From Bacteroidota bacterium (GTDB taxonomy: Bacteria > Bacteroidota > Bacteroidia > NS11-12g > UBA955): DNA of 64,000 nucleotides. Below the pieces are notes generated by a model, which had not been told where the DNA came from, searched no databases, and worked only from the letters and a program-made list of their open reading frames with translations. A program made the translations under genes and the position numbers. Positions 1 to 64,000 of the stretch are shown one piece after another; positions within the stretch are counted from its first letter, which is position 1; each line of letters begins with the position of its first letter. The stretch is from the NCBI GenBank assembly GCA_030833525.1, contig JAURGZ010000001.1:29977-93976 (forward strand), given 5' to 3'.

Positions 1-738
1 CAAATTGAGGGCATTCGCCGCAGCTCCCGATTGGCAGCTGAAACATTGAAATACTTAGAGCCCTTCGTGGTTCCCGGCGCCAAAACGGCTGATTTGGATC
101 GCAAGGCAGAAGAGTTTGTGCGCGACCATGGGGCGATTCCGGCTACCAAAGGGTATAAGGGCTATAAGCACGCCAGCTGCATTTCCCCCAACGATGTGGT
201 GTGCCATGGGGTTCCCAATCAATACGAACTGCAGTGGGGCGACATTGTCAACATTGACATCACTACCATTTTAGATGGATTTTACGGCGATACTTGCAAA
301 ATGTACAGCGTAGGGGAAATCAGCCCATACGCGCAGAAATTGGTCGATGTAACCCGCGAGTGTTTGCGATTGGGCATGCAAGAGTGCAAACCCGATGCTC
401 GTTTGGGCAACGTGGGCTGGGCCATTGCTGAACATGCCCACAAACACGGTTACACGGTGGTCTATGAATTCTGTGGTCACGGGGTAGGTTTGAAGTTTCA
501 CGAAGACCCCGAAGTGGCGCACATTGCCGAAAAGGGCTCTGGCGTCTTGCTCAAGCCCGGCATGACCTTTACCATTGAGCCCATGATCAACGCCGGCAAG
601 GCTCGCACCAAGGTAGATCGCAAAGACGGTTGGACCGCGCGCACCATTGATGGCAAATTGTCGGCTCAATTCGAGCACACCATTTTGATTACCGAAACAG
701 GCTTCGAGGCCTTGACAGACGTATACGGAGACTTCTGA
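1..738 (+). CDS. map: Type I methionine aminopeptidase (5' truncated by window edge)
   Basis: Frame is open from base 1 (QIEGIRRSSRLAAETL...); MetAP-I motifs GYKGYKHASCISPNDVVCHGVP, DITTILDGFYGDT, EFCGHGVG, FTIEPM. The listed start at 31 is internal. Confidence 0.95.
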   Translation, partial: QIEGIRRSSRLAAETLKYLEPFVVPGAKTADLDRKAEEFVRDHGAIPATKGYKGYKHASCISPNDVVCHGVPNQYELQWGDIVNIDITTILDGFYGDTCKMYSVGEISPYAQKLVDVTRECLRLGMQECKPDARLGNVGWAIAEHAHKHGYTVVYEFCGHGVGLKFHEDPEVAHIAEKGSGVLLKPGMTFTIEPMINAGKARTKVDRKDGWTARTIDGKLSAQFEHTILITETGFEALTDVYGDF

Positions 739-1562
739 TGAAAATCACGCCCATTGCCACAGGTTTTTTCAAATTGGATGGAGGGGCCATGTTTGGCACC
801 GTTCCCAAGAGCATTTGGAACAAACTCAATCCCGCAGACGAAAACAACCTTTGCCAATGGGCGATGCGTTGTTTGCTCATTCAATACGGAGATCGAAACA
901 TATTAATCGATACAGGCATTGGGCGCAAACAGAGCGAGAAGTTCTTTTCTTTCTACCAGTTGAGCGGTGAAGACAGCCTGTTGAGTAGCCTGGATGCAGC
1001 GGGTCTGCAACCCTGCGATATCACCGATTTGGTGTTGACGCACCTGCATTTTGATCACGTGGGTGGGGCCGTGAGCCGAGGCGAATCAGGTGAACTGCAA
1101 CCCACCTTTGCCAATGCGGCCGTTCACGTAACCGAAGCTCAGTGGAAACACGCTCACAACAGCAATCCCCGCGAGAAAGCCTCATTCTTGGAAGAGAATT
1201 ACCAAGCATTGGCAGACCGTTTGGTGATGGTTCAAGAAGGCCAAGAGTTTTTGCCGGGGCTTGAAGCTTGTGTATTTGATGGTCATACGCTGGGAATGCT
1301 GTGTCCCATGATTCACACGGCAGAAGGTCCCCTGTTGTACGCGGCTGATTTGTACCCTTCGGTGGCGCATATTCCCGCGAACTACGTCATGGGATATGAC
1401 ATACAGCCCTTGATCACCATGCAAGAACGCTCCCGAATGAATGAGAGAGCGGTCAGCGAAGGCATTCGGTTCTTCTTTGAACACGATGCACGCTGCATCT
1501 CAGCGGCCCTAACCCAAGATGAACGAGGTCGCTTTGTGGCTTGCGACTCTGTTTTGCCCTAA
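738..1562 (+). CDS. MBL-fold metallo-hydrolase
   Basis: LVLTHLHFDHVGG (HxHxDH) motif; ATG overlaps the map stop by 1 nt (TGATG). Confidence 0.88.
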   Translation: MKITPIATGFFKLDGGAMFGTVPKSIWNKLNPADENNLCQWAMRCLLIQYGDRNILIDTGIGRKQSEKFFSFYQLSGEDSLLSSLDAAGLQPCDITDLVLTHLHFDHVGGAVSRGESGELQPTFANAAVHVTEAQWKHAHNSNPREKASFLEENYQALADRLVMVQEGQEFLPGLEACVFDGHTLGMLCPMIHTAEGPLLYAADLYPSVAHIPANYVMGYDIQPLITMQERSRMNERAVSEGIRFFFEHDARCISAALTQDERGRFVACDSVLP

Positions 1563-1575
1563 GGCTGAATGCCTG

Positions 1576-4362
1576 TTACTGGGCCAATCCGTATTTTTTC
1601 AAATCCAAGATTTCTCCCGTGGCCGTTTCGTACACGATGGCAATGCTTTGAATGCAGGCTTGCTGTTCAGCCGCGGTGGTAGCCGCCGAAAGCGAACCGG
1701 CACTGCGCCATTGCTTGCTGTTGTAAGCATCGCTCTTGGCTCCATACACTTGTGAACCCAATTGGTAGATGCGAGCATCTAAGGGATTGAGCTTCATGGA
1801 TTCTGTCAGGCTAGCCAAGGATTCGTCGTATTGGCCTGCTGAGGCTTCATAAGCCGCGCGCATGTAATAGCCTTCAGCATCGCCGGGGCGGCTCTCGAGA
1901 TACGTGTTCATGCAGGCTATGGCTTGGTCGAATTGGCGCAATCCGCCGTGAAACTCGGCTTTGGCAAACAAGGCCTTGCTGTATTCGGGAAACAGCTTCA
2001 AGCTGTTGTCCATGCAGATGATGGCTGAATCCATGTTCCCACTGTTGGCGTAGGCCATGCCCATGTAAAAATGGGTTTCGCTGTTGCGCGCATCGAGTTT
2101 GTGATAGGCTTTAAAATGCTCTATGCCTTCAGCAAATCGACTGCTCATGACCGCTTGAATGCCCTTGAGGTCTTCGCGGCTTTTGCGCTCAATGACCCAG
2201 CCCATGGGTTTCCCATCTACCATTGGGCTGTACAGGGTTCCCCAAACGGGAATTTCGTTGTTCAATCGCGCTTCGTCGAAGTAGGCATTGTAAAAAATAG
2301 CGTAATCCCAATCTTTACCGGCCCGGTCGTCAAAACGCGTATAACCCACGTGAACGTTGCTATCGTGGCGCATGTAATACTTGACCTGGTCCATGCCGTA
2401 GGTCAATACGGTGTATTTCTTGTTGGGGTTCTTGCGGGCAATGTTCTCCAAAAACCATTCAGAAGATGGGCGCAAGCTGGCCAGGTAATAATCCATCTCG
2501 TATTTCCCATAGGCCCCTTGGGTTCCCCCCACGGTTTCGTTGAAGTACACGTAGCTCAAGGGGTGATTTTGAGCGACAAAACTGGCGGGAAGTGCGCATC
2601 CGGCCAGGGCCAAGCCTGGAACGGCAAACGCAGCCCAGCGGGCTTTCAAGGCTTTTTCCAAGGACCAGAATCCCACGGCAGCTCCCGCTACAAAGAGGGG
2701 AAGGGTGAAGAGGATTTGGCGCAATCCGCCGTAGACCTGCGAATGGTTGTAGAAGATGTAGGCAATGGGGAAAATAGCGGCAAACAGAATCAAGCCTTGG
2801 CTGCCGTCTTTTTTCCAATAGCGGGGAAAGAACACCAAGAACAAGGCAAATCCCAACAGGCTGATCAAGGGTAAGGTGATGGCCACATACTGCATCAAAT
2901 AGGTGCGGGGAAGCATGTTGGAATCGTAAATGACACCGTCGAACAGCTGCCGAATGCTGCCCTGATAATTGGTAAAGGCTTCCAAGGCAGCGAAGGGATT
3001 GCTCAGCGGAGCATCCCAGCCATAGGGCCATGCATAGATGCCCATGAAGAAGGAAAGCAGGGCAAACAGCGCCAGGGCCACGATCCAGCGAAGTCCACCG
3101 GTCCATTTCAATCGCAAGAAGGAACCCAGCTCAATGCGACGCACGTAGCTCAGCACCCCGTACAAACCAATGATGGCGATGGAAAGCAAACCTCCAATGC
3201 GAATGGAAATGCCCAATGCGGTGAAAAACACCAAGCCCAGGGCCGTCGAAGGCTGCACCCGGGGAAATTGGCGAAAGAATTTCACCGAGTAATACAAAGA
3301 CGCTACATACCCCAAGGCGAAGGGAATGTCTTTGGGATTGTTCAGGGCTTCGCCCAGCAAGCGAGGGGTGAAAAACAGCAACAGCAGCGATATCCAGGCA
3401 TATTTCCAAGATCCACCGGTCACTTGCCGAACCAACAATGCCCCAAAAAATAGGGTAAAGAAGCCAAACATGGCGTTCCACCAGTGCCGAAATTCCATGA
3501 TGTCATCGGTGCCTACGGCATGCCCCAACAGGGTGGTAAAGGTGTCAAAACTGGACCCGTACAAGTGCATCAAACGCTCAGGGTCAACCAAAGTCGCAGT
3601 ATTGGCGCCTTCCTGAGCATAGGCCCGCGCCAAGGTGTTCATTTTTTGCCCTTTCAAAGCCAGGGTATCTACGGGTATGCTCATGCCCACCTTGTCGAGC
3701 AAGTAATTGGCCGTGAGCTTGGAATATTCGTACTGCGTGAATTCGTCACCCGAGATGGCGGCATCGCGGCTCATGGTCAACATGCCCACCAATAGCAGAA
3801 GGGCCAGGGTTAGAAAACCCGTGCGGTGCAAATTCCCGTCGACTTTTCCATAATAACGAAGGCTTCGACGGCATTTTTCGCTGAGCAGAGCCATGGCCGT
3901 GCTTTTGGAATTGGCTTTTCCCTGTTCAACTACGCGAATGGGAGCGGTTAATTTTCCTAAGGCATAATGCAAATCAGATTCAGTCGCAGGAGAGAATCCT
4001 TCTTCAGCAAAAGCCGCTGCGGCCTGAATGGGCATCCATGCCATGCGGGTATCTGAGGCGTCTTGCTCGCTGCCGTGAAACAGCGATTTCCAATCGAAAC
4101 CCGGTACCAAACTGCCGGTTCGAACCACTGCGTCACCCCGATAGGCTTCGCTCAGTTTATTGAAATCAGCTGCATTGGCCTGCCCGGTTGCAATGGCGTA
4201 AACCTCGCAGTTGGCGCTTTGAATGGCGTTTTTCCATTCGCTTAAGCTGCGGTAAACCTGGACCTTCTCAGGCCACTGGGTCTGCGATTCGCTCAACAAC
4301 CAAAGGGCCGTACTAGGGGTCTGATTTGCGGTTGTCGCTTGGGATTTCTTGCTAGAAGCCAT
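1576..4362 (-). CDS. Polytopic GT-C-like glycosyltransferase membrane protein with C-terminal TPR repeats
   Basis: N-terminal soluble region, about 10 hydrophobic segments with an early SGDEF acidic loop, then TPR-like repeats (SETHFYMGMAYANSGNMDSAI...). Confidence 0.7.
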   Translation of the reverse strand: MASSKKSQATTANQTPSTALWLLSESQTQWPEKVQVYRSLSEWKNAIQSANCEVYAIATGQANAADFNKLSEAYRGDAVVRTGSLVPGFDWKSLFHGSEQDASDTRMAWMPIQAAAAFAEEGFSPATESDLHYALGKLTAPIRVVEQGKANSKSTAMALLSEKCRRSLRYYGKVDGNLHRTGFLTLALLLLVGMLTMSRDAAISGDEFTQYEYSKLTANYLLDKVGMSIPVDTLALKGQKMNTLARAYAQEGANTATLVDPERLMHLYGSSFDTFTTLLGHAVGTDDIMEFRHWWNAMFGFFTLFFGALLVRQVTGGSWKYAWISLLLLFFTPRLLGEALNNPKDIPFALGYVASLYYSVKFFRQFPRVQPSTALGLVFFTALGISIRIGGLLSIAIIGLYGVLSYVRRIELGSFLRLKWTGGLRWIVALALFALLSFFMGIYAWPYGWDAPLSNPFAALEAFTNYQGSIRQLFDGVIYDSNMLPRTYLMQYVAITLPLISLLGFALFLVFFPRYWKKDGSQGLILFAAIFPIAYIFYNHSQVYGGLRQILFTLPLFVAGAAVGFWSLEKALKARWAAFAVPGLALAGCALPASFVAQNHPLSYVYFNETVGGTQGAYGKYEMDYYLASLRPSSEWFLENIARKNPNKKYTVLTYGMDQVKYYMRHDSNVHVGYTRFDDRAGKDWDYAIFYNAYFDEARLNNEIPVWGTLYSPMVDGKPMGWVIERKSREDLKGIQAVMSSRFAEGIEHFKAYHKLDARNSETHFYMGMAYANSGNMDSAIICMDNSLKLFPEYSKALFAKAEFHGGLRQFDQAIACMNTYLESRPGDAEGYYMRAAYEASAGQYDESLASLTESMKLNPLDARIYQLGSQVYGAKSDAYNSKQWRSAGSLSAATTAAEQQACIQSIAIVYETATGEILDLKKYGLAQ

Positions 4363-4369
4363 AGAAAGG

Positions 4370-4377
4370 CAAACTTA
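4370..4377 (-). promoter_or_regulatory. Predicted -7 box TAAGTTTG for the GT-C/TPR gene
   Basis: Matches Bacteroidota TAnnTTTG, 7 nt before the ATG; TTG 21 nt upstream. Confidence 0.55.
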
Positions 4378-4394
4378 ATTGACACAATTGGCAA

Positions 4395-4425
4395 TTGGCA
4401 ACTCCTTGTACAAGTTGTTTCTTTG
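4395..4425 (+). promoter_or_regulatory. Predicted promoter TTG-N20-TTTCTTTG for the Gfo/Idh/MocA gene
   Basis: TTG at 4395-4397 and TTTCTTTG at 4418-4425 (one mismatch to TAnnTTTG), 6 nt before ATG 4432. Confidence 0.55.
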
Positions 4426-4431
4426 CACTCA

Positions 4432-5442
4432 ATGCTAGGAATAGGAATAGTGGGCTTGGGTTACTGGGGTCCCAATTTGGTTCGCAATTTTTCAGCGGCT
4501 GCTGAAGCTGAGGTTCGCTGCGTGGCTGATCGCGACGCCGCCCGTCTTCAGAAGATTCACAGTTTGTACCCGGCGGTTGACCTGCTCAGCGAGGCCACCG
4601 AGGTCTTTCAGCGCAGCGACATCGATGCCGTGGTGCTGGCTACGCCCATCAATACCCATTTCCCATTGGCGAAAATGGCTTTAGAAGCGGGCAAGCACGT
4701 GCTGGTAGAAAAGCCTTTGGCCACAAGCCGTGCCGAAGTGTTGGAATTGATGGAAATTGCCGACCGCAAAGGCTTGCAACTCATGGTTGATCATACCTTC
4801 CTTTACACGGGGGCGGTTCAGAAAATCAAGTCGCTGGTGGATTCTGGCGAATTGGGTGAACTGCAATACTTCGATTCTACGCGCATCAACTTGGGTTTGT
4901 TCAATCCCAATTGGAGTGTGATTTGGGACCTCGCGGTACACGACTTGTCCATTTTCGATTACATCTCATCGGGGAAAAAACCGGTTGCCGTAAGCGCTAC
5001 GGGTATTTCCCATACCCAAATGGGCATTGAAGACATTGCCTACATTTCCCTGTTTTTCAACGATAGCACCATCGCTCATATCACCTCGAGCTGGATCAGC
5101 CCGGTGAAAATTCGAAAAACAATGATCGGTGGTTCGAAAAAGATGGTGATTTACGATGACGTGGAGCCTACTGAGAAAATCAAAATTTACGACAGTGGTT
5201 TTTCTGTGAGCTCTCCCGAAGACATGCACCGCTGGTTGGTCGATTACCGTTTTGGCGATATCGCCATTCCCAAAATTGCTCAAACCGAAGCCCTGCTTGG
5301 GGTTGCGCAAGATTTTGTGTCAGCCATTGTACGTGGGACTCGACCCATAAGCGACCGGGAAAGCGGGTTGAATGTGGTGACCATATTGGAAGCCGCCCAG
5401 CAAAGCGTCAAGCAGCGGGGGCAGACGGTTTCGCTGGTATAG
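4432..5442 (+). CDS. Gfo/Idh/MocA family oxidoreductase
   Basis: MLGIGIVGLGYWGPNLVRNF Rossmann motif; VLVEKPLA. Start moved from 4339 to ATG 4432 on promoter position and fold start. Confidence 0.9.
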   Translation: MLGIGIVGLGYWGPNLVRNFSAAAEAEVRCVADRDAARLQKIHSLYPAVDLLSEATEVFQRSDIDAVVLATPINTHFPLAKMALEAGKHVLVEKPLATSRAEVLELMEIADRKGLQLMVDHTFLYTGAVQKIKSLVDSGELGELQYFDSTRINLGLFNPNWSVIWDLAVHDLSIFDYISSGKKPVAVSATGISHTQMGIEDIAYISLFFNDSTIAHITSSWISPVKIRKTMIGGSKKMVIYDDVEPTEKIKIYDSGFSVSSPEDMHRWLVDYRFGDIAIPKIAQTEALLGVAQDFVSAIVRGTRPISDRESGLNVVTILEAAQQSVKQRGQTVSLV

Positions 5443-5462
5443 GAAATTTGCATTCCGTATGC

Positions 5463-5470
5463 TAATTTTG
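5463..5470 (+). promoter_or_regulatory. Predicted -7 box TAATTTTG for rpsA
   Basis: Exact TAnnTTTG match upstream of the rpsA leader. Confidence 0.5.
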
Positions 5471-5480
5471 CCGCCCATTC

Positions 5481-5488
5481 AAAGGAGG
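5481..5488 (+). promoter_or_regulatory. Strong Shine-Dalgarno sequence AAAGGAGG of rpsA
   Basis: AAAGGAGG, 10 nt before the TTG start at 5499. Confidence 0.7.
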
Positions 5489-5498
5489 AACCTTTAAC

Positions 5499-7637
5499 TT
5501 GATTAACGAAGAAAACATTCAACAAACCGAAGAAGCTCCCGTAGTTTCTACCCCTGCGAAGGCCAAGAAGGCCGATGTACAGGTTGTGTCTGCCCACGAT
5601 GATTTCGATTGGGACGCGGACGACGCTGGATTCCAAACCTACAGCGCTACCGAGCGCCAAGCTTTGGCATCGGCTTACACCAACACCTTTAACCCCATTA
5701 CCGAAAAACAGGTAGTGAAAGGCAAAGTAGTAGCCATCAACGACAAAGACGTAGTGGTGAACATCGGCTTCAAAAGCGACGGCATGGTGCCTCGCCAAGA
5801 ATTCCGTGATGTGCCTGAGTTGGCCGTAGGGGATGACGTTGAAGTATTCATTGATATCGCTGAAGACCGCATGGGTCAATTGATTTTGAGCCGCCGCAAA
5901 GCTTTGCAAGAAACGGCTTGGGATAAGATTGTAGAAGCCCACGAAAGCGACGCTATCGTAACTGGTTTCGTGCGTTCTCGCACCAAAGGCGGTTTGGTGG
6001 TTGATGTATTCGGGTTCGATACGTTCTTGCCCGGTTCTCAAATCGATACCAAGCCTGTTCGTGATTACGACCAGTATGTAGGTAAAAACATGGATTTCAA
6101 GATTGTGAAGATCAACGACGTTTACAAAAACGTTGTGGTTTCTCACAAGGCCTTGATCGAAGACGATATTGAAGCGCAGAAATCTGAAATTTTGTCCAAG
6201 TTGGAAAAAGGACAAGTGATCGAGGGTGTCGTGAAGAACATGACCACCTTTGGTGTATTTGTTGACTTGGGTGGAATTGACGGTTTGTTGCACATCACCG
6301 ATATCTCTTGGGGCCGCATCAATCACCCTGAAGAGGTGTTGAAGTTGGACGAGAAGATCCAGGTAGTAATCTTGGATTACGACGATACCAAGAAGCGTAT
6401 TTCTTTGGGATTGAAGCAGTTGACTTCACATCCTTGGGACAATTTGGCCATCGATATTTCAGAAGGCTCCAAAGTAAAAGGCCGCGTAGTATCTGTAGCC
6501 GATTACGGAGCATTCGTAGAAATCACCCCCGGTGTAGAAGGTTTGGTTCACGTAAGCGAAATGAGCTGGAGCTCTCACTTGCGCAACCCATCAGAATACT
6601 TGCAGGTTGGTGAGGAAATCGAAGCTGTCGTTATTTCTTTGGACCGCAACGAACACAAAATGAGCTTGGGCATCAAGCAGTTGACTCAAGATCCTTGGGT
6701 TGATATCGCCGCTCGTTACCCCATCGATAGCAAGCACACCGGTTTGGTTAAGAATTTGACCTCATACGGCTTGTTCTTGGAATTGGAAGAGGGAATCGAC
6801 GGTTTGGTTCACGTTTCAGATTTGAGCTGGAACAAGAAAATCAAGCACCCCAGCGAATTCACCAAGAAAGGTGAAAAGATGGAAGTGGTTGTATTGGAAG
6901 TGGACGAAGAAAACCGCCGCTTGAGCTTGGGTCACAAGCAATTGGAGGAGAATCCTTGGGAGACCTTCGAATCCATCTTTACGATCGGATCGGTTCACCA
7001 GGGTACATTGACCTCTATCAACGACAAGGGCGCTACTGTTCAAATGCAGTATGGTGTAGAGGCATTTGCTCCTACTCGCCACTTGAAGAAAGAAGACAAC
7101 AGCGCAGCCAAAGAAGACGAAGTGATGGATTTCGAAATCATCGAGTTCAGCAAAGACGCCAAGCGCATCATCGTTTCTCACACGAATTTGTGGAAAGGTG
7201 CTGAGCGTGAGCGCGTAAAAGCTGATAAAGATGGCAAAGACAAAGCCCGTCGCAGCGCTTCTAAAGCCGTTAAGAAAATCAATCAAACCCAAGAGCGTAG
7301 CACCATGGGTGAGTTGGATGCATTGGCCGAATTGCGTGCGCAGTTTGAAAAAGCCGAGCGTTCAGCCGCCGCTGCTGCTCCCAAAGCGGAGAAAGCCGCA
7401 GCCCCAAAGGCTGAAAAAGTGGCTCCCGCTAAGGAACAAGCTTCTGTTGAGCAGGGTGATTTGAAATCTTTGAGCGGTTTGGGTCCTGCTATGGAAAAGC
7501 GTTTGAAAGAACAAGGTGTAAACAGCGTAGCTGATTTGACTGCCTTGGACGAAGCTAAGATCGCGAGCATCGTGGAAGCCGATGCCAAAATCTCAGCTGA
7601 CGCTTTGAACAAGTGGATCGCTGAAGCCAAAGGCTAA
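5499..7637 (+). CDS. rpsA: 30S ribosomal protein S1 with C-terminal helix-hairpin-helix-like extension
   Basis: Multiple S1 repeats (GVVKNMTTFGVFVDLGGIDGLLHITDISW, GRVVSVADYGAFVEI...); TTG start; Ala/Lys-rich linker and DLKSLSGLGPAMEKRLKEQGVNSVADL tail. Confidence 0.96.
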   Translation: MINEENIQQTEEAPVVSTPAKAKKADVQVVSAHDDFDWDADDAGFQTYSATERQALASAYTNTFNPITEKQVVKGKVVAINDKDVVVNIGFKSDGMVPRQEFRDVPELAVGDDVEVFIDIAEDRMGQLILSRRKALQETAWDKIVEAHESDAIVTGFVRSRTKGGLVVDVFGFDTFLPGSQIDTKPVRDYDQYVGKNMDFKIVKINDVYKNVVVSHKALIEDDIEAQKSEILSKLEKGQVIEGVVKNMTTFGVFVDLGGIDGLLHITDISWGRINHPEEVLKLDEKIQVVILDYDDTKKRISLGLKQLTSHPWDNLAIDISEGSKVKGRVVSVADYGAFVEITPGVEGLVHVSEMSWSSHLRNPSEYLQVGEEIEAVVISLDRNEHKMSLGIKQLTQDPWVDIAARYPIDSKHTGLVKNLTSYGLFLELEEGIDGLVHVSDLSWNKKIKHPSEFTKKGEKMEVVVLEVDEENRRLSLGHKQLEENPWETFESIFTIGSVHQGTLTSINDKGATVQMQYGVEAFAPTRHLKKEDNSAAKEDEVMDFEIIEFSKDAKRIIVSHTNLWKGAERERVKADKDGKDKARRSASKAVKKINQTQERSTMGELDALAELRAQFEKAERSAAAAAPKAEKAAAPKAEKVAPAKEQASVEQGDLKSLSGLGPAMEKRLKEQGVNSVADLTALDEAKIASIVEADAKISADALNKWIAEAKG

Positions 7638-7654
7638 TTAATTGCAATTTCTCA

Positions 7655-7687
7655 GAAAGCCCCGCCCATGGCGGGGCTTTCTTTTTT
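7655..7687 (+). terminator. Rho-independent terminator after rpsA
   Basis: GAAAGCCCCGCC-CAT-GGCGGGGCTTTC followed by TTTTTT. Confidence 0.92.
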
Positions 7688-7729
7688 ACCCCAATCCCCA
7701 ATTCTGTTGTATTTTTACCTTTCCCATCC

Positions 7730-8374
7730 ATGAATGAGCAACTGTTAGCCGCCATCGCCCTGAGTTTGCTTCACGGTTTGATTCCGAGCCATTGGTTGCC
7801 CTTGTTGGCTCTGTCCAAAAAGCAAAAGTGGTCTTTGTCTAAAACCTTAAGCTACACCGCTATGGCGGGTATGGCCCATGCTGCCAGCACCATTTTGATT
7901 GGACTCGCTTTGATTTTTGGCTTTTCAGGCGCCTTGGTCTTTCTCAGCCAAGGTCAAGAGCCCTCCAATACGAGTTTGGTTCAAGGATTGGATTACTTGC
8001 CCGCCGTTTTGTTGATGGTGGTAGGGGGTGTTTTTTTATTCAAACATTACCGACATAAGCACTTTCACGTGCACGGCATCAATAGCGATAAGAGAGGCAT
8101 TGGGTTTTTGTTGGCATTGCTATTGGCCATGTTCCTATCGCCTTGCTTGGAAATTGAAGTATTCTTCGTCACCTTGTTCGAACAACACGGTTTGTCTGCG
8201 GTTTATAAGCTCATCGCTGTTTACGGTTTCAGTACCATTCTTTCCATGTGCACGGGGGTTTGGATCATGTACAAAGGCATAGAGCGCTTTGATTCGCACA
8301 AGATTGAGCACAACGCGGGTATGATCAGCGGTTGGGTCTTGGTGCTCTCTGGTCTGATGATGTGGCCATTTTAA
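7730..8374 (+). CDS. Polytopic membrane protein, possible metal-transporter-like (HupE/NicO/TauE-like) family
   Basis: Several TM segments, SLLHGLIPSHWLPLLALSK with paired His; family assignment tentative. Confidence 0.55.
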   Translation: MNEQLLAAIALSLLHGLIPSHWLPLLALSKKQKWSLSKTLSYTAMAGMAHAASTILIGLALIFGFSGALVFLSQGQEPSNTSLVQGLDYLPAVLLMVVGGVFLFKHYRHKHFHVHGINSDKRGIGFLLALLLAMFLSPCLEIEVFFVTLFEQHGLSAVYKLIAVYGFSTILSMCTGVWIMYKGIERFDSHKIEHNAGMISGWVLVLSGLMMWPF

Positions 8375-9111
8375 TCTTCCGTTTGGCCGAGAAATCGATC
8401 AATCCAGGAATGGGCCAGGTACAATAGGGGTAGCAGCACAACGGCCATGCCTACTTTGTAGAAATAATTCAAGGTACCTACTTGTAGAACCCATTTCAAG
8501 GGGAAACCTGCGCCCCACCAGAAGGCGATGACCAATACAACATAGCTGTCGATGAGCTGGCTAACCAGGGTTGACCCGGTGGCCCGAATCCAAATTTGAT
8601 TGCTTGATTGGCTCGATTTCAATTTTTCAAATACGAAGGCATCGACCAATTGCCCCACTAAAAAGGCGACCAATGAACCCATGATGATGAACAGACCTTG
8701 CCCGAAAATCGCATTGAAGGCAGCGCTCATGTCGCTAAGTCCGCGGTTTTCGCCGCTATTGAGCCAAAAATCGGCCCCTTTGAGCTGCATGGCGATGCGC
8801 ACCGTAATGAAGGCGTACACCAACATACCGGCGGCTAAGTAGCTCAAAAACTTCACGCCCTTTTTGCCGAAATATTCGTTGATCAAATCGGTCAAGATGA
8901 ATACGAATGGCCAAAGTATCACCCCTGCGGTCATGTCGAAATTGAATGCGTCTCCAAAGAGGTTCCACTGAGCCGGTGCAATGCCCAAGGTCCCTTCCAA
9001 ACTGAAGATTTTGGCTCCAATGAATTCGGCTACCAGGGCATTGGTTAAAAACAAAAAGCCCAAAATCGTGAATAAAACTTGGCGTTTGGACAGGGTAGGA
9101 GTTGACTGCAT
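8371..9111 (-). CDS. yhhQ: Queuosine precursor transporter (YhhQ/VUT family)
   Basis: LTDLINEYFGKKGV, GQLVDAFVFEKLK, RATGSTLVSQLIDSYVV are typical of this family. Confidence 0.88.
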   Translation of the reverse strand: MQSTPTLSKRQVLFTILGFLFLTNALVAEFIGAKIFSLEGTLGIAPAQWNLFGDAFNFDMTAGVILWPFVFILTDLINEYFGKKGVKFLSYLAAGMLVYAFITVRIAMQLKGADFWLNSGENRGLSDMSAAFNAIFGQGLFIIMGSLVAFLVGQLVDAFVFEKLKSSQSSNQIWIRATGSTLVSQLIDSYVVLVIAFWWGAGFPLKWVLQVGTLNYFYKVGMAVVLLPLLYLAHSWIDRFLGQTED

Positions 9112-9127
9112 AGGGCGTTACAAAGCA

Positions 9128-9135
9128 CAAAGGTA
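9128..9135 (-). promoter_or_regulatory. Predicted -7 box TACCTTTG of yhhQ
   Basis: Exact TAnnTTTG match on minus strand, 16 nt before ATG. Confidence 0.45.
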
Positions 9136-9213
9136 GCCCGTGCTCGTTTATGATAATAGACACCCGAAAAAGCGGGGGGTAGACTTTGTGTTTTTGGATT
9201 GATTTTTGAAATC

Positions 9214-10272
9214 ATGTGCCGAGTGAAAATTGTTGTCGTTAGTTTGTTCCTTTGGTTTGCGGGGCCTTTGTGGGCCCAGTCTTCAATTTCGGCTCAGATG
9301 AAGGAAGGGCAACGGCATTTTGATGCGGGCCATTTCAAAGAGGCCTCTCTCTGTTTTTCCAAAGCCATTGAAAAATTGCCAGCTTCCAAACCGGGTCTTC
9401 AAAATCCTGAGTTGGCCATGGCCTACTATGCCCGTGCCCTGTGCCTGTTGAAGCTCAAAGACAACGGTTCTGCGGTAGTGGATTTTAACAAATGCATTTT
9501 TCTAGACACTACTTTGCAGGAAGCCTATTACAACAGGGCCGTGGCCTATCATGCTACTCAGAACTACCACTTTGCCTTGGCTGATTTATCTCGTTTTTTA
9601 AGCTATCAACCAGCCGATACCTCGGCGCGTCAATTGCGCATGCGCATGGCTCAACAAATGAGTGAATTCGAATTGGCCGCCTCTGATGCTTGGTATTTGT
9701 ACCGCTTGCAAGGGCAAGAACGCTTCTTTAAGGAATGGACCAACCACTGCTTGATGGGGGAATTATGGGGACGATATGTTCTGGGTTCTGATACGGCGTT
9801 GCTGGAGCATCCGCAGTGGACATGGATACACATGGACCGCGCTTGGGCCTTGCATGTTCAAGGTTCCTACGAGCAAAGCCAAGGGGAGATATCCCTTTAC
9901 ATGACAGGCCGCGACCGCGAATTCTCGGCTTATCACTTGCAGGCTGACAACTGCACCTACATGGGCGAGTACGAAAAGGCTCGGCAGATTTATTCAGAAC
10001 TGATGGAAATGGAGCCCAATAACGCTGATTTATGGGTAGACGTGGCTCTGGTCTCATTGCAGGAAAAAGATTGGTCTCGGGCTGAAAAGGAGCTGACCAA
10101 GGCCATTTCAAGCAAGACCACGCTCTTGGCCTACGCATATTTATCTCGCGGAGTTGCGCGATACGAGGCTGGAAAGCGGGCAGAGGCTTGCCAAGATTGG
10201 AACCGGGGCCATATGCTGGGGGATCCGGCGGCTGGTCATTATTTTCGAACCCGATGCAGCACACAACCATGA
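9214..10272 (+). CDS. Secreted TPR-repeat protein
   Basis: MCRVKIVVVSLFLWFAGPLWAQ signal peptide followed by TPR-like repeats; start moved to ATG 9214. Confidence 0.78.
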   Translation: MCRVKIVVVSLFLWFAGPLWAQSSISAQMKEGQRHFDAGHFKEASLCFSKAIEKLPASKPGLQNPELAMAYYARALCLLKLKDNGSAVVDFNKCIFLDTTLQEAYYNRAVAYHATQNYHFALADLSRFLSYQPADTSARQLRMRMAQQMSEFELAASDAWYLYRLQGQERFFKEWTNHCLMGELWGRYVLGSDTALLEHPQWTWIHMDRAWALHVQGSYEQSQGEISLYMTGRDREFSAYHLQADNCTYMGEYEKARQIYSELMEMEPNNADLWVDVALVSLQEKDWSRAEKELTKAISSKTTLLAYAYLSRGVARYEAGKRAEACQDWNRGHMLGDPAAGHYFRTRCSTQP

Positions 10273-11219
10273 AAAATAGAGGCATTCAGGTTTGGGCCTT
10301 GGTGGCTTTGTTGTTCGCAGGAGCTGCGCCGCTTGACATTGCGAAACCCTCCTCGCAGCTGGATTGGTCTGTTTACCAAGACTCTACTTTCGAAAAATGG
10401 GGGTCACGATTCGCTTTCTTAGCCTTGGACCCGGCTTCTTCCAAACAGTTGTGCCAGCAAGCAGGCCCTATGTTTTGGCGTCAAGTGTTGGATTTGAGCA
10501 AAGATTCTTCGGTGATAGTACACGTTCAAACCCGCCAAACCTTTGGAGTATTGCCCGCCAAATTCATCGATTCGTTGGAACACATTGGAAAGCTTGATTC
10601 TTTTGCCAAGGCCTTTCGCATGGCTTTGGGCTTTGATAGTTTGGCTCCCATTAAGTTCGTTCGAGGCAAATCGCAGTTTTTCCAATACCATAAAATCGGG
10701 CCTCTCATGAATGAGGCTTTTGCTGTATTCCGTCAACAAGGGTTGGACCCGCGCATTGCAGAAATGCTGTTGCTGATTGAAAGCCCCAATAACCCAGGGG
10801 GTGTTTCAAGTTCTGGCGCCGTGGGGCACTTTCAACTCATGCCGTTCGTAGCGAAGAAATACGGTTTGAGTGTTTCACCCGGCCACGATGAGCGCTTGGA
10901 TTTTTCGCGCAGCGCCTACGCCGCGGCTCGCTTGATCAAAGAGTATGCAGAACCCAATGCCGATGCCATTTGTGTTGCTGCTGGGTTAGAGGTAGACCGC
11001 CAGGCTTTGTGGTATCAGATGCTCATCTTGCACATATACAACGCCGGTGCAGCCAGCGTGAAAGAAGCCGCTGCAGTAATCGGTTCAGCCAGCGACCCGT
11101 ATGAGTGGATTCAGCAGTTTTGGAAAACCAAAGCAGGTCGTTTTGGCAATCAATCCCAAAACTATTCTCAGGTGGCTTTGGCCTCTTATTGCAAGTACAG
11201 GGATTTCCTGTACCATTGA
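10269..11219 (+). CDS. Lytic transglycosylase (SLT domain)
   Basis: LLIESPNNPGGVSSSGAVGHFQLMP motif; ATG at 10269 overlaps the previous stop (ATGA). Confidence 0.82.
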   Translation: MKNRGIQVWALVALLFAGAAPLDIAKPSSQLDWSVYQDSTFEKWGSRFAFLALDPASSKQLCQQAGPMFWRQVLDLSKDSSVIVHVQTRQTFGVLPAKFIDSLEHIGKLDSFAKAFRMALGFDSLAPIKFVRGKSQFFQYHKIGPLMNEAFAVFRQQGLDPRIAEMLLLIESPNNPGGVSSSGAVGHFQLMPFVAKKYGLSVSPGHDERLDFSRSAYAAARLIKEYAEPNADAICVAAGLEVDRQALWYQMLILHIYNAGAASVKEAAAVIGSASDPYEWIQQFWKTKAGRFGNQSQNYSQVALASYCKYRDFLYH

Positions 11220-11231
11220 TGGTTTCGGCAT

Positions 11232-11975
11232 CTAAGGCTTGAGAAAATCAGCCGTCCAAAGGCCCCACTTGTGCAGGCGGTACTGAAGGCTTACGCCAAG
11301 TACTCCCAGCCCATATTGAACACTGCGTCTGAAGTTGATGGAGCTGGCTTCGGGAAAATAACGGGTGGGACAGGAAATTTCACCCACTTTGAATCCGACA
11401 GCGAACAATTGAGCAATGATTTGATTGTCGAATACAAAGTCATCTGAATTTTTATCGAAGTGTACCGTTTGTAAGACCTTTTTGTGATAAGCGCGATAAC
11501 CTGTGTGGTACTCACTCAGGTGTTGCCCCATGATGGCGTTCTGCACGGCCGTCAACATTCGGTTGCTCCAGTATTTGTACCTAGGCATCCCTCCATCCAA
11601 AGCTCCTTTTCCCAGAATGCGAGAAGCAAAGGCTGCGTCGTAGACCCCGCTGGCCACCATGCTGACCAAGGCCTGAAGGAGTTTAGGGGTATACTGGTAA
11701 TCGGGATGAACCATGACGATGATGTCGGCGTTCAGCGATAGGGCTTGGGTGTAGCAAGTTTTTTGATTGCCTCCATAGCCGCGGTTCAGAGGGTGAATCC
11801 AAATGTGTTCAATGCCCAAAGAACGAGCCAATTCAGCCGTTTGGTCAGAACTGGCGTCGTCTACCAAAATGACATGGTCTACCCAAGCCCGGTCAATTTC
11901 TGAGACCGTTTGAGCCAATGTGGCCTGGGCGTTGTAGGCAGGCAACACCACCGCTATGCTTTGACCGTATATCAT
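11232..11975 (-). CDS. Family 2 glycosyltransferase (polyprenyl-phosphate sugar transferase type)
   Basis: IAVVLPAYNAQATLAQTVSEID...VDDASSDQTAELA...GYGGNQKTCYTQAL...VMVHPDYQY. Confidence 0.88.
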   Translation of the reverse strand: MIYGQSIAVVLPAYNAQATLAQTVSEIDRAWVDHVILVDDASSDQTAELARSLGIEHIWIHPLNRGYGGNQKTCYTQALSLNADIIVMVHPDYQYTPKLLQALVSMVASGVYDAAFASRILGKGALDGGMPRYKYWSNRMLTAVQNAIMGQHLSEYHTGYRAYHKKVLQTVHFDKNSDDFVFDNQIIAQLFAVGFKVGEISCPTRYFPEASSINFRRSVQYGLGVLGVSLQYRLHKWGLWTADFLKP

Positions 11976-12166
11976 GAGGCAAAAATGACGCTGAACCGCT
12001 TGATTTAATCGACTAGAGTGTCAAGAAAACTAAACAAATGAAATCTGTTGCCCATTATCAAACGGCGTAAATCATTAATATATTGAGTAAATATAGGGCT
12101 AATTTAGACGCATTTTAAATTGAATAACCTGTGTACAAATTGTTCCCCACCTCTCAGGGGTCAATC

Positions 12167-12174
12167 TATATTTG
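12167..12174 (+). promoter_or_regulatory. Predicted -7 box TATATTTG of the act operon
   Basis: Exact TAnnTTTG match 29 nt before the actA ATG. Confidence 0.5.
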
Positions 12175-12203
12175 CAGTGCGAAAAACCCCTTCGTAATCA
12201 CAC

Positions 12204-13511
12204 ATGATCATTAAACATTTGAAAGGTTGGGCCCTCGCTGCCATTCTTGCAGTCTCGGCTCCAGTTCTCGCCCAGGATGCACCCAGTGCAGATGAAGGTA
12301 AAAAGCTCTACGAAGCCAACAATTGTGGAAGCTGTCACGCCCTAGACAAGAAAGTGGTAGGTCCCGCCCTGAGAGGGGTGACCGATCGCCGTTCTGAAGA
12401 ATGGTTGATTCAGTGGATCCGTAACAACGAAAAATTCCGCAAGAGCGGTGATGCCGATGCCAATGCTTTGTACGAAGAGTATGGTGGAGCAGCTATGAAC
12501 ATTTTCGAGAATTTGTCTCCTCTGCAGGTTCAGCACATTCTCGAATACATCAAAACGGCTCCTGCTCCCGTTCAGGAAAAGGCACAGACTACAGGTGTAA
12601 CGGCTGAAGAAGACAACAGCAACAGCATCTACATTTTGTTGATTTTGGTCGCTGTATTCGCGGTGGTATTGTTGGTTTTATCAAAGGTTAAAAACACCTT
12701 GTTGCGCGTTGCCGCTGAACAAGATCCTGAAACTTATGCCGAGCAAATGAACAAACTTCCTTTGTGGAAGCGTTTGTTGCCCAAGAAGTTGGCCAATATG
12801 AACACCACGGTTTTGAGTTTGTTCATCACCTTGATCATTGGTCTTCCCATGGCAGGCTATGGATATAAGTTCTCCATTTCTGAAGTAGGGGTTCAGAAAG
12901 GGTACGCTCCCGAACAACCCATTGCGTTTTCTCACAAACTTCACGCCGGTGATTTGCAGTTGAATTGTCGCTATTGCCATAGCACAGTTGAAGAGAGCAA
13001 ATCAGCGAGCATTCCTGCGTTGAACACTTGTATGAACTGTCACAAGGGTGTTCAATTGACAGAAAAATACAACGGCAACGTGTCTCCTGAGATTCAGAAG
13101 ATTTACGATGCCTTGGATTACGATCCTGAAGCCAAACCCGGTGAAGAATTTGGCGACAATCCCAAACCCATTCGTTGGGTTCGCATTCACAACTTGCCCG
13201 ACCACGCTTATTTCAACCACTCACAGCACGTGAAAGTGGGCAAATTGGAATGCCAAACTTGCCACGGTCCCATTGAGCGCATGGAAAAGGTGCAGCAGTG
13301 GAACACCTTGCAAATGGGCTGGTGCATCGATTGCCACCGCAATGCAGGTATTGACGCAGCGAACAACAACTATTACGCTGCTTTGCACGCTAAAGCGGCC
13401 AGCGATTTGGAAAATAACGGCAACAACAGCCAATACTTTGGACCTGATGGAAAAGTGCGCATTACTCCCGCTATGAACGGCGGATTGGAGTGTGCCAAGT
13501 GCCACTATTAA
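12204..13511 (+). CDS. actA: Alternative complex III subunit ActA, multiheme cytochrome c
   Basis: Six CxxCH motifs (CGSCH, CRYCH, CMNCH, CQTCH, CIDCH, CAKCH); first gene of a syntenic act operon. Confidence 0.9.
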   Translation: MIIKHLKGWALAAILAVSAPVLAQDAPSADEGKKLYEANNCGSCHALDKKVVGPALRGVTDRRSEEWLIQWIRNNEKFRKSGDADANALYEEYGGAAMNIFENLSPLQVQHILEYIKTAPAPVQEKAQTTGVTAEEDNSNSIYILLILVAVFAVVLLVLSKVKNTLLRVAAEQDPETYAEQMNKLPLWKRLLPKKLANMNTTVLSLFITLIIGLPMAGYGYKFSISEVGVQKGYAPEQPIAFSHKLHAGDLQLNCRYCHSTVEESKSASIPALNTCMNCHKGVQLTEKYNGNVSPEIQKIYDALDYDPEAKPGEEFGDNPKPIRWVRIHNLPDHAYFNHSQHVKVGKLECQTCHGPIERMEKVQQWNTLQMGWCIDCHRNAGIDAANNNYYAALHAKAASDLENNGNNSQYFGPDGKVRITPAMNGGLECAKCHY

Positions 13512-13531
13512 TTAGAAAAGAGAAAATCACC

Positions 13532-16500
13532 ATGTCAAACAATATGAAATATTGGAAAGGCGAGGAGGAGTTGAATAGAGATGCCCGCTTTTTGGCGGCT
13601 CAAAAAAACGAGTTCAACGAATCATTGCCATTGGATGAAGTATTGAGCGAAGACGGATTCGAATTGAATTCCAATCGCCGAGACTTTTTGAAATATTTTG
13701 GTTTTAGTGTAACGGCCGTAACCTTGGCTGCTTGCTACAAGACCAACGTTCGTCACGCAGTTCCCTATTTGGTTAAGCCCGAAGAGGTGACTCCTGGTGT
13801 GGCCAACTATTACCGTTCTACCTGTGGCGCTTGCTCAGTGGGTTGCGGTATTGAAGTGAAAGTGCGTGAGGGTCGTCCCATCAAGGTAGATGGAAGTGCT
13901 GATTCTCCCATTTCTGGGGGTGGATTGTGCGCTGCTGGTCAGGCATCCATTCTGTCTTTGTACGACACCGAGCGTTTGGCTAACCCCTTGCATTTGGGTG
14001 CTGAAGCCAAAGATTGGTCAGAGCTTGACAACGGTATCAAAGCCAAATTGGCTTCCATTAGCCAATCCGGTAAAGGAATCGCAGTGGTTTCAGGAACGGT
14101 ACACGGTCCAACCACGTTGAAAGCCATTTCTGATTTCACGGCCGCATACCCCACCGCGAAGCACGTGATGTACGATGCGGTTTCATACAGTGGCATGTTG
14201 GACGCAAACGCGGCTGATTTTGGAACCCGCGCCATTCCACGTTACGATTTTTCCAAAGCCAATGTCATTGTCAGTTTTGCCGCTGACTTTTTGGGAACCT
14301 GGGTTTCTCCCGTTGAATTCTCCAAGGCCTATGGTAAAAAGCGCCGTCCCGATGCCGAGGGAGGAATGAACCAGCATTTCCAATTTGAATCTGCATTGAG
14401 CATGACCGGCACCAATGCCGATCACCGCTTCCCCATGAAGATGAGCCAAGAGCGTTTGTACTTGTCTTCTTTGTACAATTATCTCGCTCAGAAGGCTGGT
14501 GCTACTCAAATGCCAGTGGTAAAGCAAGGTGAATTGGCTGGAAACGCATTGAAATCGGCTGCCGAAGCTCTTTGGAATGCCAAAGGTGCTAGCATCGTGG
14601 TCAGCGGTAGCAATGATAAAGTGAGCCAGCAATTGGTGAACGCCATCAACGTTTTGTTGGGCAACTACGGCTCAACTCTGCACATGGATCAGCACAGCAA
14701 GCAGCACCAGGGTAGCGATAGCGAATTGGCTGCTGTTTTGAAAGGCTTGAATGACAAGAGCATTGCCGCTGTGATTTTCTACGGTGCCAACCCCGTTTAC
14801 AACCGCGGTCAAGAATGGCAGGCGGCCATTGCCAAAGCTGAGTTGTCTGTTTCATTTGCTGCCAGCAAAGATGAGACGGCTACGGTTTGCCAATACGTTT
14901 GCCCCGATAGTCACTATTTGGAATCTTGGTCAGATGCTGAACCCCAAGCCGGTGTTTACCATTTGGGTCAGCCAACCATTACTCGAGTATTCAATACCCG
15001 CCAGGCTCAATTGTCTTTGTTGACTTGGTCAGGAGCGGCTCCTCAAATCGACGCTGATCCCTTTGCTAAAAAAGGCATTTTGTCCCAGAAGTTTGAAGCC
15101 GATCCTTATTACATCTATTTGGCTAACAACTGGAAGTCTCAAGGCTTGAACGAAGCTGCTTGGACCAAAGCTTTGGAAATGGGTGTAGTAAGCGGTACCG
15201 CAAGTGCTGCTAGCATGGCCTATTCAGGCAATGCCGTAGCCTTGGCTAGTGAGGTAGCTTCTGTGAAAGCTGATAACGGCATCGAATTGAACTTCTACGC
15301 TCCTGTGGGCGTTCGCGACGGTGCGCATGGAAACAACCCTTGGTTGCATGAGATGCCCGACCCCGTGAGCAAGGTTTCTTGGGACAACTACGTGGCTTTG
15401 CCAAAGTCTTTGGCTTCTGAATTGGGAATCAAAGAGCGCGATACGGTGAACATCAAAGCCGGTGAGCTCATGTATCAAAACGTTCCCGCATTGATCCAGC
15501 CCGGTCAAGCCAATGGCACTTTGGCAATGGCTTTGGGTTATGGAAGAACGGCCGCCGGTAAAGTCGGGGGCTCCGTTGAAAAGGGATTTGAAACCATTGG
15601 ATTCAACGCCTTCAATTTGGGCGGTGGCACTTCTACAGTGGTTGGAAATGTTGAAATCACCAAAGGTGATGCTCAATACCACTTGGCTCAAACCCAAACC
15701 CACCACAGCATTGAAGGTCGTGACATTGTTCGCGAAACCACCTTGGATGCCTTCAAGAAGAACCCCAAAGCAGGAAATGATAAGGCCGCTACCCATGTGT
15801 ACACCATTTGGGAAAAGCGCGACTACCGCAAGGACGGTTCCCCCAACCATTTATGGGGAATGGCCATCGACTTGAACGCTTGTACCGGTTGCGGTTCTTG
15901 CGTAGTGAGTTGCTCGATTGAAAACAACGTACCCGTTGTGGGCCGCGATGAAATTCGTTTGCGTCGCGAGATGCACTGGATTCGCATCGATCGCTACTAC
16001 AGCTTTGTTTCTGAAGAGTCTACCATGACTCGCGAAGCCGATATTGCTACGGCTGATGCCGCCAACAAAGGCGAATACAGCCACTGGGAGAATGTACAAG
16101 TCATTCACCAGCCCATGATGTGCCAGCATTGTGCACAGGCTCCTTGTGAGACGGTTTGCCCAGTATTGGCAACTACTCACTCAAGCGAGGGTCTGAACCA
16201 AATGACCTACAACCGTTGCATTGGAACCAAATATTGCGGTAACAATTGCCCCTATAAGGTTCGTCGATTCAACTGGTTCCGCTACAACGACAACGATGCG
16301 TTCGATTTCCACTTCAACAACCCCTTGGGTAAGATGGTCATCAACCCTGATGTAACCGTTCGTACCCGCGGTGTGATGGAGAAGTGTTCTTTCTGCGTGC
16401 AGCGCATTCAGGAAGGCAAGCTGAAAGCCAAGCGTGCAGGTAAATCTCCCAATGAAGTTCAGGTGGAGACGGCTTGCCAACGCGCCTGCCCAAGCAACGC

Positions 16501-16645
16501 CATTGTTTTCGGTGATTTGCACAATCCTGAGAGTGAAATTTCCAAGCTTTACCGCAACGAACGTGGTTTCCGAGTTTTGGATGAGATCAACGTACAATCT
16601 TCGGTTACTTACATGACCAAGGTTCGCAACACAACTAAGGCTTAA
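13532..16645 (+). CDS. actB: Alternative complex III subunit ActB (molybdopterin oxidoreductase-like plus Fe-S domain)
   Basis: Tat-like SNRRDFLKYFGFSVTAVTLAAC, CGACSVGCGIEVK, and ferredoxin motifs CTGCGSCVVSC, CQHCAQAPCETVC. Start set to ATG 13532. Confidence 0.93.
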   Translation: MSNNMKYWKGEEELNRDARFLAAQKNEFNESLPLDEVLSEDGFELNSNRRDFLKYFGFSVTAVTLAACYKTNVRHAVPYLVKPEEVTPGVANYYRSTCGACSVGCGIEVKVREGRPIKVDGSADSPISGGGLCAAGQASILSLYDTERLANPLHLGAEAKDWSELDNGIKAKLASISQSGKGIAVVSGTVHGPTTLKAISDFTAAYPTAKHVMYDAVSYSGMLDANAADFGTRAIPRYDFSKANVIVSFAADFLGTWVSPVEFSKAYGKKRRPDAEGGMNQHFQFESALSMTGTNADHRFPMKMSQERLYLSSLYNYLAQKAGATQMPVVKQGELAGNALKSAAEALWNAKGASIVVSGSNDKVSQQLVNAINVLLGNYGSTLHMDQHSKQHQGSDSELAAVLKGLNDKSIAAVIFYGANPVYNRGQEWQAAIAKAELSVSFAASKDETATVCQYVCPDSHYLESWSDAEPQAGVYHLGQPTITRVFNTRQAQLSLLTWSGAAPQIDADPFAKKGILSQKFEADPYYIYLANNWKSQGLNEAAWTKALEMGVVSGTASAASMAYSGNAVALASEVASVKADNGIELNFYAPVGVRDGAHGNNPWLHEMPDPVSKVSWDNYVALPKSLASELGIKERDTVNIKAGELMYQNVPALIQPGQANGTLAMALGYGRTAAGKVGGSVEKGFETIGFNAFNLGGGTSTVVGNVEITKGDAQYHLAQTQTHHSIEGRDIVRETTLDAFKKNPKAGNDKAATHVYTIWEKRDYRKDGSPNHLWGMAIDLNACTGCGSCVVSCSIENNVPVVGRDEIRLRREMHWIRIDRYYSFVSEESTMTREADIATADAANKGEYSHWENVQVIHQPMMCQHCAQAPCETVCPVLATTHSSEGLNQMTYNRCIGTKYCGNNCPYKVRRFNWFRYNDNDAFDFHFNNPLGKMVINPDVTVRTRGVMEKCSFCVQRIQEGKLKAKRAGKSPNEVQVETACQRACPSNAIVFGDLHNPESEISKLYRNERGFRVLDEINVQSSVTYMTKVRNTTKA

Positions 16646-16666
16646 CCTACCTAAAAGAGTTAAAGA

Positions 16667-18016
16667 ATGATACACGATTCCATCATTAGAGAAAGGCTGG
16701 TAACGGGCGATAAGACTGCGGCAGATGTAACCCGCGACATTGCTCGTCCCATTTTGAACCAACCCAGCACCGCCTGGAAGGTAGGCTTTACCCTTTCGGT
16801 CATTTTCTTGGGCATTTTTGCCTTGAGTTTGTTTTACACCCTGTGGACCGGTATTGGTGTTTGGAACATCAACAAATCGGTAATGTGGGGTTGGGATATC
16901 ACGAACTTCGTATTTTGGGTAGGTATTGGTCACGCCGGTACCTTGATTTCAGCGGTTCTGCTGCTTTTCCGTCAAAAATGGCGCATGAGTATCAACCGTT
17001 CAGCTGAGGCCATGACGATTTTCGCCGTTATCTGTGCCGCCATGTTCCCTGTGTTTCACATGGGTCGTGTTTGGGTTGGATACTGGGCTCTTCCTTTGCC
17101 AAACGGCTTTGGTTCCCTGTGGGTGAACTTCAACTCTCCCTTGTTGTGGGACGTATTCGCCATTTCGACGTACTTCTCTGTATCGTTGTTGTTCTGGTAC
17201 ATTGGTTTGATTCCTGATATCGCCACGATTCGCGATAAGGTGACCACCAAGGGTGCCAAATTCTGGTACGGCTTGTTCTCCATGGGATGGACAGGTTCTA
17301 CCCGAACTTGGGCTCGCTATGAATTGATTTCGTTGATTTTGGCTGGTTTGAGTACTCCTCTGGTATTGTCTGTGCACACCATCGTATCGACTGACTTTGC
17401 TACCTCCGTGATTCCCGGTTGGCACACGACCATTTTCCCTCCCTACTTTGTAGCGGGTGCTATTTTCTCTGGATTTGGCATGGTGGCTACCTTGTTGGTC
17501 GTGGCGCGCAAAGTGATGAACTACGAAAACTACATCACCATTGGTCATTTGGAAGCCATGTGTAAGATCATCATGGTGACCGGTTCTTTGGTGGGTATCG
17601 CTTATTTGACTGAATTCTTCATTGCTTGGTATAGCGGTGTTGAATACGAACAATACGCGTTCTTGAACCGTGCTTTCGGTCCCTACTGGTGGGCTTACTG
17701 GAGCATGATGAGCTGCAACTTGATTGCTCCTCAGGTTTTCTGGTTCAAATGGTGCCGCACGACTCCTTGGTTCATTTTCATCATGAGCATCGTGGTGAAC
17801 GTGGGTATGTGGTTCGAGCGTTTCGTGATCATTGTAACCTCATTGCACCGCGATTATTTGCCCTCTAGCTGGGTAATGTACTCGGGTTCATTGACAGAGG
17901 TAGGTTTGTTCTTGGGTACCTTCGGTATCTTCTTTACCTGCTTCTTCTTGTTTGCTAAGTTCTTGCCTGTTATCAACATGGCTGAAGTTAAATCCATCTT
18001 GCGCAACCGCGAGTAA
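16667..18016 (+). CDS. actC: Alternative complex III subunit ActC (NrfD/PsrC-like)
   Basis: Polytopic NrfD-like protein; position in operon. Confidence 0.93.
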
Positions 18017-18036
18017 TCAATTAGGAGAATTGCTGA

Positions 18037-18603
18037 ATGGCTATTTTAGATAAAAACCTCAGTCTGCGCAACCGCAACAAAATGCTGGTTGGCGTTTACG
18101 AAGACGAAGACAATGTGATGCACGCGACCCAGTCATTGGTCGACGCTGGCATCCGTGTTCACGACGTGTACACTCCTTATCCGGTGCACGGCTTGGACCG
18201 CATCATGGGCATTCGCCGTAGCCGTTTGGCTCGTGTGGCGTTTTTCTGTGGATTGACGGGCTTAAGCTTGGCTGTTACCATGATTTGGTATATGTACGTA
18301 CACGATTGGCCAATGAACATCGGTAACAAGCCTGAGCGTTTTACGCCTAGCTGGATTCCCGTCATGTTTGAGGCTACCGTTTTGTGTACCGCATTCGGCA
18401 TGGGCTTCTTCTTTTTCTGGAGAAACCGCATGTTGCACGGAGTGAAGAACGAAGTGCTCGATTTGCGCCAAACAGACGACCGTATGATCATTGCCGTGGA
18501 GACTCAAGAGGGCATGGACGAGAAATCGACCTTAGAACTCATGAAGAAGCACGGTGCAGTTGAATTGCGTGAATTCCACAATGGGGTTCAAACTATCTTA
18601 TAA
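18037..18603 (+). CDS. actD: Alternative complex III subunit ActD (DUF3341)
   Basis: LVGVYEDEDNVMHATQSLVDAGIRVHDVYTPYPVHGLD; operon position. Confidence 0.93.
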   Translation: MAILDKNLSLRNRNKMLVGVYEDEDNVMHATQSLVDAGIRVHDVYTPYPVHGLDRIMGIRRSRLARVAFFCGLTGLSLAVTMIWYMYVHDWPMNIGNKPERFTPSWIPVMFEATVLCTAFGMGFFFFWRNRMLHGVKNEVLDLRQTDDRMIIAVETQEGMDEKSTLELMKKHGAVELREFHNGVQTIL

Positions 18604-18612
18604 ATCAAGGAT

Positions 18613-19251
18613 ATGAAGAAAGTGAATCAGATTTTATTGTCGGCAACCTTGGCCTCTGCTCTTCTCGGCGGATGCGTAAGTCGTGGAAACGATCCGGGAT
18701 GGGAATACGCCCCCGATATGTACTATTCCAAGGGATATGAGCCTTATTCTCAGGCCGATTCTTCTGCCTTGAACCCCTATGGCATGAGCATGCGTACTCC
18801 TGCGGTAGGTTCGGTGGCCATGGGTAAGAGCGATTACGTGTATCCTTACGAAAACAACGGTGCTGGATATGAATTGGCTGGTGCAGAATTGACCATGCCT
18901 GAAGGATTCAGCGACGCCGATGGACGCGGTCAGTATTTGTATGACATTTACTGCGCTCCTTGCCACGGCGCTAAGGGTAACAACGATGGAGCTGTGTTCC
19001 AGAAAGCGGCGAATTTGAAGCCTGCTTGGAAAGGATACAGCGACCCCTACATTCAAACCTTGCCTGTAGGTAAGATTTACCACACGTTAACCTACGGTAA
19101 AAACAACATGGGTAGCCACGCTTCGGTTTTGGCTCCTTTGGACCGCTGGAAAGTGATCAATTATGTAAAACAGCTTAGCATGCAATCGGCCGCTGCTCCT
19201 GCAGCATCGGCAACCGAGAATGCGGCATCAGAAATGGAAACTGCTAACTAA
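18613..19251 (+). CDS. actE: Alternative complex III subunit ActE, monoheme cytochrome c lipoprotein
   Basis: Lipobox LLGGC, CAPCH heme motif; operon position. Confidence 0.92.
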   Translation: MKKVNQILLSATLASALLGGCVSRGNDPGWEYAPDMYYSKGYEPYSQADSSALNPYGMSMRTPAVGSVAMGKSDYVYPYENNGAGYELAGAELTMPEGFSDADGRGQYLYDIYCAPCHGAKGNNDGAVFQKAANLKPAWKGYSDPYIQTLPVGKIYHTLTYGKNNMGSHASVLAPLDRWKVINYVKQLSMQSAAAPAASATENAASEMETAN

Positions 19252-19255
19252 TACC

Positions 19256-20680
19256 ATGGGACACGGACATCACATTGAAATAAAACAAGAGAACTTTGTA
19301 GTTCCTGCTAAAGCCAAACGGTTTGCCATCCTCATGATGGTAATAGGCTTGGTATTGACGGGCATTGGTTTGGCCACTTTGGGTGGTTCCAATGCACATT
19401 CGCACGATGCAGTGGCTCATGAGACAGAAGCCCATGCTGCTGAGTCTCATCAAGAGAACCACGGCGGCGAAACTGCTGCGGCTCATGAAAGTCATGAAGA
19501 AGCCCATGCTGAAGCCCATGGCAATGTGGAAAATGAGAAATTTGGCCCTCGTGCTGCATTCCATGCAGAAGAAAAGCCTGCTATGACCCGTTTTTGGGCG
19601 AATTTGCTGGTGGCTGGATTTTACTTCCTGATGATTTCGCTTTGCGCCCTTTTCTGGGTAGCAGTTCAATACGTAGCCAACGCCGGTTGGTCCACCGCCA
19701 TCAAGCGCGTTCCCGAGGCCATGCTTACGTTCATCCCTGTGCCTTTTGTGGTATTGATGTTGGCCGTTTTGGTGGCCAAGACTGATTTGTACCACTGGGC
19801 TCATTATGAGCACTTGCACTTGGGACCTGGAGATGCAGGTTATGACAAGGTATTGGACGGCAAGAGCGGTTTCTTGAATTCCACTATGTTGTTGGCTTTC
19901 CCCACCATTTTGGTAGCCATTTGGTACATGTTGGGTCGCAAACTTCGCAGTTTGTCAGCCCAAGAGGATCAAGCGACCAAAGGCGATGTAAGCTTCTTCA
20001 AGAAGAGCATTCGCTATTCAGCTGGCTTTGCAGTGTTGTTTGGTTTCACCATCAGCATCATTGTTTGGTTGTTTATCATGAGCGTTGATGCTCACTGGTA
20101 TTCTACGATTTTTGGTGTTTACAACTTCATTTCTACTTGGGTAACGGCCATATCCATCATTGCCTTGTTCGTGGTTTATTTGAAGAAAGAAGGCTATTTG
20201 GCCATTGTTTCTGACGAACACATCCATGACTTGGGTAAGTTCATGTTTGCCTTTACCATTTTCTGGGCTTACGTATGGTTGAGCCAGTACTTGTTGATTT
20301 GGTACGCGCACATTCCCGAAGAGATGTACTACTATCAGATTCGATTTGAAGATTACAAGGCCAATTTCTTGGGTAACTTGATTTTGAACTTCTGCGTACC
20401 CTTCTTGTTCTTATTGATGCGTTCAGCGAAGCGTTTCCGCCCCTTGTTGGTGACCATCGCTGTGACCATGTGTTTGGCTCACTATCACGACATTTGGTTC
20501 AATGTGTTCCCCGGCGTTTTCGGCCCTGGAATGCAAATCGGAGTCATGGAAGTAGGTGTATACATGACCTTTGCTGGTCTGTTTATCTACTGGGTATTGA
20601 CGGCGTTGACCAAACGCGGTTTGATTGCCGTGAACCACCCCTACATCGAGGAATCTGCACACCACGACGTGGGAGTTTAA
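19256..20680 (+). CDS. actF: Alternative complex III subunit ActF
   Basis: Polytopic; ATG 19256 (MGHGHHIEIKQENF); operon position. Contains a His-rich insertion. Confidence 0.9.
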   Translation: MGHGHHIEIKQENFVVPAKAKRFAILMMVIGLVLTGIGLATLGGSNAHSHDAVAHETEAHAAESHQENHGGETAAAHESHEEAHAEAHGNVENEKFGPRAAFHAEEKPAMTRFWANLLVAGFYFLMISLCALFWVAVQYVANAGWSTAIKRVPEAMLTFIPVPFVVLMLAVLVAKTDLYHWAHYEHLHLGPGDAGYDKVLDGKSGFLNSTMLLAFPTILVAIWYMLGRKLRSLSAQEDQATKGDVSFFKKSIRYSAGFAVLFGFTISIIVWLFIMSVDAHWYSTIFGVYNFISTWVTAISIIALFVVYLKKEGYLAIVSDEHIHDLGKFMFAFTIFWAYVWLSQYLLIWYAHIPEEMYYYQIRFEDYKANFLGNLILNFCVPFLFLLMRSAKRFRPLLVTIAVTMCLAHYHDIWFNVFPGVFGPGMQIGVMEVGVYMTFAGLFIYWVLTALTKRGLIAVNHPYIEESAHHDVGV

Positions 20681-20699
20681 GACGCTCGAAATAAGCTTG

Positions 20700-20728
20700 A
20701 AAAAGGGCCACCATCGGTGGCCCTTTTT
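20700..20728 (+). terminator. Rho-independent terminator of the act operon
   Basis: AAAAAGGGCCACC-ATC-GGTGGCCCTTTTT perfect hairpin with T tract. Confidence 0.93.
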
Positions 20729-20752
20729 CGTATCCAAGCCCTTGAAAAATCG

Positions 20753-20760
20753 TAATTTTG
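20753..20760 (+). promoter_or_regulatory. Predicted -7 box TAATTTTG of valS
   Basis: Exact TAnnTTTG match 6 nt before ATG 20767. Confidence 0.55.
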
Positions 20761-20766
20761 CAGCGA

Positions 20767-23388
20767 ATGGAATTATCGGCGAAATACAGTCCCAATGAAA
20801 TAGAAGGCAAGTGGTACAGCTATTGGCTGGAGCAGCGTTTGTTTGAATCAAAGCCCGATCATCGCAAACCCTACACCGTGGTGATACCCCCTCCCAATGT
20901 AACAGGGGTGTTGCACATGGGCCATATGTTGAACAACACCATTCAAGATGTATTGGTTCGACGTGCGCGCATGAAGGGCTTCAATGCTTGTTGGGTGCCG
21001 GGAACCGATCATGCCAGCATTGCAACAGAAGCCAAAGTTGTCAAGTTGTTGGCTTCGCAAGGCATTCAAAAGAAAGACCTCAGCCGTGAAGACTTTCTGA
21101 AACACGCCTGGGATTGGAAAGAGAAATACGGGGGCATCATTCTGGAACAGTTGAAAAAGTTGGGATCCAGCTGCGATTGGTCCCGCACACGCTTTACCAT
21201 GGAGCCCAGTCTGTATCAAGCGGTGGTTGATGTTTTCGTTGATCTGTACCAAAAAGGGTTGATTTACCGCGGTACCAAAATGGTGAATTGGGATCCTGAG
21301 GGTTTGACCACATTAAGCGACGAAGAGGTTATTTTCAGAGAGCAGTACGACCAATTGTATTACGTCAAATACGAAGGTGTTGACTTTGATGGGTCGTTAC
21401 AGGTTGCCACTGCTCGCCCCGAAACCATAGCGGGCGACGTGGCAGTTTGCGTGCATCCCGAAGATGAACGCTACCAAAACTGGATCGGCAAAAAAGTACG
21501 GGTACCCCTGATCAATAGGGAAGTGGCTATCATAGCCGATGACTACATCGATCGCGAATTTGGAACCGGTGTTCTGAAAGTCACTCCGGCCCACGATATT
21601 CACGATTACGAAATCGGCCAGAAATTCCAATTGCCCATCATCGATACCTTGACCGAAGATGGACGAATCTCTGAGGCGGGTGCACGTTGCATAGGAATGG
21701 ATCGATTCGAAGCCCGAAAGGTTTGGGTCGAGGACCTGAAGGCAGCAGGGCTGTTGGAAAAGACCGAAGATTACACCCACAACGTGGGATTCTCCGAGCG
21801 CACCGATGCCGTCGTAGAGCCTCGAATTTCAACCCAGTGGTTCCTGGACATGAAGAAATTCATGGAAAAGAACCCCGAGGTGCTCAGTTCGGTGATGAGC
21901 GATGAGGTTCGATTCTTTCCTGAAAAATTGAAAAATACCTACCGCCATTGGATGGAGAATGTACGCGATTGGAACATTTCTCGTCAGTTGTGGTGGGGCC
22001 ATCGCATTCCGGCCTGGTATAGTCCTGATGGGGAATTCGTGGTAGCGGCCACCGCTGAACAAGCTCAAGCTGAGTTTGCAAACAAAGGCAAGTCCATTCA
22101 TGTCCATGATTTGGTTCAAGACCCCGATGTACTCGATACTTGGTTCAGCAGCTGGCTGTGGCCCATATCGGTATTCGATGGAATAGGAGCCAACGCTGAC
22201 CGCAGCGAGCTCGATTATTATTACCCCACCCAGGATTTGGTCACCGGGCCCGATATATTGTTCTTTTGGGTGGCTCGCATGATCATGGCCGGCTATGAGT
22301 TTGAAGGGAAGAAGCCTTTTGAAAACGTGTATTTCACAGGTCTGATTCGCGATAAACAACGCCGCAAAATGTCCAAGAGTCTGGGCAACAGTCCCGATGC
22401 CTTGGAATTGATTGAACGCTTTGGCGCCGATGCCGTTCGAATGGGATTGCTTCTTTGTGCACCCGCTGGAAATGACATTTTGTTTGACGAGAGCCAGATT
22501 GAGCAGGGCCGAAATTTCTGCAATAAAATTTGGAACGCGTATCGCTTGGTTGAGATGTGGGAGCCAGTTGAAGTGGCTCAACGACCTTACGAGAAAGAAG
22601 CGGGTGACTGGTTTGAGAAACGCTTGAATTCAGCCCTTGCAGAGAACGAGCATCACTTTGGTCAATTCCGCTTAAGCGATGCCTTGATGAATCTCTATAA
22701 ATTGGTATGGGATGACTTCTGCTCCGTATACTTAGAGGCCATTAAACCGGCTTATGGGGAGCGAATTTCTGAAACCGCATGGAATCAAGCGAGAGCCTAT
22801 TTCGCAACCTTGGTTCGAGCTTTGCATCCCTTCATGCCCTTCATTACCGAAGAGTTGCACCATGCCCTGCACGAGCAGAAACCCAGTGCAGCGTGTGCTG
22901 TGAGTGATTATCCGGTGGTGGAAGTACAGGTTCAAAACGACGCATTGGATCCCATGGCTATGGTGAGTGAAGTGCGAAATTTGCGGGCACAAAAGGGGAT
23001 TTCACCCAAAGAAGCCCTGGAGATTTGCATATTCGGGGATCCCGACCTCTTAAAAGGATACGGCCATATGGTCTCCAAGATGGCCAACTGCACGGCAGTT
23101 TGGAACCCCAGTGATCGCCCCACGGGCGCAGCCTCATTCTTGGTGGGAACCTTAGAGGTTCTGGTCGCCTTAGGTCAATCTTTGGATGTAGAAGGAGAGA
23201 AGGAACGCATTCTGCAGGAAATGAATCGCTTGAAAGGCTTCTTGAAAGGAGTAGAATCCAAGCTCAACAACGAAAAGTTTGTTGCCAATGCCCAAGCTGA
23301 TGTGGTGGAACGTGAGCGTCAAAAACAAAGCGATACCCTCACCAAGTTGAAAAACCTAGAAGGTCAATTGGCCGCCTTGGGTTCCTAG
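20767..23388 (+). CDS. valS: Valyl-tRNA synthetase
   Basis: PPPNVTGVLHMGHMLNNTIQD, GTDHASIATEAKV, RRKMSKSLGNSPD. Start set to ATG 20767. Confidence 0.97.
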   Translation: MELSAKYSPNEIEGKWYSYWLEQRLFESKPDHRKPYTVVIPPPNVTGVLHMGHMLNNTIQDVLVRRARMKGFNACWVPGTDHASIATEAKVVKLLASQGIQKKDLSREDFLKHAWDWKEKYGGIILEQLKKLGSSCDWSRTRFTMEPSLYQAVVDVFVDLYQKGLIYRGTKMVNWDPEGLTTLSDEEVIFREQYDQLYYVKYEGVDFDGSLQVATARPETIAGDVAVCVHPEDERYQNWIGKKVRVPLINREVAIIADDYIDREFGTGVLKVTPAHDIHDYEIGQKFQLPIIDTLTEDGRISEAGARCIGMDRFEARKVWVEDLKAAGLLEKTEDYTHNVGFSERTDAVVEPRISTQWFLDMKKFMEKNPEVLSSVMSDEVRFFPEKLKNTYRHWMENVRDWNISRQLWWGHRIPAWYSPDGEFVVAATAEQAQAEFANKGKSIHVHDLVQDPDVLDTWFSSWLWPISVFDGIGANADRSELDYYYPTQDLVTGPDILFFWVARMIMAGYEFEGKKPFENVYFTGLIRDKQRRKMSKSLGNSPDALELIERFGADAVRMGLLLCAPAGNDILFDESQIEQGRNFCNKIWNAYRLVEMWEPVEVAQRPYEKEAGDWFEKRLNSALAENEHHFGQFRLSDALMNLYKLVWDDFCSVYLEAIKPAYGERISETAWNQARAYFATLVRALHPFMPFITEELHHALHEQKPSAACAVSDYPVVEVQVQNDALDPMAMVSEVRNLRAQKGISPKEALEICIFGDPDLLKGYGHMVSKMANCTAVWNPSDRPTGAASFLVGTLEVLVALGQSLDVEGEKERILQEMNRLKGFLKGVESKLNNEKFVANAQADVVERERQKQSDTLTKLKNLEGQLAALGS

Positions 23389-23391
23389 TAT

Positions 23392-23421
23392 AAAAAAAGG
23401 AGGGCAAAGCCCTCCTTTTTT
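23392..23421. terminator. Bidirectional rho-independent terminator
   Basis: AAAAAAAGGAGGGC-AAA-GCCCTCCTTTTTT between convergent valS and haloperoxidase genes. Confidence 0.92.
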
Positions 23422-23439
23422 GCAATACCATCCATATTG

Positions 23440-24774
23440 CTATTGCCGGGTTTGAAGATGGGCGATGTGGTATTCGCCTAATTTCATTCCCTGATCGCGT
23501 CCATGAACGATGGCATCGCGAAAGTGAATGCCTCCGTACAAACGGCTGAAGCAAGCTTCTTTGGCCGCTGCATGGAAATTGGCAAATGCTCGCGTTCCCA
23601 GTCCAAACTCCATTTCAGCGCTGTCAATGTAGCTGACTTCACCAAAAATATCGGTTAGAATGGTGGCGGCTGCACCAGATACCACACTGTGTGCACTGGG
23701 GTACTCAGGAAAAGAGGGTGTTTGAATGGCGGGAGACCAAGCCGAATCCCAATGGTTGCGAATGACGGTCTCAGGCCGAATGTACTCGTATTTGTATTTG
23801 GCTTTGAAAGCCATGATGAAGGCATCGTACACAGCTGCAGACAATCGAACCATGCCTTCAGCCGATTCCATAAGAGTCAAGTGTTGGTTGCGCGCAACGG
23901 TGCTGTAAGTGGAAAGCCAATGACCCAAAGGACTCACTTTCAATATGTTGATGGTGGCATGGCCGTAATGTACGGTGGCATTTGGGTTGTCGTCCCAGTA
24001 TTTAGCCATGCGCAAGCCATTGCTGTCCAAATGAGAAACCGTGTCTTTTACTTCTTGTGCCTGCATCATGTAAGCCGAAGTTGGATCGGTTGAATAGGGT
24101 GCCGGTCCTGGCAGGGGAATGAATTCAGCATCGGGAGCCAAGCTAGGCCTGATTTTGCCCCAGTTGGGTTCTACCGCGTCTGAAAAGTTGGGAGAGGTGG
24201 GTTGCCAGTATCCAGGAGCATTCTTGGCGAGGTAATATTCCTTGCCTCGGTAGTAGTTAAAAGAGTCGCTTTTTGACCATTCGACAATTTGTTTGCCTAC
24301 TTCTTCTCCCCATGCCACAGAATTGTTGAACACTTTGGAACTCAATTGCTTTTTGTAGAAGGCGAGTTGCCGGTCTCTGAAATTGGCAATGCTGTCTTCT
24401 TTGTAGACCAAGGCCTTAGATGTATAAGTATGGGCAGCTATGGCCACCAAATCCAAGCAAAAATCTTGACTGGTGTCCAAGCTTAGGTTTAGGGCGGGCA
24501 AATCGTGCAACTGACCGGCTAGGCTTTTTTGTTCAGGATAAAACGGCACCAATGATTCGTAAGCCGCGACGGCAGCATAGAAATAACGACGTCCACCCAC
24601 GGGAGGGGGAACACGGTCTACTACCACTGCATTTTGAATGGCGATGTTGCAATCGCTCAGGGCATCGTGGTTGAGAATAGATCGGTGTTCAGTAGGTTCT
24701 TGGTTGCAACTGGGCGCTAAAAATGCCGCGCTCATGGCTAACAATAGGCCTAATCTGTATTGGAATTTCATCAT
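23440..24774 (-). CDS. Vanadium-dependent haloperoxidase/PAP2-superfamily lipoprotein
   Basis: KYKYEYIRP (K-x6-RP), PEYPSAHS, SRLYGGIHFRD motifs; lipobox LAPSC. Start set to ATG 24774. Confidence 0.88.
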   Translation of the reverse strand: MMKFQYRLGLLLAMSAAFLAPSCNQEPTEHRSILNHDALSDCNIAIQNAVVVDRVPPPVGGRRYFYAAVAAYESLVPFYPEQKSLAGQLHDLPALNLSLDTSQDFCLDLVAIAAHTYTSKALVYKEDSIANFRDRQLAFYKKQLSSKVFNNSVAWGEEVGKQIVEWSKSDSFNYYRGKEYYLAKNAPGYWQPTSPNFSDAVEPNWGKIRPSLAPDAEFIPLPGPAPYSTDPTSAYMMQAQEVKDTVSHLDSNGLRMAKYWDDNPNATVHYGHATINILKVSPLGHWLSTYSTVARNQHLTLMESAEGMVRLSAAVYDAFIMAFKAKYKYEYIRPETVIRNHWDSAWSPAIQTPSFPEYPSAHSVVSGAAATILTDIFGEVSYIDSAEMEFGLGTRAFANFHAAAKEACFSRLYGGIHFRDAIVHGRDQGMKLGEYHIAHLQTRQ

Positions 24775-24797
24775 AGGAACGTAAAAATACAACAATT

Positions 24798-24825
24798 AAA
24801 AAAGGCCTCAGCAATCGCTGAGGCC
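24798..24825 (-). terminator. Rho-independent terminator downstream of the 49-aa ORF
   Basis: Minus strand GGCCTCAGC-GATT-GCTGAGGCC followed by TTTTTT. Confidence 0.88.
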
Positions 24826-24860
24826 CTATTTGAAATTTGGTTTCGTTCTAAATTGCAGGA

Positions 24861-25010
24861 TTATGCCTGGTCTTCGATCACGATTCCTGACTCGCCTTTG
24901 TAGGGAGACTGAATCTGAACGAACGTCTTAAGGCGCTTGATATCAGCAACTCGCTTAGAAGAGCGGCTGCGGTTTTTTGCTTCTTTTCTTTTCAAACGTG
25001 TAACGGCCAT
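24861..25010 (-). CDS. Small basic conserved-type protein, 49 aa (not in supplied ORF track)
   Basis: Reverse-strand translation MAVTRLKRKEAKNRSRSSKRVADIKRLKTFVQIQSPYKGESGIVIEDQA; own promoter and terminator. Confidence 0.75.
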   Translation of the reverse strand: MAVTRLKRKEAKNRSRSSKRVADIKRLKTFVQIQSPYKGESGIVIEDQA

Positions 25011-25025
25011 AACCTTATTTTGGTG

Positions 25026-25056
25026 CAAATATAGGGTCAATTCTTTACTGTGTCAA
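25026..25056 (-). promoter_or_regulatory. Consensus promoter TTG-N20-TATATTTG for the 49-aa ORF
   Basis: -7 box at 25026-25033 and TTG at 25054-25056 on minus strand, exact 20-nt spacer; overlaps 3' end of the CRTAC-like gene. Confidence 0.7.
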
Positions 25057-28000
25057 GTGTTTTGCCTTGAGCATTCACGAATTCTACCTTTTCCACGCTG
25101 GGATTGATCCAAACCCCAGGATACGAGCTGCTGAGATAGCCATTGCCTGCACTCAAATTGACCTTTCTTTTGCCACCAACCTTCAGATAAACCCAAGCGT
25201 GTTGCGCATCTTTAGGTGCTCGTAAAAATCGATGAGTGCTTTTGGGACTCATGAAACTCAGCGCTTTGTTGTCGTTTTGGCCGGCCAGGAAAATAGGGCC
25301 GCTGGTACCGGGGACCACCAATAAACTGCGTCCGTCACCCGGAACATAAAAGCCGCATTGGGCCCCATTTTCTGCAATCCACTGGGTTGGAGATTCTTGC
25401 TGATTCCACAATACAAAACCATTCAGGGCATCGTCCTTTCCGTGTTGGACTCGGGTAGAAGCATTGTTTCCAATGGCTAGAATATCTTCGAATCCGTCGG
25501 CATTCAAATCCAGGCTGGCCAGGCCATATAAAGGACCTGCTTGCGTCTCCCAAGGAAGCGATTCAATTCTGAATTTCCCACCCTCATTGACGGCCACAAA
25601 GTGGTCAAAATAATTGGCCAACTGATATCGTTCCAGGTTTTCTTGGCCGAATATTTCCACAATGTCTTTGTTCGCGATGTCTTTGTAGGTGGTGAAATGC
25701 TTATTCATGAAGCCGGGATAAGCCCTAGCCATCTCCTCGAGTTGATACAGGGTATATTCCTTGCCTTGGCGCACTTTGCCAAAGAACATATCCATGCTGC
25801 CGTTTTGATCCAAATCGGTGTAATACACCTTCAAGGGTTCTTCTTGGGTAGCTTGTATGAAACTGTTTCGACCCTTATTGCCCACGACCACATCCAGATC
25901 TCCGTCGTTGTCAATGTCAATCGGCAATAGGCTATTGATCCAACCCGAATGCTGATCCAGGCCCCAGCTGGCGGTCGCGTTTTCAAAGCCATTACCCTTG
26001 TTGAGCAGCAGCACCAACGGGGTGTATTCCCCCGCTAATAACAAATCGAGTTTATTGTCTCCGTTGCAATCAGCAAAGGCGGCGGTGCAAACCATGCCTG
26101 CATTCGCCAGGGCAGGATACCAAGCTGAAGTCACATCGGTGAATCGACCTTGATCGTTTCTCAACAGGTAACTGCGAATGTCAATTTGGGGGTAGAAGCC
26201 AGGCATGACTCGGCCACCCACGAACAGGTCCCAATCTCCATCGCCGTCCATGTCTCCCGAGATGACACAGGAGCCGCTGTTGAGCACGCGCGGAAGTCGC
26301 TCGCTTTGGTTGCTGAATTCACCACGGCCATTGTTGATGTATAAGCGGTGAGCATACTGATCACTGGGCCAAGAATATTCGCTTCCACCTGCAGCCACGT
26401 AAAAATCAAGGTCGCCGTCGTTGTCAGCATCAAAGAAAAGGCATCCTGTAATGTCGACGTCCATGCCTTGCAACAGGGATTGTGCAGATTGCGCTTTGAA
26501 CCGGCCACTTTTGTCTTGAATGAAGAAACTGGCTGCAGGTGCCTGATTGGGAACCCCGGTTCGGGCATTGGCAATGAAGATGTCTTCCAAACCGTCGCCA
26601 TTGATGTCACCACTGCACATGCCAGGGCCGAGTCGTGTAAAACGATGGGGTAGCAAGGGCTCGCGTTTGAAATCGGGGTTTTCTTGTTCGCGGTGCCAGA
26701 ATTCCAAGCCCAAATCAGCCGCCGTGAACCATTGATCACCTTGTTTTTCTCGGAATTCGCGTGGCTGTGCCTTGTCGTCGGTAACGGTCCAGAATCCTGA
26801 AGTTGGAATTTCTGAACTGCTCCAAGCACTTCCGTTGGGGAAAAAACAAACCACACTGTCAACCTGTACAGGGCTGATGAACAAACAGGGTTGTGAAGAA
26901 CTTTGGTAGCCATGGGCCGAATTGAGCTCCATGATTTGTGTTTGATTGCCCCTGTGAATCAAAACTTTGGTTCCATAGCCCATGCGATTGCTCTTGCTCA
27001 AATTGAACTGGAGCTTGACCAAAGTGGGCTTGGGATTCAGGTTGTTTTGGTAAACCGACAATGGAGAACCTTGGTTGCAAATGATCAAATCAGCATCGCC
27101 ATCTCCATCCAAATCTCCGTAAGCTGAACCGGTGCTCAAAGAGGGTTCTTCCAAACCCCAAGTTTCGGTGACTTTCTCAAATCCTTTACCTTTTTGGTTG
27201 AGGAAGGCATAGTTGCTGATCTTTTCAAAAGGCAACATGGACAAAAGCTCTTCATGCGTAACCCCTTTGCCCTCTTGCTGTTGTTTTCGGTTTTGAAACA
27301 GCATGAAGTCTTGGTCGGTAACGTCGCGGTAATAGCCATTGGTGATGTGCAAATCTTGGTAACCATCTCCGTCAAAGTCTACGAACAAGGGCGACCAACT
27401 CCAATCAGTTCTCGCGATGCCGAATAAATAAGCTTCATCGCTGAATGCACCTTGCCCGTGGTTGATCTGCAGGGCGTTTTTCATATACTGATACCCATAG
27501 CCATTTTTAAAGCCCACCATGGTGTAGTCGTAATCTTTGGGCCCTCCCATGGTCATGAAACGGCGCTGGTCATCGGCGAGCATATCGACCGATAGAAAAT
27601 CGAGTTTTCCATCGTTGTTGATGTCAGCTTGGTCGCTGCCCATGCTGTTGTTGCTCGTATGCTTGAAGCGTTGCGCATTTTCATCGACAAACCCACCCTG
27701 TTGGTTATTGATCAGCACGTAATCAGGAACATGGTAGTCGTTGCAGACGTATATGTCATCCCATCCGTCGGCGTTGATGTCAAAAACAGTAGCACTCAGT
27801 GCATACCCCATTGCTTTTACTCCCGCTTCTTCACTCACATCTTGGAAATGCCCGCCATCGTTTCGGTATAAATGCTGTTGGCTGTTGTCGTCCAATCGAA
27901 AGGTTTTGCTAAAACGAATGTCGACATCGCTGAAAAACCGATCGGCGTGATTGGCCACATACAAATCCAAGTCGCCATCTCGATCGTAATCCAAAAAACT

Positions 28001-28528
28001 AGCCGTTGTGGCATTGCCTGGGTCATCCAATCCATAGGCCTTGGCTTCTTCTTTGAAATTCAAGTTTCCCTGATTGACGAATAACAAATTCCTTTTTTTA
28101 TCTCCATTTTGCGATGGCCCAGATCGGCACACATAGATGTCCAATAAACCGTCGTTGTTGACATCGGCAAAACTCACACCTGTGCACCATTCAGAGGTGC
28201 TAACACCAGCGGCCTCTGTGATGTCTTCGAACTGCATGTTACCCTTGTTGCGATACAGTCGCGATGAACTTGAATTGCCGCTTACGAATACTTCGGGTAA
28301 GCCATCGTTGTCCAAATCACCAATGCCTACACCATTGCCGTTGTACAAATAATGGTAGGTGAACTGGTTGAGGCTATCGTTTTCGGGAACTTCATTGGTG
28401 AAATCAATCCCCGTTTCGCTGGGACTGAGCAGTTCAAAGCGACCCTCTAAAGACGGTGAACAACCTTGCATGCTCAACAGTCCCAGTGCCAGGGTACTGA
28501 GCAGGATGTGGGGTATATGTAGCTTCAT
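25037..28528 (-). CDS. FG-GAP/VCBS-repeat CRTAC1-family lipoprotein
   Basis: Many DxDxDGxxD repeats (GDLDNDGLPEVFVSG, DVNNDGLLDIYV...); lipobox LSMQGC. Confidence 0.9.
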   Translation of the reverse strand: MKLHIPHILLSTLALGLLSMQGCSPSLEGRFELLSPSETGIDFTNEVPENDSLNQFTYHYLYNGNGVGIGDLDNDGLPEVFVSGNSSSSRLYRNKGNMQFEDITEAAGVSTSEWCTGVSFADVNNDGLLDIYVCRSGPSQNGDKKRNLLFVNQGNLNFKEEAKAYGLDDPGNATTASFLDYDRDGDLDLYVANHADRFFSDVDIRFSKTFRLDDNSQQHLYRNDGGHFQDVSEEAGVKAMGYALSATVFDINADGWDDIYVCNDYHVPDYVLINNQQGGFVDENAQRFKHTSNNSMGSDQADINNDGKLDFLSVDMLADDQRRFMTMGGPKDYDYTMVGFKNGYGYQYMKNALQINHGQGAFSDEAYLFGIARTDWSWSPLFVDFDGDGYQDLHITNGYYRDVTDQDFMLFQNRKQQQEGKGVTHEELLSMLPFEKISNYAFLNQKGKGFEKVTETWGLEEPSLSTGSAYGDLDGDGDADLIICNQGSPLSVYQNNLNPKPTLVKLQFNLSKSNRMGYGTKVLIHRGNQTQIMELNSAHGYQSSSQPCLFISPVQVDSVVCFFPNGSAWSSSEIPTSGFWTVTDDKAQPREFREKQGDQWFTAADLGLEFWHREQENPDFKREPLLPHRFTRLGPGMCSGDINGDGLEDIFIANARTGVPNQAPAASFFIQDKSGRFKAQSAQSLLQGMDVDITGCLFFDADNDGDLDFYVAAGGSEYSWPSDQYAHRLYINNGRGEFSNQSERLPRVLNSGSCVISGDMDGDGDWDLFVGGRVMPGFYPQIDIRSYLLRNDQGRFTDVTSAWYPALANAGMVCTAAFADCNGDNKLDLLLAGEYTPLVLLLNKGNGFENATASWGLDQHSGWINSLLPIDIDNDGDLDVVVGNKGRNSFIQATQEEPLKVYYTDLDQNGSMDMFFGKVRQGKEYTLYQLEEMARAYPGFMNKHFTTYKDIANKDIVEIFGQENLERYQLANYFDHFVAVNEGGKFRIESLPWETQAGPLYGLASLDLNADGFEDILAIGNNASTRVQHGKDDALNGFVLWNQQESPTQWIAENGAQCGFYVPGDGRSLLVVPGTSGPIFLAGQNDNKALSFMSPKSTHRFLRAPKDAQHAWVYLKVGGKRKVNLSAGNGYLSSSYPGVWINPSVEKVEFVNAQGKTLDTVKN

Positions 28529-28551
28529 GTGGGTAATTTACAAAATGGAGG

Positions 28552-29814
28552 TTACATGCGCTTCTGATCCATGCGCAAAAACAGGAAAAGCAGCAAGGTA
28601 AAGGCCCATAAACTGCTACCTCCGGCCGAAATAAAGGGCAGAGGAATGCCTATGACCGGTACAATGCCTATGGTCATGCCGACATTGATGGCAAAGTGCA
28701 CAAAGAATATGGAGGCGGCAGAATAGCCCATGACGCGCGCTGCCGTGGTGGTTTGTCGTTCGCTCAGAAAAACCAAGCGCATCAGCAATGAGCCGTAAAT
28801 GAAAAAGAAAACCAATACCCCTAGCAGGCCCCATTCTTCTCCAATGGTGCAAAAAATAAAGTCGGTATGCTGCTCAGGAACAAATCCCATCTTGGTTTGG
28901 GTGCCTTCCATGAATCCACGGCCGCTGAATTCGCCCGCACCAATGGCGATTTTACTTTGTTCCAAATTGAACCCAACTCCCAAACGATCTTCCTTCAATT
29001 GGAGGACCAATTCAATTCGATCGCGTTGATATTGCTGAAGAATTTGGTTGTAAAACCAACCAATGGTGGCCGAGTATACCAATGAAACCACGAGAATCAT
29101 CAGGGTTAATCTCACTAGGTTCTTGTTTGATCGTGTAAAATAGATAAATAAGCTAGCCAGGCCAGCCAATATGCCATATTCGTACCAGTACGAGACCCCA
29201 AGGCTTTCCAAATAGATTTTGATGATGGCCAGAAAGCCGAGCCAAACAGCCGAGATCAAGATGAATCCAGGAAGGCCTTCCCGATAGAGCATGAAAAAGA
29301 AAGCCGTGAATACCAAGGCACTACCTGTATCGTTCTGTAGCAGAATCAGGCCCATGGGTAGCAAGAAAAGCAACAGGGCGATGGTAACGTTTTTCCACCC
29401 TTTGAAGCGCACCCCGTAGGTTCCCAAGAATTTGCTCAAAGCTAGGGCCGTGGCTACTTTGGCAAATTCAGAGGGCTGAATGCCGAAACCACCATATCCA
29501 AACCAACTTTTGGCTCCCGCTACCTCTTTGCCCAAAAACAAAACGGCAATGTTCAAGGCAATGGCCAAACCATAGAACCCGTAGGCGAAATAATCCATGA
29601 GCCTAACATTGGCATAAGCTATGAACAAGGCCAGTAGGCCAGCAGAGGCTATAAAAACCAGTTGTTTGCGAGCCACAGTAGAAAGCGACAACCATTCTTG
29701 GTCAACACCGGCCGATGCCGAATATATGTTGATGAATCCAATCAAAACCAACCCGATATACGCCAGCAGGGCGATGGGGTCCAAGCGATTCTCTATGCTT
29801 TGTTTGAAGGGCAT
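28552..29814 (-). CDS. rodA: Rod shape-determining protein RodA (SEDS family)
   Basis: SEDS features: GAKSWFGYGGFGIQPSEFAKV, LLQNDTGSALVF, GIPLPFISAGGSSL. Confidence 0.95.
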   Translation of the reverse strand: MPFKQSIENRLDPIALLAYIGLVLIGFINIYSASAGVDQEWLSLSTVARKQLVFIASAGLLALFIAYANVRLMDYFAYGFYGLAIALNIAVLFLGKEVAGAKSWFGYGGFGIQPSEFAKVATALALSKFLGTYGVRFKGWKNVTIALLLFLLPMGLILLQNDTGSALVFTAFFFMLYREGLPGFILISAVWLGFLAIIKIYLESLGVSYWYEYGILAGLASLFIYFTRSNKNLVRLTLMILVVSLVYSATIGWFYNQILQQYQRDRIELVLQLKEDRLGVGFNLEQSKIAIGAGEFSGRGFMEGTQTKMGFVPEQHTDFIFCTIGEEWGLLGVLVFFFIYGSLLMRLVFLSERQTTTAARVMGYSAASIFFVHFAINVGMTIGIVPVIGIPLPFISAGGSSLWAFTLLLFLFLRMDQKRM

Positions 29815-31661
29815 TAGGGGGTTTCCAAACGGGCGTTAAACATGTTTTCCTTCATGTAGGGTTTTTTGGTGTCGCGCTCGGGATGTAAATAGCGCTCCAT
29901 CAACAAACTGGCTATGGGAGCTGCATAGGTAGCGCCGAATCCTGCATTTTCTACGATTACGGCAATGGCAATTTGGGGGTCATCTTTGGGGGCGAAAGCA
30001 ATGAAGAGAGAGTGGTCCTTGCCATGCGGATTTTGAGCGGTACCGGTTTTGGCACATACCACTACGCTATCCAAGGCGGCACCTCGGGCCGTGCCCCCGA
30101 CTTGGGTTACCATTTCCATTCCCTGAATGACCGGGACAAAATGCCGGGGTTCAATGCCGGTATAATGAGCCGTTCTGAATCGACGGTCCCAAGCGGTATC
30201 GCTATAGCCCTCAATTTGTTTGACCAAATGGGGGGTGTAATAATAGCCCCGGTTGGCGATGATGGCAGCTAAGTTGGCCAATTGAATGGGGGTGAGCAAG
30301 ATTTCGCCCTGACCAATGCCCAATGAAATGATCATGGAACTCCTCCATCGTTCACCGTGGCGTCGATCGAGCTGCGCCACACTGGGAATGTTTCCTCCCG
30401 ATTCGCCCAACAGGTCAATTCCTGTGGGGCTTCCCAATCCAAAGCGTCTCCAATACGATTCGAGTATGGCATAGCCCTCCCTAACGTTTCCGTACTTGGG
30501 GGCATCGATGATGTCTCGAAACAATTGGCAGTAATAGGCGTTGCAGCTGATTTGGATGGATTGAGCCAAGGCCAAAGGGCTTGGATGCGGGTGGCATCCT
30601 ACCGTAATGGAGCCCATGTGATACCCTCCGGCACAAGAATGCCGAGTCTCGGGAGTTAAAATACCCTCTTGCAGTCCTATCAGGGCCAATATGGGTTTTA
30701 CCGTACTGCCTGGAGGATAAACCCCTTTTACAGCCCGGTTGTACAAGGGCTTTTTGGGGTCAATCAACAGCTTGCGAAATTCTTCGGTGCGCTGTTGACC
30801 CACTAGCAAATTCGGGTTGTAGTGTGGGCTGTTGTAAAAGGCCAGTACTTCGCCCGTTTTGGGTTCGATGGCTACAATGCTTCCTCTTTTTCCGGCCATC
30901 AAGGAGTCGGCGAGCAGCTGCAGAGCCATGTCCAGGCTGAGCTGCACATCAGGGCCGGCTATGGCGGGTTTGTTGAATGATTCATTCTTAACCGTGCCTT
31001 GCTCCACATAGGTTCGGTCTTGCCAAACCGTTTTGACTCCCTTGATGCCTCGAATTTGGTTTTCGTAGTATTTCTCAATGCCCGTAATGCCCACCAAATC
31101 ACCGGGTTGGTAGTAAGGGTCAGATTCGAGCATCTCTTCTGAAACCTCGCCCAAATAGCCAAAAGCATGGGCGCTACCGTTGAAGTTGTATAAGCGGTCG
31201 GTTTTCGGCTCTACGTAATAGGCCTTGAGTCGATAGAGGTTTTCTCGAATGATGGCATATTGTTCTGGACTGAGGTTGGAGAAAAAAACAGCCGATCGAT
31301 CATAGGAATTGTTGCGTTGTCTCTTCTTGGAATTGATCCAAGCCAACAAAGTGCGCTGAGCAAAATCAGCTGAATCCAATCCCAAAATTTGGCATATCAG
31401 CACAGAATCGGCACTTCCCATTTTTTTGGGGAAAACCTTGAGGTCGTATGCGGGGGTGTTGCGCACCAATATGCGGCCGTTTCGGTCAAATAAAACCGAT
31501 CGGCCCGGGTACAGGGTCACCTTGTTGAGGGCATTGTTGATGGCCATTTGCTCATAGGGCGTAGTTCCCAGTTGCAAACCCGCAATGCGCATCGCATACA
31601 GCAACAAAATGGCCGCGAAAGTCAAAATGTAAACCCAACGACGGTTGCTGTTCTGGTCCAT
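29814..31661 (-). CDS. mrdA: Penicillin-binding protein 2
   Basis: Transpeptidase motif YPPGSTVKP, later KTGTAQNPHGKDHS; adjacent to rodA. Confidence 0.95.
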   Translation of the reverse strand: MDQNSNRRWVYILTFAAILLLYAMRIAGLQLGTTPYEQMAINNALNKVTLYPGRSVLFDRNGRILVRNTPAYDLKVFPKKMGSADSVLICQILGLDSADFAQRTLLAWINSKKRQRNNSYDRSAVFFSNLSPEQYAIIRENLYRLKAYYVEPKTDRLYNFNGSAHAFGYLGEVSEEMLESDPYYQPGDLVGITGIEKYYENQIRGIKGVKTVWQDRTYVEQGTVKNESFNKPAIAGPDVQLSLDMALQLLADSLMAGKRGSIVAIEPKTGEVLAFYNSPHYNPNLLVGQQRTEEFRKLLIDPKKPLYNRAVKGVYPPGSTVKPILALIGLQEGILTPETRHSCAGGYHMGSITVGCHPHPSPLALAQSIQISCNAYYCQLFRDIIDAPKYGNVREGYAILESYWRRFGLGSPTGIDLLGESGGNIPSVAQLDRRHGERWRSSMIISLGIGQGEILLTPIQLANLAAIIANRGYYYTPHLVKQIEGYSDTAWDRRFRTAHYTGIEPRHFVPVIQGMEMVTQVGGTARGAALDSVVVCAKTGTAQNPHGKDHSLFIAFAPKDDPQIAIAVIVENAGFGATYAAPIASLLMERYLHPERDTKKPYMKENMFNARLETP

Positions 31662-31663
31662 GG

Positions 31664-32173
31664 TTATTTCGTTGAGAATGAGGCGCGCAGCAACAGGAAT
31701 AGCCCTATGGTTCCAGCGGTGCTAATCAGGGATGTAAGCAAGATCGATCCCCAAGCAGAAGCTTTGAAGTAGTCCAAGGAGAAGAATACGACATGGTGAA
31801 CGAAGGTCAAACTGCCTACGTAGCTCAAATAGCTGGGCCAACCTTTGGATTGGGGGGTCAAATATGCATCACCTTGCAGGAGCAGGCTATCGGTATCCAG
31901 TGCTTTTCGGTCGTAGAGGTCTTTGGCAAAAGCCAAGGAAACGCAAGCCCCGGTGTGCATGCCAAAACTGCCGCTGAGCAGGTCGATTAAAAAACCGAAA
32001 ACGAAGGCTGAGGCCAAAACAATGAAGCGATTGGACTGAACATTCAAGACAAAAAATAGATAGACATAGGGAAGGGGCTTGAGCCAAACACCCATGTTGA
32101 TTTCCTGGATTAGGTAGGCTTGCAAGAATGCCAGTAAAATCGCCGCTATGCTATACTTCAGTGCTTCAATCAT
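31664..32173 (-). CDS. mreD: Rod shape-determining protein MreD
   Basis: Small polytopic protein between mreC and mrdA. Confidence 0.85.
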   Translation of the reverse strand: MIEALKYSIAAILLAFLQAYLIQEINMGVWLKPLPYVYLFFVLNVQSNRFIVLASAFVFGFLIDLLSGSFGMHTGACVSLAFAKDLYDRKALDTDSLLLQGDAYLTPQSKGWPSYLSYVGSLTFVHHVVFFSLDYFKASAWGSILLTSLISTAGTIGLFLLLRASFSTK

Positions 32174-33020
32174 GATTTTGCATTTCTTGGTGGGCTTGCA
32201 TCAGTTGAGTCTCTTCTTTTTCCATGAGGTTTTCCACTATGCTGACATAGCGCAATCGCTCAAAGTCCACTCCAAGTGCGACGTCCAATTCTACGTAAGT
32301 GTTGTCTGCCGATTCGCGAATCTGAGAAACCCGACCAATGGGCAGTCCAGGCGGGAACAAGGTGCTGTAGTAGCTGGTTTGAACGTGCATGCCTTTGCGA
32401 ATGCGTTCGGCTTTGTTGACTTCCATGACCCGCACTCGGCTTGGGTCGCCGCCCGGCCAAGCCAGTACGCCTTGCTGCAATTGAACTTCTTTGAAATAGG
32501 GTGTTAATTCAAACTTGGAGTTCAATACACTCATTACCAAGCTGTAATGCGCGCTTGTTTCGATCACAATGCCTACGATGCCATTGGGGGCAATGACACC
32601 CATATTGGGCCTGATTCCATCGTTTTGACCCTTGTCAATGATCAAAATGTTGTTGCGCAGGCGGGTGTTGCTACGTATGACTTTGGCCTGTCTGTATCGG
32701 TAATTCAGGGCCTTGTGATGTGCGCTGTCGTAGTGCGATTGGAGAAAGGTGCTATCGGGAGAGGCGCCGAACTGCTCCAATAGGTTGCGCAGACGCAAAT
32801 TTTCCCGGGCCAATTGTTCGTTTTCAGCCCGCAGCCCGAAATAGTAATCTGAGTTGGATTTCCATTCATCCATCTGCCGGTAAAGGCCCAAGCTGGATTG
32901 AACGTAAAAACTGTGTTGATAGAGGTGAAACCGCATGACCTGATTGACCGAGAACCCCAGAAGGAGTATGGTCAAAAGCAAGTAGGATTGCTTCCGTATC
33001 CAACGGAATAGGATCCTCAT
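32166..33020 (-). CDS. mreC: Rod shape-determining protein MreC
   Basis: Single TM, coiled coil, then GVIAPNGIVGIVIETSAHYSLVMSVLN...; follows mreB. Confidence 0.92.
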   Translation of the reverse strand: MRILFRWIRKQSYLLLTILLLGFSVNQVMRFHLYQHSFYVQSSLGLYRQMDEWKSNSDYYFGLRAENEQLARENLRLRNLLEQFGASPDSTFLQSHYDSAHHKALNYRYRQAKVIRSNTRLRNNILIIDKGQNDGIRPNMGVIAPNGIVGIVIETSAHYSLVMSVLNSKFELTPYFKEVQLQQGVLAWPGGDPSRVRVMEVNKAERIRKGMHVQTSYYSTLFPPGLPIGRVSQIRESADNTYVELDVALGVDFERLRYVSIVENLMEKEETQLMQAHQEMQNHD

Positions 33021-33030
33021 GGTCGATGGA

Positions 33031-34056
33031 TTAAGCGGTCATCAAAAACTTGAAACGCCCAATGTTCTTGAGTGCGGTTCCAGTGCCCCGAACAACGGCC
33101 CTCAAGGGGTCTTCGGCGATGTTTACCTTCAACTTGGTTTTCGCTGAAACACGTTTATCCAAGCCGCGCAAAAGCGCTCCACCACCTGTGAGCCATATTC
33201 CATTGGTGAGAATGTCGGCGCTCAATTCGGGGGGGGATTGCTCCAAGGCGCGAAGAATGGCTTCTTCGACTTTCATGATGCTTTTGTCTAGCGAACGTGC
33301 AATCTCGCTGTAACTGACCATGATTTGCTTGGGAATACCCGTCATGAGGTCGCGACCGTATACGGCGTAATCATCTGGCGGATTTTCCAATTCCTGCAAA
33401 GCAGACCCAATGTGGATTTTGATTTTTTCAGCTGTGCGCTCTCCAATGAGCAAGTTGTGCTCCCGGCGCATGTATTCCAAAATGTCCAAGTTGAATTCAT
33501 CTCCTGCCACTCGAATGCTCTCATCACAGACGATTCCACCCAAAGCGATAATTGCAATCTCAGTGGTTCCGCCCCCGATATCAATGATCATATTGCCTTG
33601 TGGCTGAGTTACATCAATGCCAATACCAACCGCCGCTGCCATGGGTTCGTGAATGAGATACACCTCTTTGGCGCCGCTGCGTTCTGCACTGTCCTTAACC
33701 GCTCTTTTTTCCACTTCGGTAATGCCAGAAGGAATGCAAATGACCATTTTGAGTTGAGGGCTGATCCAATTTTGCTTTTGGTTCATCATTTTGATCATGC
33801 CTCGAATCATATGCTCGGCAGCTTGGAAATCTGCTATGACACCGTCTTTGAGAGGGCGAACCGTGCGAATGCCTTCGTTCTCTTTACCGTACATCTGCAT
33901 GGCCTCTGAACCAATGGCTATCACATTGCCAGTATTTCGTTCCAGTGCAATGATAGACGGTTCGTCTACCACTACTTTATCCTTGTAAATGATCAAGGTA
34001 TTGGCAGTGCCCAAATCGATGGCAAGTTCTTGCGTTAAAAAGCTGAAAAGACCCAT
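33031..34056 (-). CDS. mreB: Rod shape-determining protein MreB
   Basis: MGLFSFLTQELAIDLGTANTLIIYKDKVVVDEPSIIA; start set to ATG 34056. Confidence 0.96.
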   Translation of the reverse strand: MGLFSFLTQELAIDLGTANTLIIYKDKVVVDEPSIIALERNTGNVIAIGSEAMQMYGKENEGIRTVRPLKDGVIADFQAAEHMIRGMIKMMNQKQNWISPQLKMVICIPSGITEVEKRAVKDSAERSGAKEVYLIHEPMAAAVGIGIDVTQPQGNMIIDIGGGTTEIAIIALGGIVCDESIRVAGDEFNLDILEYMRREHNLLIGERTAEKIKIHIGSALQELENPPDDYAVYGRDLMTGIPKQIMVSYSEIARSLDKSIMKVEEAILRALEQSPPELSADILTNGIWLTGGGALLRGLDKRVSAKTKLKVNIAEDPLRAVVRGTGTALKNIGRFKFLMTA

Positions 34057-34133
34057 GTAAGTAATGCAGATGTATTGACTGCAAAATAACACAAACCAAG
34101 CGTTACACGGAAGGGGAATTTTATAATTTTAAA

Positions 34134-37109
34134 TCATTGCCAATCAATGATTTTGCCCATAGAAAGCTGCCACAACGGAGGCAAGAGTTTTCGTTCGAGG
34201 TATCCCCAGCCTTTTTCGAGTCTCCAATCCAGTCCCAGTACACGGGCTTGAAGGCCCATGCCAAAGGAAGCCAAGTAGGGATTTCGCTGTGAGCTCACAC
34301 TTAATAAATAGTTGGGGGTTTGCCAGTAAACGGTATTGAAAGGATTGCCCTCTGTGCGCGGTGTCGCACCAAAAAATGCCGTGCCGAGATCGTTGAAAAC
34401 ATACAGCAACAAGCTTTTGGAAAACCCAGATCGCAACAAGCCTTTCTGCCAGTATTGCAGCACGGGTGAAGATAGGCTTTGATGAAAAACAGCATAGCTT
34501 GAACCCAGTCTAGCACCGCTTTGAAATCCCCTCAGTCCAGGCCCCATCTCTTGCCATTGAGATCGATTGGAGAAAACGCTGCTAGGATATGGCTGCCAGG
34601 CCTCTTGGCTGACCCAACCAGCACTGCCGCCTACCCATTGAATGCTCGCTCCTGATCCTGGCGCATACCGCATTTGCCATTGACCATCCCAGCGAAGGTG
34701 GGTTCCAAACTTATGGTTTGCCTGAAAATCGAATTTGGCAAAACTCATGGCCCGGTTACCGGGGGAATAGGTCGGGTGAATGCTCGCCTGAAAATGAGAC
34801 TTGTCCAGGCTTCGAAACAGAGGCAAGTCGCTGCAGATTCGGTTCCAGGTAAAACCCATGCCATATTGGATCTGGCGATTGGGGTTTTGTTTTAAGGTGG
34901 CATCTTGGGTGAACAAACTAGCCCATTGGTGTTGTTGAAATTGCCCAGAAACAGCAAACTGACTTCGGGAATTTCGCGATTGTTTCAGGTAAACCTCCAG
35001 ACCCGAGGCTTGCAATTGATACCCCTGTTCTTTCCATTCGAATCGGCGTCGTTCATAGTTCAAGTGATGGCCCCATTGAAGATTCTTGAGCGCATCGAAT
35101 TCTTGATTCAATTCAAAAGCGTTTCGGCGAAAATCGGGGCTTATCATTCCTTTGAAGTAAATGCGATGCCGCAGGTCACTGGATGCAATTTGAGCATAAC
35201 ATTGGGGAGTGAATGTCGCATTGTACAGGGACTGGAAAAACACTTGGCTGGGCATTCCCAAAGGACTTCGAACGTTTGAAAAAGCCAAAGCTGCGTGTTT
35301 GAGGTAATACCAGCGCCGGGCTTCATTGATGGAGAAATTGGTCCAGTCAGGCCCGGCTGACTTTCGCTTGGACGCACACGATTTTGGCTTAGGGTAAGTA
35401 CCCAAAAATCGAATTTGCGGACTCGGAGATTGGTTTTCGAGGCTGTCTGAATCCCAAGGATTAGCAAGGCCCATGGAGCTCTTAGGGCTCCAATCGGACA
35501 ATTGGGTAGGTCCTGTTAATATCGAATACAGCCGAATGCGAGCATGGCCATCTTTGAAGTCTGAAACAAATCGAAAGTCAGGATGCCCCGTATTTCCCAG
35601 CATGGCAAAATCGCCATCCAGAGGCTGTTCTCCCAGTGGAATCCAATGGTTTGCACTGTCGCGCACATACAGCCAATGCAGGGAATTGTCTTGCTCGATC
35701 ATTACCGACCAAAACCCAGGACGTTCGCTCACGGCCCATTTCGCTTGGCTACCCAAGCCATTTTCCTGACTCCAAATGCGGTTATCATACCACAATTGGG
35801 CTTGATGAGTGGCACTGTCTTGGCAACGCAAAAGGGCAAGATCTGAATAAGGATCTGGGCTTATATTCTTGATTTCGTTAATTTGATTGTTTAAATGCGA
35901 TGGTATTTTTTTGCCATATGGGCTCGCTTGTTGAAAGGCGCCAAGCTGCTCTACGATGATCAGTTCTTGATGGACGGTGAGTATTTGAACCGGGTGGCCT
36001 TCAAATTCCCATAGCTCCCGTTGTTCCAGCTCCCCGTACCAATTCCAGCGAGACCAGACCCATTTGCCATCTTCCCTCCAAAGGCTCTCCCAAAACAAGT
36101 GATTGCGCCAGATGAGTGGTCGGTCAAAGCTCAAATCAAAACAAAGGGAAATCTTGTCTCGGGTTCTGAACCACTTGCGATTGCTCGATTCATCCACGTA
36201 ACCCAAACACGTTTTTCCCGGCCATTGAAACTCTGCCACAGCCTTGTTCAAACTGGGGCTTAGGCACAATTGAGCAATGGGGTGATTCATCCAGGGTTTC
36301 CCCCAGTCGAAATCGCTTTGAAACAAACTGGACGATGAACTTGAGCTTGATTCTGTGGGCAATTGTTGCTCTAGCCAGGGATGAAAATTCGTCCCCAAGT
36401 GGTATTGAAAACTCTGGTCTACGCTTCCTGTATACTTGATGACGAACCACAGAGAGGACAGCGTGCCTCGCCCCAATTGTTCTGCTAGACGGTTCCATAC
36501 AAACTGCCCAAAAATGTCTTGGGCATAGCCGGGAATGTGATTGATGTCAGAAAAGGACCGATGTTGCACCTGCAAGTTCCATTCGTATTGATCTCGAATG
36601 GTCCAACCTAAGGCGAAATGCCGGCAATAGCCATATAACAACCAGGCGGGCAATCGATTGAGTTTGGCTTGGTCGAAGCGTTGTTTGACCGTAATGCCGA
36701 ATAAATATTCCCTCAACAGAGAGAACGCAATGCCCCAGCGAATTTGCTGCTCAAATTGTGCGGGGGTAGCGTGCAGGTATATGGGAAACAGGCCATCGTT
36801 CGCGTCTTCGATGTTTTGCCCGTTCTGATGCATGTAGGCTGAATGGGTTTGAAGGGCAGACTCGTATTCTTCCAAGTTTGAAAAGGCTTGGAAGTACAGA
36901 GAACCACTGCTTTTATAGCCCAATTCGTTTTCGGCTTCTTCCAATCCTTTGTGAAATACCTGCATCCATTCCAGGGAGCGTTGCTCAAAAAGAGCAAGTG
37001 ACGTTGTGTCGAGTGTTACGCTGAGTTTTTTCCAATTCCATTCGCGCAAGTTTTGTGCGGCAAGGGAAGAGCAAGCCAGGGTCCAAATCAAAGCCAGAAC
37101 AACGCGCAC
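34134..37109 (-). CDS. Large secreted protein with degenerate gluzincin (peptidase MA)-like N-terminus and probable C-terminal outer-membrane beta-barrel
   Basis: Signal peptide VRVVLALIWTLACSSLAAQ after GTG at 37109; QIRWGIAFSLLREYLFG...LPAWLLYGYCRHFA layout; C-terminal half rich in alternating aromatic strands. Confidence 0.55.
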   Translation of the reverse strand: MRVVLALIWTLACSSLAAQNLREWNWKKLSVTLDTTSLALFEQRSLEWMQVFHKGLEEAENELGYKSSGSLYFQAFSNLEEYESALQTHSAYMHQNGQNIEDANDGLFPIYLHATPAQFEQQIRWGIAFSLLREYLFGITVKQRFDQAKLNRLPAWLLYGYCRHFALGWTIRDQYEWNLQVQHRSFSDINHIPGYAQDIFGQFVWNRLAEQLGRGTLSSLWFVIKYTGSVDQSFQYHLGTNFHPWLEQQLPTESSSSSSSSLFQSDFDWGKPWMNHPIAQLCLSPSLNKAVAEFQWPGKTCLGYVDESSNRKWFRTRDKISLCFDLSFDRPLIWRNHLFWESLWREDGKWVWSRWNWYGELEQRELWEFEGHPVQILTVHQELIIVEQLGAFQQASPYGKKIPSHLNNQINEIKNISPDPYSDLALLRCQDSATHQAQLWYDNRIWSQENGLGSQAKWAVSERPGFWSVMIEQDNSLHWLYVRDSANHWIPLGEQPLDGDFAMLGNTGHPDFRFVSDFKDGHARIRLYSILTGPTQLSDWSPKSSMGLANPWDSDSLENQSPSPQIRFLGTYPKPKSCASKRKSAGPDWTNFSINEARRWYYLKHAALAFSNVRSPLGMPSQVFFQSLYNATFTPQCYAQIASSDLRHRIYFKGMISPDFRRNAFELNQEFDALKNLQWGHHLNYERRRFEWKEQGYQLQASGLEVYLKQSRNSRSQFAVSGQFQQHQWASLFTQDATLKQNPNRQIQYGMGFTWNRICSDLPLFRSLDKSHFQASIHPTYSPGNRAMSFAKFDFQANHKFGTHLRWDGQWQMRYAPGSGASIQWVGGSAGWVSQEAWQPYPSSVFSNRSQWQEMGPGLRGFQSGARLGSSYAVFHQSLSSPVLQYWQKGLLRSGFSKSLLLYVFNDLGTAFFGATPRTEGNPFNTVYWQTPNYLLSVSSQRNPYLASFGMGLQARVLGLDWRLEKGWGYLERKLLPPLWQLSMGKIIDWQ

Positions 37110-37113
37110 ATTC

Positions 37114-37121
37114 CAAAGATA
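37114..37121 (-). promoter_or_regulatory. Predicted -7 box TATCTTTG
   Basis: Exact TAnnTTTG match 4 nt before GTG 37109. Confidence 0.5.
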
Positions 37122-37168
37122 AAGGGTCAGAATTAGGGAACCATCGATTCGGCGATTAATTTCGAGGC

Positions 37169-38407
37169 ATGGAGAATAGCAGCTCAACCTACATAGAATT
37201 GGAAAATCAATACGGTGCTCACAACTACCACCCTTTGCCCGTTGTGTTGCAACAGGGCTTAGGCATTTGGTTGACCGATGTTGAAGGCAAGCGCTATCTC
37301 GATTTTTTATCTGCCTATTCAGCTGTGAATCAGGGCCATTGTCATCCCGCTATATTGGGGGCTTTGACTGAGCAGGCTCAGAAACTGACCCTCACCAGTC
37401 GGGCCTTTCACAACGATCAATTGGGTCCCTATGAGTCTTTCATGTGCAAAGTCTTCGGATTTGATCGTCTATTGCCAATGAACACCGGTGTGGAAGGAGG
37501 GGAGACCGCTGTGAAGTTGGCTCGCAAATGGGCCTATCAAGTCAAGGGGGTGCCCGAGAATCAAGCTCGAATTCTATTTGCAGAACACAATTTCTGGGGC
37601 CGCACCTTGGCGGCCGTGAGCAGTTCCAGCGATCCCGATAGTTTTGGAAATTTCGGGCCCTTTATGCCCGGGTTTTCGTTGATTCCTTACAACGATTTAT
37701 CGGCTTTGGAGGCTGAGTTGAAAGATCCGAACGTGGCGGCATTCATGGTTGAGCCCATTCAGGGAGAGGCAGGGGTTGTCGTTCCCGATGAGGGTTATTT
37801 GAAAGGAGTGAGGGCCCTATGCAGTCAATATAATGTCTTGTTCATTGCCGACGAGGTGCAAACGGGTCTTGGTCGCACCGGTAAAATGCTGGCTTGCGAT
37901 CACGAAGGGGTTAAACCCGATGTGCTGATTTTGGGTAAAGCCTTGAGCGGCGGTGTTTTACCCGTTTCAGCGGTCCTGGCTTCAAGCGAAGTGATGAATA
38001 CCCTGCAACCCGGCCAGCACGGTTCAACTTTTGGGGGCAACCCTTTGGCATGCGCAGTGGCCAAAAAGGCCATTGAGGTACTGTTGGATGAAAAAATGAT
38101 TGAAAATGCCGAACAGCGCGGTCAGCAATTCAGGCAAGGTTTGGCTCAAATGAATTCCAATTTGATTCGTGTGATTCGAGGCAAAGGATTGTTGAATGCT
38201 GTTGAAATTGTGCCCTTTGGTGACAACCGCACCGCGTATGACGTGTGCAAAGCCTTGATGAAGAATGGCTTACTCGCCAAACAGACGCACCAACACATCA
38301 TTCGTTTTGCGCCTCCCTTGGTCATTGATTCTGCTCAAATTGAACAAGCTCTCGCGATTATTGAACAAACGCTAATCGAGGTCCAAAAACCCGGTTACTT
38401 TGATTAA
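37169..38407 (+). CDS. rocD: Ornithine--oxo-acid transaminase
   Basis: [78 protein letters not shown]. Confidence 0.95.
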
Positions 38408-38419
38408 TTTCGCACCCTT

Positions 38420-38508
38420 GCTCGGGTGGCGGAACAGGTAGACGCGCAGGACTTAAAATCCTGTTGCCAGCAGTGGCAGTACGGGTTCGAAACCCGTCCC
38501 GAGTACCA
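38420..38508 (+). tRNA. tRNA-Leu (anticodon UAA), CCA encoded
   Basis: Acceptor GCTCGGG/CCCGAGT, anticodon arm CAGGA-CTTAAAA-TCCTG, long variable arm TGCCA/TGGCA, T arm ACGGG-TTCGAAA-CCCGT, discriminator A then CCA. Confidence 0.97.
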
Positions 38509-39530
38509 TGAAAAGATGGATAACCCTGGCCTGGGGTTTGTCTTTCCTCTGGGCTTGTCAGTCTTCGAAAGGACCCGACATTCGGATCCTGTCGGAGACT
38601 GATAGTACCTTGAGCCCTGAAATTCGCGCTCTTTGCAAAAAAATTGCCGACGATCCTACCGTCGCCGAATACTATTACCTGCGGGGCAATACCTTCTATT
38701 ACGAAGAAAATTACCGGGAAGCTTTGATCGATTTGCAGGCCAGTGTGAGCCTCAATCCAGAGCAACCCCTGTATCATTTTCGATTGGCCGAAACCTACCT
38801 GCAGAGCGATTCGGCCCAGTATCCGCAGGCTGCATTTCATTTGTCAGAAGCTTTGCGTTTGAAACCTGATTACGCTGAAGCCCAATACCAGCAAGCTCGA
38901 TTGTGGGTAGCGCGCCAAGAATACGATAAGGCCGCCGCTCCCATCAAAAACTTGAAAAACAACCCCGATTTTCGAGACAGAGCCTTTTTGTTAGAGGCAT
39001 TGTCTTTCCGCGAGCAAAAAGATACAGCCAAGTCAGAGGCAGTATTGGATGCACTGCTGCGTTTAAGTCCTCAGAATTACGATGCCAACATGCAAAAGGC
39101 CTTGATTCTGTTGAACCGACACGATCCCTTGTGCATGGAATGGCTCGACAAGTCGCTTTCTTTAGATGAATTGAGCGATGAAGCCCTGTATCACAAAGGA
39201 CTTTGGAATCAATGGAACGGTCAGTACGCCGACGCCATGGTTTTGTATGAAAATGCCAATCGCATCAATCCGGGTCATTTGTATGCGCGCTACAACCGCG
39301 CTGTCATTGAAAGTTTGTTCGAGAACTACCTCAAAAGCGAAGAGCATTGCAACCAGGTATTGGATATGGATGCCAATTTCTCGTTGGCTTTGGCTCTAAG
39401 AGGCTATTGCCGCGAAAAATTGGGCTATAAAAAAGCCGCTCAGTCTGATTACCAAGCGGCTTTGAAATTGGATCCATCGCTTTCCATTGCCCAAGAAGGC
39501 TTGGAAAATCTAGGAGAATCACTTCGTTAA
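38508..39530 (+). CDS. TPR-repeat lipoprotein
   Basis: MKRWITLAWGLSFLWAC lipoprotein signal; TPR repeats; ATG begins on the last base of the tRNA CCA. Confidence 0.88.
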   Translation: MKRWITLAWGLSFLWACQSSKGPDIRILSETDSTLSPEIRALCKKIADDPTVAEYYYLRGNTFYYEENYREALIDLQASVSLNPEQPLYHFRLAETYLQSDSAQYPQAAFHLSEALRLKPDYAEAQYQQARLWVARQEYDKAAAPIKNLKNNPDFRDRAFLLEALSFREQKDTAKSEAVLDALLRLSPQNYDANMQKALILLNRHDPLCMEWLDKSLSLDELSDEALYHKGLWNQWNGQYADAMVLYENANRINPGHLYARYNRAVIESLFENYLKSEEHCNQVLDMDANFSLALALRGYCREKLGYKKAAQSDYQAALKLDPSLSIAQEGLENLGESLR

Positions 39531-39968
39531 GGTCAGGGTTTCAAAGATGGTGTAGGTAACGCCATCGATGTTGAATAGATAGTCGCGGCTCATGGTTACT
39601 TTGTCTGCAGCTACTGTTTCGATCTCCCAGCTGAAATTCAAGAAGTTTACCGTTGTGCCTTTGGGGTCGGGCATGCTCCAAGTCAGGGTGTTATCTTTCT
39701 CCGAGTTGCAAACGCTGTTCACCGTCAATTTCACTTGAGAAGTGCTGATGAATTCATACACGTCATCCTTCAAGCAGGGCTCCACGATGTTTTGATTCAC
39801 GCCAGGAAAACTTTCTGTAGAATCGGTCCAAGAGGTCAAGTGCCATGGTTGCATCATCAATACTTCTTGGTTGGTTTTCCCTTTAATGTCGATACCGCTG
39901 GGGTCTTTCTCACAAGCAGCCAAGGCCATCAAAGCCAATACCGCTGCTCCAAACAATGTTTTTTTCAT
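39519..39968 (-). CDS. Lipocalin-like small lipoprotein, function unknown
   Basis: MKKTLFGAAVLALMALAAC lipobox; 149 aa beta-rich sequence; TATCTTTG box at 39976-39983, 7 nt before ATG. Confidence 0.75.
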   Translation of the reverse strand: MKKTLFGAAVLALMALAACEKDPSGIDIKGKTNQEVLMMQPWHLTSWTDSTESFPGVNQNIVEPCLKDDVYEFISTSQVKLTVNSVCNSEKDNTLTWSMPDPKGTTVNFLNFSWEIETVAADKVTMSRDYLFNIDGVTYTIFETLTLTK

Positions 39969-39992
39969 GGTAGGTCAAAGATAGAGATTTGC

Positions 39993-40721
39993 TCAAGCCT
40001 TTCGCAAGTCGTTGATGACTTCAGCCGCCATGCGCAGACCGAACAGGGCAGGCATGAAGGAAATCGTGCCGTAAAAAGACTTTTTGAAGTTGCTGCCATC
40101 GGTCAATTGAACGCTTTCACGGTTGATTTCTGAACCGTTGAAGACTACTTTGAATCCTTTGCGAATGCGGTGTTTGTTGAGCCGCTTTCGAATGGTACGC
40201 GCGAAGGGGCAATGATGCGATTTGGAGATATCAGAGACAAAAACGGCAGATGCATCGGTTTTTCCCCCTGCGCCCATAGAACTGATGAGCCGCTGCTTCT
40301 TTTCCATGCAGGTCTTGATCAAATACAATTTGGGGCTAATGGAATCGATGCAATCCATGACGTAGTCAAACGATTGAGATTCAATCAAGGCGATGGTATC
40401 ATCGGGGCGCTGAAAATGGTCGATGACATGGAGTTTCAACTGCGGATTGATATCCAGCAATCGCTCGGCCATGACCTCGGCTTTTTTGCGCCCTACGGTA
40501 CTCGTTAAGGCCGGTAATTGACGGTTTTTATTGCTTTTATCTACGATGTCACCGTCGATGACTGTCATTTGACCAACCCCAGCCCGGGCGATGAATTCAG
40601 CAGCAAAACTGCCTACCCCTCCAAGACCCACGATCAGCACATGGGCGGCATTCAGGCGAAGCAACTGTTCATTTCCAATGAGCAATTCGGTTCGTTCGAG
40701 CCAATCTAAATCTACCTGCAT
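39993..40721 (-). CDS. tcdA: ThiF/E1-like tRNA threonylcarbamoyladenosine dehydratase
   Basis: RTELLIGNEQLLRLNAAHVLIVGLGGVGSFAAEFIARAGVG, DGDIVDKSNKNRQ. Confidence 0.9.
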   Translation of the reverse strand: MQVDLDWLERTELLIGNEQLLRLNAAHVLIVGLGGVGSFAAEFIARAGVGQMTVIDGDIVDKSNKNRQLPALTSTVGRKKAEVMAERLLDINPQLKLHVIDHFQRPDDTIALIESQSFDYVMDCIDSISPKLYLIKTCMEKKQRLISSMGAGGKTDASAVFVSDISKSHHCPFARTIRKRLNKHRIRKGFKVVFNGSEINRESVQLTDGSNFKKSFYGTISFMPALFGLRMAAEVINDLRKA

Positions 40722-40731
40722 ATGACAATGG

Positions 40732-40757
40732 CAAAGATAAGGCTTGCCTTATCTTTG
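40732..40757. promoter_or_regulatory. Perfect 26-bp palindrome containing two opposed -7 boxes (tcdA / subtilase divergent promoter)
   Basis: CAAAGATAAGGC-TT-GCCTTATCTTTG; TATCTTTG on both strands at the outer edges. Confidence 0.75.
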
Positions 40758-40761
40758 GTGC

Positions 40762-43020
40762 ATGTTCAAAAATGGGATAGGCCTACTGGTTTTTCTACTC
40801 AGCAGCGTTCGCGTGCTGGCTCAGAACCCTGTTCGAGAATATTCGACATTCTCACCCTCAACCGCCGTCTTGTTGGATTCAACGTTGGCGCCATCGATGC
40901 AAATATTGGTTGACGGTAACCTGTTAGCCTTGGCTTGGGTTACCGAAGATTTCCAAGCGCCCGGTGGGGTTGAAATTCGCTCCGAGTTCAATTGGGAAAT
41001 CGGGCGGGGTGTTTCCTTGAGCATTCGCCCCGAATCTTTGGCTGATTTGGTGAGAGATCCCGGCCTAAAGTACCTGGATGTCGGCTCTCGCATCAACAGC
41101 CCTCGGCCCCTGAACGATACATCTCGCATTCTTTCAGATGTAGACCGTGCCCATGCCGGTGCCCAAAACGGGTTGCCATCCAATTATACGGGCAAGGGTG
41201 TTTTGGTGGGTATAGTCGATATCGGCTTTCAAACCGATCACCCCACGTTTTACAATGCAGATGGAACCCAATACCGTGTTTGCCGTTTTTGGAATCAATC
41301 GGTAGCGGGAACACCGCCGCAAGGATACTTTTATGGGGCTGAGTTCAAAGACAGCGCAGCCATTGTGAAAAACATAGACCCTTGGCATTCCCATGGCACG
41401 CACGTTGCGGGCATCGCGGCGGGCTCGGGATTCAAGTCGCCTAACAACCGATACCGAGGAATGGCTCCTGAAGCCGACTTGGCTTTTGTCAACATTGCCT
41501 ATAAAAACGATAGCTTAGACGGAAGTGCACTGGGCGACTATATTGTTGCCAATCCGGCTATCATCGATGCGTATCAATACCTATTCAAGCTCGGGGAATC
41601 GCGCAATCAACCGGTTGTAACCAACTTGAGTTGGGGCATGCATACAGGGCCTCACGATGGAACGTCCCTCTTTGATTTGAGTGTCAATAGCCTGTCCAAC
41701 CAAGGTCATGTCATGGTTGGGGCAGCCGGAAATGACGCCAACAATGCCATGCACATCGGCTGGGAGGGGAATAATGCCTTAGATACATTTTACTCCATCG
41801 CTATTGATCGATCAAGAAACTATTACAAGCATGAGAGCGTCTACGTAGATATCTGGGGTCCCCGCAAAGTGCCCTCGCTATCGGTCCAAGTTTCCCTGGT
41901 CGATACGTTCGGGAATGTGCTGTTGAGCAGCGATTGGAACCAGGTTGGAGATTGTTTGAATTGCGGCTTGAGTTCAGAAGTTCTGGTCTCAGGCACTGAC
42001 ACACTTTGGCTCAGGTGGATGGAACAATACCCCAGCACGACACAAAAGCCCAACATTTGGTTGATGGCTGAGAGCAACGATGCCCAACGCCAGTACATTC
42101 GAATTGGGTGTGTAGGTCAAACTGTGCATGCCTGGAACAGCGGCCAAACTTATCGCTGGACCTCAGGCGGGTTCATCGATGGTCATAAGGGCAGTGCTTT
42201 TGGGAGCCAGTATGTAAAAGGAACTCGCTCTTTTTCAGTGGGTGAAAATGGAGGTTCAGGGCTTCAAACCCTCAGCGTAGGAGCTTATACCGCTCGAAAG
42301 GAATGGATTTCGGCTTACAACGGTTACAAAGCTCAAAATTGGCTCAACGTGGGAGAAATCGCCAGTTTTTCTTCCAACGGTCCCATGCCGCTTTCAGCCT
42401 TGAGTCCAAGCTCCGTTCACCGCATGAAGCCCGACATTTCGGCTCCTGGTCAAAATATCGCTTCGGCCTTGCACCGCATGCAGGTTCCGGCTTGGTTGAA
42501 AGATAACATTGTGTCGGTCGACAGTTGGAACGGTCAACCCGTTTACTACGTATTGTTTTCTGGAACATCCATGGCGGCGCCACACGCAGCTGGGGTAGTG
42601 GCTCTGTATTTACAGGCGAATCCCAAATTGAGAGCCGATGATATTCGCATGATTTGGCGTACGACCGCTCTTCGCGATTCATACACAGGTGCCGATTCAA
42701 ACTCGGTGTACGGCTTGGGTAAGATTCAGGCATTCGACGGAATTCAAGCAGCCACCAAACTCATGGCATGGGAGCAGGTGCATGCCAGCACGCGTTATTC
42801 AGCGTTTGTCGATGCTCAAGGGCAGCTGCACATACCCAGTATACGAGGCCTATCAGATGTGCGAATATTCAATTTGAACGGCCAGGAATTGTTGCGGGTA
42901 CCCCATTGGAGTCCCCAGCAAACCCTTTCCATGGAGTCATGGCCAGAAGGATTGTACCCGGTGCAATGTTTGGATGAAAGCGGTATACACCGCTTTTGGG
43001 TACTCAACTACAAGCTATAA
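40762..43020 (+). CDS. Subtilisin-like (S8) serine protease with T9SS-type C-terminal domain
   Basis: VGIVDIGFQTDHPTF (Asp), HSHGTHVAGIAAG (His), FSGTSMAAPHAAGVVAL (Ser); CTD-like DVRIFNLNGQELLRV...GLYPV tail. Start set to ATG 40762. Confidence 0.92.
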   Translation: MFKNGIGLLVFLLSSVRVLAQNPVREYSTFSPSTAVLLDSTLAPSMQILVDGNLLALAWVTEDFQAPGGVEIRSEFNWEIGRGVSLSIRPESLADLVRDPGLKYLDVGSRINSPRPLNDTSRILSDVDRAHAGAQNGLPSNYTGKGVLVGIVDIGFQTDHPTFYNADGTQYRVCRFWNQSVAGTPPQGYFYGAEFKDSAAIVKNIDPWHSHGTHVAGIAAGSGFKSPNNRYRGMAPEADLAFVNIAYKNDSLDGSALGDYIVANPAIIDAYQYLFKLGESRNQPVVTNLSWGMHTGPHDGTSLFDLSVNSLSNQGHVMVGAAGNDANNAMHIGWEGNNALDTFYSIAIDRSRNYYKHESVYVDIWGPRKVPSLSVQVSLVDTFGNVLLSSDWNQVGDCLNCGLSSEVLVSGTDTLWLRWMEQYPSTTQKPNIWLMAESNDAQRQYIRIGCVGQTVHAWNSGQTYRWTSGGFIDGHKGSAFGSQYVKGTRSFSVGENGGSGLQTLSVGAYTARKEWISAYNGYKAQNWLNVGEIASFSSNGPMPLSALSPSSVHRMKPDISAPGQNIASALHRMQVPAWLKDNIVSVDSWNGQPVYYVLFSGTSMAAPHAAGVVALYLQANPKLRADDIRMIWRTTALRDSYTGADSNSVYGLGKIQAFDGIQAATKLMAWEQVHASTRYSAFVDAQGQLHIPSIRGLSDVRIFNLNGQELLRVPHWSPQQTLSMESWPEGLYPVQCLDESGIHRFWVLNYKL

Positions 43021-43077
43021 TGGGGTTGCATACTGGGCAAACCGTCGGATCTTGATGCGAACCGATTTTTATGCTGC

Positions 43078-44025
43078 CTAGCGAAGCGAGGCTTTGAATT
43101 CCAAGTAGGACTGAATGTGTCTTTCCTTTTTGGTGGGGTATATGTCATCTATGGTAACCATGACCCCTGTTTCTTCCACGTACCCAAAATGGTCGTTCAA
43201 TGCCGTTCCAAAGGTTTTCATGCTCGGGCTCAGGTTCATGTAACTGCTGAACAAAGGAGGCACATTCTCACCCAATGCTCTCACCCGGCTATTCAATAAT
43301 TTGAACCCTTCTTTGTAGTCCAATTGCTTCAATTCGCTGAGAAAATCTTGGCAATCATAGGTGGCCAATAGGGGATCATATGGCCGAACTAGGGAATCGC
43401 GATCGGGGAAATAATGATGCATGAAAGAGAGAATCAAATCGCGCGCTTCTGTTTGATAATCGCTGTACATGGTGATTTTCCCGAAGAAATAACGAATGTC
43501 AGGGTTGTCTACCACCAAGGCTCCCAAGCCGTCCCACAAATTGTCTAAGGAGAACAACCCCTGTTTGTTTTCGGCAGAAGGTTGAAACATGGGTTGGACA
43601 AAAGAACGACCCAGTTCGATGGTAGAGGGGAAATACTCGTTTTTCAGTTTTTCGCTGAATTCCAGAATCTCTGTGGTTGACAGGTGAAAGTTGCCCTCTG
43701 CATCTTGGTTATCGATGCAGCGAACAAAGCGGTATGCCCCCACAATTTCTTCTTTTTCAGGGTTCCATACCGCAATTTGCTGGTAGGCATAGGGGCCTTG
43801 ATCGAATTCGTCCAAGTCGCATGATTTGCCTGTACCGCCGCCGGCAGCTCGAAAGCTTAGCTCGCGCAGACGTCCAATTTCCAAGAGCAAATTGGGTTTT
43901 TCATTTCCATTGAAGATGTAGATTTCATTGTTCAAGTTGTTCGTGGGACGAACAAAGATCTCAGGCGTCAACTCGCTTTTGAGCAGCTGCCGATCAATGG
44001 GTTCAATGATTTCCGAAAACTCCAT
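43078..44025 (-). CDS. GNAT-type N-acyltransferase, GlsB/OlsB-like (amino-acid lipid synthesis)
   Basis: LLLEIGRLRELSFRAAGGGTGKSCDLDEFD...IVGAYRFV; adjacent GlsA-like acyltransferase. Confidence 0.78.
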   Translation of the reverse strand: MEFSEIIEPIDRQLLKSELTPEIFVRPTNNLNNEIYIFNGNEKPNLLLEIGRLRELSFRAAGGGTGKSCDLDEFDQGPYAYQQIAVWNPEKEEIVGAYRFVRCIDNQDAEGNFHLSTTEILEFSEKLKNEYFPSTIELGRSFVQPMFQPSAENKQGLFSLDNLWDGLGALVVDNPDIRYFFGKITMYSDYQTEARDLILSFMHHYFPDRDSLVRPYDPLLATYDCQDFLSELKQLDYKEGFKLLNSRVRALGENVPPLFSSYMNLSPSMKTFGTALNDHFGYVEETGVMVTIDDIYPTKKERHIQSYLEFKASLR

Positions 44026-44029
44026 TGTC

Positions 44030-44037
44030 CAAATCTA
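44030..44037 (-). promoter_or_regulatory. Predicted -7 box TAGATTTG of the glsB-like gene
   Basis: Exact TAnnTTTG match 4 nt before ATG 44025. Confidence 0.5.
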
Positions 44038-44062
44038 CGAAAAGCTCCAGTTAGATGAAGGC

Positions 44063-44887
44063 TTACGGAAAGGGTGGCTGTGCACCGTCTTGCAAGGTGT
44101 ACACATAATCGCGCACTTGGGCGGCCCATTCCAGCGTGTTTTTCTCTGAATGAAATTGAGTATAAGCGATGGGAGCCCCAAATTGAACTCGAATGGTTTT
44201 CCCCGCTTGCTTGGTCATTTCATCGGGCAAGGTAAACATCTCCAAATTGGCTTTTATACCGAAACGCTTGCGCCATCGAGCTATGCGATAAAAGCGCGGT
44301 GAATTGAATCCATGAATGTAACAGGGTATGACCGATTGCTGGTATTGTTGGGCTTTGCTGATAAAGGCCTTGGTCCATGCTTGGTCCTCTATGCGGTCAC
44401 CCATGGGTCTTGAAACCATGCCTGATGGGAATAAGGCCAAAATGCCTGGGCTTTGGTATTCTTGATCGAGCATTTTCAAATGAGCTCGAGCGCTACTGCC
44501 AAATTTATTCACCCCAATGAAGTGTTTTTCCATAGGTTTTACCGCCATCAATAGGTCATTTACGATGATTTTACAATCGGGTCTTTTTTGTCCTATGGCG
44601 GCTACCAATGCCAGCCCGTCCAATCCTCCCAATGGGTGGTTGGCCGCCACAATGGCTGGGCCTGACTCGGGTAGATTTTCAAAGCCCCGTACTTCCAACT
44701 TGGCATTCAAGTAATCCAATGAGAATTGGGCAAACTCCAAACCAGTCATGGATTTGCCATGTTCCAAAATTTCATTCAACTCCCTTTGGTGAATGAAGCG
44801 CTCTAGCCAGGCCCATGCGAAGCCCGGAATCCAACGGGCTAGGGAAGGATTCTTGCTCGAAAAAGCCAATCGCACATCAACTCGCAT
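44063..44887 (-). CDS. PlsC-like 1-acyltransferase, GlsA-like
   Basis: AIVAANHPLGGLDGLALV, LALFPSGMVSR; tandem with GNAT gene. Confidence 0.8.
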   Translation of the reverse strand: MRVDVRLAFSSKNPSLARWIPGFAWAWLERFIHQRELNEILEHGKSMTGLEFAQFSLDYLNAKLEVRGFENLPESGPAIVAANHPLGGLDGLALVAAIGQKRPDCKIIVNDLLMAVKPMEKHFIGVNKFGSSARAHLKMLDQEYQSPGILALFPSGMVSRPMGDRIEDQAWTKAFISKAQQYQQSVIPCYIHGFNSPRFYRIARWRKRFGIKANLEMFTLPDEMTKQAGKTIRVQFGAPIAYTQFHSEKNTLEWAAQVRDYVYTLQDGAQPPFP

Positions 44888-44892
44888 ATCCC

Positions 44893-46293
44893 TTAGGCCA
44901 ATATGGCGTCACGGGTTGCATCCAATATGCGAAAACACTCTTCGCTATTAGATGCTTCGCTGTAAACCCTCAAAACAGGTTCGGTTCCACTGGGTCGAAT
45001 CATGACCCAAGAACCGGTATTCAAGCGAAACTTGTATCCGTCGGTGTCTTCAATGCTGCTTACCGTGTAGGATCCAAAAGAATGATACGACCCGTTTTGA
45101 CAGTGGCCCACAATGCGGTCTTTTTGTGCGGGATCCAAGTGCAGGTCGTAACGTTCAACAGCGAAAGAACCGATTTTATCGTATATATCCAATATTAATT
45201 CCTTGACAGTTTTGCCGGTTTTGGCACAGTATTCCATGATCACCAATCCCATCCATACACCATCTCGCTCGGGAATATGCCCCTTGATGGCAATGCCGCC
45301 GCTTTCTTCAGCTCCAATCAATACATCGTCTTGAACCATGTGTTCGCATATGTACTTGAATCCAATTTTGGTGGTGATGGTTTCCAAACCCAAATGGTCG
45401 GCCAATGCCTGAACTTTATCGCTGACTGAAAAACTCTTGACCACCTTCCCCGTATAACCCTTGAATGTGCTCAAGTATTCCATGAGCAAGAGAATCAAAT
45501 GGTGTGAATCCACGAACTGTCCATCCTGGTCAAAGAACCCAATGCGGTCTGCATCTCCATCAGTGGCCAAACCACAGGTGAGTTGCGGTGTTTGGGCAAT
45601 GATTTCGCTGAGTTCAGGTAGGTTTTTGGCAATGGGTTCAGGTGCGCGGCCCAAGAAACTGGGGTTGTATTCGGCATGCAAAAAAGTGGCAGCTGGCAGC
45701 AGCGTTTTTACCGCGTTTTGGCCAGCCCCAAACATGGCGTCGTATGCGAGTTGATGGGCATTTTGCTGAAGCAGGTTCATGTCAAATTGCTTCGCGCAAT
45801 GATCCAAGTAGATTTTTTCAAAATCCACATAGGCAATCATTTGACTTTCTATAAATTGAGAAATAGTTCCTGTGGCCGTCACCTCAGAATCGGGAATCCA
45901 TGATTCAATTTTATCTATTTCAGCCGGTGAGGCGGGGCCTCCGTAATGGGCTTTGATTTTGAATCCGTTGTAAGCCGGTGGGTTATGGCTCGCGGTAAGA
46001 ATGATACCGGCACCAGCCCCCAGTTGATGGGCGGCGAGGGAAATCATGGGAGTGCTGACAAAGCTGGGAGATAGGCTCACCCGAATGCCTTCAGAAGCCA
46101 TGATGCAGGCAGTCTCTTCGGCGAATAATTGCCCAGCGAAACGACAATCGTAACCCACCACAACATGAAGAGGTAAGGATTCATTTTTTAGCCATTTGGC
46201 TGTTGCCCAGGCTACCCGTTTTACGTTTTGAACGGTAAAAGTATCTGCGATGATGGCTCTCCAGCCATCGGTTCCAAATTTGATCGTATCCAT
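44893..46293 (-). CDS. Phosphoglucomutase/phosphomannomutase family protein
   Basis: IKFGTDGWRAIIADTFT, ILTASHNPPAYNGFKIK, GLATDGDADRIGFFD. Confidence 0.92.
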   Translation of the reverse strand: MDTIKFGTDGWRAIIADTFTVQNVKRVAWATAKWLKNESLPLHVVVGYDCRFAGQLFAEETACIMASEGIRVSLSPSFVSTPMISLAAHQLGAGAGIILTASHNPPAYNGFKIKAHYGGPASPAEIDKIESWIPDSEVTATGTISQFIESQMIAYVDFEKIYLDHCAKQFDMNLLQQNAHQLAYDAMFGAGQNAVKTLLPAATFLHAEYNPSFLGRAPEPIAKNLPELSEIIAQTPQLTCGLATDGDADRIGFFDQDGQFVDSHHLILLLMEYLSTFKGYTGKVVKSFSVSDKVQALADHLGLETITTKIGFKYICEHMVQDDVLIGAEESGGIAIKGHIPERDGVWMGLVIMEYCAKTGKTVKELILDIYDKIGSFAVERYDLHLDPAQKDRIVGHCQNGSYHSFGSYTVSSIEDTDGYKFRLNTGSWVMIRPSGTEPVLRVYSEASNSEECFRILDATRDAILA

Positions 46294-46295
46294 GC

Positions 46296-47519
46296 TTATC
46301 CGTTAAATGCGTTTTCTCCAGTTATTTCCATGCCCAAAATGAGCAAGTGTATGTCATGTGTGCCTTCATAGGTGATGACCGATTCAAGATTCATCATGTG
46401 CCTCATGATGGGAAACTCACCCGTAATGCCCATTCCGCCAAGCATTTGACGTGCTTCTCTCGCCACTTGCAGGGCGATTTCCACGTTGTTGCGTTTGGCC
46501 ATGGATATTTGAGCGGGGCTAGCCAATCCCTTGTCCATGAGTTGACCCAAACGCCATACCAGCAGTTGAGCTTTGGTGATTTCTGTCAGCATCTCGCTGA
46601 GCTTCTTTTGCTGCAATTGGAATGCACCAATGGGTTTTCCAAATTGTTGGCGCTCAGCGGCGTAACGTTTGGCCGTGTCATAGCAATCCATAGCGGCACC
46701 CAAGGCGCCCCAAGCGATTCCAAATCGTGCCGAGTTCAAACAGGTGAGAGGACCTTTCAAGCCCGAAACACCCGGCAACAGGTTCTCCTTGGGAACTTTG
46801 ACGTTTTGAAAAACGAGTTCCCCTGTAGCGCTAGCCCGCAACGACCATTTGTTGTGCGTCTCAGGAGTGCTGAATCCTTCCATGCCCCGTTCGACGATGA
46901 GGCCATGCACTACACCGGCTTCGTTTTTGGCCCATACGACAGCCACATCAGCAAAGGGAGCATTGCTGATCCACATTTTGGCACCATTGAGCAAGTAATG
47001 ATCGCCTTGATCGCTGAAATGGGTGGTCATTCCCGCTGGATTTGAACCATGATCGGGTTCGGTAAGTCCAAAGCAACCCAGCCATTCGCCGCTGGCCAAT
47101 TTGGGTAGGTATTTGCGGCGCTGTTCTTCGCTTCCGAATTTGAAGATGGGATACATAACCAGCGACCCTTGAACCGAGGCCGTACTGCGAACACCGCTGT
47201 CGCAGCGTTCGAGTTCTTGCATGATGATGCCGTAGGTGGTGTAATCCATGCCTCCACAGCCATATTCGGCCGGTAACTGTGGCCCAAAGGCTCCAATGTG
47301 GCCTAGCTCTTTGACAATGTGTCTGGGAAATTGGCTTTCTTGAGCAAAATGTTCGATGATGGGACTTAAGTCTTTTTTGACCCAATCCCGAACCGATTGC
47401 CGAATTAGCTTTTGTTCTTCGCTCAACAAATCGTCGATGGCGTAAAAGTCAGGTGCTTGGTACCGGTCTTTGCCTCGACCAGCCTCATACAATGCTTCCA
47501 AAGAATGTTGCTCACTCAT
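46296..47519 (-). CDS. Acyl-CoA dehydrogenase (glutaryl-CoA dehydrogenase-like)
   Basis: CFGLTEPDHGSNPAGM, ...VITYEGTHDIHLLILGMEITG. Confidence 0.9.
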   Translation of the reverse strand: MSEQHSLEALYEAGRGKDRYQAPDFYAIDDLLSEEQKLIRQSVRDWVKKDLSPIIEHFAQESQFPRHIVKELGHIGAFGPQLPAEYGCGGMDYTTYGIIMQELERCDSGVRSTASVQGSLVMYPIFKFGSEEQRRKYLPKLASGEWLGCFGLTEPDHGSNPAGMTTHFSDQGDHYLLNGAKMWISNAPFADVAVVWAKNEAGVVHGLIVERGMEGFSTPETHNKWSLRASATGELVFQNVKVPKENLLPGVSGLKGPLTCLNSARFGIAWGALGAAMDCYDTAKRYAAERQQFGKPIGAFQLQQKKLSEMLTEITKAQLLVWRLGQLMDKGLASPAQISMAKRNNVEIALQVAREARQMLGGMGITGEFPIMRHMMNLESVITYEGTHDIHLLILGMEITGENAFNG

Positions 47520-47528
47520 GGTTATTTA

Positions 47529-47554
47529 CAAATGTAAGGACCTGCTTATTTTTG
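47529..47554. promoter_or_regulatory. Divergent back-to-back -7 boxes (acyl-CoA dehydrogenase / folB)
   Basis: TACATTTG on minus (47529-47536) and TATTTTTG on plus (47547-47554) separated by 10 nt. Confidence 0.6.
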
Positions 47555-47576
47555 CCTACGGCTACTTATCCATCGA

Positions 47577-47942
47577 TTGTTAATTCAAGTAAACATATCC
47601 AAATTGAGGGTGACAGCGCCCATCGGGGTGCATGCATTGGAGCGCAAAGCCAAATGTGTGCTCGAAATATCGGTTCAATTGAGCTGGGAGACATCCACGC
47701 CCATTCGGGAAGACTTGTCTCAAAGTGTCGATTATGCCGATGTGGTTTCCTTGATTCGCTCGGTCCTACATCAGGAATTTGCCCTGTTGGAATCGCTTGG
47801 GGAAACCATCTTAGATAACATTGCGGCCCGTTTTCCATTGGTGGAGGAGGCTCAAATCACCTTGGTGAAACCACACATTCTAATTTCGGGTGCCCAATTG
47901 GAGTCGAGCTCGGTTTGCTTAACGCGAAATTTTCGTCATTAA
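47577..47942 (+). CDS. folB: Dihydroneopterin aldolase
   Basis: SKLRVTAPIGVHALERKAKCVLEISVQL...SVDYADVVSLIRS..FALLESLGETILDNI; apparent TTG start. Confidence 0.85.
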   Translation: MLIQVNISKLRVTAPIGVHALERKAKCVLEISVQLSWETSTPIREDLSQSVDYADVVSLIRSVLHQEFALLESLGETILDNIAARFPLVEEAQITLVKPHILISGAQLESSSVCLTRNFRH

Positions 47943-47977
47943 ACGGATATAAACAGAAGCATTTAGGCCTTGGGCAG

Positions 47978-47985
47978 TACTTTTG
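47978..47985 (+). promoter_or_regulatory. Predicted -7 box TACTTTTG of the TonB receptor gene
   Basis: Exact TAnnTTTG match 5 nt before ATG 47991. Confidence 0.5.
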
Positions 47986-47990
47986 TATCA

Positions 47991-50342
47991 ATGGCTAATC
48001 GTACAATTCGCTTCATTTTTCTGTGGGTCCTTTTTTGCACGTTTGCAACTGGCTATTTGCACGGACAAATCGGGGTCTACGGATGGGTTTACAACAACCA
48101 AACTTTAGAGACCATTCCAGGAGCAATTGCCATTGATTCTGCTTCCCACGAGTTTACCGAAGCTACGCAGCAAGGGTATTATCAGTTGGCAGCAAGAAAA
48201 GGCTTGCGCACCTACATTTTTGTGGCGGCAGGCTTCAAGCCCAAAGTTCTTCAGTTGGATATTGACAATCCCAAAAGCCAAAACGTGTTTTTGGATCCAA
48301 CTCCCCGTGGGGTGTCCGATTCCTCAGCCTTATACTTGAGCCTTTACGATGCCCAAGTGAGCACCTTCAAGCCTTTGAAACGCCAAGTGACCGATGCTCC
48401 CACCTTGTTGAGTTTAACCGATCCGGTCAAATACCTTCAATTTCTGCCCGGGGTCTCTGGGGGAATAGAAGGGTTGAGCGGAATGTATGTTCGCGGTTCC
48501 AATGCTGATCAAAGTTTGTTTTTGATGAACGGTTTGCCGGTTTATGGAAACGGTCATGTTTGGGGGCTGTTGTCCAATTACAACCCTGAAATCAGCAAGA
48601 GTACGGTGCTTTACCGCGGTGTGGCACCCGCTCGCTTTGGAGGTAGAGCAGGAGGGGCGGTGATGGACGTCACCACTCAAGGGGGTACTGCAAACGAACT
48701 CAAAGGCTCGTTTCAAATCGATCCCCTCGCTTTCAATTTGTCATTGGAAGGTCCCTTGGATGTCACAGGTAGGACCACATTTGCTACCAGCATTCGCCGA
48801 AGCTATTTGGATTGGCTGTTTGACTTCAATGCTGGAGAAGGACTGGGGGCCGTGGTCAATATGCATGATTTCAATGCCAAAGTGGATTTCAAACAGGATC
48901 AATACACCCAGTGGTCATTTTGGGTGTACAACGGTCGAGATAAGTACCAATTGAGCACGGAAACCCAAGATCAAGACAGTTTGGGCAGACGTCAAGATAT
49001 TTCGCTGTTGGTAGGTGTGAATTGGCAGAACACCTTAGCAGGGGTTTCCTGTTCCCATATTTTCAACTACCGTCACTTCGCTACGTTCAGTGCGGGTATG
49101 TCTCGATACCGTTTTCGCAGCCCCATTGAAATTCGAATTGTTACCGACTCGGGTGGCTTCAATCAACAAACATCCCAACTCGCTTACACAACAGAGCACT
49201 CCATTACCGATTTTTCAGCCCAGGCTGATTTCAGTTATTTGCTGGACAACAATAGCCGCATACGTTATGGCACCCATTGGGTGGCGCATAACATGAAGCC
49301 TGGTTTGGAGTATTTGGGTGTGCAAGCCAATGGCAACCCCTTCCAAGATACCCTCTATGGAGTTGAGAATGCCCAAGTACCTGTTGAAATTAGCCATTAT
49401 GGAGAATGGGAATTGCATCCCAATATTGGGTTGTCCATCAACGTGGGTTTGCGGTCTTGGACCTACATTTCGGGCACCAATTTCTATTCCCGTTTGGAGC
49501 CCAGATTTTTATTGTCTCAAATGATGGAGGGCCAGAAAAGGTTTCAATTGGCTGCAGGTATCTCCAATCAAGGCATTCATCAAATGTCGAGCATGGTCGG
49601 GATCCTTCCTCGGGATATGTGGTTCCCGACTTCAGGTAACTTCAAGCCGCAACAAACCTTGCAAGCCAGCATCGGCTATCGCCAGCCTCTGGGTTCTCGT
49701 TTTGAAATCAGTGCTGAGGGTTTTATCAAAAGATTCAATGGGATCACAGACCTTACCGGAACACCCAGTGATGCGCTGAAGCCCAATTTTTGGGATGAAG
49801 CCATTGCCCAAGGGCAAGGTTCGGCTCGGGGATTAGAACTTCTGGTTTCCAAGAGTTCGGGAAAAGTGACCGGTTTGGCCTCTTATACATTCAGCCGTAC
49901 CGAGCGAACCTTTGCTTCAGTGAACGAAGGACAGGCGTATCCTTTTCGCTGGGACCGCCCTCACAAGGCCAGTGCACAATTGACTTGGTACATTTGGCCG
50001 ACCTTTCGCATGAATGCCTCGGCCATGTTCATGAGTGGCAATTTGGTAACCGTTCCCTCTAGCCGCTATGTAACCGTTGATGGTAGTTTGGTTTATGACT
50101 ACAGCCAGAAAAACAATTATCGTTTGCCGGCTTACCGCCGAATCGACCTGGGCTTTACCAAAGAGATTCACCCAGAAATCAAACGTAGCTACCATGAGTT
50201 ATACGGGATTCAGGTTTACAACATCATGGGTTGGAACAATCCCATTTTTACACGTTTGGAAATCGTCGATGGTTCTCCTCAATTGATGGGTATCTCGCTA
50301 TTTACTTTCGTTCCTTCCATTTTTTATCGCATCGAATTTTAA
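47991..50342 (+). CDS. TonB-dependent receptor with carboxypeptidase-like regulatory domain
   Basis: Signal peptide; plug features LQFLPGVSGGIEGLSGMYVRGSNADQSLFLMNGLPVYGNGHVWG; long beta-barrel. Start set to 47991. Confidence 0.9.
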   Translation: MANRTIRFIFLWVLFCTFATGYLHGQIGVYGWVYNNQTLETIPGAIAIDSASHEFTEATQQGYYQLAARKGLRTYIFVAAGFKPKVLQLDIDNPKSQNVFLDPTPRGVSDSSALYLSLYDAQVSTFKPLKRQVTDAPTLLSLTDPVKYLQFLPGVSGGIEGLSGMYVRGSNADQSLFLMNGLPVYGNGHVWGLLSNYNPEISKSTVLYRGVAPARFGGRAGGAVMDVTTQGGTANELKGSFQIDPLAFNLSLEGPLDVTGRTTFATSIRRSYLDWLFDFNAGEGLGAVVNMHDFNAKVDFKQDQYTQWSFWVYNGRDKYQLSTETQDQDSLGRRQDISLLVGVNWQNTLAGVSCSHIFNYRHFATFSAGMSRYRFRSPIEIRIVTDSGGFNQQTSQLAYTTEHSITDFSAQADFSYLLDNNSRIRYGTHWVAHNMKPGLEYLGVQANGNPFQDTLYGVENAQVPVEISHYGEWELHPNIGLSINVGLRSWTYISGTNFYSRLEPRFLLSQMMEGQKRFQLAAGISNQGIHQMSSMVGILPRDMWFPTSGNFKPQQTLQASIGYRQPLGSRFEISAEGFIKRFNGITDLTGTPSDALKPNFWDEAIAQGQGSARGLELLVSKSSGKVTGLASYTFSRTERTFASVNEGQAYPFRWDRPHKASAQLTWYIWPTFRMNASAMFMSGNLVTVPSSRYVTVDGSLVYDYSQKNNYRLPAYRRIDLGFTKEIHPEIKRSYHELYGIQVYNIMGWNNPIFTRLEIVDGSPQLMGISLFTFVPSIFYRIEF

Positions 50343-50343
50343 C

Positions 50344-51201
50344 ATGATATCACTGAAACGAGCCCTGATAATTGCGGCAATGTGTAGCCTCTACGCTTGC
50401 GAATCTCCATTGGATTCGACAGCATTGACTTATAAGCCCCGTTTGGTGGTGAATAGTTTGATGACCAGTGATCAAGTGGTTTGGGCAACGGTCAATTCCA
50501 ATATCTCTTTGGTCGATACCATAGGTCCTGCGCCCATTGAAAACGCCACTGTGCAGCTGGTTGATCAAAATGGGAATGTTCGCTCTATGGCTTTCAACTT
50601 TGGTCAAGGTCGCTATGAAGCCAATGTCAACCCAAAGCCCGGTGAGCGCTATGAAATCGTAGCCAACTATGCCAATTTCCCTCAAGCCAAAGGATCAACC
50701 GAAGTGCCGCCAGCCTTGAATTTACCGCCTTCCACTTGGGTGGATAATACAGGTGTTGATGCTGACGGCTTTCCAACGGGAACGCTGTCATTGAAGATTG
50801 TCGATAGCAAACAAGAGCGTAACTATTATGAAATTACGCTGTATCGCTATGATGATTTTATCGCCCAATGGTTTGTCATCAATCCTGATTTTCATGATGC
50901 AGAATTGGCCTCCCAATCGATAGCTACCGCCAATGGTGGTTTTGTTATCAGCGATGCGCTCTTCAACGGCGATGTCAAGACCTTCAATTTTCATACACCC
51001 TTTGCTTCAAAAGGCCAGCAATACAAGTACATGGTCGAAGTGAGAAGTTTGAATGAATCGTATTTTTTGTATACCCAAAGTTTGGATCAATACACCCAAG
51101 CTTCAGGCCTATTCACAGAGCCCGTTTCTGTGTATACGAATATTGAAGGTGGTTTGGGCATATGCGCCGCCGCATCTGTTTTGAAAGATACCCTTCGCTA
51201 G
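50344..51201 (+). CDS. DUF4249-like lipoprotein
   Basis: MISLKRALIIAAMCSLYAC lipobox; directly follows TonB receptor, as typical for DUF4249. Confidence 0.8.
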   Translation: MISLKRALIIAAMCSLYACESPLDSTALTYKPRLVVNSLMTSDQVVWATVNSNISLVDTIGPAPIENATVQLVDQNGNVRSMAFNFGQGRYEANVNPKPGERYEIVANYANFPQAKGSTEVPPALNLPPSTWVDNTGVDADGFPTGTLSLKIVDSKQERNYYEITLYRYDDFIAQWFVINPDFHDAELASQSIATANGGFVISDALFNGDVKTFNFHTPFASKGQQYKYMVEVRSLNESYFLYTQSLDQYTQASGLFTEPVSVYTNIEGGLGICAAASVLKDTLR

Positions 51202-54014
51202 TGCCTGTGAATAAGGAATTCATACGAATCAAGAATGCCCGGGAACACAACCTGAAAGGCATTGATGCAGATATTGAACTCGGTTCGTTCACGGTAGTGA
51301 CCGGTGTTTCAGGCTCCGGGAAATCCTCTTTGGTTTTTGATACACTCTTTGCAGAAGGTCAACGCCGTTATGTGGAATCCTTGAGTGCTTATGCCCGACA
51401 ATTTTTGGGCCGAATGAAAAAACCTCAGGTAGATTCCATCGAGGGTCTGTGCCCTGCAATTGCCATTGAGCAAAAAGTAAATTCTCGCAACCCAAGAAGC
51501 ACCGTAGCTACTTCAACGGAAATTTACGATTATTTAAAATTGCTGTTCAGCCGAGTGGGAAAAACGATTTCGCCGATTTCGGGAAGACAGGTCAAACAAG
51601 ATTCTCCCCAAGATGCAGTATCCTATGCCCAAGCTCATTTTGACGGTAAAAGAGTATGGGTAGGTGCTGATTTGGCGACAGGAAAGTACGGTGCCTCAGA
51701 ATGGAGTTTGATGCAGCAAAAAGGCTTCAACAGGGTTGCCTTCGGTGAGCAAGATCATGCCTTGGCTGATTTGCTGGAAACTCAACAGGTTTTTGAGGGT
51801 TCTCCTTGCTTGATTGTTGACCGCATTCGATTGGATGCTTCTGATGCTGAAAACACCAGTCGTTTATTTGATGCGGTTGAAACGGCATTTTGGGAGGGGC
51901 AAGGGAGCTGTGTAATCATTGAAATAGAGTCCCATACGCGAATCGAATTCAACAACCGATTTGAACTCGATGGCATGAGTTTCGAAGTGCCGACTCAAGA
52001 TTTCCTCTCTTTCAACAATCCGTACGGAGCATGCCGAACCTGTGAGGGTTTCGGTTCTGTATTGGGAATTGATGAAGAACTGGTCATCCCCGATGCTTCA
52101 TTGAGCATTCACGAAGGAGCCGTGGCACCCTGGAAAGGGGAAACATTGGGGGCCTGGAAAAGCGAATTCATTCGGGCGGCTTTGAAGTTGGATTTTCCTG
52201 TCCACCGACCCTATCGAGAACTGGATAAAGAACATCTCGATCTGCTCTGGAATGGAGCGAAAGGGGTCGATGGTATCCGTCAATTTTTTGCCTACCTGGA
52301 AGAAAAGTCATATAAGATTCAATACCGGGTATTGGCTGCTCGATACCGCGGTAAAACGACCTGTCATGACTGCCATGGTACTCGACTGCGCAAAGAGGCA
52401 AGTTGGGTGAAATTGCACAATATTCAGCCGGGTTTGAATGCCCCTGAATGGATGAATCTTGCCGACTTGCTGTTGATGCAAATTGATCAAGCCCATTTGT
52501 ATTTCAAACAAGCTCAATTGTCTGATGTTGATACCCATGTGGCTCAGCGCATTTGGACTGAAATCTCCACCCGGTTGGAGTTTCTTAAAAATGTAGGGTT
52601 GGGTTATCTCACCTTGAATCGTTTGAGCAATTCCTTGAGCGGGGGAGAAAGCCAACGCATCAATTTGGCCACCTCATTGGGTTCCAATTTGACCGGGTCC
52701 TTGTACGTGCTCGATGAGCCCTCCATCGGCCTACACAGCCGAGATACCGAACGATTGGTGTCGGTTTTGAAAGCCTTGCAAGAAGAAGGCAATACCGTGG
52801 TGGTAGTGGAGCACGATGAGGATGTAATGGGCAACGCCGATGCCATCTTGGATATTGGGCGGCTCGCAGGATCCCTAGGTGGGGAATTGGTCTTCAAAGG
52901 AACCTTGGATCAAATCAAAAAGTCAAAAGAAAGCCTTACTGGACAGTATTTGGGAGGTTCTGAACAAATTGCTGTTCCCGCTCAGCGCAGGAAATCAGTG
53001 AATTCCATTGAATTGCTTGGGGCTAGAGCCAATAATTTGAAAGATGTCGATGTGCAAGTCCCCTTAGAGGCATTAACGGTAGTCACAGGTGTTTCAGGTA
53101 GCGGTAAAACCAGTTTGATCAAAGGTGTTTTGTATCCCGCCATTTCTAGGCATTTGGGTCAGTTTACGGGCACCAAGCAAGGGAAATTCAAGGCTCTTCA
53201 AGGCGATTTGAATTTGGTACATGCCATTGAATTGGTGGACCAAAACCCAATTGGTAAAAGCAGCCGTTCCAATCCCGTGACCTATGTAAAAGCTTTCGAC
53301 GAAATACGTGAACTCTTTGCCTCACAACCCTTGTCGCATTTTCAAGGATTCAAACCTTCTCATTTCTCATTCAACGTTGACGGCGGTCGTTGCGACACCT
53401 GCAGTGGGGAAGGTGAGAGTGTCATTGAAATGCAGTTCATGGCCGACATCAAACTGCCTTGTGAAGCCTGCCAAGGAAAACGGTACAAAAAAGAAGTGCT
53501 CGAGGTCGAATTCAGAGGTAAGAATATCCATCAGGTATTGGAGTTGACGGTCGAAGAAGCCTTGGAGTTTTTTGCCGATCAAAAATCCATTCAAGAGCGA
53601 CTTAAGCCCTTGTCTGACGTAGGGTTGGGTTATGTGAAGTTGGGACAAGGAAGCAACACCTTGAGCGGGGGAGAGGCGCAACGAGTGAAGTTGGCTTTTT
53701 ACCTGAGCAAAGCCAGCCCGCACAAGGACGGCGGTACCTTGTTCATTTTCGATGAACCCACCACTGGACTGCATTTCCACGACATTAAAAAACTGCTGGC
53801 TTCGTTTCAAGCCTTGATCAAGAAAGGGCACACCGTGCTTTGCATTGAGCATAACCTGGATGTGGCTAAATGCGCCGATTGGCTCATTGATTTGGGTCCA
53901 GAAGCGGGTGAGAATGGCGGCGAATTGATCTACCAAGGCACACCCGAAGGTTTGTTGGCGGTTGAAAACAGCGTAACGGCTCCCTATTTGCGATCCAAAC
54001 TGATTTTAAGCTGA
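51201..54014 (+). CDS. uvrA: Excinuclease ABC subunit A
   Basis: IKNAREHNLKGIDADIELGSFTVVTGVSGSGKSSLVFDTLFAEGQRRYVESLSAYARQFL; two ABC signatures. GTG start at 51201 overlaps the previous TAG. Confidence 0.97.
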   Translation: MPVNKEFIRIKNAREHNLKGIDADIELGSFTVVTGVSGSGKSSLVFDTLFAEGQRRYVESLSAYARQFLGRMKKPQVDSIEGLCPAIAIEQKVNSRNPRSTVATSTEIYDYLKLLFSRVGKTISPISGRQVKQDSPQDAVSYAQAHFDGKRVWVGADLATGKYGASEWSLMQQKGFNRVAFGEQDHALADLLETQQVFEGSPCLIVDRIRLDASDAENTSRLFDAVETAFWEGQGSCVIIEIESHTRIEFNNRFELDGMSFEVPTQDFLSFNNPYGACRTCEGFGSVLGIDEELVIPDASLSIHEGAVAPWKGETLGAWKSEFIRAALKLDFPVHRPYRELDKEHLDLLWNGAKGVDGIRQFFAYLEEKSYKIQYRVLAARYRGKTTCHDCHGTRLRKEASWVKLHNIQPGLNAPEWMNLADLLLMQIDQAHLYFKQAQLSDVDTHVAQRIWTEISTRLEFLKNVGLGYLTLNRLSNSLSGGESQRINLATSLGSNLTGSLYVLDEPSIGLHSRDTERLVSVLKALQEEGNTVVVVEHDEDVMGNADAILDIGRLAGSLGGELVFKGTLDQIKKSKESLTGQYLGGSEQIAVPAQRRKSVNSIELLGARANNLKDVDVQVPLEALTVVTGVSGSGKTSLIKGVLYPAISRHLGQFTGTKQGKFKALQGDLNLVHAIELVDQNPIGKSSRSNPVTYVKAFDEIRELFASQPLSHFQGFKPSHFSFNVDGGRCDTCSGEGESVIEMQFMADIKLPCEACQGKRYKKEVLEVEFRGKNIHQVLELTVEEALEFFADQKSIQERLKPLSDVGLGYVKLGQGSNTLSGGEAQRVKLAFYLSKASPHKDGGTLFIFDEPTTGLHFHDIKKLLASFQALIKKGHTVLCIEHNLDVAKCADWLIDLGPEAGENGGELIYQGTPEGLLAVENSVTAPYLRSKLILS

Positions 54015-54145
54015 GTTTTACCCAGAAGCTTAGTGCATCTCGGTAAATTTCATTCATCACCAAGCCCAACCCAGAACCCAGTGCTTCCTTGGTCTTAAGA
54101 TTTGAGCCAATGGTCTAAAGCGCAGCAAAATCGGGACCGATGCGT

Positions 54146-54153
54146 TACCTTTG
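54146..54153 (+). promoter_or_regulatory. Predicted -7 box TACCTTTG of the M16 peptidase gene
   Basis: Exact TAnnTTTG match 13 nt before ATG 54167. Confidence 0.5.
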
Positions 54154-54166
54154 TACTTCCTGCATT

Positions 54167-57082
54167 ATGAAGAAAATAGCAATTCTGTTAGGCTTGTTGT
54201 GCGGCAGCACAATGGATGTTTTTTCCCAAGCTACTTTGGTTGAAAAAGTAGAAGCCCAGCCTGGTTCTTTGGTGGTACCTTATGAAATGTACACCTTGCC
54301 CAATGGCCTTACCCTGATCGTTAGCGAAGATCACAGCGATCCCGTTGCTCACATCAACGTAACCTATCACGTAGGTTCGGCTCGCGAGATTCCCGGCAAA
54401 TCAGGATTTGCTCACTTTTTTGAGCACATGTTGTTTCAAGGTTCTCAGCACGTAGCCGATGAAGAACATTTTAAAATCATCAAGGAATTCGGAGGTGATG
54501 TGAACGGCAATACCACCCGTGACAGAACCGTTTACATTGAAACCTTCCCCAGCAACTTTACCGAAACCGCTTTGTGGATGGAAGCCGATCGCATGGGCTG
54601 TTTCTTGGAGGCATACACCAACGAGAAATTTGAAATCCAACGCAGTACGGTTAAAAACGAAAAAGACCAGCGTTACAACGTGCCTTACGGCTTCTTAATG
54701 GAGGTGAAAGATCAAGAATTGTATCCTTCTGACCATCCCTACAGCTGGTCTACCATTGGTTTCGTGGACGATTTGGATCGAGCCGATAGCAACGATTTGC
54801 GCAATTTCTTCTTGCGCTGGTACGGGCCCAATAACGCCTGTGTAATCGTTTCAGGCGATGTCATTGCCGCAGACGTCGTGAAGTGGACCGAGAAATACTT
54901 CGGCAGCATTCAACGCGGTCCTGAGGTACGTAAACAGCGCGTGCGCCCCGTTGTTTTGAAAGAAAACAAGGTGGCCAGCTATGCCGATGCCAACGCCAAT
55001 TTGCCTTTGATCTATACGACGTTCGTAGGTTCTCCTGTCATGAGTCAAGATGAGGCAGCCTTAGATATGTTGTCTTATTTGTGGGGCAATACCCGAAATT
55101 CTCCCCTCTACCAAAAATTTGTAGACAAGGAATGGGCCATTCAAGTAGGGGCCAACAACAACCCCCTGAGTGCCATCAACCACGAGTTGGCCGGTGAATT
55201 TTCGTTCATCGTAGTGGGCTATCCCTGGAGCGACATCAACAATTTGCGCTCCATGTTGGCTCAGGCCATCGACTCCTTTGAGTATGTGAATTTCAGTGAC
55301 GAAGATTTGGAGCGCGCCAAAATCAATTTCTTGAGCAACCTATCCAGTGGCTTGGAAGGAGCTTCAACCAAAGCCAATTACTTGAGCATGTTCTGGTACC
55401 TCGATGCCCGTGGCGCCGATGGCAAATTGACCAATTTGGAGGCTGAAGCTGAGCGCATCAAAAGCGTAACCCGCGAAGACATCATGCGCGTGTATCACCA
55501 GTACATCAAAACCAAGAAGTCTTCTACCGTGGTGATCGAGCCTGTTCGTTCCAACGGGGAAGAGGAAAAGCCCAAATACCAAAGCTTCAATCCGAATGCT
55601 GAGTACCGCAATCCCGTAGCGGAAGCCGAATACAAAGGTTTGCAATACCGCCCTGTACAAGATGATTTTGACCGCAGCGTGCGACCCACTCCTTCGGCGG
55701 TGAAGGAAGTCAGCGTGCCCCAAGTGATGAAGAAGGAATTGAAAAACGGTTTGGAGGTTTGGACCTCTCCCTTTGACGAGACCCCTCGCGTGTTTGTTCG
55801 TTTGAACATTGAAGGCGGTGCCTTGCTCGAAGACGGCAAAACCATTCCTGTCGGCACTGCTGACATGCTTTCAGTGGCCCTTCAGAACGGAACGGCCAAA
55901 CGCACTCCCGCTGAGCTGGAGCAAGAACTGGAGCGTTTGGGTGCTAGCATCAACGTAGGTTCCAGTGCTACCTCTATGTACGTGACTTTGGGTTGCGAAA
56001 AGCAGAACTTGCAGGCCGCAGCTGCCTTGATGCACGAGATGATGTTCGAGCCTCGTTGGGATTCTGACGAATACAGCAAGGAGAAAAAGCGCATGATGGA
56101 AAGTGCAAACTCAGATTTATTGAACCGTGGAACCGGCGCTTCCAACGCCTGGTCGCGTTTGACCCAAGGTGACAATGCCATGGGTACCTATGTGGGAGCC
56201 GCTCAATACGAAAAGGTCGATCTGGACGATTGCAAGAACTATTGGAGCAAAAACTGGACGCCCGCAAACAGCAAACTGGTTGTGGTTGGCGCAGTGACCC
56301 AAGATGAGGTGATGCAGTATTTCTCGTTCTTGAACGACTGGAAAGGCAAGGCCATTGAGATTCCTGTGCCCCAAAACAATTACGATTTTCAAACCTCCCA
56401 GATTTTTGGTGTCGAATACGTAGATGCCAAGCAGTCTGATATCTACATTGGCTTCAAAACCATGCCTTACGACGCCACCGGTGATTTCTACCGGGCAACG
56501 GTCATGAACTTTGCCTTGGCAGGTAATTTCAACAGCCGTTTGAACTTGAAAATTCGCGAGGAGAAAGCGTGGACGTATGGCATTCGCGGCGGATTCTCAG
56601 CCGGATACAAAAGCACCCCTGGTACCTATGTGATTTCAGCGGGTGTAAAAGCTGAGGCTACCGACAGTGCCATCTTGGAAATCTTGGATGTGTTGGAGCG
56701 CTACAAAACAGAGGGCATTACCGATGAGGAGTTTGCTTTCACCAAATCGGCCTTGATTGCTTCAGAAGCCTTGGATTACGAATCCTTGTTCCAAAAGGCT
56801 GGCTTCATTCTGTCTATGGCTAACCGCGAATTACCCGAAGATTACACCGCTCAGCAATTGGCCATTTTGCAAAACATGACCAAAGAAGAACTGAATGCCA
56901 TGGCCCGTGAATACTTGAATACCGATGAGTTGATCGTCGTTGTAGCCGGTGATATGCTTCGTTTGGAGAGCCGTTTGAATGCCCTTGGATTTGGAACGGT
57001 TCAGCGTCTGAACAAAGATGGCAGCGGGAAAGTCAAGATGTTGAAGGCGGGAACCACCGGTCACAAGAAGAATTACAATTGA
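54167..57082 (+). CDS. M16 family zinc peptidase (two tandem M16 units), secreted
   Basis: HFFEHMLFQGS (HxxEH) in the N-terminal half; signal peptide MKKIAILLGLLCGSTMDVFSQ. Confidence 0.93.
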   Translation: MKKIAILLGLLCGSTMDVFSQATLVEKVEAQPGSLVVPYEMYTLPNGLTLIVSEDHSDPVAHINVTYHVGSAREIPGKSGFAHFFEHMLFQGSQHVADEEHFKIIKEFGGDVNGNTTRDRTVYIETFPSNFTETALWMEADRMGCFLEAYTNEKFEIQRSTVKNEKDQRYNVPYGFLMEVKDQELYPSDHPYSWSTIGFVDDLDRADSNDLRNFFLRWYGPNNACVIVSGDVIAADVVKWTEKYFGSIQRGPEVRKQRVRPVVLKENKVASYADANANLPLIYTTFVGSPVMSQDEAALDMLSYLWGNTRNSPLYQKFVDKEWAIQVGANNNPLSAINHELAGEFSFIVVGYPWSDINNLRSMLAQAIDSFEYVNFSDEDLERAKINFLSNLSSGLEGASTKANYLSMFWYLDARGADGKLTNLEAEAERIKSVTREDIMRVYHQYIKTKKSSTVVIEPVRSNGEEEKPKYQSFNPNAEYRNPVAEAEYKGLQYRPVQDDFDRSVRPTPSAVKEVSVPQVMKKELKNGLEVWTSPFDETPRVFVRLNIEGGALLEDGKTIPVGTADMLSVALQNGTAKRTPAELEQELERLGASINVGSSATSMYVTLGCEKQNLQAAAALMHEMMFEPRWDSDEYSKEKKRMMESANSDLLNRGTGASNAWSRLTQGDNAMGTYVGAAQYEKVDLDDCKNYWSKNWTPANSKLVVVGAVTQDEVMQYFSFLNDWKGKAIEIPVPQNNYDFQTSQIFGVEYVDAKQSDIYIGFKTMPYDATGDFYRATVMNFALAGNFNSRLNLKIREEKAWTYGIRGGFSAGYKSTPGTYVISAGVKAEATDSAILEILDVLERYKTEGITDEEFAFTKSALIASEALDYESLFQKAGFILSMANRELPEDYTAQQLAILQNMTKEELNAMAREYLNTDELIVVVAGDMLRLESRLNALGFGTVQRLNKDGSGKVKMLKAGTTGHKKNYN

Positions 57083-57113
57083 GTTTTAAGGGACTCAAAA
57101 CGATAAAATGAGG

Positions 57114-57140
57114 AGAGGGGCTAAGGGCCCCTCTTTTTTT
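57114..57140 (+). terminator. Rho-independent terminator after the M16 peptidase
   Basis: AGAGGGGC-TAAGG-GCCCCTCT then T tract. Confidence 0.88.
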
Positions 57141-57197
57141 GCCTCAGCGCCCATAAAAAGGGCTTAAATGTATACAAATTGTGGGCAAACGCTGCTC

Positions 57198-57220
57198 TAC
57201 GCGCGCGGATACGCGCGCGG
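57198..57220. repeat. Two direct copies of TACGCGCGCGG upstream of gyrA
   Basis: TACGCGCGCGG at 57198-57208 and 57210-57220; CGCGCG also self-complementary. Confidence 0.85.
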
Positions 57221-57252
57221 GATTGGTTAAATTGCTACATTGATTCATTGGA

Positions 57253-59844
57253 ATGGAAGAGAATAACAACAACAAAGAGATCGAAGAGAAAATCATCCCG
57301 ATAAACATCGAAGATGAGATGAAGGCGGCCTACATCGATTATGCGATGTCGGTTATCGTGTCTCGAGCATTGCCCGATGTACGCGACGGTTTGAAGCCCG
57401 TTCACAGACGCGTACTATACGGTATGGTTGAATTGGGCTTAGCGGCCAATCGTCCCTATAAAAAATCAGCGCGTATAGTAGGAGAGGTGTTGGGTAAATA
57501 TCACCCCCACGGTGATAGCAGCGTATACGATACCATGGTTCGTATGGCTCAAGATTGGAGTCTTCGTTACCCCTTTGTTGACGGTCAGGGAAACTTCGGT
57601 TCCATTGATGGTGATCCTCCTGCAGCTATGCGTTACACAGAGGCTCGCTTGAGAAAGATCGCCGAAGAAATGATGGTCGATATCGACAAGGATACGGTTG
57701 ATTTTCGCCCCAACTTTGACGAAAGCTTGAAGGAACCTTCTGTTCTTCCTGCTAAGATTCCCAGTTTGCTGGTGAATGGCGCTGCCGGTATCGCCGTAGG
57801 CATGGCTACGAACATGGCTCCTCATAACTTGTCAGAAGTCTGCGACGGTATCGTTTCCTACATCGAAAACAATGACATTTCCATTGAAGAGTTGATGGAG
57901 CATGTCAAAGGCCCTGATTTCCCTACAGGGGGTATCATCTATGGCGTAGAAGGCATTCGTTCAGCATTTGAAACCGGCCGTGGCCGCGTGGTAATGCGAG
58001 GAAAAGCCGAGATTGAAATCTCCAAAACAGGCAAAGAGATGATTGTGGTTACCGAGGTTCCCTACCAGGTGACTCCTTCGCAAATCATCATCAAAACCGT
58101 TGATTTGATCAATGAAAAAGTGATTGACGGTATATCGGCTGTTCGCGATGAAAGCGGCCGCCAAGGTATGCGCGTAGTGTTTGATCTCAAACGCGATGCC
58201 ATTCCCAACATTGTGCTGAATCAGCTGTACAAATTCACTCCGTTGCAAAGCAGTTTCTCTGTAAACAACATTGCTTTGGTTGGGGGAAGGCCCATGATGT
58301 TGAATCTGAAAGATTTGATTCGCCACTTTGTCGATCACCGCCATGAAATTGTGCAGCGCAGAACCCAATATTTGCTAGCAGAAGCACGCAAGCGCATTCA
58401 CATATTAGAGGGTTTGCTGATTGCACTCGACAACCTGGATGCGGTTATTGCTTTGATCAGAGCCTCTAAGACACCCGATGAAGCGCGCGACGGTTTGATG
58501 TCTCAATTTGGGCTGAGTGAAATTCAGTCTAAAGCCATTTTGGACATGCGTTTGCAGCGTTTGACAGGCCTTGAACGCGATAAAATTCGCGCTGAGCACG
58601 CCGAAGTATTGAAAGAAATCCAATACCTCGAAAGCATCTTGGGTTCAGAGACTTTGCGCATGCAAATCATCAAAGACGAAACCCTTGAGGTGAAAGAGAA
58701 GTATGGAGACAAGCGCCGCACCGATATCGAATTCAATGCTGAGGAAATCAACATTGAAGATTTGATTCCCAATGAAGAAGTGGTGGTTACCATTTCGCAC
58801 ATGGGCTACATCAAACGCACACCTTTGGCTGAATACAAAGAGCAAAATCGCGGAGGTAAAGGATTGCGTGGTGTGAAACATCGCGACGATGACTTTGTTG
58901 AACATTTGTTCATCGCCAGCACCCATAACTATTTGTTGTTGTTTACTGAACAAGGACGTTGTTTCTGGCTCAAGGTCTATGAAATACCTGAAGGGGCTAA
59001 AGCTACCAAGGGCAGACCGATTCAGAATTTGATCAACATTCCCTCTGAAGATAAAATCAAAGCGTACATCAATGTACTGAATCTCAAAGACGAAGATTAC
59101 ATCAACAACACGCACATCATCATGGTAACCAAGCGCGGTACCGTTAAAAAGACTTCGCTAGAGGCTTATTCACGTCCCCGTTCCAATGGAATTAACGCCA
59201 TTACCGTAAGGGAAGGAGATGAGCTCTTGCAAGCTTGTTTGACCGATGGAAATTGCGAGGTGCTCATTGCCAAGCGAAAAGGCAAAGCCATTCGATTCCC
59301 TGAGTCTAAGGTTCGACCCATGGGCAGAACGGCAGCAGGTGTGCGCGGCGTAACTTTAGAAGATGACAACGACGAGGTAATCGGCATGGTTTGCGTCAAT
59401 CCGGCGAACGAAAGTTCAACCATTCTGGTGGTGTCAGAGCACGGTTATGGAAAACGCACCAACCTGGATGACTACCGAATCACCGGCCGCGGTGGAAAAG
59501 GAGTGAAGACCATTTCCATCACCGAGAAAACCGGCGACTTGGTCGGCATTCTCAACGTCACCGATGAAGATGGCTTGATGATCATTTGCCGCAGCGGCAT
59601 GACCATTCGCACGGCAGTTGAAAATCTGCGTGTAATGGGTCGTGCGGCACAGGGTGTACGTTTGATTAAGATCAAAGATGGCGACAGCATTGCCGGCGTC
59701 ACGCAAACTCCCAAGAGTGAAGATGAAGATGAAAACGGGGAAGAAGGAATGGCCGTTGATGGGGTAGAAAATACCCAATCTGACGGTACAGAATTCCAAG
59801 CGCCCGATTCTGGCACGGATTTGGAAAGTAACGATGAAAACTAA
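57253..59844 (+). CDS. gyrA: DNA gyrase subunit A
   Basis: [55 protein letters not shown]-terminal GyrA-box-like repeats. Confidence 0.96.
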
Positions 59845-59848
59845 TGCT

Positions 59849-61354
59849 ATGAAAAAACTAATCTGGATAGCGGTTCTGAGCCTAGGATTCGGAGCTCAAC
59901 TTAAAGCGCAAGAGCGCTCTGTAAACAGCGCGGAATATTCACTCGCGAGCGGTTCAGCCGAAGATTTGATCTTAGCCAAGGAAGAGATTGACAAAGCGGC
60001 CGTTAACGAAAAGACTTTCAACAACGCTCGCATGTTCTTAATCAAAGCCATGGTTTACAGCCGTTTGTTCGAAACCAAGGGCAACGAAATGATAGAGCCT
60101 TTGAGCGCCAAATCTGGATTCATTTCAGGAGAGAGCATGTTGGCGTTCTTTGACAATCCGGCGAAGAAGCGTTACGACGACCAAGAAATGGCCGAAATCG
60201 AAGTCAATCGCAGTTTTGCAGCGGCGTTCAACGAATCTGCTGTATTGTATAACGATGAAAACTACGACGGTCTTACCGAATATTATGAATTGCTATTGAA
60301 GTTGTACGACCACTTGGATACTGCCATGGTCGGGAACCTGGAGCGTTCTAAAATCACCAAAAAAACCATGCAAGAAACTTTGGCTCAAGTAGCCTCCTTG
60401 CATTCGTCTTCAGCCAAAAGCATGATGGTGCTTCAAGGTTTGGTAGACAATGGGGTGGTTACTCCCGTGGTTATCGAAACCTTAAGCCGTGTATATCAGA
60501 AAAATGGAGATACCGCTTCTGCTGAAAAAGCCATTCGTCAAGCCTTGGAAGCCACGAATTATCAGAACTCCATTTTCCAAATCTTGGTCAACTTGTATGT
60601 TTCCCAGGGTCGCGAAGATGATTTGATGGCTGACGTCAGTGCCCAAATTGATCGCAGCAATCAAGCTGGCAATCCATCGGCTAACATGCATTATACAAGA
60701 GGTTATTTGCTTCAAGAAAACGAGCAATACGATGAAGCCATCGCCGATTACCGCAAAGCAGTAGAATTGGATCCCTTGCACTACGATGCAAACTTCAACT
60801 TGGGTGTGGCCTTGATGAAATACGAGAGCCGCAAATTGAACGATTTGCCCAGTGCCGATCGCGAACCCAAGCGCAAGGCTTTGTATGGTGAAGCTATTGA
60901 ATATCTTGAAGTTGCTCGCGAAAACTACGATTACAGCGTCAGCGATCAAATCAACTTGTGCCGTGCATTGATGCAGTGTTACCAAGAAACGGACGACAAC
61001 GCCAAGGTTTCTTTTTACTTGGGTCAGAGCCGTTTGTTGCAAGACGTAGAAATCTACAACGGGTCAGGAATTGTCTATCGAATTTTGACCGACAACAAGA
61101 AAATGAGCATTTCGTACTACAACAAATTGGGCAAAACCAGCTCGGTTGATCTTCCAAGCCCCAACAGCGGTTGGACCGAAACAGCCGACGGTTGGGAGAA
61201 ACCCTTCGATTACGAAGATCGTTCAGGCGAATTGATGTTGACCGCACGTTTGATTGGAGAGGGCAGCCTTACCGTTCAAATCATTGTCGACGGAAAAGTA
61301 GTTTCTGAAGCTGAAGCAAACGGGATCAAAGCCGCCGCATATACCCGAATCTAA
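59849..61354 (+). CDS. Secreted TPR-repeat protein
   Basis: MKKLIWIAVLSLGFGAQLKAQ signal peptide; TPR (NMHYTRGYLLQENEQYDEAIADYRKAVELDPLHYDANFNLGVAL). Start set to 59849. Confidence 0.85.
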   Translation: MKKLIWIAVLSLGFGAQLKAQERSVNSAEYSLASGSAEDLILAKEEIDKAAVNEKTFNNARMFLIKAMVYSRLFETKGNEMIEPLSAKSGFISGESMLAFFDNPAKKRYDDQEMAEIEVNRSFAAAFNESAVLYNDENYDGLTEYYELLLKLYDHLDTAMVGNLERSKITKKTMQETLAQVASLHSSSAKSMMVLQGLVDNGVVTPVVIETLSRVYQKNGDTASAEKAIRQALEATNYQNSIFQILVNLYVSQGREDDLMADVSAQIDRSNQAGNPSANMHYTRGYLLQENEQYDEAIADYRKAVELDPLHYDANFNLGVALMKYESRKLNDLPSADREPKRKALYGEAIEYLEVARENYDYSVSDQINLCRALMQCYQETDDNAKVSFYLGQSRLLQDVEIYNGSGIVYRILTDNKKMSISYYNKLGKTSSVDLPSPNSGWTETADGWEKPFDYEDRSGELMLTARLIGEGSLTVQIIVDGKVVSEAEANGIKAAAYTRI

Positions 61355-61369
61355 CTCCATCCAAATAGA

Positions 61370-61397
61370 AAGACCCGGGGCAGTCCGGGTTTTTCTT
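61370..61397 (+). terminator. Rho-independent terminator of the TPR gene
   Basis: GACCCGG-GGCAGT-CCGGGTTTTTC. Confidence 0.8.
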
Positions 61398-61610
61398 CGA
61401 CATTTATATTTAACATAATGTAAATTATGAAACAAAAGAATGCCTCACAATGAATGCCAAAAACTGAATGCCGAAAATCGAACCAGGTCTGCGTCTATTC
61501 AACTGGTTGACAACCCCGTTGACAAGTCCCTGCATTTTTCCCTGCTCTGGGCTACTAACTCTGATAACTCACTTGATTTTCGCTCGATGATCGTCGATGC
61601 ATGCATTGGC

Positions 61611-61644
61611 AATGAAAAACCCGGGATATTGCCAAATCCCGGGT
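61611..61644 (-). terminator. Rho-independent terminator on minus strand, downstream of the orphan CTD ORF
   Basis: ACCCGGGAT-loop-ATCCCGGGT followed on minus strand by TTTTTCATT. Confidence 0.8.
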
Positions 61645-61681
61645 CTAAGGTCAATTCGGTAGAATATTTTAAATTCTCAGG

Positions 61682-61915
61682 TCACTGCAATACCCAAATG
61701 TCATGGGTAACGACCTGGCCAGCCGCATTCAACTGCTGAACGGAAAATGTTCCTTTGCTGTCTATTTCCAAGCAGTATTCGCTGCCTCCGTTTTGCGGGG
61801 TCAATTCTATTTGCTCAACCAACCTACCCGTAGATATTTCCCGTATAAGCAACCGAACGGCTTGGCTATTTAACATAATAATAGAGTGCCCGCTGCTCGG
61901 ATTGGGTTTGATCAT
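61682..61915 (-). CDS. Orphan T9SS type A sorting domain-like ORF (possible gene remnant)
   Basis: MIKPNPSSGHSIIML...LLIREISTGRLVEQIEL...YCLEIDSKGTFSVQQLNAAGQVVTHDIWVL resembles T9SS CTDs; in-frame TGA 17 codons upstream of the ATG. Confidence 0.55.
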   Translation of the reverse strand: MIKPNPSSGHSIIMLNSQAVRLLIREISTGRLVEQIELTPQNGGSEYCLEIDSKGTFSVQQLNAAGQVVTHDIWVLQ

Positions 61916-62111
61916 GCCCGATTGAAAATGCGTATCTGAGTATTTCTGTTCGCTTGCAAAGATTCAAGGTACAAATTTTATTCTAATCGCTTTTCAAACG
62001 GCGTGAATAGCTTGCAAAAGGGCTTTGTGAGGGTAATTTTGGACTGACGATAAATCAATGCTTGATAATAAGAAGGCCGCAATGATTCTGTTCATCGTTG
62101 AATTACGAATA

Positions 62112-63269
62112 TTAATCAACCCAAGATTTCCAATAACTTTGATCTTCCGTATCTAAGGCGGCTTGGGTGATCTGCAAGGGATGGAATGGGTCAATCATCA
62201 CGGCCAATTCACCGGTTTCTTTTTTGCCAATGCTTTTTTCGACCGTTCCCGGATGAGGTCCGTGCGGGATGCCTTTGGGATGCAAAGAAATCATGCCCTT
62301 CTCCACGTGTTTGCGGCTCATGAAATCACCATCTACGTAATAGAGAATTTCATCGCTGTCGATATTGGAATGGTTGTATGGGGCGGGTATGGCTTGGGGA
62401 TGATAATCGTACAATCGTGGGCAGAACGAGCAAATGACGTAGTTGCGGCCCTCGAAAGTTTGGTGTACCGGAGGTGGTTGGTGAACTCGACCCGTGATGG
62501 GTTCAAAGTTGTGGATGCTAAAGGCGTAGGGGTATAAATAACCGTCCCAACCAATGGCGTCAAAGGGATGAGTAGCATAGGTGTAGGGCCATATCAAACC
62601 TTGTTGCTTGATGAGCACCTTGAACTCCCCTACCTCGTCATGGGTTTCCAATTGTTCTGGCAATCGAATGTCCCGTTCGCAGTATGGCGAATGTTCCAGC
62701 AATTGACCAAAACTATTCTGGTAGCGTTTGGGTGGGTAAACGGGAGACGGAGATTCTATTACCATCAACCGATTGCCCCTGCCATTGAAATGGATTTGGT
62801 AAATCGTTCCTCGGGGAATGACCAAGTAGTCGCCATAATCAAATGGAATTTGCCCGTAAATGGTCTTCAATACACCGCTTCCTTCGTGTACGAACAACAC
62901 CTCATCGGCATCTGAATTCTTGAAGAAATAATCGGTCATGCTTTGAGTGGGGGCAGCCACTCCAATGTGCACATCGTTATTGAACAATAAAACTTTTCGA
63001 CTCTTCAAGTAATCGGCTTCAGGAGCCGTTTTGAAGGTTAAAAAGCTGCGGTGTTTCATGTTCTTTTCAACCGCGGCCTTCGGGCTTACATCGTAGGGTT
63101 CTTCCACATACTTGACCAAGGTTGGGGGGTGGCAATGATAGATCAAGGAGTACAAGCTGCTGAACCCTTCTGTGCTTGCGAGTTCTTCAGAATAGAGTTC
63201 GCCATTGGGCTTGCGAAATTGCACGTGGCGTTTGGCTGGAATCTGCCCTGAGCGGGTGTAAAATGGCAT
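62112..63269 (-). CDS. hmgA: Homogentisate 1,2-dioxygenase
   Basis: MPFYTRSGQIPAKRHVQFRKPNGELYSEEL...HQTFEGRNYVICSFCPRLYDYHPQAIPAPYNHSNIDSDEILYYVDGDFMSR. Start set to ATG 63269 instead of 63878. Confidence 0.93.
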   Translation of the reverse strand: MPFYTRSGQIPAKRHVQFRKPNGELYSEELASTEGFSSLYSLIYHCHPPTLVKYVEEPYDVSPKAAVEKNMKHRSFLTFKTAPEADYLKSRKVLLFNNDVHIGVAAPTQSMTDYFFKNSDADEVLFVHEGSGVLKTIYGQIPFDYGDYLVIPRGTIYQIHFNGRGNRLMVIESPSPVYPPKRYQNSFGQLLEHSPYCERDIRLPEQLETHDEVGEFKVLIKQQGLIWPYTYATHPFDAIGWDGYLYPYAFSIHNFEPITGRVHQPPPVHQTFEGRNYVICSFCPRLYDYHPQAIPAPYNHSNIDSDEILYYVDGDFMSRKHVEKGMISLHPKGIPHGPHPGTVEKSIGKKETGELAVMIDPFHPLQITQAALDTEDQSYWKSWVD

Positions 63270-63327
63270 ATTGAACGTGAGTTTGCACGAATTTAACCCA
63301 AAATAGGGTAAATTGCTTGGAGCATTA

Positions 63328-64000
63328 TGTGCAGATTCGGACGCTATACACGAATAATTTTTGCAGTTCATGCGAGTTTTATTCTGTTTATGGGTTCTTG
63401 CACGAAATCCTATGATGTACGGGTAGATGGCAATCGCCCGCCGAATTACAAAAGCATTCCCACCCTTAAGATTGACAATTATGTCAACCGGGTATTCATC
63501 GATTTTTTGGGAAGAGAAGCCACCGAATTGGAGCGCAATGAATGGGTGAATTTGCTCAAAAAGAATGGGCTGGCCTACAAAACCCGGGATTCCTTGATTC
63601 AAATTTTGCAGTGGGACAGCGCATTTAGACCCGGTGATTCTTCGTATCGGCATGCATATAGTCAACGCCTGTATGATGTTTCCAAAGCCCGCTTTTTGGA
63701 AGGAGCATCGGACCCAGATATCAAACAATTTGTTGGGAATTTGGAATTTGCTATAAAAATTGCTCGCCTTGAAGGAGATTCGATTCGGGTATATGCGGCC
63801 CAAGATGCTAAAGCGAAGTTCAACAATGTCTTGATCAGTCGACAGCGGTATCGTTTGCATGAAATTGGATATTCCCAAATGGTCGCTTGCATGATCAACA
63901 ATCCCATTTACGACGGAATCAACATGAATTCATTCAACTACGTCATCGCCTCTTTTGACGATGTGTTGAGGCGAAATCCGACGCAAGATGAATTTACAAG
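63328..64000 (+). CDS. Lipoprotein, 3' truncated by window edge, function unknown
   Basis: ATG 63328: MCRFGRYTRIIFAVHASFILFMGSCTKSYDVRVDGNRPPNYKSIPTLKIDNYVNRVFIDFLGREATELERNEW...; open to window end, lipobox FMGSC. Absent from ORF track. Confidence 0.78.

Follow-up and report, generated by a model that had tools for sequence, protein, structure and literature searches.

A tRNA-Leu(UAA) gene abutting a lipoprotein start codon in a Bacteroidota clade: a probable case of tRNA-punctuated leaderless mRNA in bacteria

The window, i.e. the whole 64,000-nucleotide stretch of DNA analysed here (contig C81 of genome G000, which is 1.93 Mb and 94%-complete), contains a tRNA-Leu(UAA) gene that runs directly into a gene for a TPR lipoprotein. 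The encoded CCA of the tRNA ends at 38508, and the same A is the first base of the lipoprotein ATG; this overlap, reported in a preliminary description of the DNA, was borne out to the exact coordinate by direct reading, by ARAGORN and by the open reading frame. The features of the locus, in window positions, are the following.

37169-38407, + strand: rocD, ornithine--oxo-acid transaminase, the upstream neighbour (TIGR01885, 636 bits)
38405-38412, + strand: predicted -7 promoter element of the tRNA, TAATTTCG, matching 5/6 of TAnnTTTG; its promoter activity is presumed from the consensus match
38420-38508, + strand: tRNA-Leu(UAA) including CCA (ARAGORN)
38420-38505, + strand: body of the tRNA, positions 1-73, with the discriminator A at 38505 (ARAGORN; RF00005, 57.0 bits)
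38498-38510, + strand: the junction by direct reading, with CCCGAGT at 38498-38504, A73 at 38505, CCA at 38506-38508 and ATG at 38508-38510
38506-38508, + strand: encoded CCA, whose last A doubles as the first base of the start codon
between 38505 and 38506 or between 38506 and 38507, + strand: predicted 3' cut site, proposed from the CCA-less relatives and the encoded RNase Z and CCA-adding enzyme
38508-39530, + strand: TPR lipoprotein gene, 340 aa (Pfam TPR_2, 1.7e-16; orthologs in 65 of the 70 family genomes searched, at E<=1e-25)
38508-38558, + strand: signal peptide with lipobox, MKRWITLAWGLSFLWA followed by the lipidated Cys at codon 17 (from the translation; equivalents at the same ATG in relatives)

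The acceptor stem of the tRNA is complete, with a G1-U72 pair in the host genus and G-C in the other abutting genera, and of the 30 RF00005 matches in the 94%-complete host genome no other is a UAA-Leu tRNA. Only 12 nt separate the end of rocD from the start of the tRNA, and the TAATTTCG element overlaps the rocD stop codon and lies 7 nt before the tRNA. The lipoprotein has the expected architecture of a signal peptide with a lipobox Cys followed by TPRs, and it matched generic TPR models only, with no NCBIfam equivalog at cut-off. A sigma-70 scan of the locus was uninformative, as its consensus is not the Bacteroidota one. A terminator-like stem with a U-rich tail is present at 38522-38538, just within the lipoprotein reading frame, and is probably due to chance; its interpretation as an attenuator is unsupported, as 1.5 kb, with both strands counted, contains five such sites and relatives differ in sequence there.

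The assignment of the start codon to the ATG at 38508 is supported by the translated sequences, as the signal peptide with its lipobox begins there and the relatives agree, with related signal peptides opening at the same ATG in 33 loci. The spacer between tRNA and ATG in these loci is 2, 3 or 4 nt long, so that the tRNA occurs in each of the three possible registers with respect to the reading frame; coding therefore cannot extend into the tRNA, and an upstream start within it is ruled out. A downstream start was also rejected, most loci having no other ATG in the signal peptide.

These 33 loci are all those with an assembled junction in four genera (g1, g4, g5 and g6), and in every one of them the ATG lies 2-4 nt after the discriminator A73, that is, the putative mRNA start directly follows a tRNA 3' end as in mitochondrial-type tRNA punctuation. 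The spacers are CAA in 14 loci, CC in 10, CAAA and CCAA in two each, and CTAA, CCAC, CTAC, CG and CA in one each. The CCA/ATG overlap requires the CC form, and in the remaining 23 loci a CCA is either not encoded at this place or does not touch the ATG. Conservation of the one-nucleotide overlap, which the preliminary description had proposed to check, is thus confined to 10 of 33 loci, and it is the abutment that has been conserved instead. Within the abutting clade, the minimum number of changes is at least 8 for spacer sequence, at least 5 for spacer length and at least 4 for overlap state. Judged across these loci, the overlap is incidental, one spacer state among several, and the abutment is the conserved feature. 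In all loci but one (32 of the 33), the gene upstream of the tRNA is rocD; in the remaining one, L069, the contig breaks off 23 nt ahead of the tRNA. The related records are uncultured Bacteroidia/Flavobacteriales MAGs, several of which carry lake or pond names.

A protein tree from a quick search groups the abutting loci in one clade (SH-aLRT 99), and on this topology the abutting arrangement has a single origin. In the related lineages g8 and g9, the same tRNA is found 66-129 nt upstream of the lipoprotein gene, in several cases with a terminator-like hairpin between them, and in more distant genera no tRNA is located upstream of it. A single origin would also fit one neutral loss of the spacer, in which a deletion brought the ATG to the tRNA and left leaky expression without functional meaning. 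Such neutral compaction is very unlikely, however, as the spacer has been held at 2-4 nt over protein evolution amounting to approximately 8.5 amino-acid substitutions per site, with the tRNA and the ATG intact in every assessable locus. On the same comparison, the abutment is not due to chance.

For the non-abutting members of the family, 28 of 31 have a -7 element matching 5-6 of the 6 consensus positions 2-8 nt before the ATG (14 perfect, 14 at 5/6), and 9 of the 14 perfect elements sit exactly 4 nt before it; these scores are consensus matches, the best-scoring of several candidate ATGs being taken in the non-abutting loci. TAnnTTTG is the Bacteroidota -7 consensus, and transcription in Flavobacterium johnsoniae starts 4-5 nt after the -7 element (PMC6847099), so that in the non-abutting orthologs the start would fall on the AUG and a leaderless mRNA is predicted. 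In the abutting loci, the interval 2-8 nt ahead of the ATG contains nothing better than a 1-2/6 match to the -7 consensus in 33 of 33, and a putative tRNA promoter element with a 5-6/6 match is present 7-17 nt before the tRNA in all of them (28 at 6/6, 5 at 5/6). By these scores, which cover the -7 type alone, no separate mRNA promoter is found. The lipoprotein gene appears to have swapped its leaderless promoter for the tRNA promoter and the tRNA 3' end, and on this pattern its mRNA most likely derives from the tRNA transcript. A promoter inside the tRNA gene that gives an independent leaderless mRNA, which the preliminary description had offered in the form of a transcript starting in the tRNA 3' end, would be a simple way out of the conflict over the shared A, and leaderless-type promoters are common in this genome; with such poor -7 matches in all 33 loci and a tRNA sequence constrained by its own function, it is barely credible. 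Separated relatives with a promoter of their own, which had been named as evidence against a tie between the two genes, do exist but lie outside the clade, and since their promoters also predict leaderless mRNAs, they strengthen the leaderless reading.

The wider use of such promoters was examined in the host genome. In 456 kb of it, TAHHTTTG-N(k)-ATG occurs 23 times at k=4 and 11 times at k=5, and the remaining values of k between 0 and 15 give 0-9 occurrences each; genome-wide in G000, there are 109 sites of the N4 form, compared with 8 of the reversed pattern and 6 of N12. Within the window, the reading frames starting at 20767, 40762 and 47991 (+ strand) have TAHHTTTG 4-6 nt before the ATG. 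Leaderless-type promoters also precede genes which, from their N-termini, we take to resemble valS, guaA, hisS, fabD and dcd. This promoter spacing suggests a Bacteroidota lineage with many predicted leaderless mRNAs. The enrichment varies across the class; the highest of the 40 class genomes tested was G125 (class-level), where TAHHTTTG-N4-ATG has 317 sites and its reversed control 47, and this genome may be very rich in leaderless mRNAs. In published Bacteroidota transcriptomes, most mRNAs have a leader, with 87% over 10 nt in F. johnsoniae (PMC6847099) and only about 3.7% of the 5' UTRs shorter than 10 nt in B. thetaiotaomicron (PMC7366714). For the lipoprotein itself, the ATG is kept in 33 of 33 loci after 2-4 variable nt, with no required upstream leader signal, and an AUG within a few nt of the 5' end is predicted from the promoter spacing of the orthologs and, in the abutting clade, from the presumed cut position.

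With regard to maturation of the tRNA 3' end, processing of the E. coli or Thermotoga type retains an encoded CCA, and here it would destroy the AUG. If the CCA were kept by a cut or trimming at A76, each transcript would yield either tRNA or translatable mRNA, and this competition would couple the lipoprotein to tRNA supply, which corresponds to the view of the preliminary description that a transcript could give one product but not both. The presence of an encoded CCA at this locus and the overlap in 10 loci are consistent with retention, as is the inhibition of B. subtilis-type RNase Z by CC right after the discriminator (PMC7479834). Retention is nevertheless unlikely: the overlap was gained or lost at least four times in the clade while the abutment stayed, the CCA-less relatives (CAA-ATG, CAAA-ATG) have no such conflict, and enzymatic CCA completion must be routine because most tRNA matches of the host genome (19 of 30) lack an encoded CCA. 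Mutual exclusion, which requires maturation to the transcribed A76, is probably wrong, given that CCA is encoded in only 11 of the 30 host matches (6 of 30 in G007), that a CCA-adding enzyme (PF01743) and a full-length RNase Z are encoded in the host genome (the latter with an HLHGDH motif and a score of 289.7 bits, slightly short of the curated 292.95 cut-off), and that many abutting relatives are CCA-less. As for the suggested tie between lipoprotein synthesis and tRNA-Leu, the physical linkage holds, nothing resembling a promoter for the lipoprotein mRNA being seen at the tRNA 3' end, and the exclusion of one product by the other is not supported.

The first C after the discriminator (C74) is encoded in 60 of 60 tRNA matches in the two genomes (L001-L030 of G000 and L188-L217 of G007), which perhaps reflects a cut after C74. 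In Propionibacterium acnes, tRNA cleavage between C74 and C75 was described and repair by nucleotidyltransferase suggested (PMC3848588). The tRNA at this locus differs from a CCA-less RNase Z substrate, which has no CC after the discriminator; CC is found in this position here and in 12 other loci (as CC, CCAA or CCAC), and the other 20 of the 33 are without it. The CC-ATG form of the host genus may thus be a poor RNase Z substrate at A73, needing a cut between the two Cs or another nuclease. With a cut after either A73 or C74, the AUG would stay on the mRNA and the CCA would be rebuilt, so that both products are obtained.

It is therefore proposed, with a probability of roughly 0.7, that one transcript and one cut at the tRNA 3' end produce both tRNA-Leu and a leaderless mRNA, a bacterial form of 'tRNA punctuation'. 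The proposal joins the observed anatomy, conservation, promoter loss, single origin and encoded enzymes to a mechanism in which we infer co-transcription, the position of the cut and translation of the cut product. The tRNA promoter would drive a single transcript of tRNA-Leu(UAA) and the lipoprotein reading frame, RNase P would take off the 5' leader, RNase Z (or another 3' endonuclease in that role) would make a single cut just after A73 or C74, and the CCA-adding enzyme would supply the missing CCA or CA to give tRNA-Leu. Downstream of the cut, an mRNA with a 5'-monophosphate would remain, beginning 1-4 nt ahead of the AUG (at this locus with 5'-pCCAUG or pCAUG); the ribosome would translate it as a leaderless mRNA, a mode apparently widespread in the lineage. 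Alternatively, ribosomes may translate the transcript uncut, its folded tRNA forming a structured leader, and the tRNA may be made from other copies of the transcript; in the predicted structure the tRNA folds independently and the AUG is unpaired, but the lipoprotein gene is of leaderless type elsewhere in the family and with a stable fold ending 2-4 nt ahead of the AUG, 30S initiation would lack a single-stranded landing site, which makes this alternative quite improbable. Under tRNA punctuation, the abutting clade would have arisen by loss of the terminator and the leaderless promoter still lying between the two genes in sister genera, with tRNA processing replacing transcription initiation as the maker of the leaderless 5' end. 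It may be suggested, tentatively, that tRNA 3' maturation also acts as an on-switch, the AUG becoming usable only once tRNA-Leu is cut off, so that lipoprotein output would track the rate of tRNA-Leu maturation (RNase Z capacity) at one mRNA per tRNA.

The closest case to this arrangement is the mitochondrial one, the tRNA punctuation of transcripts credited to Ojala, Montoya and Attardi 1981 as cited in PMC10941002, in which, as outlined in that citing source, RNase P and a 3' endonuclease define the ends of adjacent mRNAs by excising the tRNAs, and the start codon is at or near the 5' end. Unlike in mitochondria, a free-living bacterium with a bacterial RNase Z is involved here, with one tRNA-mRNA pair among ordinary promoters, and sister genera still have a separate leaderless-type promoter. 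Promoter-derived leaderless mRNAs of mycobacteria (PMC4633059) and S. pneumoniae (PMC6212727) likewise have the AUG at or next to the 5' end and no Shine-Dalgarno leader, whereas the 5' end here would stem from tRNA processing and bear a monophosphate. The Thermococcus kodakarensis gene TK0306 also has a tRNA in the 5' part of its mRNA transcript, but this tRNA-Lys lies within a 159-nt 5' UTR (PMC4247193), compared with only 2-4 nt from tRNA to start codon here. A nucleotidyltransferase-repairable cut inside CCA as in P. acnes would spare the AUG at this locus, although P. acnes has no obvious RNase Z and an mRNA product was not described there (PMC3848588). No bacterial precedent for tRNA-punctuated leaderless mRNAs was found in the literature searched, which consisted of open-licence papers. 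Other matches to the tRNA-Leu/ATG pattern in the genome contigs were mostly short frames, many of them tandem tRNAs misread as reading frames. A possible independent abutment occurs in Bacteroidales bacterium STF1_254 (L165:5559-6225), where tRNA-Leu(UAA) is followed by CTCTT and the ATG of a reading frame that is presumably MarC-like, as named from its N-terminus; it was absent beside the 20 best MarC relatives checked.

If the proposed mechanism is true, tRNA punctuation would not be confined to organelles, and the abutting clade would offer a conserved natural example from bacteria of a leaderless 5' end made by tRNA processing in place of a promoter, and sister genera would still display what is likely the ancestral state. 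The locus would then provide a system for asking how RNase Z handles an encoded CCA, whether leaderless mRNAs with a 5'-monophosphate get translated, and by what means the supply of a tRNA can become coupled to the synthesis of envelope proteins.
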